Positions 1 through 64,000 of a DNA stretch of 64,000 nt are shown piece by piece; position 1 is the stretch's first letter; each line of letters starts with the position of its first letter. The position numbers and the translations under genes were made by a program. The notes beneath the pieces were generated by a model that did no database searches, was not told where the DNA came from, and saw only the letters and a list, made by a program, of their open reading frames with translations. The DNA comes from Bradyrhizobium vignae. GTDB taxonomy: Bacteria > Pseudomonadota > Alphaproteobacteria > Rhizobiales > Xanthobacteraceae. The stretch is taken from the NCBI RefSeq assembly GCF_004114425.1, contig NZ_RDQF01000027.1, positions 1-64,000 on the forward strand. The letters are read 5' to 3'.

Positions 1-594
1 CTGGGCGAAGCCTTGTCCTCGCCGAAGGTGATCGCGCTCAGCCTGATCTATTTCGGCTTTGTCGGTGCGCTCTATGGCATGCAGTTCTGGCTGCCGCAGA
101 TCGTCAAGGCGTTCGGCCTCACCAACGCGCAGACCGGCTTCGTCACCGCGATTCCCTATCTGTTCGGCACCATCGCCATGATCCTGTGGGCGCGGCATTC
201 GGATGCGAGCCGCGAGCGCGTCATGCATGTCGGCGCCCCGCTGCTGCTCACCGCCGTCGCGCTCGGCGTCTCCTCCTATCTCACCGATCCCACCCTCACG
301 ACGGTGGTGCTGACGGTGGCCGCGGTCGGCGTGTTCTGCTGCTTCGGCGTGTTCTGGACCCTGCCGACCTCCTGGCTCTCCGGCACGGCGGCGGCCGGCG
401 CCATCGCCCTGATCAACTCGATCGGCAATCTCGCCGGCTTCGGCGGTCCCTATCTGATCGGCTGGGTCAAGGAGGCCACCGGCCAGACCTCGACCGGCCT
501 CCTGGTGCTCGCGGTGCTGCCGTTGATCGCCGGGATCCTCGCCTTCGTCGGCGGCCACGACAGCAAGTACGAGTTCAGCGAACAGAAGCGGTGA
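1..594 (+). CDS. MFS transporter, C-terminal part (anion:cation symporter-like)
   Basis: This is the last 197 codons of a major facilitator superfamily permease whose start lies before the window; the frame is open from base 1. Hydrophobic segments repeat through the whole piece, corresponding to roughly the last six membrane helices of a 12-helix carrier. Short charged loops such as WARHSDASRERV are typical of the cytoplasmic loops of MFS proteins. The segment GAIALINSIGNLAGFGGPY strongly resembles the helix 10-11 region of the ACS family, which takes up organic anions such as tartrate, phthalate or hexuronates. The family call is an inference from memory of these motifs and the substrate is unknown. 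The next gene (671-1993) is on the other strand and converges on it. Confidence 0.8.
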   Translation: MGEALSSPKVIALSLIYFGFVGALYGMQFWLPQIVKAFGLTNAQTGFVTAIPYLFGTIAMILWARHSDASRERVMHVGAPLLLTAVALGVSSYLTDPTLTTVVLTVAAVGVFCCFGVFWTLPTSWLSGTAAAGAIALINSIGNLAGFGGPYLIGWVKEATGQTSTGLLVLAVLPLIAGILAFVGGHDSKYEFSEQKR

Positions 595-670
595 GGTCTT
601 TCCGGCCTCGCCCGGGCGCATGCTGAGATTCTGTAGTTGCAGTGATCGAGCGACGGATCCGGCTCGATCT

Positions 671-1993
671 TCAGATGGCGGCGATGTCCAGCTTGGAGCC
701 ATCGACCAGACAAGACAGCCGGAACGGTGTGGGATCAACGCAAGGCGTGTCGTTGACGACAAGCTCTGCGGCCAGATAGCCGAGTCCCGGACCCAAACCG
801 AAGCCGTGACCCGAGCAGCCCGCCGCGAGAACCAGGCCTTTCACCCGGTCCACCTGCGATACCACGGGCACGGCGTCCGGCGTGCAATCGACGAAGCCGC
901 CCCAGGCGCTATCGATCTTCATCTCGCCGAGCTGGGGGAATGTTTTCCGGACACTCTCCACCACTTGGCTCACCAGCCATTTCAAGGGTGGAGGATCCAG
1001 CACGCGATTCTGTTCGAAGATCCGATCGTCGTTGGTCAGCAGCGCCGGCATCGAATCCGGCCCCGAAACGAACGATCGGCCGACGCCGAGCCTGACGTTC
1101 TTCAGGCGCCGCAAGAACTGCGGCATGAATTCCCGGCTGTACCGGATCGCCTGAGGCGTGATTTCGAGGTTCGCCTTGCCGCTGATCGCAAGCGTATAGC
1201 TGCCGTCCAGTCGGCGCGTGATCGTGCAGTAGGGTGTGGAGACCGCCTCGCCTATGTTGATTGTCGGGGTAGAACGCAGCACGGTCTGACGGATGCTTGC
1301 TTGGGGGAAACTGATCCCGAGCGGCCGAAGGAAGCGCGAGGACCAGGCGCCCGCGGCGCACAGCACCGCGCTGGTCCTGATATAGCCCTTTTCCGTGCGC
1401 ACGCCCGCGATCTTGCCATTGGCCAGGTCGAGCGCCCGCGCGGCGCATTCCTGGTGGATTGTGGCGCCCAGCACTCTGGCCGCATCGGCGATAGCCGGCG
1501 CGGCGAGCGCGGGTTCGGCCTTGCCGTCCCGCTCCGAATAGGTCCCGCCGACCCATTTATCGCGCGCTTCGGGGACGCGCTCGGCCACCTCTGCCCGGCT
1601 CAGCACGCGGGTGTCGACGTCGTACTCCCTGGCGACCTCGCGCCACTTTTCCCAGCCGGCGAGCACAGCCTCGTCGTGGGTCGCATAGACGAGACCGCAG
1701 CGACGAAATCCGAGGTCCCGATTGATATTGCGCGTGAGCTCGTCCCACAGCCGCATGGAGATCACCGAGAGCGGCAGTTCGCGCCGGTCGCGGTTCTGCT
1801 GGCGGCACCAACCCCAGTTTCGGCTCGATTGTTCACAGGCGACGTGGCCCTTCTCGAGGAGCGCCACGAAGAGGCCGCGCTTCGCCAGGTAATAGGCGGC
1901 CGTAGAGCCGATGATGCCGCCGCCGACGATGACGACGTCGGCCTCGGCCGGGAGACGCTCATCGCTGTGAATGCGCTCGACGCGGGGCGACAT
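671..1993 (-). CDS. FAD-dependent amine/amino-acid oxidoreductase (DAO family)
   Basis: A DAO-fold flavoprotein expected to oxidise an amino acid or secondary amine, probably giving a 2-oxo acid or aldehyde. The N-terminus has the Rossmann dinucleotide motif VIVGGGIIGSTAAYYLAKRG followed by the acidic end LLEKG, and the C-terminus has the second FAD contact GCSGHGFGLGPGLG. The motif SSRNWGWCRQQNRD after the FAD site is shared almost exactly with the enzyme at 13971-15296, so the two are paralogues. The open frame reaches 2017, but the ATG at 1993 (MSPRVERIHSDE) is the likelier start; M at 2017 is the alternative. It is last in the minus-strand array after the aldehyde dehydrogenase, with a 338-base gap, so it may have its own promoter. 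The substrate is not predictable. Confidence 0.85.
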   Translation of the reverse strand: MSPRVERIHSDERLPAEADVVIVGGGIIGSTAAYYLAKRGLFVALLEKGHVACEQSSRNWGWCRQQNRDRRELPLSVISMRLWDELTRNINRDLGFRRCGLVYATHDEAVLAGWEKWREVAREYDVDTRVLSRAEVAERVPEARDKWVGGTYSERDGKAEPALAAPAIADAARVLGATIHQECAARALDLANGKIAGVRTEKGYIRTSAVLCAAGAWSSRFLRPLGISFPQASIRQTVLRSTPTINIGEAVSTPYCTITRRLDGSYTLAISGKANLEITPQAIRYSREFMPQFLRRLKNVRLGVGRSFVSGPDSMPALLTNDDRIFEQNRVLDPPPLKWLVSQVVESVRKTFPQLGEMKIDSAWGGFVDCTPDAVPVVSQVDRVKGLVLAAGCSGHGFGLGPGLGYLAAELVVNDTPCVDPTPFRLSCLVDGSKLDIAAI

Positions 1994-2331
1994 GTTCCAA
2001 CGAACCTCGGCTGCCAAGAACGCGAAAGCAAAGTTCCGATCAGCCCTTCATCGCACCGTCCGCGCGATACAATGTGCTGAAATCATCCAGGACTTCGCAA
2101 GATGTTCGGGTTTTTGAGCGCTTGAGTGATACGAGCTGCTCAAGTGCGATCGGGTCCCAGTTCGGCGGAGCCCCTGTCGGTTTCGATCCTGACGAAAGCC
2201 ATTACGGGCTCATCTGGACCGGAGAACCCGAACTGTCAGGGACAGCACACCATCTTGCCCAATGGCTGCAAGAGCAGTGCAAGAGCTTCATTTAAAGCGC
2301 GATGCCGCAGCTTCTCGGAACCGATATTGAG
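1994..2331. other. Intergenic gap, no gene recognised
   Basis: This gap separates the aldehyde dehydrogenase stop from the FAD oxidoreductase start, both on the minus strand. Plus-strand frames of about 70 codons exist here but have no Shine-Dalgarno sequence or recognisable protein content. It should hold the promoter of the oxidoreductase; no clear operator or terminator is visible. Confidence 0.4.
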
Positions 2332-3795
2332 CTATCGGTAGAATCCGAGAACCGCCTTCGTCTCGAGATACTCCTCCATGCCCTCGATGCCGTATTCGCG
2401 ACCGTTTCCGGAACGCTTGTATCCGCCAAAGGGAGCATTGGGGTCCCAGTCGGGATGGTTGAGATGAACTTGACCAGACTGGATCTGACGGGCGACTGCG
2501 CGCACCATCTCCATGTCGGTGCCCTGCACATGGGCGCCGAGTCCGTAGACGGTGTCGTTGGCGATCGCGATCGCTTCGTCCACGGAGTCGTAGGGAATGA
2601 TCGACAGCACCGGGCCAAAGATCTCCTCCTGCGCGATCCTCATGTCGCGACGAACGTTCGAGAAGATGGTCGGCCGTACATAGAAGCCAACCTGAAGGTC
2701 GCCGGGCCGTCCGGGGCCGCCGATGACGAGCTTGGCGCCTTCATGCAGGCCGACACCGATCATGGTCTGCACACGCTCGAACTGCGGCCGGTTGGCGATC
2801 GGGCCATGGGTCGTGCTTTCCGCAAGGGGATCGCCGACCACCAGTTCTGAAGCAGCCGCTGCCGCCAAGGTCTCGACCTCTTCCATGTGTGCGCGAGACA
2901 CGAGCATGCGCGTCGGTGCGCTGCAGGATTGGCCGAGATTGCGGAAGGCGGCGCCGACGCCGAGCGGAACAGCACGGCCGAGATCGGCGTCCGGCAAGAT
3001 GATATTCGGCGACTTGCCACCCAGCTCCTGGGCAACGCGCTTGACGGTGGGCGCCGCCACTTGCGCGACGAGAACGCCGGCCCGCGTCGAGCCGGTGATC
3101 GAGATCATGTCCACCTTCGGATGCGACGCCAGAGCGGCGCCCACGATTGGACCTGTCCCATTGACGAGGTTGAAGACGCCGGGCGGACAATCGGCATCGT
3201 CCATCAGCTCCGCGAACAGCAAGGCGCTCAGCGGCGACAATTCACTCGGCTTCAACACCACCGTGCAGCCAGCTGCTATCGCCGGGCCCACCTTGGCAGT
3301 GATCTGATAAAGTGGCCAGTTCCATGGCGTGATGAGGCCGCAGACGCCAATGGCCTCGCGCATGATCGCGGTGCTGCCGCGCGCGGCGACGAATCGATAA
3401 TTCGCGAGATTGTCGCGGGCGACGCGGATATGTTCGGCGGCCAACGGCACCTGAGCGCGACGTGCGTAGGTGATCGCAGCTCCCATCTCGCACGTAAGCG
3501 CCTGCGCGAACAGCTCCAGCCGCTCCAGAAGCAAAGCATGAATCCGGTCGAGCAGCGCCGCTCTCTCAGCAGGCGCTGTCGTGGACCAGCCGCCGAAGGC
3601 TCGTCTGGCGGCTGCGATGGCGCAGTCCACGTCATCGTCATCGCCGAGCGCGACCTCGGCGATCGGCTGCTCCGTCGCCGGATTGACGACGGTTGCTGCT
3701 GCCGTGACTGATCCGATCGGCTTCCGCCATTCTCCGTCGATGTAGAATTTTCCGAGGAAACCGGCTTCCGTCAGGTGTCGAAGAGGCGAGGTCAT
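2332..3795 (-). CDS. Aldehyde dehydrogenase (NAD(P)+-dependent)
   Basis: A 487-residue member of the aldehyde dehydrogenase superfamily, which oxidises an aldehyde to the acid with NAD(P)+. Visible hallmarks, in order, are the cofactor-site stretch LITPWNWPLYQ, the glycine motif SITGSTRAGV, the general-base glutamate in QELGGKSPNII, the catalytic cysteine in GQSCSAPTRM, and the C-terminal EEIFGPVLSI and FGGYKRSGNGREYG segments. The start is the ATG at 3795 (MTSPLRHLTEAG); the open frame to 3909 has no family-like sequence. It lies 22 bases downstream of the D-serine dehydratase-like gene and is surely cotranscribed with it. In context it may oxidise an aldehyde released by that enzyme or by the FAD oxidase; that link is inference. 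Confidence 0.92.
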   Translation of the reverse strand: MTSPLRHLTEAGFLGKFYIDGEWRKPIGSVTAAATVVNPATEQPIAEVALGDDDDVDCAIAAARRAFGGWSTTAPAERAALLDRIHALLLERLELFAQALTCEMGAAITYARRAQVPLAAEHIRVARDNLANYRFVAARGSTAIMREAIGVCGLITPWNWPLYQITAKVGPAIAAGCTVVLKPSELSPLSALLFAELMDDADCPPGVFNLVNGTGPIVGAALASHPKVDMISITGSTRAGVLVAQVAAPTVKRVAQELGGKSPNIILPDADLGRAVPLGVGAAFRNLGQSCSAPTRMLVSRAHMEEVETLAAAAASELVVGDPLAESTTHGPIANRPQFERVQTMIGVGLHEGAKLVIGGPGRPGDLQVGFYVRPTIFSNVRRDMRIAQEEIFGPVLSIIPYDSVDEAIAIANDTVYGLGAHVQGTDMEMVRAVARQIQSGQVHLNHPDWDPNAPFGGYKRSGNGREYGIEGMEEYLETKAVLGFYR

Positions 3796-3817
3796 TGGAA
3801 CCGATCCTTTCGACGGC

Positions 3818-4987
3818 CTACCAGCCGCGCATCCGGGGCCATTGTGCTTCGATCGCGTCGCTGTCGGCGGAGACGACGCTGTACGACTCGTGTTGCGACG
3901 CGGTCGCACAGGCGTGATTGGGGAGAATCCTGACCTTCGCGCCGATCGGAAGATTGGGCAAAGCGTGCGCCGAGCCGGGCCTGACGGCGAGGATCCCGTG
4001 CTCCTGGCTTGCTTGCGAAACGATCAGGTCGGGATAGATCTTGCCGGCTACGTCGCAGACCAGGCCGTATCCCTGGTCGACCGGCTGCGCCGCGGTGCCG
4101 CGGTCGCGCGACAGCGCCATCCACCCCGCATCGACCAAAATCCAGCCCTTCTCGGGTTTCTTGCCGATCACGGTGGCGAGCACCGATATGGCAATGTCGT
4201 CGGTCGTGCAGACACCGACGCCGTGCATGACCAGATCGAAGAACATGTAGACGCCGGCACGCATTTCCGTGACGCCGGTCAGGTCTTCGGCGAAATGCGC
4301 CGTCGGAGTGGAGCCGACGCTCACGACCGGGCATTCGTGCCCCGTCGCCCGCAACGCCTTCGCTGCGGCGACCGCGACCGTCCTCTCATTCTCCGCGGCG
4401 GCGATGAGGGCCTCGGGCGTGAAGAGGCTGTAGGATTCGCCGGCATGGGTCAGGATCCCGGCGAGCTTGACGCCGGCCTCGCCCAGCGCGCCCCCGACTG
4501 CAATGAGCTTTGGATCGTCAGCAGTCAGCCCGCCGCGGTGACCATCGCAGTCGATCTCGATGAAAGCGGACGGTATCACACCAGCGGCACGACCGGCCGC
4601 GCCAAGCATTCTTGCCTGCTCCGGCGAATCGAGCAGCACCTTAAGATCGACGCCTGCTTTGCGCAGACGCATCGCCCGCGCGGCGGTGTGAGGTGCAAGT
4701 CCCACGGCATAGGTGATGTCCCGGAAGCCATGCTGCGCGAAGTACTCCGCCTCCGCCAGGGTTGAGACAGTGATTGGTCCCGCCCCCGACGGATAGGCAC
4801 GTTGGGCGACGTCAATGGATTTCGCCGTCTTCATATGAGGACGCAGCACGACGCCCTGCTCGGCCATGCGGGAGGACAGACGGGCGAGATTGCGATCGAG
4901 CCGATTCTTGTCGAGCAGGAGGGCCGGCGTTGCCAATGCGCCGATCGTTGCGGCCGCCTCGCCGTTCTGGGGATCCGTCCTGTTCAT
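3818..4987 (-). CDS. DSD1-family PLP enzyme (D-serine dehydratase / D-threonine aldolase-like)
   Basis: A fold-type III PLP enzyme of the alanine-racemase N-terminal family that acts on D-3-hydroxyamino acids. The Schiff-base lysine is in the block VVLRPHMKTAKS near residue 50. The C-terminal metal site is visible as PNHACATASQH; the H-x-C spacing is that reported for eukaryotic-type D-serine dehydratase (zinc), whereas characterised D-threonine aldolases have H-x-D, so a dehydratase or related lyase is the better guess. The start is the ATG at 4987 (MNRTDPQNGEA); a longer frame to 5134 overlaps the preceding GNAT gene and is unlikely. It sits 26 bases after the GNAT and 22 before the aldehyde dehydrogenase, in a tight operon. 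Either reaction would feed a 2-oxo acid, or glycine plus aldehyde, to the neighbours. Confidence 0.82.
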   Translation of the reverse strand: MNRTDPQNGEAAATIGALATPALLLDKNRLDRNLARLSSRMAEQGVVLRPHMKTAKSIDVAQRAYPSGAGPITVSTLAEAEYFAQHGFRDITYAVGLAPHTAARAMRLRKAGVDLKVLLDSPEQARMLGAAGRAAGVIPSAFIEIDCDGHRGGLTADDPKLIAVGGALGEAGVKLAGILTHAGESYSLFTPEALIAAAENERTVAVAAAKALRATGHECPVVSVGSTPTAHFAEDLTGVTEMRAGVYMFFDLVMHGVGVCTTDDIAISVLATVIGKKPEKGWILVDAGWMALSRDRGTAAQPVDQGYGLVCDVAGKIYPDLIVSQASQEHGILAVRPGSAHALPNLPIGAKVRILPNHACATASQHESYSVVSADSDAIEAQWPRMRGW

Positions 4988-5013
4988 CTCCTCGCGCAGC
5001 ACGTCGATATCTC

Positions 5014-5883
5014 CTAGCCGAAAGACTGGTTGGGTATCGCAAAGACACGCGCGGGCCCGCTCGATGGTGCCGGCGTGCCCAAAATCATTGTGGTGGCATC
5101 GCCGACCTGCTCCAGGCCGATGCCTTCGAACCAATCCCCGAGTTGCGATGTGGCAGAGGTGTCGATGCGGACAAAAACACTGCCGAGCCGCGCGAGCGCA
5201 GCCTCGATCAGCGCCTGTGCATCGGTCGCGGTTTCGGCGACGACAGGACCGATGACCTGCCCGCGGCCGAAAAGCCGGGAGATAGCGTAGCCGCGGGCCA
5301 TGCCGTCACGCTGCAGGACATAGCCATCACCGCTGTGGAGCAGCTTTTCGAGCATCTGTCGTCTCTCCAAGCCCGTAGCCTCGCGATCGAGTCGCATGGT
5401 CGCCTCGAAATCCGAGGCAGCCATTGGCCTGACGAGCCCCGGCGGCGGCTCATGGCGCCCTCTGGGAATTCCCTGATGCTGGTGGATGACCCCGATCGGC
5501 ACAAAGCCGCGACGCCGGTAAAGTATGGCGCCTTCGGCTGTCGAATTCAGCGCGATGGTCCGCGGGCGCGCGGACGTCAGCAACGCATCCATGAGCCGGG
5601 CCCCATAGCCGCGGCCCTGAGCATCCTTCGCGACGATGATCATTCCGGCGGAAGCATATGTGTCGCCGTACGGCCACCAGGCTGCAGTCCCGATCACCGT
5701 CCCAGCGCGCTCCAGAACAAAGCCTTGGCCCAACTGCAGCGCGACATTCCAGTCTTCGAGCCGATAAGGCCAGGACATCTCCTGCGAGAGCTTTAAGGCG
5801 CCTTCCAGATGTTCCTTGGCGAAAGGAAGCAGGACCACGTCTTCATTGACAAGATCTCCGATTGGATAAGCTGCGGTTGTCAT
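5014..5883 (-). CDS. Two-domain GNAT N-acetyltransferase (copy 1)
   Basis: A 289-residue protein with an N-terminal GNAT fold and a C-terminal acetyltransferase-like half. The acetyl-CoA loop appears as MIIVAKDAQGRGYGARLMDALL around residues 80-100 (Q/R-x-x-G-x-G/A type), followed by IALNSTAEGAILYRRRGFVPIG. The second half starts near VRPMAASDFEATMRLD. It is clearly paralogous to the gene at 20271-21149, with LNST, LY, RRGF and RLFGRGQVIGPVVA matching LNST, LY, LGF and REFGRGHVIGPIVA there. The start is the ATG at 5883 (MTTAAYPIGDLV), not the frame extension to 5934. It is first in the GNAT-DSD1-ALDH operon. Such enzymes may acetylate an amino acid substrate or analogue, but nothing in the sequence identifies it. 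Confidence 0.8.
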   Translation of the reverse strand: MTTAAYPIGDLVNEDVVLLPFAKEHLEGALKLSQEMSWPYRLEDWNVALQLGQGFVLERAGTVIGTAAWWPYGDTYASAGMIIVAKDAQGRGYGARLMDALLTSARPRTIALNSTAEGAILYRRRGFVPIGVIHQHQGIPRGRHEPPPGLVRPMAASDFEATMRLDREATGLERRQMLEKLLHSGDGYVLQRDGMARGYAISRLFGRGQVIGPVVAETATDAQALIEAALARLGSVFVRIDTSATSQLGDWFEGIGLEQVGDATTMILGTPAPSSGPARVFAIPNQSFG

Positions 5884-6191
5884 GCTGGGTCGACGTCTCT
5901 CGTTGGATTGCCTATCGCTGCACTTGCGATACATGGAGCCTCAGATGATCCTCGCACGTTCCGCAGCGTACCTTCGGCTCGACAGCATTACGCAATCAGA
6001 TTGGAGCGGAGTTCGGCATAGTATTCCGTTCATGATCCGGCAGAGGGGCCAGTCTGCTGCCGGCCGCTGATCGCCACAGCGCGATCCGGACACTGATCCC
6101 GTAGCCCGCAATATTGGTAAGTGTGGATCACGGATTGCGCAGATCGCGGCGACCCATCAACAACTCTGCAGATACCGCCATGCGAAACAGT
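5884..6191. other. Intergenic gap upstream of the GNAT-DSD1-ALDH operon
   Basis: This stretch lies between the threonine synthase stop and the GNAT start, both on the minus strand. It should contain the promoter of the GNAT-DSD1-ALDH operon. I see no clear operator, hairpin or gene in it. Confidence 0.4.
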
Positions 6192-7640
6192 TCATGATCC
6201 GAAAGCGGGCTTTCTGCTGGTCGTACCCTGCATGATCTCGGCGATATAGTTCTTGACCGCCTGTGCATCCGCAGGAAGGACTTTAACCCGGCGCGGCAAC
6301 TCTTCGATGCCCTCGAAACGTCTCGGACGATCCGGCTCGCGTCCCAACGCTTCCTTGATGGTGGCAGCAAATTTGATTGGCTGAGCAGTTTCGAGCACGA
6401 TCATCGGCACCTCGGGCGACATGTGCATGCGCGCGACCGTCACGCCATCGGCGGTATGCGGGTCGATTGTGGTGTTGTAGCGCTCCCAAATGTCACGGAT
6501 CGCCGCCAACCGGTCAGCATGGGTGCTCTTGCCGCTACGAAGGCCGAACCGTGCGGCCGCCTTTGCGAAGTCGGGATCTCCACTCAGGTCGAAGAGGCCT
6601 CGCTCGCTGAGCTGATCATCAAATAGCGCCTTCGTCCGGCGTGCATCGCGCCCGAGCAAATCGAATACAAAGCGCTCGAGATTCGATGCCTTGGAAATGT
6701 CCATCGAGGGGCTCGATGTTTCACGCGTGTCAGCCCGGCTTCGGACGCGATACACGCCCGTGCGGAAAAACTCGTCAAGCACGTCGTTTTCGTTGGTTGC
6801 AAGAACGAGACGAGAGATCGGAAGCCCCATCATGCGCGCAACATGACCGGCGCAGATGTTGCCGAAGTTTCCTGAAGGCACGGCAAAGCTCACGCCTTCG
6901 GGCGCTGTTTCGGATGCTTGCAGGTAACCGGAAAAGTAATAGACGACCTGCGCGACCAACCTCGCCCAGTTGATCGAATTGACAGCCCCGATGTTGTACC
7001 GTCGCTTGAATTCCAGGTCGCCTGACACGCGCTTGACGATGTCCTGGCAGTCGTCGAACACGCCGTCTATCGCGATGTTGTGGATGTTGTCGTCCTGAAG
7101 GCTGAACATCTGAGCTTGTTGAAAGGCGCTCATCCGCCCGCGGGGCGACAACATGAAGACCCGCACCCCTTTCTTTCCGCGCATGGCATATTCCGCCGCG
7201 CTCCCGGTGTCGCCACTGGTCGCGCCAAGAACATTCAAGTCCTCGTGCCGGCGCGCCAGCTCGTACTCGAGCAGATTGCCGAGCAACTGCATGGCCATAT
7301 CCTTGAACGCCAGCGTGGGACCGTTCGATAGACCTTGCAGGTAAAGCCCTGGCTCCAGCCTTCGCAGCGGCGCGATATCAGGACTTCCGAAGACCTCCGA
7401 GGTATAGGTCTTTTCACAGATTGCCTTCAGGTCGGCAGGCGGGATGTCGCTGACATAGAGCGACAGGATTTCGAAAGCCAGGCTTGCGTACGGCAAGTTG
7501 CGCCACGCCTTCAGCGTAGCGTCGTCCACGCGAGGGTAGCTCTCGGGAACGTAGAGCCCGCCATCTTGCGCGAGCCCCTCGAGCAATATCTCGCAGAACT
7601 GCTTGCGGCCCGAATGGCCGCGTGTGGAGACGTAGTACAT
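6192..7640 (-). CDS. thrC: Threonine synthase (PLP-dependent)
   Basis: A 482-residue fold-type II PLP enzyme of the longer threonine synthase type, which makes L-threonine from O-phospho-L-homoserine. It begins with the family-typical MYYVSTRG and KQFCEILLEGLAQDGGLYVP. The PLP lysine is in NGPTLAFKDMAMQLLG, and the phosphate-binding and active-site blocks GATSGDTGSAAEYA and VPSGNFGNICAG are present. The start is the ATG at 7640, preceded by an AAGAGAA Shine-Dalgarno; the frame open to 7979 is not coding. As this is a catabolic neighbourhood and most genomes carry the housekeeping thrC elsewhere, this may be a second copy recruited for a related beta,gamma-elimination or replacement; that is inference. 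Confidence 0.88.
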   Translation of the reverse strand: MYYVSTRGHSGRKQFCEILLEGLAQDGGLYVPESYPRVDDATLKAWRNLPYASLAFEILSLYVSDIPPADLKAICEKTYTSEVFGSPDIAPLRRLEPGLYLQGLSNGPTLAFKDMAMQLLGNLLEYELARRHEDLNVLGATSGDTGSAAEYAMRGKKGVRVFMLSPRGRMSAFQQAQMFSLQDDNIHNIAIDGVFDDCQDIVKRVSGDLEFKRRYNIGAVNSINWARLVAQVVYYFSGYLQASETAPEGVSFAVPSGNFGNICAGHVARMMGLPISRLVLATNENDVLDEFFRTGVYRVRSRADTRETSSPSMDISKASNLERFVFDLLGRDARRTKALFDDQLSERGLFDLSGDPDFAKAAARFGLRSGKSTHADRLAAIRDIWERYNTTIDPHTADGVTVARMHMSPEVPMIVLETAQPIKFAATIKEALGREPDRPRRFEGIEELPRRVKVLPADAQAVKNYIAEIMQGTTSRKPAFGS

Positions 7641-7698
7641 CGATTCTCTTCTTTCGAGAGGCGGCGGTGCCGCTAATTGGACGCCATGCCGCCAGCCA

Positions 7699-7869
7699 TC
7701 AGCGGCTGGCACGCCACAACGCGATCCGATCACGCATGCGATAGGTCTGGATGAAGGCAGGTATGAACCAGGGATTGCCTCGATAGAACGGGATGAAGGA
7801 CGGCTGCCGGAAGTCAAGGGCGGTGCGCGCCTGCGCGTCATGTCCCATGAGCTTGCGCGCCGCATGCAT
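7699..7869 (-). pseudogene. Possible C-terminal relic of an FAD oxidoreductase
   Basis: A short frame reads MHAARKLMGHDAQARTAL and then a Y-R-G-N-P-W-F segment and RMRDRIALWRASR before its stop. The pattern small-residue helix, TAL-D, FYRGNPWF, Y-R-x-R-D-R is what I recall at the end of some FAD-dependent amine oxidases after the last FAD contact. The rest of such a protein is absent upstream, so this would be a decayed remnant between the ABC permease and threonine synthase genes. It could also be a chance frame. The 352-base gap around it (7641-7992) shows nothing else. Confidence 0.35.
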
Positions 7870-7992
7870 GCCGCGCGGCTTCCCACCAATAGGGCGTCGC
7901 CTTCTCGACAACTCTCGGCGCGTGCATGGGGTTTGCTCTCACGTGTTACGGGTGGCCTGGCCTTGCGCTCGGATCGCATTCAGGTCGAATGA

Positions 7993-8871
7993 TCAGATAT
8001 GGTCGTTTCGGACGTCGAGCGCGTCGCGCAGGCCGTCGCCGATGAAGTTGAAACTCGTCACCGCTATCGTGATTGCGGCACCGGGAATGATGGCGAGCCA
8101 TGGAGCGCTCGCCAGATATTGCTGTGCCCCGTTGAGCATGTTGCCCCAGCTGGGCAGCGGCGGCTGGATGCCGTAGCCGAGGAAGCTGATATAGGCTTCA
8201 AGAAGGATCGCGCGGGCGACCGCCAGGCTTGCGGCGACGATGATCGGGCCCACCGCATTGGGCAGGACCTCGCGAAACATGATGTGGCCTCTGCGTAAGC
8301 CCACCATACGCGCAGCTTGGACAAACTCGCGCTCACGCAGTGAGCGGACCTCGGCTTCCACGATACGCGCAGTCTCCATCCAGCTGGTGACGGCAATGAT
8401 CACGGTAATCATCACTGGGCTCGGCCGCAGCGTTGCCGCCAGCGCCAGCACGAGAAAGATCGAGGGATAAGAGAGGAAGCCGTCCACCATGCGCATCAGC
8501 GCTGCCCCGACCCAGCCGCCGCGATAACCGGCCGTCACGCCGACGAGCGTTCCGATCAGCGTTGACAATAGCATCGCCGAGAATCCCACCAGCAGCGAAA
8601 CCCGCCCAGCCATTAGCAGTCGCACAGCCAGATCACGCCCCAACGGATCCGTTCCGAAGTAGTGCTGACCGGTGAGAGGCGGAGCAAAGCGGGCACGCAA
8701 ATCTATGTGCAGCGAGTCGTAAGGCAGAGCATGGGGCCCAATGGCGCACGCCAGCACGAGCAGGGTGATCATTGCGATCCCAACAAGCGCCAGATGATGA
8801 CGCATGAAGCGGTTTACTGCACGGCTGCGCCACCAGCGAACGGGAGCTGCATGGACGACGATGGCGGTCAT
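7993..8871 (-). CDS. Peptide-type ABC transporter permease (DppC/OppC-like)
   Basis: The second inner-membrane permease of a dipeptide/oligopeptide/nickel-type ABC importer, 292 residues. The N-terminal helix follows RFMRHHLALVGIAM, then comes the family-typical periplasmic stretch HYFGTDPLGRDLAVRLL, then the permease core. The EAA loop that contacts the ATPase is seen as EFVQAARMVGLRRGHIMFREVLPN, and the C-terminal ISFLGYGIQPPLPSWGNML block is diagnostic of this family. It follows the DppB-like gene by 34 bases and is the last gene of the four-gene transporter operon. The transported ligand, a peptide, opine or similar compound, is not deducible. Confidence 0.93.
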   Translation of the reverse strand: MTAIVVHAAPVRWWRSRAVNRFMRHHLALVGIAMITLLVLACAIGPHALPYDSLHIDLRARFAPPLTGQHYFGTDPLGRDLAVRLLMAGRVSLLVGFSAMLLSTLIGTLVGVTAGYRGGWVGAALMRMVDGFLSYPSIFLVLALAATLRPSPVMITVIIAVTSWMETARIVEAEVRSLREREFVQAARMVGLRRGHIMFREVLPNAVGPIIVAASLAVARAILLEAYISFLGYGIQPPLPSWGNMLNGAQQYLASAPWLAIIPGAAITIAVTSFNFIGDGLRDALDVRNDHI

Positions 8872-8905
8872 ATCTGCTGCCTCCTGTTACCGGCCGTCCG
8901 CGGAC

Positions 8906-9868
8906 TCAGCCCAGGCGAATGCGCGGGTCGACGGTGGCGATGACGATGTCTGCGATCAGATTGCCCAACACGACCAGGATGGCCGAGAAGATCAACAGCC
9001 CCATCACGACCGGATAGTCGCTATAGCCGAGGCTATCGAGAAACAGCCGGCCCATTCCCGGCCAGGTAAACACGGTCTCTGTGACCAATGCGCCGGTCAG
9101 AATGCTGGGCAATTGCATCCCTGCCAGAGTGATCATCGGCAACAGCGCATTGCCGACGACATGCTTCAGCAGGATGCGGCGTTCGCTCACGCCCTTGGCG
9201 CGGGCCGTCTTGACGAAATCCTGACTGAGCGCATCGAGCGTCGCCGTGCGCATGTAACGACTCCAGATAGCGACATGAACGAGCGACAGCACCAGGCTCG
9301 GCAGGATCAGGTGATGCAGATAGTCCAGCACCGAGCCGTCGCCGATCGTGTACATGTTGCCTGCGGGCACCCAGCCGAGCTTCAGGGTGAAGATGTAGAT
9401 GCCGATCAGGCCGAACCAGAAAGTCGGAACCGACAGCGCGACCATGGCGCCGATCGTCGCGCAATAGTCGAACAGGGAATAGCGATGGGTTGCCCCGCGG
9501 ATGCCGATCCAGGTGCCGACCGCGATCGCCAAGGCTGTGGACGTGCCCATCAGCAGCAGCGTCGCCAGCAGATGGCGACCGATCACCGCAAGCACGGAAG
9601 AGCCATCGCGGAATGAGTGTCCCCAATCGCCCTGGAGCAGCCGCCAGGCCCAATCGAGATACTGAATCCACAGCGGCCGGTTCAACCCGAGCTGCGTTGC
9701 GAGTCGCTCCACATCCTTCTGGGTCATGCCCGGATCGAGCCCGAACTGCGCGAGAGGACCACCCGGCATGAGGTTGAGAACCGTGAAGCCGATGATCGAG
9801 ACGATCACCAGCAGCACGATGCTCTGCGAGAGACGATTGAGCAGGAACCCGGACATTCGAGTCACCAT
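8906..9868 (-). CDS. Peptide-type ABC transporter permease (DppB/OppB-like)
   Basis: The first permease of the importer, 320 residues. It has the usual N-terminal membrane helix (LLNRLSQSIVLLVIVSIIGF), the FTVLNLMPGGP motif, and a TM core with HSFRDGSSV after the large periplasmic loop. The EAA loop is DFVKTARAKGVSERRILLKHVVGNAL and the end carries the conserved FTWPGMGRL and DPRIRLG. The start is the ATG at 9868; a second ATG four codons later is equally possible. It lies between the binding-protein gene (66-base gap) and the DppC-like gene. Confidence 0.93.
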   Translation of the reverse strand: MVTRMSGFLLNRLSQSIVLLVIVSIIGFTVLNLMPGGPLAQFGLDPGMTQKDVERLATQLGLNRPLWIQYLDWAWRLLQGDWGHSFRDGSSVLAVIGRHLLATLLLMGTSTALAIAVGTWIGIRGATHRYSLFDYCATIGAMVALSVPTFWFGLIGIYIFTLKLGWVPAGNMYTIGDGSVLDYLHHLILPSLVLSLVHVAIWSRYMRTATLDALSQDFVKTARAKGVSERRILLKHVVGNALLPMITLAGMQLPSILTGALVTETVFTWPGMGRLFLDSLGYSDYPVVMGLLIFSAILVVLGNLIADIVIATVDPRIRLG

Positions 9869-9934
9869 GTTGATGTTGACGTTGCAGCATCACTCCAGCG
9901 CCGACCTCGCCACAGGGCCTCGGCCGGCAGCACG

Positions 9935-11599
9935 TCAGCTCGCCCAATACCAGGCCAGCGCATTCCAGGATTCCGTGCGCGTATTGCCGTTCGGCACGAA
10001 ACCGTTGATTCCCTTCTTGAGACCTTCGACCGCGTTGCTTTGATACAGCGGCAGGAAAGGCAGGTCGCGACGCACGAGTTCCTGTACCCGGAAGTAGATT
10101 GCGCGCCGGGCTTCCGGATCGAAGGTGCGTGCGCCCTTGTCGAGCAAAGCATCAACCTCCGGATTTGCGTATTGTGCATTGTTCGAGCCGCGGCCGCCCT
10201 TGGCTGCGATCGAGCGGGAGTGCAGGCGATTGGTGACGTCCGGGTCGGCGCCGATCAGATACGAGCTCCCGACGATTACGGAATCGAACTGCGATTGCAT
10301 CCAGAACTCGCCCCACATCACGGCGGCAGGCAGGTTCGATATCTTCATCTCGACGCCCAGTTGCGCAAACGTCTGCTGCAGGAACTGCTGTACCTGCTCG
10401 CGGAGGGGATCGCCGGACGTGGTCGAATTGGTAAAGGACAGACGAACGCCATTCTTGGTGCGAATGCCGTCCCCGCCCTTTGCCCAGCCGGCCTGATCGA
10501 GGATCTTGCCCGCGCGATTCACGTCAAATTGGTGAAGCGGCAGATTGGCGTTGAAGAAGAAGGACTGCCGGGGCATGAAGGTCTCCGTCGGGCTCGGCAC
10601 GCCGTAATAGAGCCCCTGGATGATCGCCTCCTTGTCGATCGCCGCGTACAGCGCCTCGCGAACCGCCAGCTCCTTGAACTGCGGGCGCTCGAGGTTCAGG
10701 TAAAAGGACTCGAACGAGGTCCTTGGAACCAGGGTCACCACCCGGTTGGGCAGCGTCTTGGCTTCCGCATAGTGATCAGGCGTGATGTAGGGTTGACCCA
10801 CGAGGTCAATGTCGCCGCTCTTGAACTGGGTGTAGAGGACGGTGAGGTCAGGGATGTATTTGAAGACCAGCCTCTCGATATGAGGGCCTTCACCGAAGTA
10901 ATCGAGGTTCGCCACGAGTTCGAGATGATCGCCGGCGACCCGCTGTCCCCACTTGAACGGCCCGGTGCCGATCGGCGCCTGGTTGAAGGCGGCGCTGTTC
11001 GGATTGGCCTCTTTCTCGAGAACGTGCTTGGGCACGATGAAGGTTTCGGTCAGGAACGACAAATATGGCGCAAAGGCCTCTTCCATCCGCCACGAGATCT
11101 CCGTGGGCGAGATCACCGTGATGTCGCGCACGAGAGCATGGCCGGCCGTGCGCCAACTGCGGAAGCTGGGATTCATGATGAGTTCGAGAGTGAACTTCAC
11201 GTCCTCGGCGGTGAAAGGCTTGCCGTCGTGCCAGCGGACATCGTCACGCAAACGAATGCGCCATTTGAGACCGTCCTCCGTAATGCCGCCGTTCTTTTGG
11301 TCCGGCACTTCCAGGGCTAGATTGGGTTGAATGACGCCTTGGGGATCGATGCGGAACAGCGCATCGAAAACCGAGAAATGCACACCATCATCGACCTCAA
11401 TGTGCACCATCAGCGGATTGAAGACGGTCGGCTCTTGACCAAGGCCGACGATCACGCGACCGGTTGGCTTTGCTGGAGAAGTGCGCGCGAGCGCAGGTTT
11501 GTCCAGCAGATTTGATCCGGCAAGGCCGGCCGCGCCGGCGATCATCAGCTGGAGTGCGCTACGCCGCGAATAGATCGATGCAGTCTTTGCTTCAGTCAT
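9935..11599 (-). CDS. ABC transporter substrate-binding protein (SBP family 5)
   Basis: A 554-residue periplasmic solute-binding protein of the peptide/nickel family. The N-terminus carries a twin-arginine-like signal (SRRSALQLMIAGAAGLAG), suggesting Tat export. The mature part contains family-5 landmarks: VIVGLGQEPTVFNPLM, LALEVPD, the diagnostic RLRDDVRWHDGKPFTAEDVKFTLE, and the late AREALYAAIDKEAIIQ helix. It lies nine bases after the ATPase gene and before both permeases, so all four form one operon. The ligand is unknown; family 5 proteins bind peptides, opines, glutathione, nickel chelates and others. Confidence 0.93.
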   Translation of the reverse strand: MTEAKTASIYSRRSALQLMIAGAAGLAGSNLLDKPALARTSPAKPTGRVIVGLGQEPTVFNPLMVHIEVDDGVHFSVFDALFRIDPQGVIQPNLALEVPDQKNGGITEDGLKWRIRLRDDVRWHDGKPFTAEDVKFTLELIMNPSFRSWRTAGHALVRDITVISPTEISWRMEEAFAPYLSFLTETFIVPKHVLEKEANPNSAAFNQAPIGTGPFKWGQRVAGDHLELVANLDYFGEGPHIERLVFKYIPDLTVLYTQFKSGDIDLVGQPYITPDHYAEAKTLPNRVVTLVPRTSFESFYLNLERPQFKELAVREALYAAIDKEAIIQGLYYGVPSPTETFMPRQSFFFNANLPLHQFDVNRAGKILDQAGWAKGGDGIRTKNGVRLSFTNSTTSGDPLREQVQQFLQQTFAQLGVEMKISNLPAAVMWGEFWMQSQFDSVIVGSSYLIGADPDVTNRLHSRSIAAKGGRGSNNAQYANPEVDALLDKGARTFDPEARRAIYFRVQELVRRDLPFLPLYQSNAVEGLKKGINGFVPNGNTRTESWNALAWYWAS

Positions 11600-11608
11600 G
11601 ACCCCTCC

Positions 11609-13297
11609 TCATTTGTGGCTATGTCCGGCCAGTGTCGATTGGCTTCCAACGGCGCCGGCGCTGCTTTGCTGCTCGCCGGGGATGGCAGCGACGAGTTCTC
11701 GCGTGTAGGCGGATTTCGGATTCAGGAAGATCTGCGATGGCGGTCCGTGCTCGACGATCTGCCCTCGATGCATGACCGCGATTTCATCGCAGATCTGGCT
11801 GGCCACGCGCAGATCGTGCGTGATGAAGATCATCGATACGCCGGTCTCCCGCTGAATCTGGTCCAGAAGCTTCAAGATCTGCGCCTGGATCGATACGTCG
11901 AGCGCGGAGACCGCTTCGTCAGCGATCAGCAGCTTCGGCTTGAACATCAGCGCCCGAGCGATTCCGATGCGCTGACGTTGGCCGCCCGAGAACTCGTGGG
12001 GATAACGATCGAAGGTTCCCGCATCCAGGCCGACATGGGCCAACAGCTCTCGCGCCTGCTCACATGCCGCCTTGTGAGGCACTCCGTGCGCGATCGGGCC
12101 GACCGTCAGAATTTGGCCGACGGTTGATCGCGGATTGAGCGAGGCAAATGGATCCTGGAAAATCATCTGGATCTTTGGCCGAACCGGCCGAAACTCGGCT
12201 TCGGAGAGCCGGGCAACGTCCCGTCCCTCGAACAGGATAGAGCCGCTGTCGCTGTCGAGGAGCTTGATCAACAATCGACCGAGCGAGGATTTGCCGGAGC
12301 CGCTTTCTCCAACAACGCCCAAGGTGCGTCCTGGCGAAAGGTCGAACGACACGCCATTGACCGCGGGTACGATCCGGCGCCTACCGAACAGCGCACTGCC
12401 GCTGCGGTAGGTCTTGACCAGACATTCGACCTTCAGAATGGAGGCCGCGGCCGCAGCTTCCGCCGGGACGCGGTCCTTGCCCGTCAGATGCGGCACGGCC
12501 GCGATCAGGCGGCGCGTATAGAGATGGCTCGGGGACTTCAACACCTGCTCGGCGCTCCCCTGCTCCACGCAATGACCCTTCTCCATCACCACAACGGAAT
12601 CGGCAATCTCCGCCACGACTCCGAAGTCATGGGTAATGAACATCACGCTCATTCCCTTGCGGCGTTGAATGTCGCGGATCAGTTGCAGAATCTGTGCCTG
12701 GGTCGTCACGTCGAGTGCGGTGGTCGGCTCGTCGGCGATCAGGATCGCAGGCTCCAGAGCCAGAGCCATGGCGATCATCACCCGCTGTCGCTGCCCGCCC
12801 GAGAGCCGGAACGGATACTGATGATACATGAGCGGCGGATCCGGCAGGCCCACCTCGGTCAGCAGTTCTATGGCGCGGCTACGGCGGGATTTCGGCGTTC
12901 CCATGCGGTGCGCCGCCATCACTTCCTCGATCTGCGCGCCCACTGTCATCAGCGGATTGAGAGCGGATAGCGGGTCTTGGAAGATCATGGAGACCACACG
13001 GCCACGGAGGTCGCGCAGACTCTCCGGCGAGAGTCCTACGAGGTCCATGCCTTGCAGACGGATTGCTCCGGAGGACACGCGGATCGACTTGGGCAAGAGG
13101 CCCATGATCGCGTTGGCCGTGACCGACTTGCCTGATCCGGATTCGCCTATGATGCAGAGGATCTGGCCGCGCTTCAGTTCAAAGGAAACGTTCTCGACGG
13201 CGTGCGCCCGCTCCATGCCTGCCGGCAAGCTCACGGTCAGGTCGCGGACCGCGAGCGCCACATCTTCCGAGGCTAGAGGCTGCGGGGCAGAGGCCAT
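11609..13297 (-). CDS. Dual ATP-binding protein of a peptide-type ABC importer (DppD-DppF fusion)
   Basis: A 562-residue protein with two complete ABC ATPase domains, equivalent to DppD and DppF fused. The first has Walker [13 protein letters not shown], signature [15 protein letters not shown] and Walker [14 protein letters not shown]; the second has Walker [13 protein letters not shown], signature [15 protein letters not shown] and Walker [14 protein letters not shown]. Each is followed by the switch histidine (FITHDFG and FITHDLR). The start is the ATG at 13297 ([12 protein letters not shown]) preceded by an AAGGGGAGAAGG Shine-Dalgarno; the frame to 13432 is not needed. It is the first gene of the transporter operon. 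Such fusions are common in rhizobial importers. Confidence 0.95.
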
Positions 13298-13970
13298 CTG
13301 AACCTTCTCCCCTTTCAAGCGCGTCCCGTGACGTTGCGGATCGGCTCTTCGGCCACTTTTGCCGCCGCCACGCTCGGACAGGTCAACACCTCGTCGCTCA
13401 TTCTGCCATTCTCCGCGCGGTGAATACGGCATGATTGAGAGCTGGCTGCCCTACAGGCAAGGCGTCGCTGAGCGCGGGCGAGCGGTCGAATGGATCGCTC
13501 GAACGATGAGCGGAGGTCCGAGAGGCTGCCATTGGCGCCTATCGCTTCGGCAAAGGTCTCCTCCCAGACAAGGCCCATCGCGCGTCACTTTTTGAATTCT
13601 GCCCGTTGATCGACATTGATCCGGTGTTCATAACTCTGACCGCTTCAACCATCCCGGAGTCGCCGAAACGCGCCAGACAGGCAGCATGAAATTCTAAAAA
13701 CGAAGCCCGATTTGGCATTTCGGTCTGCGGCTGCCGGCGCACATGTTCGGCTGAGGCTTGCCTGCAAGTCACGAAAACACAGACCTCATTGCAGAGACCA
13801 CTCGTCATTTTTCACGCCCATGAGATGGCGTGCAATCCAAATATCTTTGCAATAACTGCCTGCACCGCAAGCCGTAAACCGCAGGAAATTCCGCCCAACC
13901 ACGAAAGTCCGGAGCGCGCCTGCCGCAGCTGCTCGGATACGATACGCCAAGCATCGGAGTCCCCGCCCCC
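13298..13970. other. Long divergent intergenic region
   Basis: This 673-base region lies between the minus-strand ABC operon and the plus-strand FAD oxidase, so it must hold both promoters. It is visibly more AT-rich between about 13680 and 13870 than the flanking genes. A 28-codon frame (13315-13401, minus) directly precedes the ATPase gene but has no recognisable content. I see no clear operator. The Lrp/AsnC protein encoded nearby is a candidate regulator. Confidence 0.5.
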
Positions 13971-15296
13971 ATGAACCCGCCACTCATGCACATCGAATCC
14001 AGCCCTTCCCTGCCTCGAGAGGCAGACGTCGTCGTCATCGGCGGCGGGGTGGTCGGCGTGTTCGCGAGCTATTACCTGGCGCGTCGAGGCGTCAAGGTCG
14101 CCTTGCTTGAAAAGGGCCGCGTCGCCGCCGAGCAATCCAGCCGCAACTGGGGATGGTGCCGCCAACAGAACCGCGACGCGCGCGAGTTGCCGATTGCAAC
14201 CAAGAGCCTCGATCTCTGGGAGAAAGTTGCCCATGAGACCGGTGAAGATACCGGCTTCCGCCGCTGCGGCCTGTTGTATTTGTCGAACGACGAAAGCGAG
14301 CTTGAGGGCTGGGCCAAGTGGCGTGACTTCGCCAGGACTGTAGGCGTTACGACGCACATGTTGAGTGCGGAAGAAGCCAGCGAGCGAGGCAAGGTCACGG
14401 GCCGCAGGTGGAAAGGTGGCGTCTTCTCTCCCACCGACGGGACGGCGGATACTTCAAAGGCCGTGCCCATCGCCGCGCGTGCGATCATGGCGGCGGGTGG
14501 CACGGTGCACCAGCAATGCGCGGCGCGCGGCTTGGAGCTCAGTGGCGGCCGGGTCAGCGGGGTCGTGACCGAGGCCGGCACGATCCGGACGAAGACGGCG
14601 GTCATGGCAGGAGGCGCGTGGGCATCTTCGTTCTGCAACCAGCTGGGAATTCGTTTCCCACAGGCGTCCGTGCGCCAGTCCATTCTCGCTTTGGCTCCTG
14701 GCGCTGCCGGCCTGCCTGATGCCCTTTACACCGGGCTCGTCTCGCTGACCCGGCGTGGCAATGGCGGATACACGCTCGCTATCAGCGGGCGCGCGCGAGT
14801 TGACCCCACGCCGCAGCAATTCAGATTCGGCCGCGAATTCCTGCCGATGTTCGCCCGCCGGTGGCGAAGTCTCAGCCCTGGGGCTTTCGAGGGCCTGCGG
14901 CAAGGCCATGAATCCCTGGCGAAATGGCGGCTCGACGAGGTGACCCCCATGGAGCTGAACCGAACGCTCGATCCTCGCCCTGACATGAGGCAGATTAGGG
15001 CAACGCATCGACGAGCTTGCAAGCTCGTGCCGGAACTTCAGCGCGTCGAAATCTCGAATGTCTGGGGCGGTTACATCGACAGCACGCCCGACGGCATCCC
15101 CGCAATCGGCGAAGTTCAGTCGATTCCGGGTTTCATCCTGGCAGCGGGGTTCAGCGGCCACGGCTTTGGAATCGGCCCAGGCGCGGGGCATATGATCGCA
15201 GACATCATTACGGGCAGCGCGCCAATCGTCGACCCTCACCCCTACAGGCCGGAGCGGCTGAAAATGAGCGCCTGGGGCAAGGTCAGCGACTTCTAG
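13971..15296 (+). CDS. FAD-dependent amine/amino-acid oxidoreductase (DAO family, copy 2)
   Basis: A 441-residue paralogue of the enzyme at 671-1993. The FAD motif is VVVIGGGVVGVFASYYLARRG ending in LLEKG, the shared signature SSRNWGWCRQQNRD follows, and the C-terminal FAD contact is GFSGHGFGIGPGAGH. The middle domain has MAGGAWASSFCNQLG and RRGNGGYTLAISGRA, aligned with LCAAGAWSSRFLRPLG and RRLDGSYTLAISGKA in copy 1. It is transcribed away from the transporter operon and followed by an Lrp/AsnC regulator, a typical arrangement for amino-acid oxidases induced by their substrate. The substrate is unknown. An ATG five codons later (MHIESSPS) is an alternative start. Confidence 0.88.
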   Translation: MNPPLMHIESSPSLPREADVVVIGGGVVGVFASYYLARRGVKVALLEKGRVAAEQSSRNWGWCRQQNRDARELPIATKSLDLWEKVAHETGEDTGFRRCGLLYLSNDESELEGWAKWRDFARTVGVTTHMLSAEEASERGKVTGRRWKGGVFSPTDGTADTSKAVPIAARAIMAAGGTVHQQCAARGLELSGGRVSGVVTEAGTIRTKTAVMAGGAWASSFCNQLGIRFPQASVRQSILALAPGAAGLPDALYTGLVSLTRRGNGGYTLAISGRARVDPTPQQFRFGREFLPMFARRWRSLSPGAFEGLRQGHESLAKWRLDEVTPMELNRTLDPRPDMRQIRATHRRACKLVPELQRVEISNVWGGYIDSTPDGIPAIGEVQSIPGFILAAGFSGHGFGIGPGAGHMIADIITGSAPIVDPHPYRPERLKMSAWGKVSDF

Positions 15297-15411
15297 AATC
15301 CAGTTTCCGCCCCGGTTGGGAAAAGATGCTGGTTGATGTTATGACAGTGCGCGTGACGCTGAAGCCTCGGAGCCTTGACGCCGTTGTCTCACCCCATCTC
15401 GTGGCATTGCT

Positions 15412-15888
15412 ATGAAGCTCGATAAGATCGACATCCGGATTTTATGCGAACTGCAGAAGAACGGGCGGATTTCCAACGTCGAGCTCGCAGAGCTGATTAA
15501 CCTATCCCCGAGCCCGTGCCTGATGCGAGTCAAGAGGCTCCAGTCGGAGGGCTTCATTACCGGCTATTCCGCCCAGATCGACGTTGCGAAGCTCGGACAA
15601 ACTCTGACTGTGTTCGCCGAAATCACCCTCAAGAATCACCGGCAGATCGATTTCGCGCGCTTCCTCACAACGATCGAAAAGGTCGATTCCGTTGTCGAAT
15701 GCCATCTCGTCTCGGGCGGGTACGACTATCTCGTGAAATTCATCACGGCAGGGATCAGCGAATACCAGGCGATCATGGAGCGCCTGGTCGAGATGGATAT
15801 CGGTATCGACAAATATTTCAGCTTCGTCGTGCTGAAGTCCCCGATCGTGAAATCCCATCTGCCGCTCGAAAGCATCTTCAACGGCTAG
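15412..15888 (+). CDS. Lrp/AsnC family transcriptional regulator
   Basis: A 158-residue leucine-responsive/AsnC-type regulator. The N-terminal winged helix-turn-helix is MKLDKIDIRILCELQKNGRISNVELAELINLSPSPCLMRVKRL, with the recognition helix in LSPSPCLMRVKRL. The C-terminal ligand-sensing RAM (ActD) domain follows and includes VVECHLVSGGYDYLVKF, the amino-acid contact region of the family. It lies 115 bases after the FAD oxidase and is followed on the other strand by an aminotransferase gene. The parsimonious role is local control of the oxidase, transporter and aminotransferase by an amino acid. Confidence 0.93.
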   Translation: MKLDKIDIRILCELQKNGRISNVELAELINLSPSPCLMRVKRLQSEGFITGYSAQIDVAKLGQTLTVFAEITLKNHRQIDFARFLTTIEKVDSVVECHLVSGGYDYLVKFITAGISEYQAIMERLVEMDIGIDKYFSFVVLKSPIVKSHLPLESIFNG

Positions 15889-15905
15889 GGGACAGGCGCC
15901 GTGGC

Positions 15906-17282
15906 TTATCCTTTCATCGCTGCGCGGACGTCCTTGTCCTCGAGCGTCTGGTCGAGCGTAGTTCTCGTCCGCTCAATAATGGCATCGATGTCGCCATCCG
16001 TGCAGCAGAGCGGTGGCGCATAGCCCAGCACGCCCTGGGCAAAAGCGCGGATGACGAGGCCGTTGTCCCATGCGCGGTCGAAAATGCGGCGCGCCGCGTC
16101 GGCTTCCGCCGGCAGAGGCGTCTTGCGCTGCTTATCGGTGACGAGTTCGATTGCCGCCAGCATGCCGCGACCCCTGATATCGCCGACGAGGGGATGATTG
16201 GCCAGCGCGCGAAGACCTTCCAGCAGACGTTGCCCGGCCTTGCGGCCGTTCTCGAGCAAGCCGTTTTCGTAGAGGTCAAGGCACGCGAGTCCCACGGCTG
16301 CGCTGACGGGATGGGCGGAATAGGTGTAGCCGTGACCCACGGCCGCCTTGCCGGCACCATCGGCAATGGTGTTGTAGACGCGGTCGGACATCAGAACGGC
16401 CCCCATCGGCACATAGCCCGAGGTCAGTCCTTTTGCCGTAGTCATGAGATCCGGCACGACATCGTCCTCTTCACACGCGAAGAGCGGACCGACACGGCCA
16501 AAGCCGGTGATGACCTCATCGGCAACGAACAGAATGTCTTGCTCCTTGCAGACAGCATGCATGGCCTTCAGCCAGGACGGCGGCGGAACGAGCACGCCTC
16601 CGGACCCCTGTATCGGCTCGACATAGAAGGCGGCAACACGATCGGCGCCGAGCTCGGCGATCTTCTCCCGCAAGGCCGCGACCGAGGCGGCAATGATGGC
16701 TTGGGGATGAGTCCCGACAGGATTTCGATAGGCATAGTGCGATGGAATCTTGTGTTGCCAGCTATAAGGCACTCCGAAGCCCGCATGAAAGGCAGGCAGC
16801 GCCGTCAGGCCAGCCCCTGCCGTCGACGATCCATGATAGCCGGATTCGACGGAAATGAACTGATCCTTCTGTGGCGTACCCTTGGCATGATAATAGTAAC
16901 GGATGAACCGGATCGTACTATCGACGGCATCGGAGCCACCCAAGGTGAAATAGACATGGTTCAGATCGCCAGGCGCCAATTCAGCCAGCCTTGCGGCCAA
17001 CCGGATGGCGGGATCCGAGCCCAACCCGAAATAGCCCGTCGCATAAGGCAGTTCGCGGAGCTGCCTCGAAGCCGCTTCAATGATGCTGTCCTGTCCGTAG
17101 CCGGCATTGACACACCACAAACCCGCGAAGCCATCGAGCAACTGACGCCCCGAGACATCGGTCAGCGTCGCGCCTTTCGCTGATTTCAGCACGCGGACGC
17201 CCGTGGTCTCGTGGCTGCGATAGGATGAGACCGGGTGAATCAGATGCGCACGATCGAGTTCAATCAGCGAGTTGCTCAACAT
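15906..17282 (-). CDS. Class III aminotransferase (omega-amino acid:pyruvate type)
   Basis: A 458-residue fold-type I PLP aminotransferase of class III. Landmarks are the N-terminal DRAHLIHPVSSY and GFAGLWCVNAGYG (substrate side), the phosphate-binding FTLGGSDAVDSTIRFIRYYYHAKG, FISVESGYHGSSTAG, the PLP-ring aspartate in FVADEVITGFGRVG, and the Schiff-base lysine in TTAKGLTSGYVPMGAVLMS. These match beta-alanine:pyruvate or taurine/putrescine-type transaminases more than ornithine transaminase. The stop lies 17 bases from that of the Lrp gene (convergent). It could transfer an omega-amino group from the substrate of this island to pyruvate, giving an aldehyde for the aldehyde dehydrogenase. Confidence 0.92.
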   Translation of the reverse strand: MLSNSLIELDRAHLIHPVSSYRSHETTGVRVLKSAKGATLTDVSGRQLLDGFAGLWCVNAGYGQDSIIEAASRQLRELPYATGYFGLGSDPAIRLAARLAELAPGDLNHVYFTLGGSDAVDSTIRFIRYYYHAKGTPQKDQFISVESGYHGSSTAGAGLTALPAFHAGFGVPYSWQHKIPSHYAYRNPVGTHPQAIIAASVAALREKIAELGADRVAAFYVEPIQGSGGVLVPPPSWLKAMHAVCKEQDILFVADEVITGFGRVGPLFACEEDDVVPDLMTTAKGLTSGYVPMGAVLMSDRVYNTIADGAGKAAVGHGYTYSAHPVSAAVGLACLDLYENGLLENGRKAGQRLLEGLRALANHPLVGDIRGRGMLAAIELVTDKQRKTPLPAEADAARRIFDRAWDNGLVIRAFAQGVLGYAPPLCCTDGDIDAIIERTRTTLDQTLEDKDVRAAMKG

Positions 17283-17624
17283 GTCGTCCTCCAGATCAAC
17301 CGCAACGTCTGTGCGGCCACCGCGATGTCTTCAGGCTCAACGTAGAGTGCCGAAGACAGCAGTTGCTCCCGGGCCGGACATGGACGGAAGGCATTTTGAC
17401 TTTGATTGACGACCGACTCGACATCTTATGCCGGGATTGAGCGGCGCACGGCAGCGTGGATCAGCGCGGAGAACCTTCTTCCCGCAACTCTCTACCACAG
17501 CTCCGATCCGATACGACACAATCTGCTCCCGGCCACCGCGACATCGGCGCTTTGTCTTGCGCGCTGCTCGCTAGGATGCTTCTCGTACCGGCAAGCGGTG
17601 CGTGAGGATTGGAGAATTCAAGCC
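17283..17624. other. Divergent intergenic region
   Basis: This gap separates the minus-strand aminotransferase from the plus-strand HAD hydrolase and must carry both promoters. No operator or hairpin could be recognised. A frame extending the HAD gene back to 17406 lacks family-like residues. Confidence 0.4.
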
Positions 17625-18314
17625 ATGGCGACGTTCAGACCCAAATACATCACCTTCGACTGCTACGGGACGCTGACCAACTTCGACATGGCCGGCGCGG
17701 CAAGGAGAGTCTATGGCTCCGAGCTCTCGTCGACGGCCATGGAAAAGCTCATCAAGGATTTTTCGGCCTATCGCCTGGACGAGGTTCTCGGCGCGTGGAA
17801 GCCCTATCTCGACGTCGTGCACAATGCACTGGAGCGCGCCTGCAAGCGCAACGGCATCGCATTCCGGCCAGAGCATGCCGAGCGCATCTATGACGAGGTG
17901 CCGACATGGGGCCCGCATCCCGACGTTCCGGCAGGCTTGGCTCGGGTTGCAAAGGAAATCCCGCTCGTCATCCTGTCAAACTCGATGAAGAACCTCATCA
18001 TGTCGAACGTCGAAAAGCTCGGCGCTCCCTTCCACATGGTCATCACGGCAGAGGAAACCGGCGCCTACAAGCCGCACATGAAGGGCTTCGAATATATGCT
18101 GGACAGGCTGGGCTGCGGGCCGGAAGACATTACGCACGTTTCCTCCTCCTTCCGCTACGACCTGATGACGGCTTACGATTTGGGCATCAAGAGCAAGGTG
18201 TGGGTGAACCGCGGCCACGAGCCCGCCAATCCCTTCTATGAATATACCGAGGTCGCTGGCATCGACTGGCTTGCTGCGGCAGTCGGCCTGGAGCCCCTGC
18301 GCAAAAGCGCGTGA
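17625..18314 (+). CDS. Haloacid dehalogenase type II / HAD-family hydrolase
   Basis: A 229-residue HAD-superfamily protein. Motif I with the nucleophilic aspartate is ITFDCYGTLTNFD, motif II is VILSNSMKN, the motif III lysine is in EETGAYKPHMKGFEYML, and motif IV lies around THVSSSFRYDLMTAYDLGIKSKVWVNR. The DCYGTL form and SSSFRYDLMTA pattern (normally SS-x-x-x-D) resemble (S)-2-haloacid dehalogenases, but many such proteins act on other phosphorylated or halogenated acids. The start is the ATG at 17625, not the longer frame to 17406. A strong terminator follows at 18384-18421. Its place among amino-acid genes suggests a small 2-oxo- or hydroxy-acid-related substrate, which is inference. Confidence 0.87.
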   Translation: MATFRPKYITFDCYGTLTNFDMAGAARRVYGSELSSTAMEKLIKDFSAYRLDEVLGAWKPYLDVVHNALERACKRNGIAFRPEHAERIYDEVPTWGPHPDVPAGLARVAKEIPLVILSNSMKNLIMSNVEKLGAPFHMVITAEETGAYKPHMKGFEYMLDRLGCGPEDITHVSSSFRYDLMTAYDLGIKSKVWVNRGHEPANPFYEYTEVAGIDWLAAAVGLEPLRKSA

Positions 18315-18655
18315 GCGCAGTTCTTTTCAGGATCTCTCGCGGCACTTCAGTTCTTGGAAAGCTTCGAGAGAGATCTGCGCTGCAAAGGAAAAAGGGGGCG
18401 GTTCAGCCGCCCCCTTTCCTTGTTTCAGATGCAGATCCGAATGCAATCATGGGCTTGCTCCTTCTTCGGGCCAGCCCTGCCATCACGGCCTGGATGTGCG
18501 ATTGGCGAGGCGAAGCCGTCTCATGCGAGCAATACAGGACCGCACGCCGCATTTTTCATTGAGAATGAAGTAACTGGCCGCGTTGAAGCTGGTCAGACGC
18601 GGCCTCGCAAGTCGAATATTCTGAGCGCCGCTCAATAGCGGCCCTCAGCATCGTC
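18315..18655. other. Gap after the HAD gene, holds a terminator only
   Basis: Apart from the GC-rich hairpin at 18384-18421, I see nothing supportable between the HAD gene and the convergent cupin gene. Small overlapping plus-strand frames here have no ribosome binding site or recognisable content. Confidence 0.45.
18384..18421 (+). terminator. Rho-independent-type terminator of the HAD gene
   Basis: A perfect stem GGGGGCGG / CCGCCCCC with a five-base loop, extended by A-rich and T-rich flanks (AAAGGAAAAA before, TTTCCTTGTTT after), lies 70 bases after the HAD stop. The symmetric A/T flanks could allow it to act in both directions between the convergent HAD and cupin genes. Confidence 0.8.
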
Positions 18656-19012
18656 TCAGTCATAATGGCAGACGTAGATCTTCCGCACGGTTTCGATCGT
18701 GCGCCAGACCCCGACGAAGCCAGGTTTCATCACGAAGCTGTCGCCGGCGCGGTACCTCCTGGTCTCGCCACCCTTTTCCTCGATTTCGATCAGGCCCGAG
18801 AGGATGTGGCAGAACTCGAAAGTGGTACCCTTGATGGAGTGGGTCTCGCCGGGCGTTGCCTCCCAGACGCCGGTCAGCACCTTCTCGCCCTTCGAGGCAT
18901 CCTGCGCCCAGGTCTTGAAGGATGGATTGCCAGAAATGAGCCGTTCCGGAGCAGGCAAGGCGTGCTTCGGTGCGAAATCCGGATTGGTGTCGATGGTGAC
19001 CAGAAGCGACAT
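18656..19012 (-). CDS. Cupin domain protein (DUF861/EutQ-like)
   Basis: A 118-residue single-domain cupin. The two cupin motifs are recognisable: GVWEATPGETHSIKGTTFEFCHILSGLIEI and GDSFVMKPGFVGVWRTIE. The first lacks most metal ligands of the classical G-H(X)H motif but keeps the DUF861-type TFEFCHILSG. Such proteins bind small polar ligands or act as ureidoglycolate- or sugar-related enzymes. The gene lies 13 bases downstream of the 2-hydroxyacid dehydrogenase and is cotranscribed. A function cannot be given; a binding or isomerising role on a keto or hydroxy acid is a guess. Confidence 0.85.
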   Translation of the reverse strand: MSLLVTIDTNPDFAPKHALPAPERLISGNPSFKTWAQDASKGEKVLTGVWEATPGETHSIKGTTFEFCHILSGLIEIEEKGGETRRYRAGDSFVMKPGFVGVWRTIETVRKIYVCHYD

Positions 19013-19025
19013 GGTGTTCTTCCTG

Positions 19026-19949
19026 TTAGTAGCCGCGTGTTCGATCGACGAGGCCGATCGGGTTTTGTCCAGCGCGGTGGCGCCGGATGTTCTCTATGAC
19101 CGATTGTGCCGCCGTATGCGGTTGCGTCACGGACGCGATATGCGGCGTGATGATCACCTTCGGATGGGACCAGAGTGGATGACTCTCCGGCAGTGGCTCG
19201 GGATCGGTGACGTCGAGCATGGCCGCTGCAAGATGGCCGCTGTCCAGCGACTCGATGAGTGCGCCCTGGTCAAGCTGCGGGCCACGGCCGACGTGCAGCA
19301 GCCTTGCTCCCGTCGGCAAGAGCGAGAAAAGCCTCGCATTCAGGATGCCGCTCGTTTCCTTTGTCAGGGGCAGAAGACAGACGAGGATGTCCGTTCCTTT
19401 CAGAAAGCTGCCAAGCTGATCGTCGCCGTGAAAGCAGGTGATACCCTCGACCGTTCTTTTGCTGCGGCTCCAGGCGGCAAGCGGAAATCGAAACGGTTTC
19501 AGGCGATCGATCGCAGCTTGCGCCAGCATCCCAAGCCCGAGGAAGCCCACGCGCCGATCGGTCGACTGAACACTTGCAAGGGCTTGCCAAAGGCCCCTTC
19601 CCTGCTGCTCCCGATAGGCCAGCATCTCCCGATGGAGAGTCAGCACGCCAAGCACCACGTACTCCTGCATCATGCGTATGATGCCGTCCTCGACCATGCG
19701 CACGAGCTTCACGCGCTCGGGTATCGTCTCAGGCTTGAATTGATCGACCCCCGCACCGATGGAAAAGAGCACTTCCAGATTTCGAAACCGCGCGACATCA
19801 TTGGGTACGTTCCAGGTCAGCAGGTAGCGTACCTTTTCCGGATCGACGCATTCACCGGAATGATGGAATTCGAGATCAGGGAGTTCGCGCGCAAAGGCCT
19901 GCCGGAAAATTGCCCCCCGAGCAGCATCGGAATTGAAAAGGAACGCCAT
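19026..19949 (-). CDS. D-isomer-specific 2-hydroxyacid dehydrogenase (GhrA-like)
   Basis: A 307-residue NAD(P)-dependent reductase of the glyoxylate/hydroxypyruvate reductase A type. The cofactor motif is GFLGLGMLAQAAIDRL, the following WSRSKR carries basic residues consistent with NADPH preference, the active-site arginine is in HVGRGPQLDQGAL, the glutamate in DVTDPEPLPESHPLW, and the histidine in ITPHIASVTQP. It reduces 2-oxo acids such as glyoxylate or hydroxypyruvate to D-hydroxyacids. With a D-serine dehydratase-like enzyme and aminotransferase nearby, hydroxypyruvate or pyruvate derivatives are plausible substrates. It is the first gene of a two-gene unit with the cupin. Confidence 0.92.
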   Translation of the reverse strand: MAFLFNSDAARGAIFRQAFARELPDLEFHHSGECVDPEKVRYLLTWNVPNDVARFRNLEVLFSIGAGVDQFKPETIPERVKLVRMVEDGIIRMMQEYVVLGVLTLHREMLAYREQQGRGLWQALASVQSTDRRVGFLGLGMLAQAAIDRLKPFRFPLAAWSRSKRTVEGITCFHGDDQLGSFLKGTDILVCLLPLTKETSGILNARLFSLLPTGARLLHVGRGPQLDQGALIESLDSGHLAAAMLDVTDPEPLPESHPLWSHPKVIITPHIASVTQPHTAAQSVIENIRRHRAGQNPIGLVDRTRGY

Positions 19950-20270
19950 CGACGGGGTCCTCTCAGGTCCTCACCTGGGATGCTGGGCATTGAGACCGGC
20001 CCGGCCGGCCACTGAGGGCTGGAAAGGCGGCGATATTCACTGGGGCTCACCCTGCCTGCTGTTGCCGGATATCGATAGGCCGCAATCAGGAGCTTTCCCT
20101 GCTGAATCGAGTTGCGCTTGCGGTGGAACATTCCGAATACCGCCTGCCAAACAGGCGAAACCTGCTGGCCTTCCGCGTTATGCTGCTGCAAAACAGGGCT
20201 TGTGCGGCACGAAGCAGAAGGCCGGCGAGGCCCCCAAGGTTTGGGGGCCGCAAAGAAACGGATGAGCTGA
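19950..20270. other. Divergent gap with a leader hairpin
   Basis: This stretch lies between the 2-hydroxyacid dehydrogenase (minus) and the second GNAT gene (plus), so it contains two promoters. The only clear structure is a perfect hairpin at 20229-20249, listed separately. Confidence 0.4.
20229..20249 (+). promoter_or_regulatory. Perfect hairpin in the leader of the second GNAT gene
   Basis: GGCCCCCAA-GGT-TTGGGGGCC forms a nine-base-pair stem with a three-base loop, ending 21 bases before the ATG at 20271. There is no T-run, so it is more likely an attenuating or stabilising 5' structure, or an operator, than a terminator. Confidence 0.45.
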
Positions 20271-21149
20271 ATGGGACGAACGGTCCGCGTGAAGTCCTTT
20301 GAACTGGTGGCCAAGGACATCAACGACGTTGATGTGAAGCTGCTCCACGCGCTTTCGATCGGTGTCGGCTGGCCGCACCGCCCGAAGGATTGGGATTTCC
20401 TGCGCCGCGCCGGCCACGGCATCGTGGCCGTGGATGGCATAGGGCGCGTCTTCGGCAGCGCGATGTGGTTCCCCTATGGCCACGAATTCGCGACGATTGG
20501 CCTGGTGATCACATCACCCCGAACCCAGGCACAAGGTACTGGCCGCTGGCTCATGGAGCAGGTTTTCGAGCGGTGTGGCGATCGGAATTTGACCCTCAAC
20601 TCAACCCATGCCGCCTATCATCTGTATCTGTCGCTGGGGTTTACGAAGGAAGCCACCGTGTATCAGTGGCAAGGAGAGGCCGTCTCACCACCTCCGCCGG
20701 TGCCGGCTCTGACCGCTGAATTGAGCTCGCTGTCCACTGCGAACATCGGAGAGATCGCGGCACTGGATGAACGCGCGTTCGGAGCTAACCGGCAGAAGCT
20801 GCTCGCATTGCTTTCTGAAGGTGCCGCAATCTCCGTCTTGCGCCGCGGCGGGGAGGCCGTCGGTTTTTCCATGAAGCGCGAATTCGGGCGCGGTCATGTG
20901 ATCGGCCCGATCGTCGCCAGCAATGATTGTGACGCGATCCATCTCACGGCCGTGCATCTCAGAGATCTCGCGGGGCAATTCGTCCGCGTCGATACGCGGG
21001 AGCAGACGGGTCCGTTTGCGGACTTCCTTCAGCAGAGCCGCCTCGGGATAAACGACACCGTCTCGACCATGTCGAAAGGAAAGCGATTTCTGAACCGGAA
21101 GGAAAACGAGCCGTGGGTGTACGGGCTAGCCGGTCACGCGTTGAGCTGA
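20271..21149 (+). CDS. Two-domain GNAT N-acetyltransferase (copy 2)
   Basis: A 292-residue paralogue of the protein at 5014-5883. The acetyl-CoA-binding segment is IGLVITSPRTQAQGTGRWLMEQVF, followed by LTLNSTHAAYHLYLSLGFTKEA; the second half starts about residue 150 with AELSSLSTANIGEIAALDERAFGANRQKLL. The shared VGFSMKREFGRGHVIGPIVA stretch matches the other copy. The start is the ATG at 20271, just after a leader hairpin. Keeping two diverged copies at the two ends of the island suggests both acetylate, or bind, island-specific compounds. Neither the acceptor nor the need for the second domain can be read from the sequence. Confidence 0.82.
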   Translation: MGRTVRVKSFELVAKDINDVDVKLLHALSIGVGWPHRPKDWDFLRRAGHGIVAVDGIGRVFGSAMWFPYGHEFATIGLVITSPRTQAQGTGRWLMEQVFERCGDRNLTLNSTHAAYHLYLSLGFTKEATVYQWQGEAVSPPPPVPALTAELSSLSTANIGEIAALDERAFGANRQKLLALLSEGAAISVLRRGGEAVGFSMKREFGRGHVIGPIVASNDCDAIHLTAVHLRDLAGQFVRVDTREQTGPFADFLQQSRLGINDTVSTMSKGKRFLNRKENEPWVYGLAGHALS

Positions 21150-21324
21150 GGCCATGAAGCGAAGCTCCGTGGGGGAATGGTGTCAACGGTGCCGATCGCG
21201 ACCCTGCAGATAATCGGCCATGGCTACGGCGGCTAGCAGAGGGGACGAGCCGCTCGCGACGCCCCAGAGACGGACCCGAGCACACGAAATCGTAGATTGG
21301 CGCAGATAACCTTGAACAAAATTC

Positions 21325-21558
21325 ATGCCTGGTTTGGCGGGACAGTCGCGAGCATCACTCTCAGGCAGGCTTGGGAGCTCACGTCCGAGGTTCTGTCCGG
21401 CAACGCGTCGACGCGCCGGGTGTTCGAAAAAGTCCGACTTCAGAATTGCGCGAAGTGATGATCCGAAGACGGTGCGGCTGGTTCTCGATCTCGGCTCCGC
21501 ACATCCCGCGTGAGCCTCATCTCAACGCGATCGTGAACTGACTGAGATTGGTGGCGGC
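21325..21558 (+). pseudogene. Relic of a GNAT gene and its convergent neighbour's 3' end
   Basis: This is a degraded duplicate of the segment near 34438-34700. At 21374 the DNA reads as ELTSEVLSGN, matching ELTAEVLSDN of the intact GNAT at 34116-34652; after a frame change it reads RIARSDDPKTVRLVLDLGSAHPA, matching KLARSDDPTTVHLSLSLGSAPPD including the stop. The match continues past the stop through GCCTCATCTCAACGCGATCG, which in the intact copy is the 3' end of the opposite-strand secreted-protein gene. The N-terminal three quarters of the GNAT are absent. Confidence 0.75.
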
Positions 21559-21581
21559 CCGGAACGGAATGATCGGAAGCC

Positions 21582-21595
21582 TTGACGCAGATCAA
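21582..21595. promoter_or_regulatory. FixK/FNR-like operator, CoA-transferase operon
   Basis: TTGACGCAGATCAA fits the TTGA-N6-TCAA palindrome. Its centre is about 80 bases upstream of the ATG at 21669, compatible with activation from position -41.5 and a leader of about 40 bases. Confidence 0.65.
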
Positions 21596-21668
21596 AGGAG
21601 GATCGTCGCCGGGTCCCATCATCCGTGCACCGCCCTTGTGCCAACGTGGGGCGACCGGGAGTTCAATC

Positions 21669-22316
21669 ATGAAGGCCGTTTCGGTCGAAGAAGCCGTTGC
21701 GATGATCCCGGCGGGCGCCAGCGTGATGGTTGGCGGCTTCATGGGCGTCGGCACTCCGGAGCGGCTGCTCGATGAAGTCGTGCGCCAGAACAAGACAGAC
21801 CTGAGGCTGATTTCGAACGACGCAGCGACACCGGGCAAGGGCGTCGGCAAGCTGTTCGACAAGACGCTGGTCTCGAAGCTGACGGCAACCCATATCGGCC
21901 TCAATCCGAAAGCCCAGCAGCAGATGCTGGCGAACCAGATCGCCGTCGACCTGGTGCCGCAAGGCACCTTCGTCGAGCGCATCCGCGCCGGCGGGTGCGG
22001 TCTCGGCGGCGTCCTGACGCCGACCGGGGTCGGGACGCTCGTCGCCGAAGGCAAGCGTCAGATCGAAGTCGACGGCCGGCCATTCCTGCTGGAAACGGCG
22101 CTGCGCGCCCAGTTCGCCCTCGTCCATGCCTTCCTCGCCGACTACCTCGGCAACCTGGCCTACGCCCTCACTTCGCGCAATTTCAATCCGGTCATGGCAA
22201 TGGCGGCGGACACCGTCATTGTGACGGCGGAGCATATCGTGCCGGTCGGCGTGATCGCGCCGGATCATGTCGTCACGCCCGCGCCGCTCGTCGACTATCT
22301 CATTACCAACGGGTGA
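21669..22316 (+). CDS. CoA-transferase subunit A (3-oxoacid/acetate CoA-transferase)
   Basis: A 215-residue alpha subunit of a family I CoA-transferase, which moves CoA between a short acyl-CoA and a free acid such as acetate or acetoacetate. It begins MKAVSVEEAVAMIPAGASVMVGGFMGVGTPERLL, the glycine-rich CoA-contact region of the family, and contains GTFVERIRAGGCGLGGVLTPTGVGT, a hallmark of subunit A. The start is the ATG at 21669 with a GGGAG Shine-Dalgarno; the open frame back to 21582 would run through the operator and is unlikely. The beta subunit follows after three bases. A FixK/FNR-like site precedes the operon, so use under low oxygen is expected. Confidence 0.93.
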   Translation: MKAVSVEEAVAMIPAGASVMVGGFMGVGTPERLLDEVVRQNKTDLRLISNDAATPGKGVGKLFDKTLVSKLTATHIGLNPKAQQQMLANQIAVDLVPQGTFVERIRAGGCGLGGVLTPTGVGTLVAEGKRQIEVDGRPFLLETALRAQFALVHAFLADYLGNLAYALTSRNFNPVMAMAADTVIVTAEHIVPVGVIAPDHVVTPAPLVDYLITNG

Positions 22317-22319
22317 GCC

Positions 22320-22970
<651 letters not shown>

Positions 22971-22974
22971 GCCC

Positions 22975-23433
22975 ATGCGGATATTCAGCGACTTCGACGA
23001 GATCAAATCAGCCGTCGGCTCCGAGATCGGTGCCAGCGACTGGATCGAGATCACGCAGGATCGCATCAATCAGTTCGCCGAGGCGACCTGCGACGAGCAA
23101 TGGATCCATGTCGACCAGGAGCGCGCGAGCAAGGAGATGCCCGGCGGCAAGACCATCGCTCACGGGCTGCTCTCGCTTGCCCTGGCGCCCCTGTTCATCC
23201 GCTCGGTTATCGGCCTGAAGGGCCTGCGCAACACGCTCAACTATGGCGCCGACCGCATCCGCTATCTGGCGCCGGTTCCGGCGGGCTCGAAGCTGCGCGG
23301 CCGCGTCACGGTGGCCGAAGCCGAGGACGTGCCGCCCAACGGATTGCGCGTCAACTATCACCTCGTGATCGAGATCGAGGGCGGCAAGAAGCCCGCCTGC
23401 GTCGCCGAATTGATCGCGCTGCACTATCGCTGA
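22975..23433 (+). CDS. MaoC-family (R)-specific enoyl-CoA hydratase-like protein
   Basis: A 152-residue single hot-dog domain protein. The hydratase-2 motif is visible: ITQDRINQFAEATCDEQWIHVDQERASKEMPGGKTIAHGLLSLAL, with the Asp/His pair around D-x-x-x-x-H and the AHG segment. Such proteins hydrate trans-2-enoyl-CoA to (R)-3-hydroxyacyl-CoA, the stereoisomer used for polyhydroxyalkanoate; NodN-like relatives act in lipid chemistry. It ends the CoA-transferase operon. A link to the PHA-synthase-like DUF3141 protein encoded 10 kb away is possible but unproven. Confidence 0.9.
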   Translation: MRIFSDFDEIKSAVGSEIGASDWIEITQDRINQFAEATCDEQWIHVDQERASKEMPGGKTIAHGLLSLALAPLFIRSVIGLKGLRNTLNYGADRIRYLAPVPAGSKLRGRVTVAEAEDVPPNGLRVNYHLVIEIEGGKKPACVAELIALHYR

Positions 23434-23452
23434 CTCAAAGAGTCGAAAAACA

Positions 23453-23476
23453 ACCCCATGCACAGTAGCCATGGGG
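23453..23476 (+). terminator. Weak hairpin after the MaoC gene
   Basis: CCCCATG and CATGGGG form a seven-base-pair stem around a ten-base loop, 20 bases after the MaoC stop. There is no T-tract, so function as a terminator is uncertain. Confidence 0.35.
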
Positions 23477-23605
23477 CTGAATTGACTGAGGTTTCTTGTT
23501 CACTCCGGATTCGCTCCGAAGCCGTTGCGCCGTCGGGCAAAACACTGGCAATATGTCACCATCGGCCCATGGGTCGCCGGACCGCTCAGCGTGGCGGCGC
23601 GCCGA

Positions 23606-23674
23606 TCAATCGATGACGTGACGGCCGCCGTCGACATCGAGGATACCGCCGGTCGTCAGCCTGGCGCCGTTGAC
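23606..23674 (-). pseudogene. 3'-terminal relic of a FabI-like reductase gene
   Basis: The minus-strand frame reads VNGARLTTGGILDVDGGRHVID then stop, which aligns with [21 protein letters not shown] at the end of fabI (28728-29516). At the DNA level I count 14 mismatches over 68 aligned bases from the stop codon. The rest of the gene is missing. The alpha/beta hydrolase at 23656-24540 reads into this relic in another frame and takes its stop codon from it. Confidence 0.75.
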
Positions 23675-24540
23675 TGTGACGCGGCAAGTCCTCCGAACCA
23701 GGCACCAAAATAGCCCGCATAAAGCGCCGGCGATTCGAGGTTCATCGAATGCCCAATGCCCGGCACGATGACCAGCCGGCAATCCGGCATCGCTTCGGCC
23801 ATGGCACGGAGATCGGCCGGGGCGATCCAGCCGTCCCGCTCGCCCCACAACACGAGGTGCGGATGCCGGATCTCCGGCATGCGCCGCTCCAGCTCGCCGC
23901 TCTCCCTCTCGTGTGTCAAGTTGACCGGCGTTCCGATCCAGATCCCCTCGGAGACGACGAAGGTCTGCTCGATGATCCGATCGAACAGCGCCTGGATCTC
24001 GCCGAGCCCCTCGCGAAAGCGCGGCACCATGTTCGGCGCAAGGCTCTCCGGGACGAACAACGAAGAGGCGGCGGTCGCCATGACGGACCGCGTCAGCTCC
24101 TTGCTCGCCATCATCGCCCTGAACAGCCCAATCTGATCGGCATTGAAGGCCATGCCGAGCGGCGTCACCGGGTCCAGCGCGAACACACGGCCAAACCGCC
24201 GCGGTTGCATCAACAGCATCCGCGCAGCAATGATGCCGCCGGTCGAATGGGTCGCAAGATGGCAGTATCGGATGCCCAGCGCATCGAGCGCCACCAGCAT
24301 GTCCTGCGCATGCTGCTGCATGGAGTAGTTGGCGTAGTTGGTCGCCGGCTTCGGCCGGGCGCTGTCGCCGCAGCCGCGCCAGTCAATGGCAATGACGCGG
24401 AGTCCACTTGGAAACATCGGTGCGGCGAGCTCGATCCAGTCCTTGCTGGCGAGATTGCCGTGGATGAAGACGACGGTCACGTCGCCTTGTCCCCACTCCC
24501 GCCAGCCAAGCTGGACTTCGCCCGCCTGCACTTTCGGCAT
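23656..24540 (-). CDS. Alpha/beta-fold hydrolase
   Basis: A 294-residue cytosolic alpha/beta hydrolase. The oxyanion-side motif is VVFIHGNLASKDW (residues about 25-37), the nucleophile elbow is LATHSTGGIIAARML (serine in H-S-T-G-G), the acid is expected in LVLWGERDGWIAP, and the histidine is in IVPGIGHSMNLE. This is the complete triad of esterase or C-C hydrolase relatives. Its last residues (SQSTAPG) are encoded within a relic of a FabI-like gene, so the original C-terminus may have been altered. It lies eight bases after the large secreted hydrolase gene, in the same direction, and is probably cotranscribed with it from the operator at 27115. The substrate is unknown. Confidence 0.88.
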   Translation of the reverse strand: MPKVQAGEVQLGWREWGQGDVTVVFIHGNLASKDWIELAAPMFPSGLRVIAIDWRGCGDSARPKPATNYANYSMQQHAQDMLVALDALGIRYCHLATHSTGGIIAARMLLMQPRRFGRVFALDPVTPLGMAFNADQIGLFRAMMASKELTRSVMATAASSLFVPESLAPNMVPRFREGLGEIQALFDRIIEQTFVVSEGIWIGTPVNLTHERESGELERRMPEIRHPHLVLWGERDGWIAPADLRAMAEAMPDCRLVIVPGIGHSMNLESPALYAGYFGAWFGGLAASQSTAPG

Positions 24541-24548
24541 AGCGCACC

Positions 24549-27056
24549 CTATTTGTTGAGACCGGCCGTCGGCGCCGCACCGGGCGGCGTCGGCGCCACC
24601 GGCAAGGCCGACACCACCGCGCCCTTGATCATGCGGTCGGTGCCGAGCGGCGACGAGGTGTCGACCGTTCCCTTGGTCACGAAGTCCGCGACATCGGCGG
24701 CATATTCGACAGGATTGTCGGTATGGATGAAGTGACCGGTCTCCGGATAGACCTTGAGCATCGGCCGATTGCCGGCATTCGTCATCCTCGTCATGAACGG
24801 CGTAATGACATCGCGGCCGAGGTCAGTCAGCCCGTTGAAGGCAGGTGTAGGGATGAAAGGCTCCTTGTCGCCGAACGCAAGGAAGATCGGCGCCTTGATC
24901 TGGATAACCCGCTCATAGAGATTCTTCGGATCATCCTGCTGGAGTTCGGCACCGATGGTGTAGATGTCGAAGATGAAGACGTTGCACCATTGATCGAGCT
25001 CCTTGGGGTTGCCTTTGGTGAGTCCAACGCGCTGCTCGGTGTGGAAGCGGGCATACTCGCTGTCACTGAAGAAGTAGCCGCTTTTGGCTGCCGAGACCAC
25101 GCCAGTGTCGGGGTCCCGCTTCTTGAAATAGAAGAAGTCGCGGATGTTTTGCTCGTCGCGCGCCTTCTCCGCTGCGAGAATGCCGGTCTGATCCCAGATC
25201 TGTTTCCACTTATCGAAGTCGCGGCCGAGGGTCGGATCGAACAGCGGCGCCTTCTTGTCCTTGGCGATGGTGATCTCGCGCGGATATTCCTCGAGACCGG
25301 ACGGCGCTTCCAGGGCTAGGCCTTGCACCGCATCCGGCCAGGTCAGCGCGTAGCCCATCACGAACTGACCGCCGAGCGAATGGCCGAGATAATAGGCCTT
25401 CTTGACGCCGAGCTGGTTGACGACGAGGTCGTAGATCACCTCACGCATGTCCTGCATTGTCCGCGCCGGGCTCTTGTCGAGATTGCCGGGCCCGGACATG
25501 CCGTAATGCGGCAGGTCCGGCACGATGACGCGAAGACCGCTGCGCAGGGCGTACTGCATGATGTTGCCGTAATGGCCGCCGAATGCGCCCTTGCCATGGA
25601 TGATGACGAGCACCTTCGGGTCCTTGTCGGTCCCAGCATACTCGTCCATGTAGCCGATTTCCCAGGAGTTGCCGCGCTTGTCCTTGGCGTCGGCGAATTT
25701 GACCGGATAGGGATAGGTCACATACGCCTTCCAGAACGACTTCTTCGGATCGATATTGTCGGCAACATTGGGCGCACGATAATTTTTGTCGACGAATTTC
25801 TGAGCGCGATCGAGTGCCGCCACGTCGTCCATGAAGGCGACGAACTTCGGGTCGTTCTTGCGCTGATTGATGATCGGGAACACGCCGTAATGGGCGACCG
25901 GGCTTTCCTGTGCGATCAGGTCCGCGCCCGGCACGCGGTCGACGGCCTTCTGCGCCAGCTTGAAATTCAGCCAGAGATCATTGGTGATGTGCATCACCAG
26001 CGTGCGGGCCTGGATACGACCGAGATAAGCATTGATGTTGTGTGTCTCGCCGACTCGATTGCGCCAGACGAGGTCGACCGCATCATAAAGCTTGGCGCGG
26101 TTGGTGACGTTCAAGCCTGCCTTCTCGTTCGGCGGGTCCCAGTAGAAAATCTCGGGCTGCACCGCGGACCAGTTCTGACTCGTGCGGAAGGCAAAATCGT
26201 AACCCGTCATTCCGAGGATCGACCAGCCGAACGCAAGGCCCGGCACCGGGTGCTTCTCCTTGGGCAGTTTATAGTAATCGCCGTTGGTGGACTGCCAGAC
26301 GGGATCGGATTGGATTGCCGCCGTCATCATCTGGAAGGTCCAGTTGCCGACGGGGTCCTCGCCATCCGACTGCGTGGTGCCGCCGATCGGCATCAGGGCG
26401 TTGATATATTCCGGGTGCATCACGCCCCAGACGTAAGTCTGCGTGCCGCCCATGGAGACGCCGGTGACCAGCGCGACGCGCGCAACCTTGAGCTCGTCGC
26501 GCAGCAGGCGGTAATTGGCCTGCACCATGTCGTAGTAGCTGTACTGCGGAAACCTGATTCCGAGACCATCCGACGGCTTGCTCGCTCCCCAGGTGCCGAG
26601 CGGATCGACCATGATCACGTAATAGCGGTCGGTGTCGATGGGGCGGCCGGGTCCGATGATCGGCACGCCGCCTGATAGCGCCGCGCCCTTGACCCATTGC
26701 TCGTACATATCAGTGGAATCGCCAGAGTAGTAGGAGTTGATAACGATGGCATTGGTGATCTCGCCGGCTGCATTGCGCCGGGCGTTTCCGATGGCGATAT
26801 AGGCCGTGTGCAGCTTGCCCGCGCCCAACGACTCAAGGGTGACGCCCCCCTCGCCGCCGTTCTCCCATTTCGAGGGATCGGACAGGTCGTACTTGCCGCC
26901 GAGGCGGAAGTTGGCAAGCTCGTAGGTTTTCTTCAACCCGTCATGCTGCACCTGCGACGAACGTCGCGTGAAGGGTTGTGCGACTGCGAGCGCAGTGCCG
27001 ACCAGCAGCAGGACCAGACTGATCAAGCTGCGCTTGACGATATCCCTCGCGGTCAT
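24549..27056 (-). CDS. Secreted protein with two alpha/beta-hydrolase domains
   Basis: An 835-residue exported protein. An N-terminal Sec signal ending near ALAVAQ (residue 26) precedes two hydrolase domains. The first is like homoserine O-acetyltransferase-type hydrolases, with the nucleophile in VTGVSMGGTQTYVWG (Ser about 201) and candidate histidine in SPVAHYGVFP (about 389). The second resembles epoxide-hydrolase/lactonase types, with VLVIIHGKGAFGG (about 483), YLGHSLGGQFVMGYAL (Ser about 560) and VYPETGHFIHTD (histidine near 785). The start is the ATG at 27056; the frame continues to 27089 without support. The operator centre is 65.5 bases upstream, exactly the same distance as to the divergent hydrolase gene. 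Both catalytic serines are present, so both domains may be active. The substrate is unknown. Confidence 0.85.
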   Translation of the reverse strand: MTARDIVKRSLISLVLLLVGTALAVAQPFTRRSSQVQHDGLKKTYELANFRLGGKYDLSDPSKWENGGEGGVTLESLGAGKLHTAYIAIGNARRNAAGEITNAIVINSYYSGDSTDMYEQWVKGAALSGGVPIIGPGRPIDTDRYYVIMVDPLGTWGASKPSDGLGIRFPQYSYYDMVQANYRLLRDELKVARVALVTGVSMGGTQTYVWGVMHPEYINALMPIGGTTQSDGEDPVGNWTFQMMTAAIQSDPVWQSTNGDYYKLPKEKHPVPGLAFGWSILGMTGYDFAFRTSQNWSAVQPEIFYWDPPNEKAGLNVTNRAKLYDAVDLVWRNRVGETHNINAYLGRIQARTLVMHITNDLWLNFKLAQKAVDRVPGADLIAQESPVAHYGVFPIINQRKNDPKFVAFMDDVAALDRAQKFVDKNYRAPNVADNIDPKKSFWKAYVTYPYPVKFADAKDKRGNSWEIGYMDEYAGTDKDPKVLVIIHGKGAFGGHYGNIMQYALRSGLRVIVPDLPHYGMSGPGNLDKSPARTMQDMREVIYDLVVNQLGVKKAYYLGHSLGGQFVMGYALTWPDAVQGLALEAPSGLEEYPREITIAKDKKAPLFDPTLGRDFDKWKQIWDQTGILAAEKARDEQNIRDFFYFKKRDPDTGVVSAAKSGYFFSDSEYARFHTEQRVGLTKGNPKELDQWCNVFIFDIYTIGAELQQDDPKNLYERVIQIKAPIFLAFGDKEPFIPTPAFNGLTDLGRDVITPFMTRMTNAGNRPMLKVYPETGHFIHTDNPVEYAADVADFVTKGTVDTSSPLGTDRMIKGAVVSALPVAPTPPGAAPTAGLNK

Positions 27057-27114
27057 GGCGGAGTCCTCCCTGGCGTATTTTGGCGACACGCTAGGCAGGA
27101 CGACCGGGCGAGCT

Positions 27115-27128
27115 TTGATCTAACTCAA
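27115..27128. promoter_or_regulatory. FixK/FNR-like operator shared by two divergent hydrolase genes
   Basis: TTGATCTAACTCAA has the TTGA-N6-TCAA form. Its centre (27121.5) is 65.5 bases from the ATG at 27056 on one side and 65.5 bases from the ATG at 27187 on the other, so one site could activate both units equally. Confidence 0.75.
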
Positions 27129-27186
27129 CGGAATGTGCTTGCCGACGTTGAGGATCGCGCGATCGAAATCGCCGCCGGCCAGCGTA

Positions 27187-28113
27187 ATGCCTTTCCTCAG
27201 TCATGGGTCATACCGGGTCCGCTATGAGCTCGACGGGCCGGCGGGCGCGCCGGCCTATGTCCTGGTGAACGGGCTGACGCAATATTCCGAGCTTTGGGGC
27301 GCATACCGCGAGGCCCTGCTGGCGCGCGGCTTTCGCGTTGCCACCTTCGACCTGCTCGGCCAGGGTGCCTCCGACAAGCCGACGCTGTTCATCAGCCAGG
27401 ACGACCAGGTCGCCGCGCTGGGCCTCCTGATCGGCGAGCTCGGCAACGGCCCAATCTTCCTGAGCGGCATCAGCTTCGGCGGCCTGATTGCACTGCGCTA
27501 TGCTATCGCGCATGGCGAACGGCTGTCCGGCCTGGTGCCGATGAGCTGCTTCGCCGAGCTCACGCCGCAGCTTCTGCTGCTCGGCAATGCGCTGCGGACC
27601 GGGCTGATCCTTGGCGGCACAAGTTACCTCCAGGACCTGCTGCTGCCGATGAATCTGTCCGACCAATGGCTGAAGCCGCTGCTGGACAAGCTCGACAGCG
27701 TCAAGCGGCAGGGCTGGCTGGTCAATGATGTCTACGCGCTCCAGAACCTGATGGAGTCCTTCCTGGATTTCCAGCCGCTCACGCCGCGCCTGTCCGCGAT
27801 CTCGGTTCCGACCATGATCCTGAATGGCGAGTTCGACTTTCTGACCCCGCGCGCTCTGCACGACACCTTGCGTGTCGAGATTCCGGACAGTTCATTGGTG
27901 ATCATTCCCAAGGCCTACCACGCCTTCACGCTGGAGAAGGGCGCGCTCACGGCCGATCTGCTGGCGCGCTTTGCCGAGGAGGTGCTGGCCGGCCGCTGGC
28001 AAGGCAATCAGGCGGTCTGGGTGGCGCCGGACCAGCCCGGCGGCGAGCTCACGCCGTTTCCGGCCGGCTACGATCATCTGCGCGCCATCCCGGTCAAGCG
28101 AGCGCTGCCATGA
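27187..28113 (+). CDS. Alpha/beta-fold hydrolase
   Basis: A 308-residue alpha/beta hydrolase without a signal peptide. The core includes AYVLVNGLTQYSELWGAY in place of the usual HG oxyanion motif (VNG), TFDLLGQGASDKP, the nucleophile elbow FLSGISFGGLIALRYA (serine in G-I-S-F-G), the acid in ILNGEFDFLTP, and the histidine in IPKAYHAFTLE. The start is the ATG at 27187 (MPFLSHGSYR). The stop overlaps the next gene by four bases (ATGA), so translation is coupled. It is controlled with the large secreted hydrolase by the shared operator at 27115-27128. Similar proteins occur beside PHA-related genes, but the substrate here is not known. Confidence 0.87.
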   Translation: MPFLSHGSYRVRYELDGPAGAPAYVLVNGLTQYSELWGAYREALLARGFRVATFDLLGQGASDKPTLFISQDDQVAALGLLIGELGNGPIFLSGISFGGLIALRYAIAHGERLSGLVPMSCFAELTPQLLLLGNALRTGLILGGTSYLQDLLLPMNLSDQWLKPLLDKLDSVKRQGWLVNDVYALQNLMESFLDFQPLTPRLSAISVPTMILNGEFDFLTPRALHDTLRVEIPDSSLVIIPKAYHAFTLEKGALTADLLARFAEEVLAGRWQGNQAVWVAPDQPGGELTPFPAGYDHLRAIPVKRALP

Positions 28114-28709
28114 GCGACTTCCTCGGTCCCGTCGAGCCGGACGGCCGCATTCCACCGTACCAGCAGACGCGGGTCGCAGCATTCCTGATCTCGGCGCACG
28201 GCGCCCTCGCGCGGCAATTCGCCTTCACGCTGCCGGCGCGGCTCGACGCGGCATGGCAGACCGAGTTGAACGCGCAATTCTATCGCGAGGCCGAGATCGT
28301 CTCACTGCTGCTGCGCGCCACATCCTGGGGGCTGGATCTATCCCTGGGCTACATGGTCGCGTCCTGGGAGACGGCCTGGGCGCCTGCGCCGATCGACGGG
28401 ATCGCAGACCCTCACCTTAACCAGGCGGTACACCTCGCAACGCTAGCCCACGCCGTGCATGCCGGCATCCGGCCGGCTGCGCTGCTACCGCTCGAGGCCA
28501 ATGCGCAGGATCCCTTTGTCATGGCGCTGCGCCGGATCGAATTCGAGAGCGGCCGGCTGTTGCAGGCCCAGATTCTGTTTCTCAAGGGCACAGATCTTGC
28601 GCAGCATCGCGATGCGGTAAGTGCGGCGCTCGAGCAGCGTCACGCCGGCGTCCGCAAGCTCTGGCGCGAATTGCTCGAGAGCATCGGCATCGGCGCACCA
28701 GCGGCGTGA
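28110..28709 (+). CDS. Conserved hypothetical protein
   Basis: I do not recognise this 199-residue protein. It is soluble and mostly helical in appearance, with short helix-prone stretches such as HLATLAHAVHAGIRPAALLPLEAN and RIEFESGRLLQAQILFLKGTD. No signal peptide, membrane span or metal motif is visible. The ATGA overlap with the preceding hydrolase gene suggests the two products work together. The gene converges on fabI, with 18 bases between the stop codons. Confidence 0.75.
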   Translation: MSDFLGPVEPDGRIPPYQQTRVAAFLISAHGALARQFAFTLPARLDAAWQTELNAQFYREAEIVSLLLRATSWGLDLSLGYMVASWETAWAPAPIDGIADPHLNQAVHLATLAHAVHAGIRPAALLPLEANAQDPFVMALRRIEFESGRLLQAQILFLKGTDLAQHRDAVSAALEQRHAGVRKLWRELLESIGIGAPAA

Positions 28710-28727
28710 CAACGCGCGATTGCGCGA

Positions 28728-29516
28728 TCAATCGATGATATGGTAGCCGCCGTCGATATAGAGCACGCCGCCGGTGATCAGCTTGGCGCCGTCGAGCGCG
28801 AGGAAGGCGGTGGCGTTCCCGACATCGTCGATGCTCACGAGGCTGCGCGAAGGCGCCTTGGACTGCGCCTTGTCCATCAGTTCGTCGAACTCCGGAATGC
28901 CTGAAGCCGCGCGGGTTGCAAGCGGTCCCGGCGAGATCGCGTGCACGCGGATCCCCTTCGGACCCAGTTCGGCGGCAGCGTAGCGAACCGAGGCTTCGAG
29001 CGCGGCCTTGGCGACACCCATGATGTTGTAGTTCTCCACCACCATCTGACTGCCGTAATAGGTCATCGTGAACAGCGCGCCCCCGTTCTTCATCAGCGGC
29101 TCGGCGAGATGCGCCATGCGCAGGAACGACCAGCAGGAGACGTCCATGGTCTTGAGGAAGCCGTCACGGCCGACATCGACGACCCGGCCGTGCAACGCCT
29201 CCTTGGGCGAGAACGCAATGGAATGAAGCAGGAAATCGAGCTGGCCCCACTCCGACTTGATGCGCTCGAACACCGCTTCGGTCTGGCCTTCGACCATGAC
29301 GTCGAGCGGCATGAATATCGGTGCTTCCAGCGCCTGCGCCAGCGGCTCGACGTGCTTCTTGGCGCGGTCGTTCAGATAGGTGACGGCGAGATCGGCGCCG
29401 AGCGCCCGGAATGCCCTGGCGCAGCCCCAGGCGATCGACTGGTCGTTGGCGATGCCGACAACGAGCCCCTTCTTCCCCTTCAGGGCGACCTTGCTGTCCG
29501 GAAATGCTGGGATCAT
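28728..29516 (-). CDS. fabI: Enoyl-ACP reductase, FabI type
   Basis: A 262-residue NAD(P)H-dependent enoyl-[acyl-carrier-protein] reductase of the SDR superfamily, which reduces the trans-2 double bond in the last step of each fatty-acid elongation cycle. It has the FabI-type cofactor motif [30 protein letters not shown], and the active site [18 protein letters not shown], which fits the FabI Tyr-x6-Lys spacing. The C-terminus is [20 protein letters not shown]. Its ATG overlaps the ackA stop (ATGA), placing it last in DUF3141-pta-ackA-fabI. As a housekeeping FabI is expected elsewhere, this is probably a low-oxygen isozyme, perhaps working on crotonyl or other short acyl groups. Confidence 0.92.
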
Positions 29517-30727
29517 GACACCCTCTCATGTCTGGAGTTTGGCGAGTGGCCGTTCATCAGAAGCGCCAGCGTATGCTGCGCGATCATCAGCTCCTCGTCG
29601 GTCGGCACGACGTAGACGGGGATACGACTTGTCGCCGCCGAGATCAGCCGCGCATGGCGCGCATTCTCGGCCGTATCGAGCATCACGCCGAGCCAGCCGA
29701 GCTGCTCCGCCACGCAGCCACGGATACTGCTCGAATTCTCGCCGATACCGGCGGTGAAAACAAAGGCGTCGAGACCCTGGAGTGCCGCGGCGAGCATGCC
29801 GGCATTGAGGCCGATGCGATAGACGAAATAGTCCAGCGCCAGCTTGGCTTGCGGGTCGGTGCTTGCCTCCAGCTCGCGCATGTCGTTGCTAACGCCGGAG
29901 AGTCCTTTCAAGCCGCAGTCGCGATAGAGCAAATCCTGCACCTTGGAAGCCGTCATCCCCTTCTCGGAGATCAGGTACAGCACGACGCCGGGATCGAGCT
30001 GGCCTGGACGCGTGCCCATCGGCAGTCCGTCGAGCGCGGTGAATCCCATGGTGCTCTCGACACTCAGTCCGTCCTTCATGGCGCACATCGAGGCGCCGCT
30101 GCCGAGATGGGCGACGATCACCCTGCGCTTTGCGATGTCTGGCGCGATCTGCAGCAGGGTCCTGGAGATGTACTCATAGGACAGGCCGTGAAAGCCGTAG
30201 CGCCGCACGCCTTCGGCGTGGAGCTGGTGGGGGATGGCGTAATGATCGGCCAGCGAACCGTGCGCGCGGTGAAACGCGGTGTCGAAGCACGCGACCTGCG
30301 GCACCGCGGGGAAATTGGTCAGGATCGAGCGGATCGGCGCGAGATTGTGCGGCTGATGCAGCGGAGCCAGCGCGATGAAGCGCTCCAGCCGCGCCACTAC
30401 GCCATGATCGACCAGGACCGGTCGTTCATAATCCGGCCCGCCATGGACGACGCGATGCCCGACCGCCATCGGATGGATGCGCACCTCGTTCCGCAGCCAT
30501 TCGCCCGCAACGTTCATTGCTGCTGGAACGTCTGGGATCGTTTCGATCGGATAGGCTCGGTCTGCAATGGGGTCGTTGCCCGCCCTGCTCGCCCGCAAGC
30601 GCGGCCGGCTGCCGATGCCATCCACCTGTCCCTTGATCAGGCGGCGCAGCATGCCCTCACCCTCGACCGCAAAGACCTGGAACTTGACGCTCGACGAGCC
30701 GGCGTTGACGACAAGGATGCTGTCCAT
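29513..30727 (-). CDS. ackA: Acetate kinase
   Basis: A 404-residue acetate/propionate kinase, which converts acetyl phosphate and ADP to acetate and ATP. The phosphate-binding N-terminus [17 protein letters not shown], the [14 protein letters not shown] block, [53 protein letters not shown] and the C-terminal [13 protein letters not shown] are all family signatures. The start is taken as the ATG at 30727; a GTG at 30736 overlapping the pta stop (GTGA) is the alternative. With the pta gene it allows substrate-level ATP formation when respiration is limited, fitting the operator at 34009. Confidence 0.95.
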
Positions 30728-30732
30728 GGCGG

Positions 30733-31695
30733 TCACGCCGAAACTGCCGGCGCCTTCTGGCGCCGGGCATGAGCATAGAGCGCAGCGACGGCGCAGGACG
30801 CCATCCGCGCCCGCGGAGTGTCGGCGCGCGAGGTCAAGACAACAGGCACGCGCGCGCCGAGCACGATGCCAGCGCCGTCGGCCTTGGCGAAATAAGCAAG
30901 ATTCTTGGCGAGCATGTTGCCCGCCTCGAGGTCCGGCACGACCAGTATCTGAGCGCGGCCGGCGACCTCGGACTTGATGCCCTTGATCCGCGCCGATTCG
31001 AGGTCGATCGCGTTGTCGAACGCCAGCGGCCCGTCGAGCACGCCCCCGGTGATCTGGCCGCGATCCGCCATCTTGCAGAGCGCCGCGGCCTCGATCGTGG
31101 ACGGAATTTTCGACGTGACCGTTTCAACTGCGGAAAGGATGGCCACCCGCGGCGACTTGCCGAAGCCCGCCTGATTGTAGAGGTCGATCGCGTTCTGAAT
31201 GATGTCCCGCTTGGCGTCCAGATCGGGGAAGATGTTGATGGCGGCGTCAGTGACGAAGATCGTCTCGGCGTAGGCCGGTACATCCATGACGAAAACGTGG
31301 CTGATGCGCCGATCGGTCCGCAATCCCCCAACCTTGGCCGTGACAGCTCGCATCAGCTCGTCGGTGTGAAGGCTGCCCTTCATGAGCAATTCGCCGCGCG
31401 CGGCATGGATCAATTCGACGCCCTTCGCGGCGGCATCGTCACTGTGTGCGGCATCCACGATCTCATAACCCGAGATGTCCAGGCCGAACCTGGCAGCCGT
31501 ATCCCTGATCTTGCGCTCCGATCCGACCAGGAGCGGCCGGATGATGCCGGCAGACGCGCTGTCGACGGCACCTCGCAAGGATGTCTCATCGCAGGGATGC
31601 ACCACGACAGTCGGCGTCGGCGGGATTGCCTTGGCCGCGGCGATCAGGCGATCATACTTGCTGGGAGACTGCGTTGCCGTCGCATCTGCTGACAT
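30733..31695 (-). CDS. pta: Phosphate acetyl/butyryltransferase
   Basis: A 320-residue phosphotransacylase, which exchanges CoA of an acyl-CoA for phosphate and feeds acetate kinase. Family landmarks are [18 protein letters not shown], the [18 protein letters not shown] block, [37 protein letters not shown], and the C-terminal [43 protein letters not shown]. It lacks the long N-terminal domain of enterobacterial Pta and is like the phosphate butyryltransferase or short Pta form. It follows DUF3141 by 29 bases and abuts ackA. Whether acetyl- or butyryl-CoA is preferred cannot be told; the neighbouring DUF3141 hints at C4 chemistry. Confidence 0.93.
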
Positions 31696-31724
31696 GATGT
31701 CGCTCCCGATCCTTACAACTCGCG

Positions 31725-33953
31725 TTACGACGCCTTCGCCTTGGGATCGAAAGGAGCGACGTTCGACGCCCTTTCGGAACCTTCCGCGGTGTCGAGGCCA
31801 AACAGGCCGGCGATCTGCCGCAGCCGGTTTGCGCGCTCGCCCGTGACATCCGCACTGGCCGAAAGCACCTGCTCGATCGCTTCAAATGCTGCACGACGAA
31901 CGTGCATGTCTTCAGGCAGCAATTTCGGTATTGCGGCGAGCGCCCATTCTCGATCGAGCAACAGCATAAAGAACTGCTCGCGTACCAGCATCTTGAACTC
32001 GGCAAGAGACATGCGTGCGCCGCCATGATCCCGGCGGATCTGGCGCAGAGCCTCAATGCTGCGTTCGTCCACCATTCCCCGTGCCGACCCGACGTAGAGC
32101 AAAGCGCGCAGCGCCGCTTCACGGAGGCCGCCCTCACCGATCCGCGACTTCAGATCGGCAATGCGCTTCTCGAGCATGGTGCGATGCTCGGCGGACATCT
32201 CACGCCGACGCGACGGCGTGGACGTCGGATCGATCCCGACGGCCGCCTGGAGCGTCGGGGACCCGTAGACGCTGAGGAACATCGCTTCGCTGAGCGCTTC
32301 CTGTGAATCGCGCCAGCTGTCGAGGGCGTGAACGACCTGCTTCGAGATCTGCTCCTGGAACGCCAGGAACGGATTGTCCGCAGCGACCGGCTTGCGCTCC
32401 TCGGCGGCCTTCTCGGCCAATAATTTTACCGTCGCCATGTAAGGATTCTGGCTGCTGAACAGCTCGTATTGCAGCCGCAGCGGATGCATGTTGTGAGCCC
32501 ATTCCGCCATCTGCGGCGTCACCACGCGCTTGAGCCATGGCTGGACGAATTTCTGGTAAGCCGCCAGATTGATTTCCGAGATCCGCTTGGCTGTGGCAAA
32601 GCGTCGCTCGTCTTCGGGCGAATTGCCGCCCATGGCGCGGATGTCGTCGAGCGTCCGCGCTTCGCAGCGCATCACCCACTGGCCGACGACCAGATCCGAA
32701 CTTGCGGTTTCCTCATCCTTCGCCTCGAATGTTGCTTCATAGAGCCCGGGCGGCAGAACGTCGATGAGGTCGATGTTGCTTGAAAATTCCGCGTGCTCCT
32801 TCTTGGCGACGCCGCCGGAGACGAAGATGCCGAGATGGCCGATACTCTTGTGCACGGTGTAGACGATGGTCTGGCCATAGGCCCTGATCTCATCGACATC
32901 GGCATAGCAATCGAGGATCCAGTGCAGCGCCTGCTGCGGCGGCGTGATGTTGTCGCCCTCGGAGCAGAACACCACGATCGGGGATCTGATGTTGCGGAGA
33001 TCAACCTTCCGGCCATCGGACATTTCGATGTTGCCGGCGGCGAGATTGTTGCCGACGAACAGCTCATCGACGATGAACTGAATCTCCTCGGCGTTCAGGT
33101 TGACGTGGCCGCCCCACCAACGCTCGAATTCAAGGTACCGCTCTGCCTCGGTGTCGACCTTGGAATAGACGTTGTACTGCTTGGTCCAGAGCGTATTCGA
33201 GGGGTTCTGGTTCTCGAAGTTCTGCACCAGCCATGCACCATCGAACTTACCGGCGCCGAGATCAGAGATCAGGGCCGTTAGCCAGCTTCCGCCCAAGAGC
33301 CCGCCCGAGTAGCGCATCGGATATTTTCCGTGCACGCCGGCCCAATAAGCCAGCGGCGCGCCGGCGATGATCAGCGGGCCGAACAGTTCGGGACGCAGCG
33401 AGGCCAGGATCATGACGGCCCATCCGGCCTGGCAATTGCCGATCACGCAGGGCTTGCCGTCGGCATCTGGGTGAAGGCTCATGACCTTTTCGATAAAGAT
33501 GGCTTCGGCACGCGCGATGCGCTCGATGGTCTGACCGGGCATGGGGTCAGGCAGGAATCCGATGAAGTAGCAGGGATGACCTGCCTTCATCGCCACCCCG
33601 ATCTCGCTATCCGCCTTGAAGCCGCCGATGCCGGGGCCGTGGCCCGCACGCGGATCGACCACGACGAACGGCCGCCGCTCCATATCGATCTCGACGTTGT
33701 CAGGCGGAACGATGCGCACCAGCGCGTAATTGACAGGTTCGGCGAGCTGGCGCCCGTCCATGATCAATTCGGCCGCGTATTGCAGAACATGCGGGGCGGT
33801 TTTCGCGACATGCTCCCTGTACTGATCCCCGCGCCGGCGCATGATATCCAGGAATAGGACACTGCGCTGTCCCGCATCGACCAGGTATTCGACTGCCGAG
33901 GCGATCAGCCCCGACATGGGACCTCCCGGAAATTGTACCTTGTCCATGGACAT
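31725..33953 (-). CDS. DUF3141 protein, PHA-synthase-like alpha/beta hydrolase
   Basis: A 742-residue protein. The N-terminal half is an alpha/beta hydrolase fold related to class I polyhydroxyalkanoate synthase: the nucleophile elbow has cysteine (PCVIGNCQAGWAVMILASL), as in the G-x-C-x-G box of PhaC, the acid is in VVFCSEGDNITPPQQAL, and the histidine in VHKSIGHLGIFVSGGVAKKEH. The second half is helical with a long charged C-terminus. No signal peptide is seen. The start is the ATG at 33953, 62 bases from the operator centre; the ATG at 33917, with a stronger GGGAGGT Shine-Dalgarno, is an equal candidate. It heads the operon with pta, ackA and fabI. Polymerase, thioesterase and transferase activity are all possible. 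Confidence 0.87.
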   Translation of the reverse strand: MSMDKVQFPGGPMSGLIASAVEYLVDAGQRSVLFLDIMRRRGDQYREHVAKTAPHVLQYAAELIMDGRQLAEPVNYALVRIVPPDNVEIDMERRPFVVVDPRAGHGPGIGGFKADSEIGVAMKAGHPCYFIGFLPDPMPGQTIERIARAEAIFIEKVMSLHPDADGKPCVIGNCQAGWAVMILASLRPELFGPLIIAGAPLAYWAGVHGKYPMRYSGGLLGGSWLTALISDLGAGKFDGAWLVQNFENQNPSNTLWTKQYNVYSKVDTEAERYLEFERWWGGHVNLNAEEIQFIVDELFVGNNLAAGNIEMSDGRKVDLRNIRSPIVVFCSEGDNITPPQQALHWILDCYADVDEIRAYGQTIVYTVHKSIGHLGIFVSGGVAKKEHAEFSSNIDLIDVLPPGLYEATFEAKDEETASSDLVVGQWVMRCEARTLDDIRAMGGNSPEDERRFATAKRISEINLAAYQKFVQPWLKRVVTPQMAEWAHNMHPLRLQYELFSSQNPYMATVKLLAEKAAEERKPVAADNPFLAFQEQISKQVVHALDSWRDSQEALSEAMFLSVYGSPTLQAAVGIDPTSTPSRRREMSAEHRTMLEKRIADLKSRIGEGGLREAALRALLYVGSARGMVDERSIEALRQIRRDHGGARMSLAEFKMLVREQFFMLLLDREWALAAIPKLLPEDMHVRRAAFEAIEQVLSASADVTGERANRLRQIAGLFGLDTAEGSERASNVAPFDPKAKAS

Positions 33954-34008
33954 GTCCTCGACCTCTCCGTCGCTTTCGCCAATTGACGGCGCTGTGCGAG
34001 GACGAACG

Positions 34009-34022
34009 TTGATCTAGGTCAA
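34009..34022. promoter_or_regulatory. FixK/FNR-like operator, DUF3141 operon and divergent GNAT
   Basis: TTGATCTAGGTCAA is a near-perfect TTGAT-N4-GTCAA palindrome. Its centre is 62.5 bases from the DUF3141 ATG (33953) and about 100 from the GNAT ATG (34116). The left gene is the better placed for direct activation. Confidence 0.8.
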
Positions 34023-34115
34023 GATGATCTGCTCGCTTGGGAGGCGTTTATCCTGCATTATAAGGCGTGAGACGCGTCTGGTTTGAGCCGACGGCTTCGG
34101 ACGAATGACATCGGC

Positions 34116-34652
34116 ATGTCACAAGTAGCAACTTACAGCGTGAAAACCGTCCTGAAGGACGGCACTTCGATCCAGATCCGCGCGCTTCGCGGCAGCGACG
34201 AGGCGGATATGCTCGCTGCCATCGCGCGTACCGGGCCGCAGTCGCTGCAGAGCCGATTCTTCATTTTGAAACGGCATTTCTCGGAGAAGGAGCGCACCTT
34301 CTTCATGGACGTGGATTTCAGCAATCACGTTGCGCTGGCCGCTCTCGTCGAAGAACAGGGGCGAGACACAGTTATCGGCGGCGGCCGGTACGTTATCGTC
34401 GAGCCCGGTCGGGCCGAGATGGCCTTCATGGTGGTGGATGCCTGGCAAGGCCGCGGGGTGGGCTCCCTGTTGCTGAGGCACCTGACAGACATCGCGCGCG
34501 AGCAAGGCGTACGAGAGCTCACGGCCGAGGTTCTGTCCGACAACAGGCCCATGCGCAGCGTATTCGCGAAGGCGGGCTTCAAGCTTGCGCGGAGTGACGA
34601 TCCGACAACGGTGCACCTGTCGCTCTCGCTTGGGTCCGCGCCGCCGGACTGA
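34116..34652 (+). CDS. GNAT N-acetyltransferase
   Basis: A 178-residue single GNAT domain. The acetyl-CoA motif A is MAFMVVDAWQGRGVGSLLLRHLTDIA (Q-G-R-G-V-G), followed by AREQGVRELTAEVLSDNRPMRSVFAKAGF, a layout like the acetyltransferase domain of Pat/PatZ protein lysine acetylases and related rhizobial enzymes. The start is the ATG at 34116 (MSQVATYSVKTV); the frame extends to a TTG at 34083. It is divergent from the pta-ackA operon, so a role in acetylating proteins when acetyl-CoA or acetyl phosphate changes is attractive but unproven. A degraded copy of its 3' end lies at 21325-21558. Confidence 0.85.
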   Translation: MSQVATYSVKTVLKDGTSIQIRALRGSDEADMLAAIARTGPQSLQSRFFILKRHFSEKERTFFMDVDFSNHVALAALVEEQGRDTVIGGGRYVIVEPGRAEMAFMVVDAWQGRGVGSLLLRHLTDIAREQGVRELTAEVLSDNRPMRSVFAKAGFKLARSDDPTTVHLSLSLGSAPPD

Positions 34653-34655
34653 GCC

Positions 34656-35115
34656 TCACCTCAAAGCGATCGTGATCTGACTGATATTGGCCGCCAGCTC
34701 AAATCCCGCCTTGGGGCCTTGCAGCACCATCGTGACGCCCTTTTCGTTGCGGAGGTGCACACCGTTGGCACCGCCGACCAGCGCAAAGCCGCCGCCAACG
34801 GAACTGTAGGTGCCGGCGAAATCACTGATCTCCCGGATACCGGATGCCCAGCCGACGGCCGACCGTTGCACCGATCGTGATGCCGAAGCTCAGGCCGCTG
34901 ATCTTGAAGGGATAGGTCTTGCCCCGGTACGTCAACACGCCGCTGCCGGCGCCACCGCCGACCAGGAGGCCTGCCTTGACGATCTTCACTCTGACCTGAC
35001 CGGCTGCTTGCGCGAAGGACGGCGTCGCCGGCATGGTCAGCCCGAACGCGAGCAGGAGCAGCGCGATCAGGCGAAATGCGCGCCCGCGCACGCGCGGCTC
35101 AGGGTTTTGCGGCAT
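34656..35115 (-). pseudogene. Frameshifted small secreted glycine-rich protein
   Basis: A paralogue of the protein at 44827-45267, broken by a frameshift. The 5' part (start ATG 35115) has a signal peptide ending ATPSFAQA and then VGGGAGSGVLTYRGKTYPF and SGLSFGITIGATVG, aligned with IGAGGGEGVLLYRGKKYPF and SGMSVGLTIGAS in the intact copy. It then runs out of frame to a stop at 34822, while the homologous continuation (SDFAGTYSSVGGGFALVGG to ISQITIALR) is in another frame ending at 34656. The slip lies about 34850-34880. The gene overlaps the DUF2950 stop by 17 bases and ends that operon. The family resembles EipA/DUF1134 only loosely. A sequencing error cannot be excluded. Confidence 0.75.
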
Positions 35116-36016
35116 CGACCTTCTTCCAGGTCTGGTCGGGATCGAACAGCGTGATGCGCTGCGCGATAGACTCGGTGCGCTTGCCGAGATCCTTCTGATA
35201 GACGACGCCGTCATGATTGACGAGGAAGGTCATGACGCCCGAATTGCCGTATTCCGCCGGCCAGGCGATCAGGCCGAAGCCGCCGATCATCTTGCCTTTG
35301 ACAACGTAGTTGAGCGCACCGCCTCGCGCATCCGGGCCCTGCCCCTTCAGGATGTGGAAATAGTAGCCGTGATACGGCGCAGGCCCGACATCGGCTGCGT
35401 TGTAGCCTTCCCGTGACGCCTCGGCCGCCAGCGCGCCGAGCGGGCTCGGATCGCTGTCGTCGCGCCAGAACAGGCCGTCCTTCTTGCCGGGCGAGGAGAC
35501 GATGCGCTGCGCGTAGACGCCCGCGCCCTCGCCGCGGTCCTTGTCGGCATATTCGTTTTGCGCATCGACATAGGCGAGCATGGTCTGGATCGCGTCGAGC
35601 TCGTTGCGGCCGATACGGCGACGCAGCACCTCGATCCGTCCTTCGTCGGTGTCGAACGCCCAGCCCGTCCTGGTGTTGACCAGCGGAATTGGGAACGGGA
35701 AGTCGTCCGGCCCGAGCATCAGGATCGCAGTCTTGTTGCCTTCTGTCTTGATGACGTGCTTGGTATCATACATGGAGCTGAAGCGCGCCCGAATGTCGTT
35801 GTCGGCGACCTCGTCGCCGGACGACACGATGTCCTCCGCGTTCCTGCCCAGCACTTTCAAGATGTCTTTCGGGCCGCTCTTCACCGCGGCCGCAAGCGCA
35901 GAGGCGGCCTCTTCCGGTGTCTTGTAGGATTCCTGCGCGAGAGAGGGCGATCCGAGCAGCGCGAGCGCGACGACGCCGGGCAGTAGCGCATGGTTAAACG
36001 ATTTCAGACCGGTCAT
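35099..36016 (-). CDS. DUF2950 family secreted protein
   Basis: A 305-residue exported protein. A signal peptide (ALLPGVVALALLGSPSLAQ) is followed by ESYKTPEEAASALAAAVKSGPKDILKVLG, a typical DUF2950 start, and the domain runs to the end with YHGYYFHILKGQGPDARGGALNYVVKGKMIGGFGLIAWPAEYGNSGVMTFLVNHDG. The family has no known biochemical activity. Its ATG overlaps the DUF3300 stop (ATGA), a pairing of these two families that I recall from other proteobacteria. It is expressed from the operator at 37738 with DUF3300. Confidence 0.92.
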   Translation of the reverse strand: MTGLKSFNHALLPGVVALALLGSPSLAQESYKTPEEAASALAAAVKSGPKDILKVLGRNAEDIVSSGDEVADNDIRARFSSMYDTKHVIKTEGNKTAILMLGPDDFPFPIPLVNTRTGWAFDTDEGRIEVLRRRIGRNELDAIQTMLAYVDAQNEYADKDRGEGAGVYAQRIVSSPGKKDGLFWRDDSDPSPLGALAAEASREGYNAADVGPAPYHGYYFHILKGQGPDARGGALNYVVKGKMIGGFGLIAWPAEYGNSGVMTFLVNHDGVVYQKDLGKRTESIAQRITLFDPDQTWKKVDAAKP

Positions 36017-37683
36017 GGCATCACCTCCGCTGGAATCTTCGCGCCGCCGGCGAGCCAGTCGCGATAGGTGCGGAACGTCAGTCCGAGTTTTTCGTAATGG
36101 ACGCGCAGATAGCCGTCGCTGCCGTGGGTCACTGCATCGGGCATGACCTGCTCGACCTCCTGCGCCATCACGCCGACATAAGCCTTGTGGCTGCCGATAT
36201 AGCTGAACCGATAATAGCCAAGGCCATTCGAGAGGTGACCGAGCAGGACGAGATCATGCTTCAGCGCAATGTCGGAACGCCGGCCGCCGCCGCCGCCGCG
36301 GAAGCCGCCTCCTCCACCGCCGCCACGCATCGCCATTCCGCCACCGCCGCCGCGGCCGGCAAAGCTTGGTCCGCCGCCGCCACCGCGCGGCATGCTCGCC
36401 ATGCTGGCGCGGCCGCGCGCGGATGCTGCGGCAGCCGAACGGCCGGAGGAAACGTTCATGGCGCCGCCGCGATTGCCGCCGCCACGGTTGGCCGCACCGC
36501 CGCCGGCGCGGTTCGCAGCCTTGGCGCGATCGCCGCTGCCCTTGGTCGCACCCTTGGCACGATCACCAGCCCCGGCACGATCGCCGCCGCCGGGCCGGTC
36601 GCGCGTAGCTGCGCTGGGGCGATCACCTGCGCCCGGACGGTCGCCGCGATTGCCGGCGCGATCACCTTGGCCGCCGCGATCCCCCGCACGATCTCCCGCC
36701 CGGTCCCCGGCACCCTGATCGGGGCGCAGCACCTGGTTGCCGTCGCGGCCGCGGAAATCCATCCGGTCCGACACGCCGGCCTTCAGATTGTTGTTGCCGA
36801 AGCGCTGCTGAACATTGCTATTGTTGTAGCGTACACCGCCGCGATGCGCCGGATTGTGCTGCCAGCCGTTGGCGATGTTCGTGGTGCGATGGTTGACATA
36901 GACGTTGCGGTTGCCCCAGTTGCAGCCGCCGCCCCAGTAATTGCCCCAGCGTCCGATCGCCCAGGCCGTGCCGAAGGCGATACCGGCGGCGACCATGCCG
37001 GCGCCGATATAGGATGGGTAGCCCCAATAATACGGCGGATACTCCGCATAGGGCCAGCTGCCGTAGACCGTCGCCGGGTCGTAATACGGCACGTACATCG
37101 CCGCGGGATCGGCCTGCTGGATGACGACGACCTGCTTGCCCTCCTGAGACTGGACGCTGACCTTCTGCTGCTTGGTGGTGACGAGCTTCTTGTTGTCATA
37201 GGCTTTGGTGCGCAGACGCTGGATCGCGTCCATCACGTCGGGCTGCTGCGCGAGGAAGGCATCGCCCAGCTTCTTGGTCCAGTCGAGCTGGTCGCTCATC
37301 ATTGCGAGGACGTCGGCGGTGCTGGCCAGCGCCTTGACGCTGTCGTCCCAGCCCTGCTTCTCCACTTCCGTCTTCAGCGCATCGCCCTTCAGGCTCTTGC
37401 GATCCTTCAGCCAACGATCGGCCTGCACAACTTCCAGCGGATAGGTCGATGCAGCCAGTACATTGGCGAGGAGCTCGTCCGGATAAAGCGCAATCGGCGC
37501 AACCAGGGCCTCAAGCTGCTCGGGCTTCAGGAGCTCGGCCGTGGGCATCGGCGGGCTCGCGGGCTGCGCCTGCGGCGCTGGCGCTGGCGCTGCAGGTGTC
37601 GTTGTGGTCTGCGCCGTTGCAGCGACCGAAGTCGCCATCACAAGCACTAGCGCCATCAGGGTGTTGCCGCAACGAAACATCAC
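36013..37683 (-). CDS. DUF3300 protein with GDR-rich linker and C-terminal S74-like chaperone domain
   Basis: A 556-residue secreted protein in three parts. After a signal peptide ending SVAATAQ comes the DUF3300 domain (ELLKPEQLEALVAPIALYPDELLANVLAAS to about residue 265), with an aromatic segment SWPYAEYPPYYWGYPSY. Residues about 320-465 are low-complexity: repeats of GDRAGDRG, then Gly/Ala/Arg runs ending MRGGGGGGGFRGGGGG. The last 87 residues start SDIALKHDL and contain YYRFSYIGSHKAYVGVMAQEV and HGSDGYLRVHYEKLG, which match the intramolecular chaperone (peptidase S74) domain of phage tail spikes and its S-D-x-x-x-K start. If active it would cut itself before this domain. It leads the operon with DUF2950. 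Confidence 0.85.
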   Translation of the reverse strand: MMFRCGNTLMALVLVMATSVAATAQTTTTPAAPAPAPQAQPASPPMPTAELLKPEQLEALVAPIALYPDELLANVLAASTYPLEVVQADRWLKDRKSLKGDALKTEVEKQGWDDSVKALASTADVLAMMSDQLDWTKKLGDAFLAQQPDVMDAIQRLRTKAYDNKKLVTTKQQKVSVQSQEGKQVVVIQQADPAAMYVPYYDPATVYGSWPYAEYPPYYWGYPSYIGAGMVAAGIAFGTAWAIGRWGNYWGGGCNWGNRNVYVNHRTTNIANGWQHNPAHRGGVRYNNSNVQQRFGNNNLKAGVSDRMDFRGRDGNQVLRPDQGAGDRAGDRAGDRGGQGDRAGNRGDRPGAGDRPSAATRDRPGGGDRAGAGDRAKGATKGSGDRAKAANRAGGGAANRGGGNRGGAMNVSSGRSAAAASARGRASMASMPRGGGGGPSFAGRGGGGGMAMRGGGGGGGFRGGGGGRRSDIALKHDLVLLGHLSNGLGYYRFSYIGSHKAYVGVMAQEVEQVMPDAVTHGSDGYLRVHYEKLGLTFRTYRDWLAGGAKIPAEVMP

Positions 37684-37737
37684 ATCCTCCCTCCGGACTT
37701 CCAGTGTGGGAGGATCGAGCCGGGGCGCAGGCGTTTG

Positions 37738-37751
37738 TTGATCGAGATCAA
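37738..37751. promoter_or_regulatory. FixK/FNR-like operator, DUF3300-DUF2950 operon
   Basis: TTGATCGAGATCAA is the ideal TTGAT-N4-ATCAA palindrome. Its centre is 61.5 bases upstream of the DUF3300 ATG at 37683. Confidence 0.82.
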
Positions 37752-37838
37752 CGAAACGAGGCCGTCGAGGCTGCCGCAGCGCACGGACGCACGACCATTC
37801 GACGAGGATTTTGGCCGTGACAGCCCGCGGATCATCTC

Positions 37839-39719
37839 TCAGCGCGCGACCGGGAGCCGGATCGTGAACAGTGCGCCTCCCGCCGGCTGGTTCGCCGCGG
37901 CGATCGTGCCGTGATGGGCTTCGATGATGGTTCTGGCGATCGCAAGCCCCATGCCCATGCCATGCGGTTTGGTCGTGAAGAACGGATCGAACAGGCTTGC
38001 GAGGTCGGAGGCGGGTATTCCAGGCCCGGTGTCGGCAATCCTGATTTCGGCCTGATTGCCGGCACGCAGGGTCGCGACGCTGACCTCCCGCTTTCCGGTG
38101 TCGGCGTCGGAGATCGCATCCATCGCGTTGATGATCAGGTTGAGCATGACCTGCTGAAGCTGGACCGGATCGCCCTTGACGTGAAGGGCGGCCATGACCG
38201 GAAGATAACTCAATGTGATCCGGCGCCCCTGGGCGAGCGCCTTCACGAGACCGATTGCTTCGCGCACCGTATCGTTGAGTTCGATGTTCTTGACCTCGAA
38301 CGGGGTCTTTTTCAGAATGCTGCGCAGCCTGCGGATCACCTCGCTCGCCCGTTGGTCGTCCCTTCTGATGTCAGCGAGGATCTGCTGGATCTCGACCAGA
38401 TCAGGCTGGGCAGCCCTGAGCATGAGCTCTGCCGTTTCGGCATTGGTCAGAATCGATCCGAGTGGCTGGTTCAATTCATGCGCGATCGAGGTCGTCAGCT
38501 CGCCAACGGCCGAGTACCGGTTCACGTGGGCGAGCTCCGTCAGCCGCTGACGCGATTCGACTTCCGCAACCCGCCGGCGGCGACGCTCGTGCAGAAGCCC
38601 GCTGATGAGTCCGGCCTGGACCAGGAACACGGCCGAGATCATCAGCATCTGCCAGCGATAGCGCTGCCAGATAGTCGGCTCGCGAAACAGAATGGTGCTT
38701 CCCGGAGGCAGGCGACTCTCGCTGATGCCCCAGCGCTGCAACTCCCGCCAATCGTATTTAGGAGGGGCATATTCGATCGGTTCAATTCTGACGTTTGCAG
38801 GCTCTTCGCCGCCCAGAATTCGGAGTGCCGCATCGGCGGTCTTTTGGCCGAGTTCAGGAATTGAATGCATCGGACCGCCGACAATGTCGCGTCCGAAAAA
38901 CGACTCCTCAAAGCAGAAGATTGGGGCGTTCGCGACGGCATGAAGGCGATGCAGGGCAAACTTTCCATCATGAATGACACCCGCCGCGTCGACCGACATC
39001 AACCCCCAGAACAGAACCGTGTGCGGTGGAAGCGTCGACGCCCGTTTCAGGATCTCCTCGAACGACAGATCCCCGTACCAAACGAACGAAACTCGGTCTT
39101 CGAGCGGCTTGACGTCCCTCTTAACCTCTTCGAGCCAGAATTTTTCCAACGCAGACGCGCCGATGACAAGGGCTATCGTCTGCGTGTCCGGCAGCACCTG
39201 CAGAACGTTGCGGAAGGCCGTGACAAATTCGTTACGGACTGACACTACCGCGTCATTCCTGGTCAGGCGTGCGCGGTCGACCAATCGTTCCTCGACTGTC
39301 GTGAGGACCATTGGCGCCTTCGGAAACAGCCTCTCGCGATGCCTTTGCACGAATCCCGCCGCCGGTCCGCCAATGCTCATCACGATATCAGGTGGCCGCC
39401 CTTCGTACAGCGAGCCAAGATATTCGACGAAGGGCCCGTCAGGGCCTGGCGCGATGAACCTGGCAGCAAGAAGCGTATGCTCCTGGATATCGAGCGGCCA
39501 AGGAGAGCGCTCCTCGAGATTGGTCTTGATGCTGCGTGCGTACTCGCTCCAGGGCAAGAAATCACGCCCGAAGGAATGCAGCATCAACACACGCTTGGGC
39601 TCGCTGCGCGTTGCCGTGGCCGATTGCGCGCGCGCAGGGCCGCATAGCGTGCACGCGGCGAGCAAGAGGCCGAGACAAAGCCACGCAGCCGTAACCGGCC
39701 TGACCGCATCTGTGGACAT
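37839..39719 (-). CDS. Sensor histidine kinase with ABC-type periplasmic sensor domain
   Basis: A 626-residue membrane kinase. The signal helix (LCLGLLLAACTLCGPARA) is followed by a periplasmic domain starting KRVLMLHSFGRDFLPWSEYARSI, a form found in sensors related to ABC-transporter substrate-binding proteins. One membrane span lies about residues 357-378. The HisKA box is VGELTTSIAHELNQPLGSIL with the phospho-acceptor His near 414; the ATPase has LNLIINAMDAI, IADTGPGIP and the TTKPHGMGMGLAIARTI lid. The start is the ATG at 39719; the frame to 40217 overlaps other genes. It has no cognate regulator adjacent; the FixJ-type protein at 54597-55220 is a possible partner, since the HELNQPL-type kinase core is common in FixL-like and DctB-like kinases. 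Confidence 0.9.
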   Translation of the reverse strand: MSTDAVRPVTAAWLCLGLLLAACTLCGPARAQSATATRSEPKRVLMLHSFGRDFLPWSEYARSIKTNLEERSPWPLDIQEHTLLAARFIAPGPDGPFVEYLGSLYEGRPPDIVMSIGGPAAGFVQRHRERLFPKAPMVLTTVEERLVDRARLTRNDAVVSVRNEFVTAFRNVLQVLPDTQTIALVIGASALEKFWLEEVKRDVKPLEDRVSFVWYGDLSFEEILKRASTLPPHTVLFWGLMSVDAAGVIHDGKFALHRLHAVANAPIFCFEESFFGRDIVGGPMHSIPELGQKTADAALRILGGEEPANVRIEPIEYAPPKYDWRELQRWGISESRLPPGSTILFREPTIWQRYRWQMLMISAVFLVQAGLISGLLHERRRRRVAEVESRQRLTELAHVNRYSAVGELTTSIAHELNQPLGSILTNAETAELMLRAAQPDLVEIQQILADIRRDDQRASEVIRRLRSILKKTPFEVKNIELNDTVREAIGLVKALAQGRRITLSYLPVMAALHVKGDPVQLQQVMLNLIINAMDAISDADTGKREVSVATLRAGNQAEIRIADTGPGIPASDLASLFDPFFTTKPHGMGMGLAIARTIIEAHHGTIAAANQPAGGALFTIRLPVAR

Positions 39720-39814
39720 GCGCCCGCTCAGCTCCACTCCCCGCAGCTTTCGCCGACTGCGACCTCCGACAATTTTAGCCGGGATCGCACCAAACGGACA
39801 GCCCCCGGGAAGCC

Positions 39815-40099
39815 TCAGCAGCGCGTGACGACGCGGCCATAGGCGTCCACGACCTGCGCGCAGGAGGGCGCATAATAGGCGCCGGCGGCTCCCGCCGCGG
39901 CGCCAACCGCAACCGCTCGGCGTGTTGTTCGACGCGCGACGCCGGCATAGCTCATGGGCGTGAGCGGGCGTCCAACCCTCGCCTGCGCTTCCGAAAGGAA
40001 GCTGCTCTCGCCGATGCCAGGTGCACCATTCCAGGACAGTCCGGCGGCAAAGGCGACCATCGCGGCCGCGCCGATCAAAGTCTTTCGCAGCATGATCAT
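39815..40099 (-). CDS. Small secreted hypothetical protein
   Basis: A protein of about 94 residues with a signal or anchor segment (TLIGAAAMVAFAAGLSWNGAPG) and a short mature part containing two Ala/Gly-rich patches (AVAVGAAAGAAGAYY) and a C-terminal pattern C-A-Q-V-V-D-A-Y-G-R-V-V-T-R-C. The end resembles that of the small protein at 44188-44637, with a Tyr-Gly-x-x-V-x-x-C motif. ATGs at 40099 and 40093 are both possible. The first overlaps the DUF2092 stop by four bases, so it belongs to that operon. No function can be given. Confidence 0.7.
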   Translation of the reverse strand: MIMLRKTLIGAAAMVAFAAGLSWNGAPGIGESSFLSEAQARVGRPLTPMSYAGVARRTTRRAVAVGAAAGAAGAYYAPSCAQVVDAYGRVVTRC

Positions 40100-40880
40100 T
40101 TCTTGGCTCCTGTCGGTGTGCCCGGGGGAAGTTCGTCGAATTCCGCCATCGCGACCGAGTTGATGTCGATCCTGGTGGCGCCGGCCGGTGGCTTGAACAC
40201 GAAGGTGTCCTCGGCAAATGCGTCGGTCTTCCAGTCCCTGATCCGCAACGTGTACTGCGGTGCGCCCGTCACCGTCTTGCTGGTGATCACGTATTTGCGC
40301 GGCACCGGCTTGGCGCCCGTCTCGATCCAGATCTGCCAATCGGTGTCGGGCGTGCGAAATGCGAGATGCTCGCACTCGACGCCGTCGACCACCCCTGCCC
40401 GATATGCTTCCCGTCGGTGGCCGTACCCATCAGTTCCTCGAATGCGTTGGTGAGCAGCAGATCGGTGCCGGGCATGCCGAGCCCGGAATGGGCCTGCATC
40501 TCGCCGATCATCTGGTCCACCGTGCCCGCCATCTCGGCCTGCATGTAGGATTTGGCGTCGTTGCCGTAGAGCGAGAGCGTCTTGCCGTCATAAACCAGCT
40601 CGACATCCGCATAGCCGCCGGTGCGCCTGACGCGGAGCTTGTCGGGCCTGCCCAGCTTGACCTGTCCGGAGCTCGCGAACTGGATCTTCTGAAGTTCGGG
40701 CGTGATGATCTCGATGTCGCTGTCGAACGAGGCGGACAGGGTGTTCTGGCTGGTCAGATAGTCCGTCATCGATTTCAGGATCTTGGCCGGATCATCGGCG
40801 TGCGCGGGCGAGGCCGCCGCCAGCAACAGAGCCGTGCCGAAGCCAGACAATGTGGTACGAAGGGTTGGTGTTGATCTCAT
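40096..40880 (-). pseudogene. DUF2092 secreted protein gene, frameshifted
   Basis: The protein is a DUF2092-type periplasmic protein of the LolA/LppX-like fold class. The start is the ATG at 40880, with an excellent GAGGAGGAT Shine-Dalgarno and a signal peptide ending ASPAHAD. The first frame runs to GTATDGKHIGQG and then turns to unrelated sequence until a stop at 40287. The homologous continuation VDGVECEHLAFRTPDTDW and on to TPTGAKK lies in another frame ending at 40096. One base is missing, or several gained, near the run GGGCAGGGGTGG at 40392-40404. Both halves keep good codon use, so the lesion is either recent or a sequencing error; if the latter, the intact protein has about 260 residues. 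The operator at 40933 precedes it. Confidence 0.8.
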
Positions 40881-40932
40881 CTCATATCCTCCTCGGATGA
40901 AGGACATTGAGATGCGCCGGCGATCGTCTTGC

Positions 40933-40946
40933 TTGACATGCGTCAA
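40933..40946. promoter_or_regulatory. FixK/FNR-like operator, DUF2092 operon
   Basis: TTGACATGCGTCAA fits TTGA-N6-TCAA, with its centre 59.5 bases upstream of the DUF2092 ATG. Confidence 0.7.
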
Positions 40947-41058
40947 TGCTTGCACACTCGCCGCGAGAATTCCGACCGCGCGGACCAGCGCAGGCGACCG
41001 AAACGGCAGGCGAGGACGAATTTCGGCGAACTCGCCTTGTCCGTCCTCCTCTTGCGAT

Positions 41059-42294
41059 TCAATGGCCGCCGCTCAGCACGAGTGTCTGGATCGGCAGCAA
41101 CAAGGCCTGAATGCGCAGCAGCAGCGCATGGACGAGGCCGACGGCGTCCACGACGTGCAGCGCGATCTTCCGGCTGGTCGGGGTGTCCTTGGCCGAGATC
41201 TCCTCGTGGTTGCTGGTGTAGGCATTGACGATGCAGCTCGAGCCCGGTGTGACACCGTCGAGGCCGCCTTTGTAAAGCGGCTCCAGAAAGACCAGGATCG
41301 TGCCGGGGCGGACGACATTCTGCGGATCGATTAGTTGCTCGCCGGAGCGAAACTGCCCCGCCGCGATGTAGTCCTGCACCGTCGTGATCACCATCGGGAT
41401 GATCACCCAGGGCTTCGAGATGCAGGTCGCTTCCGCTATCATGCCCTCCTTCATGACCTGCGCCTCGATCTGGCCGAAACCGGCCTGAAGCGCCTTGCGG
41501 CCCGCTCCCTCCGGAACGAGAACGCCGGCGGGGCGCATCAGCTGGTTGACGACGTCGCCGGGGCGAACCAGGAACTGCTCGACCCGGCCATCGACGCCGG
41601 CACGCACAAACGTCTTGTCGAGCTCGACCTGTGCCTGGTCGAGCGCGGCTTCGGCGCTGGCCTTTTGGGCCGGCAGCAGAACTGAGACCTGCAGGGAGGC
41701 CGACTGCTTCGCCGCCGTCGCGGCGTCGATGCCGGACTGTCGCTGATCGACCAGCACCTGGAGCTTGTCGATGTCACGCTGCGGAACAATGCCGGGGTTG
41801 CGACGCTGGAGCTCGGTCTTGACCTCGAGCTCGTCCTTGGCCTGCTGGTGGTTCGCTTTCGCCTCCCCGAGCTGCGCCTCGGCCTTGACCACGTCAGCCT
41901 GCGCGGTCTGCATGGCGGCATCGACCTCCGCGACTTTGCGCTTGGCCGTTTCGACGGCGGCCTGCTGCTTGGAGCTGTCGAGCGTGAACAGCACGTCGCC
42001 CTTCTTGACCGGCGCGCTGAAGCCGATCTTTACCTCGGCGACACGGCCCGAGCCTTCAGGCAGAATCGGCACTGTGCGGAAGTACAGCGTCGCCGACGAC
42101 GTCGCCGGATGGAAGTAGAAGATCATGGTGATGAGCGAGACCGTCAGCATCAGGCAGGCGGTGATGCCCCAGCGCAGCTCGTACCAGACTGAAAAGAAGG
42201 TGATTTCCTTGCCGAAGCGCTTGCCCTGAGCGTAGCGACGGTAGAGGTAGTCCGGGAGGATCGTGACCAGGGAGCAGATCAGCAGCTCAAGCAT
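41059..42294 (-). CDS. HlyD-family membrane fusion protein (YibH-like)
   Basis: A 411-residue inner-membrane periplasmic adaptor. The N-terminus is membrane-embedded (MLELLICSLVTILPDYLY, then WGITACLMLTVSLITMIFYF about residues 40-60). The barrel-sandwich lipoyl halves are VAEVKIGFSAPVKKGDVLFTLDSS and TFVRAGVDGRVEQFLVRPGDVV, flanking a long coiled coil (about 105-235, TAKRKVAEVDAAMQTAQADVVKAEAQLGEAKANH region). It overlaps the upstream small membrane protein gene by eight bases. The pair looks like the E. coli YibH-YibI type. No exporter permease is encoded here, so the substrate and partner are unknown. Confidence 0.88.
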   Translation of the reverse strand: MLELLICSLVTILPDYLYRRYAQGKRFGKEITFFSVWYELRWGITACLMLTVSLITMIFYFHPATSSATLYFRTVPILPEGSGRVAEVKIGFSAPVKKGDVLFTLDSSKQQAAVETAKRKVAEVDAAMQTAQADVVKAEAQLGEAKANHQQAKDELEVKTELQRRNPGIVPQRDIDKLQVLVDQRQSGIDAATAAKQSASLQVSVLLPAQKASAEAALDQAQVELDKTFVRAGVDGRVEQFLVRPGDVVNQLMRPAGVLVPEGAGRKALQAGFGQIEAQVMKEGMIAEATCISKPWVIIPMVITTVQDYIAAGQFRSGEQLIDPQNVVRPGTILVFLEPLYKGGLDGVTPGSSCIVNAYTSNHEEISAKDTPTSRKIALHVVDAVGLVHALLLRIQALLLPIQTLVLSGGH

Positions 42295-42733
42295 GACTGT
42301 GCTCCCTCTCCTTGGCAGGTCCCGGCTTGTCAGAAGGAGATGGCGCGGCTGCTGCCTCTGGCTGGATTTCTCTCGCATCGGCGGACGGCGTGGCGTCGGC
42401 GATCTTCTCGACGGATCCGGCGATGCTGCGCAGCGGCGTGCCAAAATCCGGAAGATCGATCAGCGCGAGGAGCAGGCCGGCGACCCAGAAGATGTGCATG
42501 TGCGTGAACAGCGAGATCAGGCCGAGCACCGCAACGAGCTCGAACTGCAATTTCTGCGATTTGTGCGCCATCCGCTCGGGCAGGCTGTGCAGTTTCCAAT
42601 AGAGCGTGCCGACCCAGAGCACGGCCCCGATCAGGAATACGCCCATCACCACCATCAGCGTATCGGTCCCGCTCCCCGGTGCGAGATAGAACGGCAGATG
42701 ATGAGGTGCCATCGGATGAAGCTGCTCGCTCAA
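42287..42733 (-). CDS. Small inner-membrane protein, partner of the HlyD protein
   Basis: A 148-residue protein with two to three membrane spans (MGVFLIGAVLWVGTLYWKL, VAVLGLISLFTHMHIFWVAGLLLAL) and a cytosolic tail rich in Ala, Pro and acidic residues ending AKEREHSHA. The short PERMAHKSQKL loop and HMHIFW segment recall DUF3302/YiaW-type proteins that accompany HlyD-like adaptors, but the match is loose. It starts at the ATG at 42733, 67.5 bases from the operator centre, and its stop lies inside the HlyD gene start. Confidence 0.75.
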   Translation of the reverse strand: MSEQLHPMAPHHLPFYLAPGSGTDTLMVVMGVFLIGAVLWVGTLYWKLHSLPERMAHKSQKLQFELVAVLGLISLFTHMHIFWVAGLLLALIDLPDFGTPLRSIAGSVEKIADATPSADAREIQPEAAAAPSPSDKPGPAKEREHSHA

Positions 42734-42793
42734 AGGTCTCTCCCGGTCAAAACGTGCATGTGCAGCACTGTGTTCGGGTATGTTCGCGTTTGT

Positions 42794-42807
42794 TTGATTT
42801 GAGTCAA
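42794..42807. promoter_or_regulatory. FixK/FNR-like operator, divergent HlyD-pair and PPK2 units
   Basis: TTGATTTGAGTCAA fits TTGA-N6-TCAA. Its centre is 67.5 bases from the ATG at 42733 (minus) and 75.5 bases from the ATG at 42876 (plus), so both divergent units could use it. Confidence 0.75.
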
Positions 42808-42875
42808 GGGAGCGCGTTTGGGGCGACCTAGCGTCTGCTGCATGCCGATCGCATAATCATGAGGAGCCGCCCGCC

Positions 42876-43328
42876 ATGCCCGGCCTAGACGATCTCATCC
42901 CCAGCGCCGCCCAGATTCGTAAGGAAGCAGCCCTCAAGGAGGCCGAAAAGGCGGATGAATATGTGCGCCTTGCCGCTGCGGCCGAGGCCGAGAAGCGCGC
43001 CCTGATCGAGCGCTTGAGCAAGCCGTCGGGCAAGACCGAGGAGGAGAAGATCAAGCTCGCCTCGACCATTATCCAGCGCGCGGTGCGCAACGGCCTCACG
43101 GAAGTGCTGGTCTATCGCTTCCCGAATTCGCTGTGCACTGACAAGGGCCGCGCCATCAATCAGATGGAGAAGGGCTGGGAGAACACCCTGACCGGCATCC
43201 CCAAGGAAATCTTCCAGCTCTGGACCGATTACCTGAAACCGCGCGGCTATCGCATCGCCTATCAGATCATCGATTTTCCCGGCGGCGTGCCCGGCGACAT
43301 CGGGGTGACCATATCCTGGGACGATTAG
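42876..43328 (+). CDS. Conserved hypothetical protein upstream of PPK2
   Basis: A 150-residue soluble protein. Residues 12-60 are a charged helix likely to form a coiled coil (AQIRKEAALKEAEKADEYVRL then AAAEAEKRALIERL). The C-terminal part (EVLVYRFPNSLCTDKGRAINQMEKGWE, GYRIAYQIIDFPGGVPGDIGVTISW) looks like a small alpha/beta domain. I do not recognise the family. It lies 16 bases before the PPK2 gene and shares its operator, so a link to polyphosphate metabolism is likely but untested. Confidence 0.8.
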   Translation: MPGLDDLIPSAAQIRKEAALKEAEKADEYVRLAAAAEAEKRALIERLSKPSGKTEEEKIKLASTIIQRAVRNGLTEVLVYRFPNSLCTDKGRAINQMEKGWENTLTGIPKEIFQLWTDYLKPRGYRIAYQIIDFPGGVPGDIGVTISWDD

Positions 43329-43344
43329 CAACGGAAGGATCGGG

Positions 43345-44145
43345 ATGGCCAAGGACGCAGCTGCGGAGCGGATGAAGCGGAAGGATTACGAGAAGGAGCT
43401 CGAGAAGCTTCAGGTCGAACTGTGCCACCTCCAGGACTACGTGCGGGAAAACAAGCTCCGGGTCATCATCCTGTTCGAGGGCCGGGACGCCGCCGGCAAG
43501 GGCGGGACCATCAAGGCGATCACCGAGAAGGTCAGCCCGCGCGTGTTCCGGGTCGTCGCCCTCCCTGCGCCATCCGACCGCGAGAAGACGCAATTGTTCT
43601 TCCAGCGCTATATGGAGCGATTTCCGGCCGGCGGCGAGATCGTGATCTTCGACCGGAGCTGGTACAACCGCGCCGGCGTCGAATACGTCATGGGCTTCTG
43701 CACCCCTGCCGAGCACGAGCGCTTCCTCAACCTGTGCCCGCAGATGGAGAAATACGTCATCGACGGCGGCATCATCCTGATCAAGATCTGGCTCGAGGTC
43801 GGGATGGACGAGCAGGAGCGCCGCTTCAAGGCCCGCATCGACGACCCGGTCCGGCAGTGGAAGCTCAGTCCGATGGACCTGGAATCCTTCCGCCGATGGT
43901 ACGACTATTCGCGCGCGCGCGACCTGATGCTGAAGAAGACCAGCACGAAGGATGCGCCCTGGTACATCGTCCGCTCTGACGACAAACGAAGGGCGCGGCT
44001 GAACTGCATCGCCCACCTTCTCGGCGCCATCCCCTACAAGCGCATCAAGAAGGACAAGATCAAGCTGCCGAACCGCTCCGACAAGGGACGCTACAACGAC
44101 CAGGTCAGCCTCAAGGAAATGAATTTCGTCGCGCAGCGCTATTGA
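43345..44145 (+). CDS. ppk2: Polyphosphate kinase 2 (PPK2)
   Basis: A 266-residue polyphosphate-dependent nucleoside diphosphate/monophosphate kinase of the P-loop type. Walker A is FEGRDAAGKGGTIKAI, the lid module follows as PSDREKTQLFFQRYMERFPAGG, Walker B is IVIFDRSWYNRAGVEYVMGFC, and the family-typical FKARIDDPVRQWKLSPMDLES and DDKRRARLNCI are present. The size and sequence fit class I PPK2, which usually phosphorylates ADP or GDP from polyphosphate. It is cotranscribed with the preceding hypothetical gene under a FixK/FNR-like site, consistent with drawing on polyphosphate when respiratory ATP is short. A hairpin follows the stop. Confidence 0.95.
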   Translation: MAKDAAAERMKRKDYEKELEKLQVELCHLQDYVRENKLRVIILFEGRDAAGKGGTIKAITEKVSPRVFRVVALPAPSDREKTQLFFQRYMERFPAGGEIVIFDRSWYNRAGVEYVMGFCTPAEHERFLNLCPQMEKYVIDGGIILIKIWLEVGMDEQERRFKARIDDPVRQWKLSPMDLESFRRWYDYSRARDLMLKKTSTKDAPWYIVRSDDKRRARLNCIAHLLGAIPYKRIKKDKIKLPNRSDKGRYNDQVSLKEMNFVAQRY

Positions 44146-44177
44146 GCAGCATCAGGCCGCTAGGGGCCTGATGCTGC
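44146..44177. terminator. Bidirectional hairpin between convergent genes
   Basis: GCAGCATCAGGCC and GGCCTGATGCTGC form a 13-base-pair perfect stem with a six-base loop, directly after the ppk2 stop and 11 bases before the stop of the convergent small secreted protein gene. There is no clear T-run. Confidence 0.7.
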
Positions 44178-44187
44178 AGCCGATCGC

Positions 44188-44637
44188 TCAATAGCGATAC
44201 GGGTTTTGGTGCGGGCAGACCCAATTGCCGTAGGTGTCCTGATAACAGCCATTGTTGTAGTAGCCGTAAGCGCCGTAAGCGCCCGCTGCTGCGGCCCCAA
44301 CCGCGGCGGCGCCATAGGCCGCGCGGCCCCAGCCGTAACCAGGACGATATCCCGGATAACCGGCGACGGGACGGCCCGGGCGACCTGCGACTGGATAGCG
44401 GCCGGGACGACCGGCTATCGGATGAGCAGGGCGCGCACCTCTGGCGACGCGATGCCCGCCATGGATGCGGCCAGCATGAACAGCACCACCGCGGAAACCT
44501 CCGCCATGAAAGCCGCCTGCACGCGCTCCGCCGCCATGAAAGCCGCCACCACCGCGACGAGCGAAAGCATCGTCGGGAACGAGGCTGACGGTGAGCAGGA
44601 CAAAGACCGCAAGAGCAGCCAGAAGATAACGAAGCAT
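44188..44637 (-). CDS. Small secreted Gly/His/Arg/Tyr-rich protein
   Basis: A 149-residue low-complexity exported protein. After a signal peptide (LAALAVFVLLTVSLVPDDAFA) come repeats with the pattern G-G-x-H/F-x-G-G (FHGGGARAGGFHGGGFRGGAVHAG), then Pro/Gly/Arg repeats built on AGRPGRYPVAGRPGRP, then an Ala/Tyr segment and a short end with two cysteines (NGCYQDTYGNWVC). The start is the ATG at 44637 with an AGGAGGAGATGCC Shine-Dalgarno. Histidine and tyrosine richness could mean metal binding or a cell-surface role. A FixK/FNR-like site lies 115 bases upstream. Confidence 0.82.
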   Translation of the reverse strand: MLRYLLAALAVFVLLTVSLVPDDAFARRGGGGFHGGGARAGGFHGGGFRGGAVHAGRIHGGHRVARGARPAHPIAGRPGRYPVAGRPGRPVAGYPGYRPGYGWGRAAYGAAAVGAAAAGAYGAYGYYNNGCYQDTYGNWVCPHQNPYRY

Positions 44638-44745
44638 GGCATCTCCTCCTATGATCGGGGTGCCATCACTCGGTCTTGGATGATGCCGCCGCACGACCGC
44701 GATAGGCACCCGATGGTAAGGTCGGGTACCGATCCGAATTTGAGC

Positions 44746-44759
44746 TTGACTTAAATCAA
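44746..44759. promoter_or_regulatory. FixK/FNR-like operator, small secreted protein gene
   Basis: TTGACTTAAATCAA fits TTGA-N6-TCAA. Its centre is about 115 bases from the ATG at 44637, implying a leader of about 70 bases if it activates from -41.5. Confidence 0.7.
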
Positions 44760-44789
44760 CAAGACGACGGCTTTGTGAGGTGGGCTCCT

Positions 44790-44817
44790 GCAGCGCGCGC
44801 GTGAACACGCGCGCTGC
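44790..44817 (-). terminator. Hairpin after the AspT/decarboxylase operon
   Basis: GCAGCGCGCG and CGCGCGCTGC form a ten-base-pair stem nine bases past the stop of the minus-strand secreted-protein gene. No T-tract follows, so efficiency is uncertain. Confidence 0.6.
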
Positions 44818-44826
44818 GTGGCCCCT

Positions 44827-45267
44827 TCAACTCGATTTCAGGCGGATTGTGACGCCGCCGACGGCAGCCGATACTTCCGCGCCGACCCGCGGGCCGCTGA
44901 GCTGGAGGATCACGCCATTGCTGTTCTGCAACTGAACCGCGCCAGCACCTGCGGCGACTGCCCCACCTGCTCCTCCCACGGCATAAGTGCCTTCAATGGA
45001 TGCCGGCCCCTTCAAATTGAGGGCGCGGCCGACGAACTTCGTGGTCGACGCCCCGATGGTGAGGCCTACGCTCATGCCAGACACCGTGAACGGATATTTC
45101 TTGCCCCGGTAGAGCAGAACGCCCTCTCCGCCACCGGCGCCGATGATGAAGCCACCCTTGGTGAAGACGACCGCAACCTGGCCGGTATCGGCACGGGCCG
45201 GCGTGTTGAAGCCGGCAACGGTTGCGAGCGAGGCGACCAGGACGGCGCCGAAGGTCAGTTTTCTCAT
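44827..45267 (-). CDS. Small secreted glycine-rich protein (intact paralogue)
   Basis: A 146-residue protein with a signal peptide ending NTPARAD. The mature part is rich in beta-prone Gly/Val stretches: VVFTKGGFIIGAGGGEGVLLYRG, SGMSVGLTIGAS, IEGTYAVGGAGGAVAAGAGAV and GVILQLSGPRVGAEVSAAVGG. It is homologous along its whole length to the frameshifted gene at 34656-35115. The family resembles DUF1134/EipA in its G-E-G-V-L and terminal G-x-x-L-x-A pattern, but I am not sure. The ATG at 45267 is the start; the frame open to 45855 merely overlaps the exchanger gene. It lies 17 bases after the AspT-type gene, so it is the third gene of the decarboxylase operon. Confidence 0.8.
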   Translation of the reverse strand: MRKLTFGAVLVASLATVAGFNTPARADTGQVAVVFTKGGFIIGAGGGEGVLLYRGKKYPFTVSGMSVGLTIGASTTKFVGRALNLKGPASIEGTYAVGGAGGAVAAGAGAVQLQNSNGVILQLSGPRVGAEVSAAVGGVTIRLKSS

Positions 45268-45284
45268 GACGTGTCTTCCCCTTA

Positions 45285-46985
45285 TTATTGAGCCAGGATC
45301 ATCGCGAAGTAACCGAAGATGGTGAGAAGGATGCCCGAAACGGCATAGCCGACCGGGAATCCGATCCAGGGCACGGAGCTCTGGATCTCGACCGCAGCCT
45401 CGCGGCACGGGCCGGAATGCGAGCGCGCGCCGGCAACGCCGCCCATCAGCACCGCCGGATTGATCTTGAAGACGTGGAATCCGATCGCCCAGACGATGAA
45501 CGGCGGGATCGTGCACGCGATGAAGCCGACGATGAAGATCTTCAGGGCGACCGCGCCGGTGAGCTGGGCCAACAGGCCTGCGCCGGCATTGACGCCGACG
45601 ATCGCGACGAACACGACGAGGCCGAGATCCTCGAGTACGTTTCGCGCCGCATTCGGCGTATTGCCGAAGAAGCGCAGACGCGACACGATCGAGGACACGA
45701 TCACGCCGGACAGCAAGAGGCCGCCGGCATTGCCGAGGCCGACCTTGGCCCCGAACGCGGGGAATTCGACCATGCCGATCAGGAAGCCAAGGATCATGCC
45801 GACAGACAGAGTCAGCAGGTCGGTCGAGGTGTTGGCGCGCGCGATGCGCCCCCACATCTCGCCGAGCTCGTTGACCGCCGACTTCAGGCCGACCACCGAG
45901 ACGATGTCCATGCGTTCCAGCTTGGTCTTGAGACCGGCCGGGATCTGCACGCCGCCCCGTTCGACCTTGGTGACCTGCAGCTGGCCGGCGATAGCCGTGT
46001 CGCGGAAGGATTCGAAGGTACGCCCGACGACGTCCTTGTTGAAGACGACGATTTCAGCCTGGTCCATGGGTATACCGAGCGTCTTGGCATCGACGACTTC
46101 CGGACCAATCAGGCCCATCTTCTCGGTCAGATGCTCGGTCGATCCGCCCAGCGCGACGATATCGCCCTTCTGCAGCACGAGATCAGGATCAGCGCCCTGC
46201 GGCTCGCCCTTACGCCCCACATTGACGATCCGGTATTCCGGATTCATTGCGCGGAATTTGGCAATGCTCAACCCCACCGTCGCTGGATTCTCCAGCCGGT
46301 AGGCGCGCAGACCGAACTGACGGTAGCCGGTCAGGGCGCCGCCTTCGAGATCCTTGACGCCGAACTCCTGCTCGTACTTCTTCGCAGCGGCCTTGGCATC
46401 GACGCCCCACCAGCGCGGCAAATATTTGCAGATCAGGATGATGCCGACGGTGCCCCAGATATAGGTGATGCCGTAGGACAGAGCGATCATGCCGGACGCT
46501 TCCTCGGGCTTCATACCCTCAGGCAGCTTGACGACACCTGAGGTTACCGCCTGCTCGGCCGAGCCGATCGCCGCCGACATGGTCTGCGACCCCGCCAGCA
46601 TGCCGCCGGCCGCACCGGGCGGCAACGCGAAGAGCTTCGCACCAAGCACGACCAGTGTCAGGCCCAGAATGCTGGACACGACCGCGAGGAACAGGAACTT
46701 GACGCCATCTCCCCTGAGGCTGTTGATGAAGGACGGACCGACGCGCAGACCTACACCGTACATGAAGAGATAGTAAAAGAGGCTCTTGGCGAAATTGTTC
46801 AGCTCCAGCTTCACGCCATAGCTGGATGCCCAGACCGAGATGCCCGCGCCGACCACGATGGCGCCAGCGACCATGCCGAGACCATAACCCTTGATGCTGG
46901 CCCGGCCGATATAGACGGCGAGACCGACCACGAAGAACAGCAGCAAATACGGGTACTGCTGCAAGAACTGAAAAAATGCCTGCAT
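45285..46985 (-). CDS. AspT/YidE-family amino acid exchanger
   Basis: A 566-residue inner-membrane antiporter of the aspartate:alanine exchanger family. Two hydrophobic blocks (about 1-180 and 385-566) flank a cytosolic middle with two TrkA-C (RCK_C) domains, seen in EYRIVNVGRKGEPQGADPDLVLQKGDIVALGG and GVQIPAGLKTKLERMDIVSVVG. The membrane parts carry family motifs such as VGLRVGPSFINSLRGDG and PPGAAGGMLAGSQTMSAAIGSAEQAV. In Tetragenococcus, AspT couples with an aspartate decarboxylase to make a proton-motive cycle. Here it sits 17 bases behind an Orn/Lys/Arg decarboxylase, implying an analogous amino acid/decarboxylation-product exchange; the actual pair is unknown. Confidence 0.93.
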   Translation of the reverse strand: MQAFFQFLQQYPYLLLFFVVGLAVYIGRASIKGYGLGMVAGAIVVGAGISVWASSYGVKLELNNFAKSLFYYLFMYGVGLRVGPSFINSLRGDGVKFLFLAVVSSILGLTLVVLGAKLFALPPGAAGGMLAGSQTMSAAIGSAEQAVTSGVVKLPEGMKPEEASGMIALSYGITYIWGTVGIILICKYLPRWWGVDAKAAAKKYEQEFGVKDLEGGALTGYRQFGLRAYRLENPATVGLSIAKFRAMNPEYRIVNVGRKGEPQGADPDLVLQKGDIVALGGSTEHLTEKMGLIGPEVVDAKTLGIPMDQAEIVVFNKDVVGRTFESFRDTAIAGQLQVTKVERGGVQIPAGLKTKLERMDIVSVVGLKSAVNELGEMWGRIARANTSTDLLTLSVGMILGFLIGMVEFPAFGAKVGLGNAGGLLLSGVIVSSIVSRLRFFGNTPNAARNVLEDLGLVVFVAIVGVNAGAGLLAQLTGAVALKIFIVGFIACTIPPFIVWAIGFHVFKINPAVLMGGVAGARSHSGPCREAAVEIQSSVPWIGFPVGYAVSGILLTIFGYFAMILAQ

Positions 46986-47002
46986 GTTCGTCCCCTCCCG
47001 CC

Positions 47003-49753
47003 CTATGACGCGGCCTTGAGCTTCGGCTGCGCGCTGGGCTTCGGCCTGCCGAGCTTGGCCAAGGCTTCCGTCCGTACGAGTTTCAGCCCTTCCTTGGCGT
47101 CGTAGCCATGGATCTCCTTCACATCGAGCTTGCGCATGAAGTCGATGGTCTCCTGGGTGATGACCTGGCCGGGCACCATGATCGGGAAGCCCGGCGGATA
47201 CGGGATCACGAAGTTGGCCGAGACGAGCTCGGGACCGGCCTTCAGCCGCCGGTCGATCTCGGGGTCGTTGAGGCGAATGTGCTCGCAGCCGGCGACGTCA
47301 TAGGCCGCGTAGAAGCCGCTGCGGATATCGCCTTCATTGGTCCTGGTGCCGGCATCGCCGCGGAAGCTCGGGTGGAAATGCGAGAAGTTCGGCAGGTCGG
47401 GCACGTCCTTCATGAGGCTCGTCACCCGTGCCTCGAAGGTCTTCCGCGCATTGGCGCCGCTGGCGAGGCCGCGGTCGATCTCGCCCGCGATCTCGGCGAG
47501 CACGCGGACGAGATGCGCGACATCGCTGCGGGTGTTGTTGATGTTGGACTGGACCAGGACCGAGTTGCGTGAGGTCTTGTTGACCTGGATGTTGTACTCG
47601 TTGGCGAGAATGCCCTTGAACTGCGTGCCGTCATAGCCGGCCATGCCGCACACCAGCGTCATGCGGGTCGGGTCGAGGCAGAACTCGTCCTCGTCCAGAC
47701 TCCTCAGCGCATTCGCCCAATTGACGCCGGGGGCGAGGAAGTCGGTGAAGCCGCTCTGGCGGTACTGCGCCGGCACCATGGCGTCGGCGCCAAGGATGCG
47801 GAAATATTTCGAGATCAGCGGATTGTTGTTGACCGCCTGGCGGATCGCGAACGCGATCTCGATCGCGTTGGCGACGAGGCCATAGCCCTCCAACTCCATC
47901 TGCCGCCGCGAGATGTCGAGGCTGGCGATGAGCTGCTGGTTCGGACTGGTCGAGGCATGGGTGAACACCGCCTCCTTGAACTGCTGCTCGACGGTGTGGA
48001 ATTCGACGTCCTTGACCGAAAGCATCGAGCCCTGGCGGATCGCCGACATCGACTTGTGGGTCGAGTTGGTCTGGTAGACGCGCAGCCGGATCTGTCTGGG
48101 GTCCGGGATCAGCCGGGTCTTGAGCAGCACCTCGTCGGACGGGTTCTTGCCGAGCTCGGCCTGCTGCTTCTCATAGACCGCGACCGACCTGGGATCGCGC
48201 ATCCATGCCTCGATCTCGTTGGCGGCGCCAAGTCCGGTCCGGCGGCGCAGGAACGGCGAGAAGCGCGCGAAGCCGAACCAGGCTTCATCCCAGAGAAAGA
48301 TCAGATCGGGCTTGATGGCGAGGCATTCCTCCATCACCCGTCTAGTGTTGTAGATATGGCCGTCGAAGGTACAGTTCGTCAGGTCGACCATCTTGACGCG
48401 GTCGAGCCGGCCGTCGGCCTTGGCGCCCAGCAGCGCCTGCTTGATCGTCTTCAGCGGCACCGCGCCATACATCGAATATTCCGTCATCGGGAAGGCTTCG
48501 ACATAGAGCGGCTGCGCACCGGCAAGCACCATGCCGTAGTGATGCGACTTGTGGCAATTGCGATCGACGATCGCGATGTCGCCGGGCGCGAGCAGGGCCT
48601 GCACCGCCATCTTGTTCGACGTCGAGGTGCCGTTGGTGACGAAGAAGACGCGGTCGGCGCCGAGCGCCCTCGCCGCCTTCTCCTGCGCCTTCTTGATGGT
48701 GCCGGTCGGCTCCAGCATGCTGTCGAGGCCGCCGGTGGTGGCGCTGCTCTCGGCCAGGAACAGGTTCGGGCCGTAGAACTCGCCCATGTCCCGGATCCAG
48801 TCGGACTTGAAGATCGACTTGCCTCGGGCGATCGGCAGCGCGTGGAACGTGCCGATCGGACGCTGCGCATATTTCTTGAGATTGTCGAAGAACGGCGTGT
48901 CGTAGCGATCCTGGATGCCTTCGAGGATCGACAGATGCAGTTCCAGCAGTTCTTCAACGGAATAGAAGATGCGGCGGACCACATCCGCCTCGGGATTGCC
49001 TGCCAACTCTTCCACGTCCCGGTTCGAGATCATGTAAAGGTCGAGCTCGGGCCTGACGCGCTTGATGATCTGGGCGAGCCGGAGCGCCGAGGTGTCGGTT
49101 TCGTCGATGAGACCGGCCGAGGCCATGATCGAGCGCAACACCGGCGCATCGTGGCGCGAGCGCAGGCCGAAGCCCTCGTTGATGATGACTGCTCCGATGT
49201 TCGGATTGAGCATCGTCGCGCAGAAGGCGTCCTCCAGGCTGCCGACGATGACAGGTTCGTAGACGAAGGCATCGACCGGGCGCCGCAGCTTGCGCCATTC
49301 GGCGGCCAGGGCCGGCCACTGGCTCGATGATGCGCCGGTGACGATCAGGGTCTCGAAATACGGCCTACGCGCGCTGTGCGCGCCAAAGGCCGGCGGCACC
49401 AGCTCCGGCGCGTCAGCATTGCCGTCGTCCTTGGCGTTCCAGTCGCCGGCATGCTGGCGGAAGGATCGCGTCGCCAGCGCCTGGGCAATTCGCGTCGCAA
49501 GGGCGAACGATGACGCACCGTCGCCGGCGGCCGCAGCTTCCCGCAGCGCCGCCATGAGGTGCGGACCGGGATAGCCGTGAAATTCCTCGGTGATCGAAAG
49601 ATCGGCCAGTGCCGCATCATAGGCCGCGCGATTGCCCACGCGCGCCCAGGTCTTTGCTGCCTCCACAAGGTCGCGCCAGTCGTCTGCCCGCGCGCCCGGG
49701 CCGGAAAAGAACTGGTCGATACGCTTCTGTGCGGGCTTGGTGTCTTTGGACAT
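47003..49753 (-). CDS. Orn/Lys/Arg decarboxylase (fold type I, acid-inducible type)
   Basis: A 916-residue PLP decarboxylase of the prokaryotic ornithine/lysine/arginine group, with an N-terminal receiver-like wing domain (about 110-250), a PLP-binding large domain and the long C-terminal part. The Schiff-base lysine is in TNSTHKSMSAIRQGSML; other landmarks are FVTNGTSTSNKMAVQALLAPGD, the HKSHHYGMVLAGAQPLYV block, FLWDEAWFGFARF, and the C-terminal IPYPPGFPIMVPGQ. The start is the ATG at 49753 (MSKDTKPAQKRID) with a GGGAGAGAG Shine-Dalgarno; the frame to 49816 runs into the operator. The product is a diamine or agmatine. The length exceeds the usual 710-750 residues because of N-terminal sequence. 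It leads the operon with the AspT-type exchanger. Confidence 0.93.
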   Translation of the reverse strand: MSKDTKPAQKRIDQFFSGPGARADDWRDLVEAAKTWARVGNRAAYDAALADLSITEEFHGYPGPHLMAALREAAAAGDGASSFALATRIAQALATRSFRQHAGDWNAKDDGNADAPELVPPAFGAHSARRPYFETLIVTGASSSQWPALAAEWRKLRRPVDAFVYEPVIVGSLEDAFCATMLNPNIGAVIINEGFGLRSRHDAPVLRSIMASAGLIDETDTSALRLAQIIKRVRPELDLYMISNRDVEELAGNPEADVVRRIFYSVEELLELHLSILEGIQDRYDTPFFDNLKKYAQRPIGTFHALPIARGKSIFKSDWIRDMGEFYGPNLFLAESSATTGGLDSMLEPTGTIKKAQEKAARALGADRVFFVTNGTSTSNKMAVQALLAPGDIAIVDRNCHKSHHYGMVLAGAQPLYVEAFPMTEYSMYGAVPLKTIKQALLGAKADGRLDRVKMVDLTNCTFDGHIYNTRRVMEECLAIKPDLIFLWDEAWFGFARFSPFLRRRTGLGAANEIEAWMRDPRSVAVYEKQQAELGKNPSDEVLLKTRLIPDPRQIRLRVYQTNSTHKSMSAIRQGSMLSVKDVEFHTVEQQFKEAVFTHASTSPNQQLIASLDISRRQMELEGYGLVANAIEIAFAIRQAVNNNPLISKYFRILGADAMVPAQYRQSGFTDFLAPGVNWANALRSLDEDEFCLDPTRMTLVCGMAGYDGTQFKGILANEYNIQVNKTSRNSVLVQSNINNTRSDVAHLVRVLAEIAGEIDRGLASGANARKTFEARVTSLMKDVPDLPNFSHFHPSFRGDAGTRTNEGDIRSGFYAAYDVAGCEHIRLNDPEIDRRLKAGPELVSANFVIPYPPGFPIMVPGQVITQETIDFMRKLDVKEIHGYDAKEGLKLVRTEALAKLGRPKPSAQPKLKAAS

Positions 49754-49815
49754 CTCTCTCTCCCGATCCTTTACCGAAGGTGATGCGGATCGTGGGAGCG
49801 GCGCGGGTCGTGCCA

Positions 49816-49829
49816 TTGATCCAAGTCAA
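49816..49829. promoter_or_regulatory. FixK/FNR-like operator, decarboxylase-exchanger operon
   Basis: TTGATCCAAGTCAA fits TTGA-N6-TCAA. Its centre is 69.5 bases upstream of the decarboxylase ATG at 49753. Confidence 0.78.
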
Positions 49830-49886
49830 CGGTCGCGTGCATTATGCGAGCCGATGCCGTGCCGTTCGCAGCGCAACACGAAGACA

Positions 49887-51590
49887 TCAGGCCGTTCGTT
49901 GTGCGACGTTCGCCTGATCATCGCCGAGCAGGCTATCGAGCGACCGCAGCCACTGGGCGCTGTCGGTCTTATCCGCGAGCCCTTCGGCACGCAGAAGATC
50001 GCGGAGCTGCGCGTGCGCGCCGACGATGCAGAAGGTCACCCTGCGTGACGCAAGTTCGTCACGCAGCTCGTGCAGCATGCGTGCGCCCGCCAGATCGATA
50101 TAGGGCGAGGCCGAGAGGTCGCAGGCCACCAGCCGGACGCCGGGCGACCTCCGGAGCGCGGTCAGGACGGTTTCCAGGATCGTCTCGGCATTGATGTAGA
50201 GCAGCGACGCTTCGGGCCGGAAAGCGATGATCCCGACCAGCGGCTCGATGCCCTCATGTCTCGCGCTATCCGAATAACGGCCGCTGCCGGGCAAGCGGCC
50301 GAGGAACGCGACATTGGGCTGCGAGGCCCGCGCCAGCAGCAGGAAGATCGAGGCGATCGACGCCAGCAGAACGCCCTGGAGGATGCCGAGCAACAAAACG
50401 GAGATCAGCGCAATCGCCGCCGCGTAGAAATCGATGCGGCTGACCTGCCACATTCGCAGCGGCGCTCGAACGTCGACCAGCCTGTAGACGGCAGCGATGA
50501 CGATCGCCGCGAGCACCGCCTTCGGCAGGTTGGTCAGCAGCCCCGTGAAGAACAGCAGGCACAGCCCGAGCGCCACCGAGCAGATCATCAGCGCCAGCGG
50601 CGTCCGCGCACCGGCATTGTCGTTGACGGCCGATTGCGACAGGCCCCCCGCGACGGGATAGCCATGGCCAAAGGCAGCGGCGAGGTTCGCCGCGCCCAGT
50701 CCCAGGAACTCTTGGCGGACATCGAGCGGATAGCCATGCCTGGCGGCAAAGCTGCGGGCCGCCGATACGCCTTCGATATAGGCCAGCAGCACACAGCCTG
50801 CGGCGAGCGGGAACAGGTCGTCGAATTCCAGCAGGCCGAATGTCGGGATCGCCAGTGCCGGCAGCCCTTCCGGTATCTTCCCGGTGACGGGCACGCCGAG
50901 GGCTGGCAAGCCCAGGAGCGTTGCCAGAGCGATCGCGAGTGCCACGACGGTGATGCCAACGGGTTTTCCCGGCAAAAGCCGTTCGCCGAGCAGAAGCAAC
51001 AGGAGCGCGACCGCGCCGATGCCCAGCACAAGCAGATCGATGCCGCCGAGCTGCCCGGACAGCTTGATGACGCGATCGAAGAAATTGTGCCCGCCCCCGG
51101 CGATGCCGAGCAGGCTCGGCAACTGACTCATGATGATAGTGAGCCCTGCCCCGGCCTTGAAGCCGACCAGGATGCTGTCGCTGACAAGGCGAACCAACAC
51201 GCTGAGCTTGAACAGCCAGGCGATGAAGCACAACACCGCCACCGCAAAGGCCGCAAGGCTTGCGACCTGCGCATAGCGGACCGCATCGCCCCCGTCGAGG
51301 GCGCCGACGGTCCCGGCGATCATCAGGGAGATTGCCGAGGTCGGACCTATCGCGAGTTGGCGCGACGTTCCGAGCAAGGCATAACCGATGCCTCCGAGCA
51401 TGTAACCATAGACGCCGATCTGCGGCGGCAAGCCGGCGAGCGCGGCATAGGCGAGCGAGACCGGGATGGCGTAGGCGGCGAGCGTGATGCCGGCGATCGC
51501 GTCGGATGGCAGCCATTCGCGTCGATAGGCCGCAAGCCATTCGGCCGGTGGAAAGAATCGCGTCCAGGTCGGAGCGGGTGGCCGGTTCAT
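49887..51590 (-). CDS. SulP-family anion permease with STAS domain
   Basis: A 567-residue SLC26/SulP transporter. The N-terminal cytoplasmic lead WTRFFPPAEWLAAYRREWLPSDAIAGITLAAYAIPVSLAYAALAGLPPQIGVYG is diagnostic, 10-14 spans follow with LLGTSRQLAIGPTSAISLM and GHGYPVAGGLSQSAVNDNAGART, and a STAS domain occupies about residues 440-550 (LLYINAETILETV, VACDLSASPYIDLAGARML). Substrates in this family include sulfate, bicarbonate, chloride and C4-dicarboxylates, so the ion is unknown. Its ATG overlaps the DUF1275 stop (ATGA). The frame to 51845 is not coding for this protein. Confidence 0.93.
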   Translation of the reverse strand: MNRPPAPTWTRFFPPAEWLAAYRREWLPSDAIAGITLAAYAIPVSLAYAALAGLPPQIGVYGYMLGGIGYALLGTSRQLAIGPTSAISLMIAGTVGALDGGDAVRYAQVASLAAFAVAVLCFIAWLFKLSVLVRLVSDSILVGFKAGAGLTIIMSQLPSLLGIAGGGHNFFDRVIKLSGQLGGIDLLVLGIGAVALLLLLLGERLLPGKPVGITVVALAIALATLLGLPALGVPVTGKIPEGLPALAIPTFGLLEFDDLFPLAAGCVLLAYIEGVSAARSFAARHGYPLDVRQEFLGLGAANLAAAFGHGYPVAGGLSQSAVNDNAGARTPLALMICSVALGLCLLFFTGLLTNLPKAVLAAIVIAAVYRLVDVRAPLRMWQVSRIDFYAAAIALISVLLLGILQGVLLASIASIFLLLARASQPNVAFLGRLPGSGRYSDSARHEGIEPLVGIIAFRPEASLLYINAETILETVLTALRRSPGVRLVACDLSASPYIDLAGARMLHELRDELASRRVTFCIVGAHAQLRDLLRAEGLADKTDSAQWLRSLDSLLGDDQANVAQRTA

Positions 51591-52267
51591 CGACGGTCCT
51601 CCGAACGGGACGCTTCGCAGCGCAGCAACACAATCAACAGCGCGACCACGGGCAGGCCCAACGCGAGATCGGGAATGTTCTTGGCGGCAAAAGCGCCGGC
51701 CGCGGCACCGAAGCCGAACACGGCACACAATGCGAAGAAAATGCCCGAGCGGCGCAGCGTTCCCAGTGGGGCGCTCCCTGCCGCGACCGCGAAGACGTTC
51801 TCGATGGCCTGACGCATATTGCCGGTGATCATCACCGTGCTGCATACCGTGCCTTCGACCTTGATGAACATTGTAGCCTGCATCGCCGCCACGACGGAAA
51901 TACCGAGCGTTCCGGCCAGATCGGGCAACCGATTGTGCAGGATGCCGATCGCTACCAAGAGCAGGATCTCGATCAGCGTGCTGATCGCGCTGGCCCGCTC
52001 GCCCGCCACGCGGCGCAGCCAGGCCGCGATCACGATTCCGATCGCGAAAGCCAGGATTGGCGGCACGAACTGCAAGGCCTTAGCCCAGTTGCCGGCCATC
52101 CCATAGACCCAGAGGAAGATCAGATTGGCGGTCTGGGCATTCGCCATCACACCGTGGATGATCCAGGTATAGGCGTCGATGTAGCCGCCCGCGAAGGCGA
52201 GCAGCAAGACGATCCCGACCGTCTCGTCGCGGCGGATCGCGCCGGCTGCGACGTCCAAGGTACTCAT
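51587..52267 (-). CDS. DUF1275 (YoaK) family membrane protein
   Basis: A 226-residue membrane protein with about six spans. It starts ETVGIVLLLAFAGGYIDAYTWIIHGVMANAQTANLIFL, the signature of YoaK/DUF1275 proteins (F-x-G-G-x-x-D-x-x-T-x3-H-G-x-x-x-x-x-T-x-N). The rest, such as MFIKVEGTVCSTVMITGNMRQAIENVF, also fits. The function is unknown; it may be a small-molecule transporter. The ATG at 52267 gives the best distance to the operator at 52334 (73.5 bases); an ATG at 52294 is the alternative. The first gene of a two-gene operon with SulP. Confidence 0.9.
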   Translation of the reverse strand: MSTLDVAAGAIRRDETVGIVLLLAFAGGYIDAYTWIIHGVMANAQTANLIFLWVYGMAGNWAKALQFVPPILAFAIGIVIAAWLRRVAGERASAISTLIEILLLVAIGILHNRLPDLAGTLGISVVAAMQATMFIKVEGTVCSTVMITGNMRQAIENVFAVAAGSAPLGTLRRSGIFFALCAVFGFGAAAGAFAAKNIPDLALGLPVVALLIVLLRCEASRSEDRR

Positions 52268-52333
52268 GTCGGCAATACGGGCTGTCGCAAACATTTCATC
52301 GCGCCATAGGCATCGCCTCATCCCCGCTGAGGC

Positions 52334-52347
52334 TTGATCTGGATCAA
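52334..52347. promoter_or_regulatory. FixK/FNR-like operator, DUF1275-SulP operon
   Basis: TTGATCTGGATCAA is an ideal TTGAT-N4-ATCAA palindrome, centred 73.5 bases upstream of the chosen DUF1275 start. Confidence 0.82.
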
Positions 52348-52440
52348 GCAACATCCCGCCGTCGGCAATCAAATCACGCCAAAGCGCCGGGGAAATGCCA
52401 TGGAAACCGTCGGGTGGATCATCGCCACCGCACCGGAAAT

Positions 52441-52568
52441 TTTCCTGCACCGGCGCCTGCGACGTGGCCGAGAGTCAGACGCCGGTGCTCGCCGTGCCCT
52501 ATGCGGTCGGCAATGTCGTGCTGACGGTGCTCGGTCCGATCGTGGTCGCCGCAACTTTTGAAGGTTGA
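52441..52568 (+). pseudogene. C-terminal relic of an AspT-family exchanger gene
   Basis: The plus-strand frame reads CTGACDVAESQTPVLAVPYAVG then NVVLTVLGPIVVAATFEG before a stop at 52566-52568. This is the end of AspT-family permeases, whose last helix typically has PVLGY-V-PYAVGNVLLT-x-x-G-x-V-I-V. It is a different subgroup from the intact exchanger at 45285-46985, whose end reads PWIGFPVGYAVSGILLTIFGYF. No upstream part of the gene is recognisable; the preceding 100 bases are in other frames. Confidence 0.65.
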
Positions 52569-52579
52569 GGGAGGTTGCG

Positions 52580-53464
52580 ATGCGTTGTTTGCCTGCGATC
52601 CTCCGCTCTTTCGCGACCACCCTCCTCATCCTTCTTGTCTTCGCATCGTCTGCCCGCACGGAGGTCGAGGTTCGCATTCAGGAGGAGATCTGGGCCCTCC
52701 CGCTGCCGCTGCCCATGTTCGCCTATCTGGTACGCCCGGTCGGCGATGGTCCCTTCCCGCTCGTCATCATGAATCATGGCGTCTCGCTCAAGCCGACCGA
52801 TCGGAGCTTCTTTCCCTTGGTCGAATTCCGCGATGCCGCCAAATGGTTCGCGACACGGGGCTACCTCGTGGTGGCTCCAGTCGGCACCGGCTATGGCGCA
52901 GCCGCAATCGACATTCCCGAGCGCGCACTGTTTGGCCCGTTCTTCTCCAAAGTCGGCAAGTGCACCAATCCGAACTTTCATGATGCGGGCCTTGCGGTCG
53001 CCCAGGTCGATCTTTGGATCATCGACTTTTTGGCCGCCGAAAAGCGGATCATCCCAAAGGACGTAATCGTGGTCGGGCAGTCCGCCGGCGGCTGGGCTTC
53101 CATCGCCTTATCGAGCGTGAACCCGCCGCAGGTGAAGGCGATCATCACGTTTGCTGCCGGCCGCGGCGGCCGTGTCGGAGGCAAGCCGAACAACAATTGC
53201 GCGCCCCACAAGCTGATCGAGGCCACCGCGGATTTCGGCCGCACATCGCGACTGCCGATGCTGTGGATCTACATCGAGAATGACACGTTCTTCGGACCCG
53301 ATCTGTCGAAGCGCATGCATGCCGCCTTCACCGCCGCCGGCGGCCGGGCCGAGTATCATCTGATGCCGCCCTTCGGCAATGAGGGACATTTCTTCATCGG
53401 TTCGCCGGACGCGATTCCGCTCTGGTCACCCCTGGTTACGAAATTCCTCGATGCGCAGAAATGA
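52580..53464 (+). CDS. Secreted alpha/beta hydrolase (dienelactone hydrolase/PAF-acetylhydrolase-like)
   Basis: A 294-residue exported hydrolase. The signal peptide (ILRSFATTLLILLVFASSARTE) is followed by a dienelactone-hydrolase-like core: FPLVIMNHGVSLKPTDRSFFP, YLVVAPVGTGYGA, the nucleophile elbow VIVVGQSAGGWASIALSS (serine in G-Q-S-A-G-G), the acid in LWIYIENDTFFGPDL and the histidine in PFGNEGHFFIGS. The start is the ATG at 52580 with a GAGGGAGG Shine-Dalgarno; an upstream ATG at 52565 is less likely. It is followed by an IalB-type gene after 24 bases. The substrate is unknown. Confidence 0.88.
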   Translation: MRCLPAILRSFATTLLILLVFASSARTEVEVRIQEEIWALPLPLPMFAYLVRPVGDGPFPLVIMNHGVSLKPTDRSFFPLVEFRDAAKWFATRGYLVVAPVGTGYGAAAIDIPERALFGPFFSKVGKCTNPNFHDAGLAVAQVDLWIIDFLAAEKRIIPKDVIVVGQSAGGWASIALSSVNPPQVKAIITFAAGRGGRVGGKPNNNCAPHKLIEATADFGRTSRLPMLWIYIENDTFFGPDLSKRMHAAFTAAGGRAEYHLMPPFGNEGHFFIGSPDAIPLWSPLVTKFLDAQK

Positions 53465-53488
53465 GCTCATATCTCGGAGACCGCGACG

Positions 53489-54070
53489 ATGCCTCGCCCT
53501 CTTGATTGCCTCTCTGGGCTGTTGATGATTGCAGTCGGGACCGCCACAAGCTCAACCCTGGCCGCGCCGGAGGCATCGCGAGCCGACAGGCCTGCCGAGG
53601 TCGCAACGCGCGGCCAGCGCGAAGCAAAGGATATCCGCTATGGCGACTGGCAGAAACTCTGCTTCAAGGCCGGCGGTGCGTCCACCCTGTGCCGAACCTC
53701 GATCACCGGCCAATTCGCAACCGGACAGACGGCCGTGCGCCTCGATCTGATCGAGCGGGAGGACGCTCCCACGGCCCGCCTGCAAATTTTCGTACCTGTG
53801 GGGATGTACTTGCAACAGCCGCCGAAATTGAGCGTCGACCATGGCGACGCCTTCCGCGTGCCCTATACTTGGTGTCTCACCAATCTATGCGTCGCCGCCG
53901 ACGTAGCGGCGCCCCAAGTTATCAAAGAGATGGAAACCGGAAAGGCGCTTGTGCTCGAACTCATCGATTCGAATCTTCTTGCCGTTACGACTTCGATTCC
54001 GTTGGCGCAATTCGGCTCCGTCCACAAAGGTGCACCAACCAGAACGCTCGAGCAGTATATCGACGAATGA
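53489..54070 (+). CDS. Invasion-associated locus B (IalB) family secreted protein
   Basis: A 193-residue periplasmic protein. After a signal peptide ending TSSTLAA, the IalB domain begins YGDWQKLCFKAGGASTLCRTSITG, a standard form with two cysteines, and continues with LDLIEREDAPTARLQIFVPVGMYLQQPPKLSVD and PYTWCLTNLCVAADVA (a second cysteine pair). The four cysteines are typically paired in the mature protein. In Bartonella the family helps erythrocyte entry; in soil alphaproteobacteria the role is unknown. It lies 24 bases behind the secreted hydrolase, so the two are cotranscribed. Confidence 0.9.
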   Translation: MPRPLDCLSGLLMIAVGTATSSTLAAPEASRADRPAEVATRGQREAKDIRYGDWQKLCFKAGGASTLCRTSITGQFATGQTAVRLDLIEREDAPTARLQIFVPVGMYLQQPPKLSVDHGDAFRVPYTWCLTNLCVAADVAAPQVIKEMETGKALVLELIDSNLLAVTTSIPLAQFGSVHKGAPTRTLEQYIDE

Positions 54071-54084
54071 TGACCAGAGTGGAG

Positions 54085-54522
54085 TTACGAAATACGGGCG
54101 CGCTCGACGGATTCGATCAACGACTGCGCCGCAAAGGGTTTGATCAAGTAGGCAATTCAGCCGGACGCAAGCGCAGCGGCACGGTTCGCAACGCAATCAT
54201 TACCGGTTACATAGATTACGGGCGCGATGACGCCTTTCTCAGCCAGTCTTCGCCGCAGCTCGAGGCCGGACTTTGCGCCAAGATTGATGTCGAGAATGAT
54301 GCAAATCGCGGTGTAGAACTTGCCATGTTCGAGCAAGGCACTCGCAGTGTCGAACAGCGTGGTGTCGAAACCGTGTCCTCGCAGAAGTCCGTCCATGCTG
54401 GCGCGCATGGACGCATCGTCGTCGACGACAAAGATGGACTCGCGTAAAGGCAAGGAGATCTGCCTTTCCCTAAGATTCGAAACTATTACGAGGGTGGGAT
54501 ACTGGATACGATTGCTCCGCAT
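54085..54522 (-). pseudogene. Single-domain response regulator interrupted by TGA
   Basis: A receiver domain with the acidic pair in ESIFVVDDDASMRASM, the phospho-acceptor in CIILDINLGAKSGLEL, and the Thr in VIYVTGND. At AALASG the frame meets TGA (54157-54159), and after it the same frame continues IAYLIKPFAAQSLIESVERARIS to a TAA at 54085-54087. The stop replaces the position where related receivers have Cys, Ala or Glu before the conserved IKP lysine, so a TGC to TGA change is likely. Without the last segment the lysine and helix 5 are lost. The start is uncertain (ATG at 54522 gives an odd 27-residue lead). It lies downstream of the FixJ-type gene on the same strand. Confidence 0.75.
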
Positions 54523-54596
54523 TTCCGGGCGGACATGGCCTCAGCATTATCCTTTGGGGCAGTCACAACGGGAACCGCACCGCTGTGACGATGCGG

Positions 54597-55220
54597 CTAC
54601 TGGTCGTTCGGGTCGAGTATTCCGAGTCGCTCTGCAATCGAAACGAGTTCCGCCAGCGAATGAACCTGCATCTTCTCCATCACTTGATGGCGGTGCGCCT
54701 TCACTGTGCGTTCGGTGGTTCCGAGTTCACGTGCAATCTGCTTGTTGATCCGGCCGCGCACGATGAGATCAAACACCTGCCGCTCGCGCTGCGTCAGCGT
54801 GGCGAGATGACCCCGAAACGCATCAAGCCTGCTGCGTTCGGCGCGGGCCATTTTCTGGCGGGCCAACGCGCGCTCGATCGCGTCGAGCAGCTGCTCGGAG
54901 GAAATCGGTTTGGTCAGGAAGTCTTCCGCACCCGCCTTGATCGCGCGGACGGTGGTTGGCGTGTCGGCATGACCCGTCAGGAAGATGATGGGCAGCATCG
55001 AACCGGACGCGATCAAGCGGGCCTGCAGGTCCGGACCGCTCAGCCCCGGGATCCGGACGTCGAGCAGGATACAACCCGCCTGCTCGTCATCCGGCGCCGA
55101 ATCCAGGAGTTCCAGTGCCGAGGCATAGGTCACGACCTCATATCCCGCGAGCTTCAGCCGGCGCTCAATCGCGGTCCGAAAGGACTTGTCGTCGTCAACA
55201 ACGTGAACGAGGCCTGGCAC
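54597..55220 (-). CDS. FixJ/NarL-type response regulator
   Basis: A 207-residue two-domain regulator. The receiver domain has the acidic pocket in VHVVDDDKSF, phospho-acceptor Asp54 in GCILLDVRIPGLSGPDL, Thr in IIFLTGHAD and Lys104 in FLTKPIS. The LuxR-type helix-turn-helix spans about 143-187 (LTQRERQVFDLIVRGRINKQIARELGTTERTVKAHRHQVM). The architecture and sequence are FixJ-like; FixJ activates fixK under low oxygen in rhizobia. No PAS-heme kinase is adjacent, and the sensor kinase at 37839-39719 is a possible partner. It is divergent from the Crp/Fnr-type gene, an arrangement suggestive of a regulatory chain. Confidence 0.92.
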   Translation of the reverse strand: MPGLVHVVDDDKSFRTAIERRLKLAGYEVVTYASALELLDSAPDDEQAGCILLDVRIPGLSGPDLQARLIASGSMLPIIFLTGHADTPTTVRAIKAGAEDFLTKPISSEQLLDAIERALARQKMARAERSRLDAFRGHLATLTQRERQVFDLIVRGRINKQIARELGTTERTVKAHRHQVMEKMQVHSLAELVSIAERLGILDPNDQ

Positions 55221-55526
55221 CTTTTACCTGTTACCGAACTATTGATAGGCAGCGCTCGAACGGCGCTCTCATTCTCAAAATCATTTCACGTTCGAAAATG
55301 GGAAAGTCTGCTTCGCAATATGCCGCACCTTTCATCGCGGCAAGCTTCTCATCCCGCGCAGCAATCGCCAGTGCTGTCCTTTGGTACAATGCACCTTGGG
55401 ACAATGGATTGAACTACCAACTTGATCGAAAATCAACCGTGGCGGGAGTGGGATAGCGCGGCGCATTTCCGGCTGAGATATTTTCATCCGACCGACCAAT
55501 TCGGCGACAAGCTGAGGAGTTGGCCT
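55221..55526. other. Divergent region between the FixJ-type and Crp/Fnr-type genes
   Basis: Both regulator promoters must lie here. The only clear motif is the variant operator at 55422-55436. I see no hairpin or additional gene. Confidence 0.4.
55422..55436. promoter_or_regulatory. Variant FixK/FNR-like site upstream of the Crp/Fnr gene
   Basis: TTGATCGAAAATCAA has perfect TTGAT/ATCAA arms but five instead of four bases between them, so binding may be weaker. Its centre is 98 bases upstream of the ATG at 55527, where it could give autoregulation. Confidence 0.5.
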
Positions 55527-56210
55527 ATGTTTGTTCGCATCACAACGGATTCCGCCCTGCGCCCCAACACCCTCCGCGACCTCGGCATGACCGGCCATTC
55601 AAATGCGCTGGTCAATTTAAGCGAATTCTCCTACCGCAAGGGATCTGAGATTTACGGCGAGAAAGAGCCGGCCGAGTATGTTTACCAGGTCAAGTCCGGC
55701 GCGGTACGAAGTTACAAGCTGCTGTCGGATGGCCGCAGGCAGATCGGGGCATTTCACCTCGTTGGTGACATTTTCGGGCTTGAGAACGGCTGCGAGCACC
55801 GGTTCACGACCGAAGCGATCGTCGACACAACGGTGCGGCTGATCAAGCGACAAAGCCTTGAAACCGTGGCCGAGAGCGATGCCATGGTAGCCAGAAACCT
55901 GCTCAGCATGACCACGAGCAACCTCCAGCATGCGGAAGACCACATGCTGCTCCTCGGCCGCAAGACCTCCCTGGAGCGCGTCGCCGCATTCCTGATCGAA
56001 ATGGACAAGCGCCTGACAGCCGCCGGCGTCATGGCGCTTCCAATGTCGCGGCGCGACATCGCCGATTATCTCGGCCTGACGCTGGAGACCGTCTCGCGCG
56101 CTCTGTCGCGGCTCCATGAACTCGGCGTTCTCGGCTTTGTCGGCAACACCCAACGCCAGATCATGCTGCTCGACCGACACCGGCTCGCCAGCCTCGATCT
56201 GCAGGCGTGA
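55527..56210 (+). CDS. Crp/Fnr-family regulator (FixK-like)
   Basis: A 227-residue regulator with a cyclic-nucleotide-binding-type beta barrel (about 20-140, YVYQVKSGAVRSYKLLSDGRRQIGAFHLVGDIFGLENG) and a C-terminal winged helix (about 160-220). The recognition helix in SRRDIADYLGLTLETVSRALSRL carries E-T-V-S-R, the arrangement in FNR/FixK proteins that read TTGAT half-sites. The cysteine cluster that holds an Fe-S centre in FNR is absent; the only cysteine is in NGCEHRF. It should therefore be a FixK-type factor controlled by its own level. The start is taken at 55527 (MFVRITTDSAL); the open frame reaches 55422. The many matching operators in the window are natural targets. Confidence 0.92.
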   Translation: MFVRITTDSALRPNTLRDLGMTGHSNALVNLSEFSYRKGSEIYGEKEPAEYVYQVKSGAVRSYKLLSDGRRQIGAFHLVGDIFGLENGCEHRFTTEAIVDTTVRLIKRQSLETVAESDAMVARNLLSMTTSNLQHAEDHMLLLGRKTSLERVAAFLIEMDKRLTAAGVMALPMSRRDIADYLGLTLETVSRALSRLHELGVLGFVGNTQRQIMLLDRHRLASLDLQA

Positions 56211-56268
56211 ACCGGCGAAAGGCCGCTTTTCACCATCCACATGGTCGCGCTTGACGGAGGCGACAGCA

Positions 56269-56724
56269 TCAGTTGCGTGGTAGACGCGGGCCAGGTGTTT
56301 CCGCGAGCCCGAGATGTTCGAGCGTCTTGAGCAAGACTTCGAACAGAATGGCGGCGGACCAGCCGAACAGAAGCACACCATTCATGGCGGTCAACGGGCC
56401 GATCAGCCGCCATTCGCGCACCGGCGTGATATCGCCGTAGCCAAGCGTGGTGTAGTTGACGAAAGCAAAGTAGAGCACGTCGCCGTCGGCGGCAGCGACC
56501 CCGACGACGAGATAGGTCGCCGCCCACACCAGAATTTCGAGCATGTGGGCGAACTTCAACACGACGGCAATCGCGATCATGACGCTCATGAGGTGCAGCC
56601 TCGGCCAAATGGTATGGCGCGGGACGGCACTGCGGGCAACGGCCACTGCAACCACTGTCACAAGCGCGTGGATCCCGGTATTGATCAAGCTGACCAACGT
56701 GCCGACAAGGAATTGGAGCATCAT
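56269..56724 (-). CDS. Two-span potassium-channel-like protein
   Basis: A 151-residue membrane protein with the pore-loop selectivity motif of K+ channels: FAFVNYTTLGYGDITPVREWR (T-L-G-Y-G-D). Flanking hydrophobic segments include LVGTLVSLINTGIHALVTVVAVA, MSVMIAIAVVLKFAHMLEILVWAATYLVVG and PLTAMNGVLLFGWSAAILFEVLL, so the total is about four spans. There is no cytosolic gating domain. The second ATG at 56721 is also possible. It lies 107 bases after the AI-2E-type gene on the same strand, with a FixK/FNR-like site between them that overlaps that gene's stop codon. Confidence 0.88.
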   Translation of the reverse strand: MMLQFLVGTLVSLINTGIHALVTVVAVAVARSAVPRHTIWPRLHLMSVMIAIAVVLKFAHMLEILVWAATYLVVGVAAADGDVLYFAFVNYTTLGYGDITPVREWRLIGPLTAMNGVLLFGWSAAILFEVLLKTLEHLGLAETPGPRLPRN

Positions 56725-56826
56725 CGGAGTGAATCAAACCTCATTTCGATGGCCTCAGCCCCTTATGATCGACGACGCGGCACGCATGGACGGCAGTGAT
56801 GTCGCGTCAATCGCCGCAGTTGACGG

Positions 56827-56840
56827 TTGATCTAGGTCAC
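56827..56840. promoter_or_regulatory. FixK/FNR-like operator overlapping the AI-2E gene stop
   Basis: TTGATCTAGGTCAC differs from the TTGA-N6-TCAA form at one base. It includes the stop codon of the permease gene ending at 56832. Its centre is 109.5 bases upstream of the K+ channel ATG at 56724. Confidence 0.6.
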
Positions 56841-57956
56841 CCGTGCCTCGACGCCTTCTTTTGCCACAATCATCGCCTGATCAACCCGCGCTGACGCAGC
56901 GCGGTCAATCCCCATCCATGCCGTGGCAAGTTCCCAAGCCACCGACAGGATAATCGGCCCAATGAACAGGCCGATGATCCCATGCGCGAGCGTGCCACCA
57001 ATGACCCCGATCAGGATCACGAGCGTCGGCGTGGTCAAGCCTCGCCCCATGAGAAGCGGCTTCAGAATGTTGTCGAGAAGACCAACGACGACGAGATAAA
57101 TGGTCAGGAGCAGGGCTACGGTCACGTCCTTGTCCATCCATATCCAGATAATCACGGGAAGAAGAACGATAGCCCCGCCGATCTGAACGATCGATAGCAA
57201 GAGCACGATGATGGCGAGCAGCCCCGCACTTGCGATGCCAGCGAGCTTAAAACCAATGCCCGCCAGCAGGGCCTGCACGATGGCGACACCGATGACGCCC
57301 TGTGAGACCGCGCGTATGGTGGCGCCGGCGAGCTCGAGGAACTGCTCGCTTTGGTCGGGCACGATGCGCAACAGGAAGCCGCGGAGCGCGGCAACAAGCT
57401 GCGCGCCGTGCGGAAGCAGAAAGCCCGCGACGATCACCGAGAGCAGGAATTGCAGCATGCCAATTCCGGTGTTACCGGCAAACGACAACATCATCCCGGC
57501 AAGCGGCTTCAAGTACGGTGCCACCTCGCGCAACGCCGCGCGGATGTTCGTGTAGGCCTCGTTCCAGATCGCGTAGAGCTGAGGACCGATCAACGGCCAA
57601 TTCCTGACCTGCTCCGGCGCCGCCTGAAGTACGAGATCGCCGCTGCCGATCTGGCCCGCAAGGTCGCGAATCCCTTCAACGGCACTCAGGCCCAGCCAGG
57701 CGGCGGGACCGATGACAATGCCCAGCGTGACCAGGGTGAGAACGGCCGAGGCCGTCCGGGGACGGCCGCCGAGGCGTCCGGCGAGCCAGGCGAAGACGGG
57801 ATGAAACGCCACTGCCAGCACTGCGCTCCAGCACAAGATCGGCACGAAGGGGCGGATCACGATGAAGGTCCACAGGATCAGCAGCCCGAGCAGGCCGAGC
57901 CGAATCACAAACTGGACAATGTCCTCTGCGGACAGAAGCTGGCGAAGCGTCTTCAA
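56832..57956 (-). CDS. AI-2E family transporter (TqsA/PerM-like)
   Basis: A 374-residue permease with about eight membrane spans. Landmarks are WSAVLAVAFHPVFAWLAGRLGG and the long conserved middle (IRAVSQGVIGVAIVQALLAGIGFKLAG, IGGAIVLLPVIIWIW, GLLDNILKPLLMGRG, VILIGVIGGTLAHGIIGLFIGPIILSVAWEL). No ATG exists downstream of the operator that is near the family start; a TTG at 57956 with AGAGGG eight bases before gives MKTLRQLLSAEDIVQF. An open frame back to 58100 would translate the operator itself. The family includes quorum-signal exporters and Na+/H+ antiporters, so the substrate is unknown. Confidence 0.87.
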   Translation of the reverse strand: MKTLRQLLSAEDIVQFVIRLGLLGLLILWTFIVIRPFVPILCWSAVLAVAFHPVFAWLAGRLGGRPRTASAVLTLVTLGIVIGPAAWLGLSAVEGIRDLAGQIGSGDLVLQAAPEQVRNWPLIGPQLYAIWNEAYTNIRAALREVAPYLKPLAGMMLSFAGNTGIGMLQFLLSVIVAGFLLPHGAQLVAALRGFLLRIVPDQSEQFLELAGATIRAVSQGVIGVAIVQALLAGIGFKLAGIASAGLLAIIVLLLSIVQIGGAIVLLPVIIWIWMDKDVTVALLLTIYLVVVGLLDNILKPLLMGRGLTTPTLVILIGVIGGTLAHGIIGLFIGPIILSVAWELATAWMGIDRAASARVDQAMIVAKEGVEARVT

Positions 57957-58022
57957 GGCCGTTGCCCTCTGATCGACGGACGTACGCTGCAGAGTAGCTG
58001 GGGGGCCGCTCGCTTCGGAGGC

Positions 58023-58036
58023 TTGATCCAGATCAA
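58023..58036. promoter_or_regulatory. FixK/FNR-like operator, AI-2E permease
   Basis: TTGATCCAGATCAA is an ideal TTGAT-N4-ATCAA palindrome. Its centre is 73.5 bases upstream of the TTG start at 57956. Confidence 0.8.
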
Positions 58037-58374
58037 GCCGGGCGCAGCCGATTGCAGGTCGGCGCAGATCGCACGGCGCACCACCACCGGCGAAGATCAC
58101 TCGGTGCTGGTCTCAAGCACTTTGTGCCTTTCTCGGGAGCGCACCTTCTCGCGCTACGCACTTACGGCGCGATGAACCGTTCCTCCCACTTCAATCAATT
58201 GATGTCGGACGCTACAGATTTATCTCCCGGTATGCACGTCGTTCACACAAGGCCTTCTAACCGATTGAAAGACTTAAAACTCTCGGTCCAATCCATCATC
58301 GGAGCCACAGAAAAAGCCAACGTACGCACTCCAAACTAACCGAAATTGCACACGTTTGTACGAATTCGGCAAAA

Positions 58375-58414
58375 AAATAACCCCAGCAAGTCCTTCGGAC
58401 TGCTGAGGTTATTT
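58375..58414 (-). terminator. Rho-independent terminator
   Basis: On the minus strand AAATAACCTCAGCAGTCC, a CGAA-type tetraloop (UUCG on the other strand) and GGACTTGCTGGGGTTATTT form a long stem with one bulge, followed by a run of seven T. It ends transcription of the small gene at 58501-58731. Confidence 0.85.
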
Positions 58415-58500
58415 GCCAACTTGTTGCGGGCAGGCGCAACCACCGATACCGACATTCGGTCCAAGTTGCGCTCTACTGGACGAACAAACGACCTGCTGGC

Positions 58501-58731
58501 TCAAAGCTGTCCGTTGGACAGGCGCAATTCCTCGATGGCTCGGACGCAGATCTTGACGGGGTCCTTGAGGCCGGTCTGCCCGATCTCAATGATCTTCCTG
58601 GCTATCAATTCGGTGAGGGGATCGTTTCGATCCTGTACGCCAATCGTGCGGAGGGCCTGCTTATAAGCGGTGGAAAGCCGCGTGATCTCTTCGGGTCCGA
58701 GAGGTGAGTTTTGAAGTAACTGCTGGAGCAA
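58501..58731 (-). CDS. Small conserved hypothetical protein
   Basis: A 76-residue helical soluble protein with no recognised domain: SPLGPEEITRLSTAYKQALRTIGV and DPLTELIARKIIEIGQTGLKDP-V-K-I-C-V-R-A-I-E-E-L read as amphipathic helices. It resembles small uncharacterised proteins common in Bradyrhizobium genomes. A good rho-independent terminator follows 86 bases after the stop, supporting it as a real transcription unit. There is nothing to indicate its role. Confidence 0.65.
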   Translation of the reverse strand: MLQQLLQNSPLGPEEITRLSTAYKQALRTIGVQDRNDPLTELIARKIIEIGQTGLKDPVKICVRAIEELRLSNGQL

Positions 58732-58776
58732 CGCATCTCGGCATGACCATTCGTGTCATTCACATGCTTGAAGCCA

Positions 58777-59067
58777 TCAACTTCTGCTGGCTTGCCTGTG
58801 CTTGTGTCGACGGCCGGTGCTTTTCGGAGCGTACGCAAAAGACTCGGTCTCGTAGAATGGATCGCGCGTGCAGCTTCCACCGCGTCCGGAAATCGTAGCA
58901 AGACACTGCTCCATGGTATCGAAGCTGCAGATCCGCGTCGTGATCAACGCGTAGTCCACGCGACAGTACTCATAGTTGTTTGCGATTGCTGGCTCTGCAG
59001 TGCCCCAGAACGTTGCAGCAGCCAGCGCCGCCGCTGCGATGGAACTTGATGCGATAATCTTGGTCAT
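58777..59067 (-). CDS. DUF3551 family small secreted protein
   Basis: A 96-residue exported protein with a signal peptide (IIASSSIAAAALAAATFWGTAEPAIA) and a short cysteine-containing domain: YEYCRVDYALITTRICSFDTMEQCLATISGRGGSC. The W/Y-C to C-x-F to Q-C-x-A-T-x-S-G-x-G-G-x-C pattern is DUF3551, a family expanded in Bradyrhizobium with unknown function; four cysteines may form disulfides. The start is the ATG at 59067. The basic tail KSTGRRHKHRQASRS is unusual. It lies 50 bases downstream of the RND permease stop on the same strand. Confidence 0.85.
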   Translation of the reverse strand: MTKIIASSSIAAAALAAATFWGTAEPAIANNYEYCRVDYALITTRICSFDTMEQCLATISGRGGSCTRDPFYETESFAYAPKSTGRRHKHRQASRS

Positions 59068-59117
59068 GTCTGCCTTCCATAATTTGTGAAACCGACGCAT
59101 AGCTAACCGGAGCGCAG

Positions 59118-62100
59118 CTAATGCTGCGATTCGAGAGCGAGCTCCGGCACGTCGTGCGCCGGCGTCGGTTCAACCGATGCGGACTCCGGAGCGCTGGTCT
59201 CTTGCGCAGCGTGTCCATCGCTACAATCAGGATGAATTCTGAACCAGGCGACATACAGCGCCGGCAGGAACAGCAGCGTCAGCAGCGTGCCGACGATGAT
59301 GCCGCCCATCATGGCATAGGCCATCGGGCCCCAGAAAATCTCGCGCGCGATCGGAATCAGCGCGAGGCTCGCGGCGGCGGCTGTGAGCAGGATGGGCCGC
59401 ATGCGATGCTCGGTTGCTTCCACCACCGCATCCCAGGCGGGTCTGCCCTCCTTTTTGAGATCCTCGATCTGCACGATCAGGATCACGGAGTTGCGGACCA
59501 GGATGCCGATCAGGGCCAGCACGCCGAGAATGGCGACGAAACCCAGCGGCGCGCCGCTTGGCAGCATCGCCATGACGACGCCGATCAGCGCGAGGGGAGC
59601 GACCGCGAACACCAGGAACAGGCGCGAGAAGCTCTGCAGCTGCACCATCAGCACAGTGGCCATGACGAACAGCATCAGCGGTACCACCGCGATGATCGGC
59701 CCCTGGCTCTTGGCGCTCTCCTCCACCGAGCCACCGATCTTAATCGCGTAGCCCGCGGGCAACTGCTTGGCAAATTCCGCCACCTTCGGCGCGAGCTGGT
59801 CGACCACCGTCTTGGGCTGAACGTTGCCGACCACGGCGGCCTTCAGGGTGATCGTCGGGATCCTGGCGCGGCGCCAGATCGTGGGCTGCTCCAGCTCGTA
59901 GCGCAGATTGGCGACGGCCCCGAGCGGCACCGATTTGCCGCCGAGCCCGGTCAGTTGCAGGTCACGCAACGTGTCGATCGAGGCGCGCTCCGGCGCGGTC
60001 GCACGTCCCGTGACGTTGACGAGATAAATGCTGTCGCGCACCTGTGTGATCGCCGAGCCCTGAAGCACCGAGTTCAGGGTGGTGGCGATGTCTTCCGAGG
60101 TCACGCCGAGCTGGCGCGCCTTGTCCTGGAGCACATCGACCTTGACGACGCGCGCCGGCTCCATCCAGTCGAACACCACGTTGCCGAGATCAGGACTGCT
60201 GCGGATGACGGCGGCAAGCTTCTGCGAGAGGTCACGGACTTTGGCGATGTCGGGGCCGCTCAGGCGGTATTGCACCGGACGTCCGACGGGAGGGCCGACC
60301 TCGAGCAGCTTGACGTAGGTGTCGGTGCCCGGGAACGTCTTCCGCAAGTAATCCTCGAACTGCGACTTGAGCTTGTCGCGTGCGGCGATGCCGCCCTTGG
60401 TCACGATCACTTGCTGGCCGAACCAGGTGTTGGCGGTCTGCACGTCGAACGACAGCACGAAGCGCGGCGCGCCGGTGCCGACATAGGTGGACCAGTGCTC
60501 GACCGAATCGTTGCCTTGCAGCTGCTCGCGCTCGAAGCGCGCCATCTGAGTGTTGGTCTCGGTGATCGAAGCATTCTGCGGCAGGTTCCAGTCGATCACG
60601 AGCTCGGCACGGTCGGAGGAGGGGAAGAACTGCTGCTGCACGAACTGCAAGCCGAACAAGGCGAGCAGGAAGGCGCCGGCGGTCACGGCGACGGTGCTCC
60701 AGCGATGATGCATGCAGAACAGCAGGAGGCGCGCGAACATCTGCGCGACGCGGCCCTTCTGCTCGTGATGTCCCTTCATCTTCGCGGGCAGAATGGTGAC
60801 GCCGAGCAGCGGCGTGAACAAGACGGCGACGATCCACGAGACGATCAACGACACCGCGATCACCACGAACAGCGTGAAGGTGAACTCGCCGGCATTGCTG
60901 CTGTTGAGCCCGATCGGGATGAAGCCGGCCACGGTGACCAGCGTTCCCGTCAGCATCGGGAACGCCGTTGAGGTATAGACGTGGGTCGCCGCCTTCTCGA
61001 GGGGGTCGCCGATCTCCAGCCGCGCCACCATCATTTCGACCGCGATCATGGCATCGTCGACCAAGAGGCCGAGCGCGATGATCAGGGCTCCCAGCGAAAT
61101 GCGTTGCAGCGAGATGCCGCAATAGGCCATCACGACGAAGGTGATCGCAAGCACGAGCGGAATGGCAATGGCCACCACGAGGCCCGCCCGCATGCCGAGG
61201 CTCAGGAAGCTGATGCCGAGCACTATGATCACGGCCTCGAACAGCGCTTCGGTGAAGCCGGAAACGGCATGTTCGACAACGACGGGCTGGTCGGCAACGA
61301 GGTGGACGCCAACGCCGATCGGCAGGTCGGCGATGATTCCGCTCATCTCCTTCTTCAGCGCCTCGCCGAACTGGAGCAGATTGGCACCGGACTTCATGCC
61401 GATCGCGAGCGCGATGGCGGGCTGACCGTTGTATCGGAACAGGGTCGACGGCGGATCGGCGTAGCCGCGCGTGATGGTCGCAACATCGGTCAGCGGGAAG
61501 AAGCGGTCGTTGATGCGCAGATTGACCGCCTTCAGGCTGGCTTCCGAGGTGAACTGACCGTTGACGCGAACGCTGATCCGCTCCGGCCCTTCCTGGAACA
61601 CGCCGGAGGGCGCCACCGCGTTCTGGCCCTGGAGCGAGTTCATGATGGCGTGAACGTCGAGGCCGAGGGCCGCGACCTTGCGGGTGGAGAATTCGAGGTA
61701 GATGACCTCGTCCTGCGCGCCGAGAATATCGACCTTGCCGACATCGGGCACCGTGAGCACCTTGGCCCTGATATCCTCGACCTGATCGCGGAGCTGCCGC
61801 TGGCTGAGGCCGTCGCTGGTGAAGGCATAGACGTTGCCGAAGACGTCGCCGAAGCGATCGTTGAAGCCGGGTCCGATCACGCCTTGCGGGAAATCGCCCT
61901 TGATGTCAGCGATCATGTTGCGGACGCGCAGCCAGGTCGGCTTGACGTCGGCCGCCTTGGTTGAATCGCGCAAGTAGACGAAGACGGTGGTCTGGCCCGC
62001 GACCGTCACGCTCTTGGTGTAGTCGAGCGATTCGAGCTCCTCGAGCTTCTTCTCGATCCGGTCGGTGACCTGACGCGTCATCTCCTCGGGCGAAGCCCCC

Positions 62101-62264
62101 GGCCACTGCGCCCCGATCACCATGGTCTTGATGGTGAAGTCAGGGTCCTCCTGTCGCCCCAGCTGAAGATAGGCAAACAGGCCGGCCGCCATGAAGGCGA
62201 TCATGAAATACCAGACGAGCGAGCGATGGCCGAGCGCCCAGTCGGAGAGGTTGAACGACTTCAT
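59118..62264 (-). CDS. RND-family efflux permease (HAE1/MexB-like or metal/solvent type)
   Basis: A 1048-residue resistance-nodulation-division pump subunit with 12 membrane spans and two large periplasmic loops. It begins MKSFNLSDWALGHRSLVWYFMIAFMAAGLFAYLQLGRQEDPDFTIKTM, close to the AcrB-like group of short RND pumps, and contains LGIPLVL-type motif IALPLVLAITFVVMAYCGISLQRISLGALIIALGLLVDDAMIAVEMM (with proton-relay aspartates in VDDAM) and the repeat-half FVAILGVLALIGILVRNSVILIVQIEDLKKEG. Its ATG overlaps the preceding adaptor stop (ATGA). Two adaptors precede it, so the pump may assemble with two different adaptor types. The substrate range is unknown. Confidence 0.94.
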   Translation of the reverse strand: MKSFNLSDWALGHRSLVWYFMIAFMAAGLFAYLQLGRQEDPDFTIKTMVIGAQWPGASPEEMTRQVTDRIEKKLEELESLDYTKSVTVAGQTTVFVYLRDSTKAADVKPTWLRVRNMIADIKGDFPQGVIGPGFNDRFGDVFGNVYAFTSDGLSQRQLRDQVEDIRAKVLTVPDVGKVDILGAQDEVIYLEFSTRKVAALGLDVHAIMNSLQGQNAVAPSGVFQEGPERISVRVNGQFTSEASLKAVNLRINDRFFPLTDVATITRGYADPPSTLFRYNGQPAIALAIGMKSGANLLQFGEALKKEMSGIIADLPIGVGVHLVADQPVVVEHAVSGFTEALFEAVIIVLGISFLSLGMRAGLVVAIAIPLVLAITFVVMAYCGISLQRISLGALIIALGLLVDDAMIAVEMMVARLEIGDPLEKAATHVYTSTAFPMLTGTLVTVAGFIPIGLNSSNAGEFTFTLFVVIAVSLIVSWIVAVLFTPLLGVTILPAKMKGHHEQKGRVAQMFARLLLFCMHHRWSTVAVTAGAFLLALFGLQFVQQQFFPSSDRAELVIDWNLPQNASITETNTQMARFEREQLQGNDSVEHWSTYVGTGAPRFVLSFDVQTANTWFGQQVIVTKGGIAARDKLKSQFEDYLRKTFPGTDTYVKLLEVGPPVGRPVQYRLSGPDIAKVRDLSQKLAAVIRSSPDLGNVVFDWMEPARVVKVDVLQDKARQLGVTSEDIATTLNSVLQGSAITQVRDSIYLVNVTGRATAPERASIDTLRDLQLTGLGGKSVPLGAVANLRYELEQPTIWRRARIPTITLKAAVVGNVQPKTVVDQLAPKVAEFAKQLPAGYAIKIGGSVEESAKSQGPIIAVVPLMLFVMATVLMVQLQSFSRLFLVFAVAPLALIGVVMAMLPSGAPLGFVAILGVLALIGILVRNSVILIVQIEDLKKEGRPAWDAVVEATEHRMRPILLTAAAASLALIPIAREIFWGPMAYAMMGGIIVGTLLTLLFLPALYVAWFRIHPDCSDGHAAQETSAPESASVEPTPAHDVPELALESQH

Positions 62265-63337
62265 GGCTCTTGATCCTGTTCGATGCGGACGTGCTGTCCG
62301 GGCTTGAGGCTGTGAATTCCGGCGGTGACGACGCGGGCGCCTGCGGCAAGCCCGCTGGTGACGCGGATGCCCGCCGGTTCGGCGACGCCATCGATCTTTT
62401 GCAGCGAGACGGTGCCGGCGGCTTGATCGACCACCCAGACGAAATTGGCGCCGTCCTTGGCGAGCACCGCTGATGCGGGCAGGCGCAAGACCTCGCCCTG
62501 GTCCTTGCCGAGCTTTGCCGTGACGGTCGCGCCGAGACGGAAGCCCTCGGGCGGATTGTCGAGCGCAATCCGGATACGTCGCAGCCGCGTCAGTGCGTCC
62601 GCTTGCGGCGCGACTTCACGGACCCTGCCCTCGACCTGAACAGCGGGAAGGAGCTGCAGGCTGACGGTGAACGGCAGACCAACTTCGAGCGGCACAGGCA
62701 GATCCTCCCCGATATCGACGACCGCCTCGCGAATGTCCGGCCGCGCAACCGTCACCACGGTTTGGCCGGGCGAAACCACCTGGCCCACTTCCGCGCCAAC
62801 GGCGGTGACGACGCCGCCGAAATCCGCCTTGATCTGGGCATAGCCGAGTTGCTCGATTGCCTTGGTCAGGCTCGCCTGCTCCTGCGCGACGCTCGCTTCG
62901 GCACCGGCGCGCGCCTGCTCGGCATTGTCGAGTGTCTGTTTCGTGGTCGCGTCGCTGGTGATCAGCGTCCGTTGCCGCGCCTCCGTCGCCTTGGCCGTCG
63001 CAAGCTGCGCCTCGGCCTTCGCAAGCTGGGCTTTGGCCGCGCGAACGGAGAGATCGAGTGCAGTGGGATCGATCGTGCCGATGATTTGGCCTTTGCTGAC
63101 GATGTCGCCAACGTCGACCGGACGCGAAGTCAGCCGTCCGAGCACGCGAAAGCCAAGGTTGGTCTTGTAGCGCGGCTCGACGACGCCCACGGCAATCGTG
63201 CTGTCACCGCTGTTCGGCTTGGCCACCAGTGAGAGCACAGGGCGCACCGGCTCCGGCGCGTTCGCCTCCTGCTGGCACCCTGTCAGCAACGAGGCCGCCG
63301 CGAGCGTGCCGGCAATCATCATGACCTGTCGCTTCAT
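62261..63337 (-). CDS. RND periplasmic adaptor (membrane fusion) lipoprotein
   Basis: A 358-residue adaptor. The signal ends in a lipobox LLTGCQ, so it is lipid-anchored. The lipoyl-like halves are GRLTSRPVDVGDIVSKGQIIGTID and ADFGGVVTAVGAEVGQVVSPGQTVVTVA, flanking an alpha-helical hairpin (about 90-165, RAAKAQLAKAEAQLATAKATEARQRTLI and ARAGAEASVAQEQASL). Beta-barrel and membrane-proximal parts follow. Its start and stop overlap the neighbouring genes by four bases each (ATGA), showing a tight operon of two adaptors and one permease. Confidence 0.93.
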   Translation of the reverse strand: MKRQVMMIAGTLAAASLLTGCQQEANAPEPVRPVLSLVAKPNSGDSTIAVGVVEPRYKTNLGFRVLGRLTSRPVDVGDIVSKGQIIGTIDPTALDLSVRAAKAQLAKAEAQLATAKATEARQRTLITSDATTKQTLDNAEQARAGAEASVAQEQASLTKAIEQLGYAQIKADFGGVVTAVGAEVGQVVSPGQTVVTVARPDIREAVVDIGEDLPVPLEVGLPFTVSLQLLPAVQVEGRVREVAPQADALTRLRRIRIALDNPPEGFRLGATVTAKLGKDQGEVLRLPASAVLAKDGANFVWVVDQAAGTVSLQKIDGVAEPAGIRVTSGLAAGARVVTAGIHSLKPGQHVRIEQDQEP

Positions 63338-64000
63338 GACCGGCCTCCTTCCTCAGCGACCGACTGGCCGACACTCAAAAGCTTGCCGCCTTCGACAACG
63401 ACGCGCTCGCCGGGCTCGAGGCCTGCCTTGATCAGTACCTGTCCGGCCTCATAGGCGCCGACCGTGACCGGCTTCAGCGAGGCCGTCTGCGTCCTGGGAT
63501 CGACGGTCCAGACGGCGGCTTTCCTGCCCGCAGCCATCAGTGCGCTCCACGGCAGGGCGATCTCGCTCTGAGGCTTCGCCTTGACCGTTCCGGCGACGGC
63601 GCTGCCCAGCGTCATCGCGGCGGGCGGATTTTCGATGGACACCTTGACGCGGATCGTGGAGCTCTTCGCATCGATAACAGGTGAAATCTCTCCCACCTCG
63701 CCCGTTGCAGTCACGCCGGGATCGGAGACCAGCGCCAGGGTGACGCGGCGGCTGTCGGTCTGGCCAAGGAAGGCGGATTCATAGACCTCGAAGACGGCAT
63801 CACGCTCTCCGTCCTGCGCGAGCGAGAACACGGGTTGCGCGGCCGGCACGACCTGGCCGACCTCGAGATTTCGCGCGGTCACGACGCCGTCGGCTTCGGC
63901 GCGAAGCACGGTATAGCCGAGCGCATCCTGCGAGGTGCCGAGCTGCGCCCGGGCAGCTTCCAGCACGCCCTCCGCCGTTCGCAGGCCCTCCTGGGCCTGG
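63334..64000 (-). CDS. RND periplasmic adaptor, C-terminal part (runs off the window)
   Basis: The 3' 222 codons of a second adaptor; the frame is open to the end of the window and the true start lies beyond. Visible are the end of the helical hairpin (QAQEGLRTAEGVLEAARAQLG), the second lipoyl half VLRAEADGVVTARNLEVGQVVPAAQPVFSLA, the beta-barrel (RVTLALVSDPGVTATGEVGEISPVID) and the membrane-proximal end AGLEPGERVVVEGGKLLSVGQSV. Its stop overlaps the start of the next adaptor. Confidence 0.92.
   Translation of the reverse strand, partial: QAQEGLRTAEGVLEAARAQLGTSQDALGYTVLRAEADGVVTARNLEVGQVVPAAQPVFSLAQDGERDAVFEVYESAFLGQTDSRRVTLALVSDPGVTATGEVGEISPVIDAKSSTIRVKVSIENPPAAMTLGSAVAGTVKAKPQSEIALPWSALMAAGRKAAVWTVDPRTQTASLKPVTVGAYEAGQVLIKAGLEPGERVVVEGGKLLSVGQSVAEEGGRS

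Follow-up and report, generated by a model that had tools for sequence, protein, structure and literature searches.

In MyRF (MYRF), a membrane transcription factor of animals, three C-terminal alpha4 helices (N670-K705) of the ICA domain form a coiled coil that drives trimerisation, and cleavage requires this trimerisation (passages in PMC8326128). The cut takes place just before the serine (P586|S587) and is abolished by the substitutions S587A or K592A (same passages of PMC8326128). A passage of PMC3742443 that compares ICA domains describes the serine and the lysine as absolutely conserved. Bacterial proteins may also carry such domains, known as S74. According to part of PMC10769870, the Bdellovibrio surface protein Bd3182 cuts itself at S782 of its SDxxxK motif and S782A blocks the cut, and S74 domains have also been reported in operons of contractile injection systems (passage in PMC8213781).

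DUF3300 is a protein family without known function. Together with DUF2950 it has been listed among candidate plant-interaction determinants; the two are described as universally co-localised in root nodule bacteria and as having signal peptides, and two RNA-seq studies on rhizobial symbiosis are reported to have found the pair induced (passages in PMC4653623). The yacH gene of Escherichia coli is a CpxR-regulated DUF3300 gene, and the deletion strain reportedly withstood protamine better than the wild type (passage in PMC9600279). S74 is not mentioned in these passages on DUF3300 (PMC4653623; PMC9600279), and none of the papers searched names both "DUF3300" and "S74". Here we describe a DUF3300 protein of Bradyrhizobium vignae that ends in a short S74 tail.

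Organization of the gene and the protein

The DNA analysed, referred to below as the window, is a stretch of 64,000 nucleotides (contig NZ_RDQF01000027.1, positions 1 to 64,000 of the forward strand). An open reading frame is present at 36013-37683 on the minus strand and runs from 37683 to 36013, with a GTG start and the stop codon at 36013-36015; the encoded protein (36016-37683, minus strand) has 556 amino acids. A preceding inspection of the letters, here called the sequence-only reading, had proposed that DUF3300 is fused to an S74 domain in this protein, and indeed both domains gave Pfam matches above the cut-off in the one 556-residue chain. In the source genome each of them matches once.

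Residues 1-25 (37609-37683, minus strand) are hydrophobic and look, by eye, like a signal peptide. The DUF3300 domain (PF11737; residues 54-276; 36856-37524, minus strand) was matched with an E-value of 4.1e-80 and 269 bits against a cut-off of 25, and its AlphaFold2 model (window 36784-37560) is confident with a pLDDT of 88.9. Neither Foldseek at E 0.001 nor VIA-align at a Z of at least 2 found anything similar to this model in the PDB, and thus no function can be deduced from the DUF3300 fold. It is followed by a linker of GDR repeats and poly-glycine, as the sequence-only reading had described, which covers residues 277-467 (36283-36855, minus strand). Arg468-Arg469 (36277-36282, minus strand) come directly before the 87-residue ICA-type S74 tail (36016-36276, minus strand), which consists of 61 residues up to the end of the VxY motif and 26 residues without a coiled coil.

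The downstream DUF2950 gene (35099-36016, minus strand; 379 bits in Pfam) overlaps the stop of the DUF3300-S74 gene by ATGA. NCBIfam had no match for either gene, and sequence searches with the two proteins returned nothing convincing.

Identity and fold of the S74 tail

Peptidase_S74 (PF13884) matched residues 470-519 with an E-value of 5.1e-6 and 27.1 bits against a gathering score of 22, spanning all 58 model positions; the profile hit anticipated by the sequence-only reading is thus significant. The best PHROGs match of the tail was phrog_6121, annotated "virion structural protein" (E 9.1e-17). Modelled alone (89 residues), the tail reached a pLDDT of 88.8 in AlphaFold2. Among predicted viral structures Foldseek found 13 matches at E <= 0.001 (best E 1.3e-5), seven of which are named "intramolecular chaperone auto-processing", and the predicted structure of the tail shows the ICA core fold. 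Against solved structures in the PDB the model gave no Foldseek match at E 0.001. When the Foldseek PDB candidates were re-ranked with VIA-align, the MyRF ICA structure 7dc3 came first with Z 3.6, followed by an unrelated kinase at Z 3.2. The single tail sequence retrieved nothing from the PDB sequences (the best E, 0.07, belongs to an unrelated protein), and the tail profile found only a phage long tail fibre (E 0.14) and MyRF (E 0.23), both of them weak matches. The tail matched 23 of 50,697 phage records, and several of these bear the annotation of a structural or an S74 protein. A likely source of the domain is thus the virion and DNA ejection proteins of phages (phrog_6121, phrog_4287).

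The tail starts with S-D-x-x-x-K. Ser470 (36274-36276, minus strand) is located where the sequence-only reading had put it and is, from its conservation and the mechanism described in passages of PMC8326128, the predicted nucleophile; Lys475 (36259-36261, minus strand) follows from the sequence and, being conserved, is its predicted partner in the dyad. The predicted cut lies between residues 469 and 470, as proposed before, and the present comparisons support this as the likely site.

The same reading had also expected a helical trimer fold, and here the results differ, as the helical trimerisation element is missing from both the sequence and the tail model. No counterpart of the C-terminal coiled-coil helix of MyRF (alpha4, N670-K705) was seen in the tail sequence or in its AlphaFold2 model. 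Conserved glycine and proline occur among the 26 residues after the VxY motif, and the helices of the model in this part are only four and six residues long. Directly upstream of the serine, no triple beta-helix stalk is seen in the sequence, since the poly-glycine/GDR linker reaches the serine. The classical route to a trimer is thus unsupported, and because the C-terminal coiled coil is missing, trimerisation of the tail is doubtful.

A short ending is common among related tails. By eye, a coiled-coil continuation is obvious in only two (L048 and L057) of the 65 S74 tails listed. The same list holds 13 phage-type proteins (four of them, L044, L162, L165 and L051, confirmed by PHROGs and the remaining nine assigned by eye), none of which has a coiled coil; 12 of the 13 end 6-17 residues after the VxY motif and one, L045, ends after 37. 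Judged from these sequences, the short form of the tail is common to phage virion and DNA ejection proteins.

Distribution of the fusion

A scan of genome contigs with the tail alignment gave 274 relatives, the best 80 of which were kept. By their titles these 80 comprise 75 Bradyrhizobium, two Bradyrhizobiaceae bacteria, a Rhizobiales bacterium, Afipia birgiae and "Frankia sp. RB7". DUF3300 and the tail are in one frame at 74 of the 80 loci; of the remainder, five are cut by contig ends and one has the two in different frames. The latter, L076 (3710-4261; Bradyrhizobium barranii subsp. apii), may reflect a frameshift or a sequencing error. In the record titled Frankia sp. RB7 the tail is 91% identical, and DUF3300 and DUF2950 are arranged as in Bradyrhizobium; mislabelling or contamination is our guess. 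DUF2950 was found downstream in all of these best 80 of 274 loci, its match starting within about 100 bases of the tail end. In the stretches examined around some other DUF3300 loci, DUF2950 was not seen.

In a family sample of 198 genomes, 56 had DUF3300 and 41 had the tail. The two were in one frame at 22 fetched loci, each in a different genome, and at a second locus of genome G184 as judged by its coordinates. Within the genus of the window, 8 of 11 genomes in this sample have DUF3300 and all eight carry the tail on a DUF3300 copy; G153 holds an additional copy without the tail. The phylum sample (398 genomes) contained DUF3300 in 59 genomes with the tail on it in eight, namely seven from the genus of the window, the source genome included, and one (G380) from another family of the same order. 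The DUF3300-S74 fusion is a standing feature.

The tail is found on other proteins as well. The same short S74 tail ends five proteins that contain a caspase domain (shown by Pfam for L150; L154, L156, L158 and L159 alike by eye), L031 carries it on a ricin-type lectin with PT repeats, and an S74-like tail with a score of 20.8, just below the cut-off, is seen on an outer-membrane beta-barrel protein (L153). Several smaller proteins in which Pfam shows no partner domain also end in the tail. With several unrelated carriers, the tail reads as a mobile C-terminal module of the family and not as a peculiarity of DUF3300. The open frames of the five caspase-domain carriers are 749-846 amino acids long and contain, besides the caspase domain and the tail, a stretch of Ala/Ser-rich repeats. 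Two small secreted-looking proteins (L021, L026) have the sequence GVARRTTRR and then pass through VVRR|SDMMLK into the S74 tail. A further small secreted-looking protein, encoded in the window at 39815-40375 on the minus strand, has GVARRTTRR and no tail.

Sequence constraint on the tail

Among 72 of the 74 in-frame loci, the median pairwise dN/dS was 0.162 in the tail and 0.103 in DUF3300; the linker, which is of low complexity and unsurely aligned, gave 0.115. The tail is under selection, yet dN/dS does not set it apart from the linker; as a means of distinguishing the two the ratio failed, being higher in the tail than in both other parts.

Ser, Asp and Lys of the motif are invariant in all 72 in-frame sequences, and their codons contain synonymous changes. 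They are likewise invariant in the 29 rows of the tail alignment, from which L030, a locus cut by a contig end, is omitted. A pattern for tail length presupposes SD, so conservation was counted with the profile alignment instead. The tail profile aligned 68 tails of the family and phylum samples, including those of the caspase-domain carriers and phage proteins. In the 66 tails that cover the dyad positions Ser, Asp and Lys are always present (66/66), in contrast to position 41, which is Gln in 59 of the 68. The profile itself had been built from 29 of the 68; among the 39 others the positions are covered in 37 and occupied by Ser, Asp and Lys in all 37. Since the profile favours tails having these residues, the count leans towards conservation.

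The Arg-Arg junction

Arg-Arg stands directly before the serine at all of the best 80 of 274 loci, against a background of 12 Arg-Arg among 7610 dipeptides in the 100 residues that precede the junction. The same pair is the natural C-terminus of many homologues without S74. Among the 44 complete S74-less DUF3300 proteins of the family (50 loci minus five that are cut and one with a masked stretch near the end, which was kept as S74-less in the DUF3300 tree), 25 end in Arg-Arg and 29 in two basic residues, Arg-Arg making up 0.3% of the dipeptides in the last 100 residues of such proteins. Elsewhere in the phylum the proportion was 15 of 27, from 29 of 66 places, all among the best-scoring loci, minus one cut and one S74-bearing. 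An Arg-Arg end is absent from 19 of the 44 and from 12 of the 27. Three proteins whose ends probably reflect a frameshift or read-through (L138, L170, L233) were retained in the counts. These counts ignore kinship, and related sequences are not independent, for which reason p-values were left aside. As controls, 3 of 191 neighbouring ORFs and none of 34 window ORFs (at least 250 amino acids, picked mechanically) end in Arg-Arg. Apart from the question of S74, an Arg-Arg C-terminus is common in the examined DUF3300 proteins from several families of the phylum (L209-L237, L138-L206).

Before tails on carriers other than DUF3300, Arg-Arg was seen in 5 of the 37 listed, and two of these five (L025, L028) probably represent DUF3300 genes truncated where a contig ends. 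The comparison of homologues shows the tail junction to be the putative ancestral Arg-Arg end of DUF3300. MyRF is cut immediately before its serine, and the same cut in the DUF3300 protein would produce a Gly-Arg-Arg terminus like that of many S74-less relatives.

A quick tree of 73 DUF3300 domains, which carried a long-branch warning, requires five changes in the presence of S74, three of them forced by starred branches. The DUF3300 domain of L040 is distant, yet its tail is nested among the tails of the family. From these two observations, the tail seems to have been gained or lost repeatedly at the same point. A tree built from just the tails has little resolution, with 7 of 61 inner branches starred. 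A profile scan behind the S74-less DUF3300 genes revealed no S74 remnant, the one match being due to chance (E 3.9); recent loss of the tail by a stop codon is thus not visible.

A proposed self-removing cap and its alternatives

The explanation that we favour, and to which we give an even chance, is that an envelope or secreted DUF3300 protein of Bradyrhizobium and its relatives carries the short, coiled-coil-free S74 domain as a removable C-terminal cap. The protein would be exported, as its N-terminus suggests, and the tail would fold around its own N-terminal strand. Ser470, helped by Lys475, would then attack, and the predicted cut between Arg469 and Ser470 would release the 87-residue tail. 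The mature DUF3300 protein would end in a Gly-rich stretch and Arg-Arg, like many of its S74-less relatives, and may act together with the co-encoded DUF2950 protein. The timing of cleavage and the role of the Arg-Arg end are what we infer for this scheme. Self-cleavage of the tail itself may equally well occur or not, because the invariance of the dyad and the position of the junction favour it and the missing coiled coil opposes it. The self-cut of Bdellovibrio Bd3182 is a precedent among bacteria. Ser, Asp and Lys could be kept for structure instead of cutting, and it might be the needs of the cutting reaction, not a role as C-terminus, that preserve Arg-Arg.

It is possible, although clearly less probable, that the tail stays on and serves as a module for oligomerisation or docking, a conserved tag at the C-terminus of several proteins with a structural Ser/Asp/Lys turn. 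Without the trimer coiled coil, the trimerisation on which the MyRF cut depends may not take place, and the same short tail sits on such unrelated proteins as the caspase-domain carriers, the outer-membrane barrel, the ricin-type lectin and the small proteins lacking a Pfam partner. Such a module, however, leaves the exact junction behind Arg-Arg without a reason, and serine and lysine are kept in all 66 covering tails while other positions vary. The C-terminal position, the flexible linker and the diversity of carriers would also suit a sorting signal for a surface or export system which another protease takes off at Arg-Arg, much as C-terminal sorting tags are removed. This we regard as unlikely, as Arg-Arg is absent before 32 of the 37 tails listed on other proteins and the tail is folded like a self-cutting domain. 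The least credible reading is a decaying phage fragment attached by chance read-through. The nearest viral relatives of the domain are indeed phage virion proteins and many DUF3300 proteins lack it, but a tail dN/dS of 0.162, well below 1, and an invariant dyad argue against decay, as does the in-frame arrangement at 74 of the best 80 of 274 loci (of the other six, five are contig-cut and one frameshifted).

The self-removing cap could also be more general, namely a coiled-coil-free S74 device on alphaproteobacterial secreted proteins which, on DUF3300, masks a widespread, functional Arg-Arg C-terminus until the tail folds or meets a partner and then leaves without a scar; for this wider version our expectation is low. 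Should the short tail indeed cut itself, S74 cleavage would be independent of the coiled-coil trimer found essential in MyRF, and a folding device of phages would serve bacteria as a cap that leaves ordinary envelope proteins without a scar. The Arg-Arg end of DUF3300 would then also look functional.

Comparison with known systems

YacH and other DUF3300 proteins have the DUF3300 domain in common with the protein described here, and an Arg-Arg end is frequent in the homologues examined, YacH itself not being among them; S74 is attached to DUF3300 in only 8 of the 59 DUF3300-bearing genomes of the phylum sample. The MAT fibres of Bdellovibrio (S74 and NS74 groups) are likewise bacterial proteins that occur with and without a terminal S74 and share SDxxxK, but they are trimeric beta-helix fibres, and DUF3300 is not reported for them in the passages of PMC10769870. 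The MyRF ICA is also part of a cellular protein and uses the Ser-Lys dyad. It differs from the tail of the Bradyrhizobium protein in its alpha4 coiled coil, its beta-helical stalk and the cut at P|S.

The S74 (ICA) domains of phage endosialidases and neck appendages share with the tail the core profile, the SDxxxK start, the GVMAQEV and GYLxVxY motifs and the C-terminal position, whereas the tail has neither the C-terminal coiled coil nor a preceding triple beta-helix and is located on a chromosomally encoded bacterial DUF3300 protein. The best PHROG matches of the tail (phrog_6121, phrog_4287) are short S74 domains in virion and DNA ejection proteins of phages, and these likewise have no coiled coil. 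They belong to virion proteins and differ from the tail in having no GLxFxTYxDW end segment.
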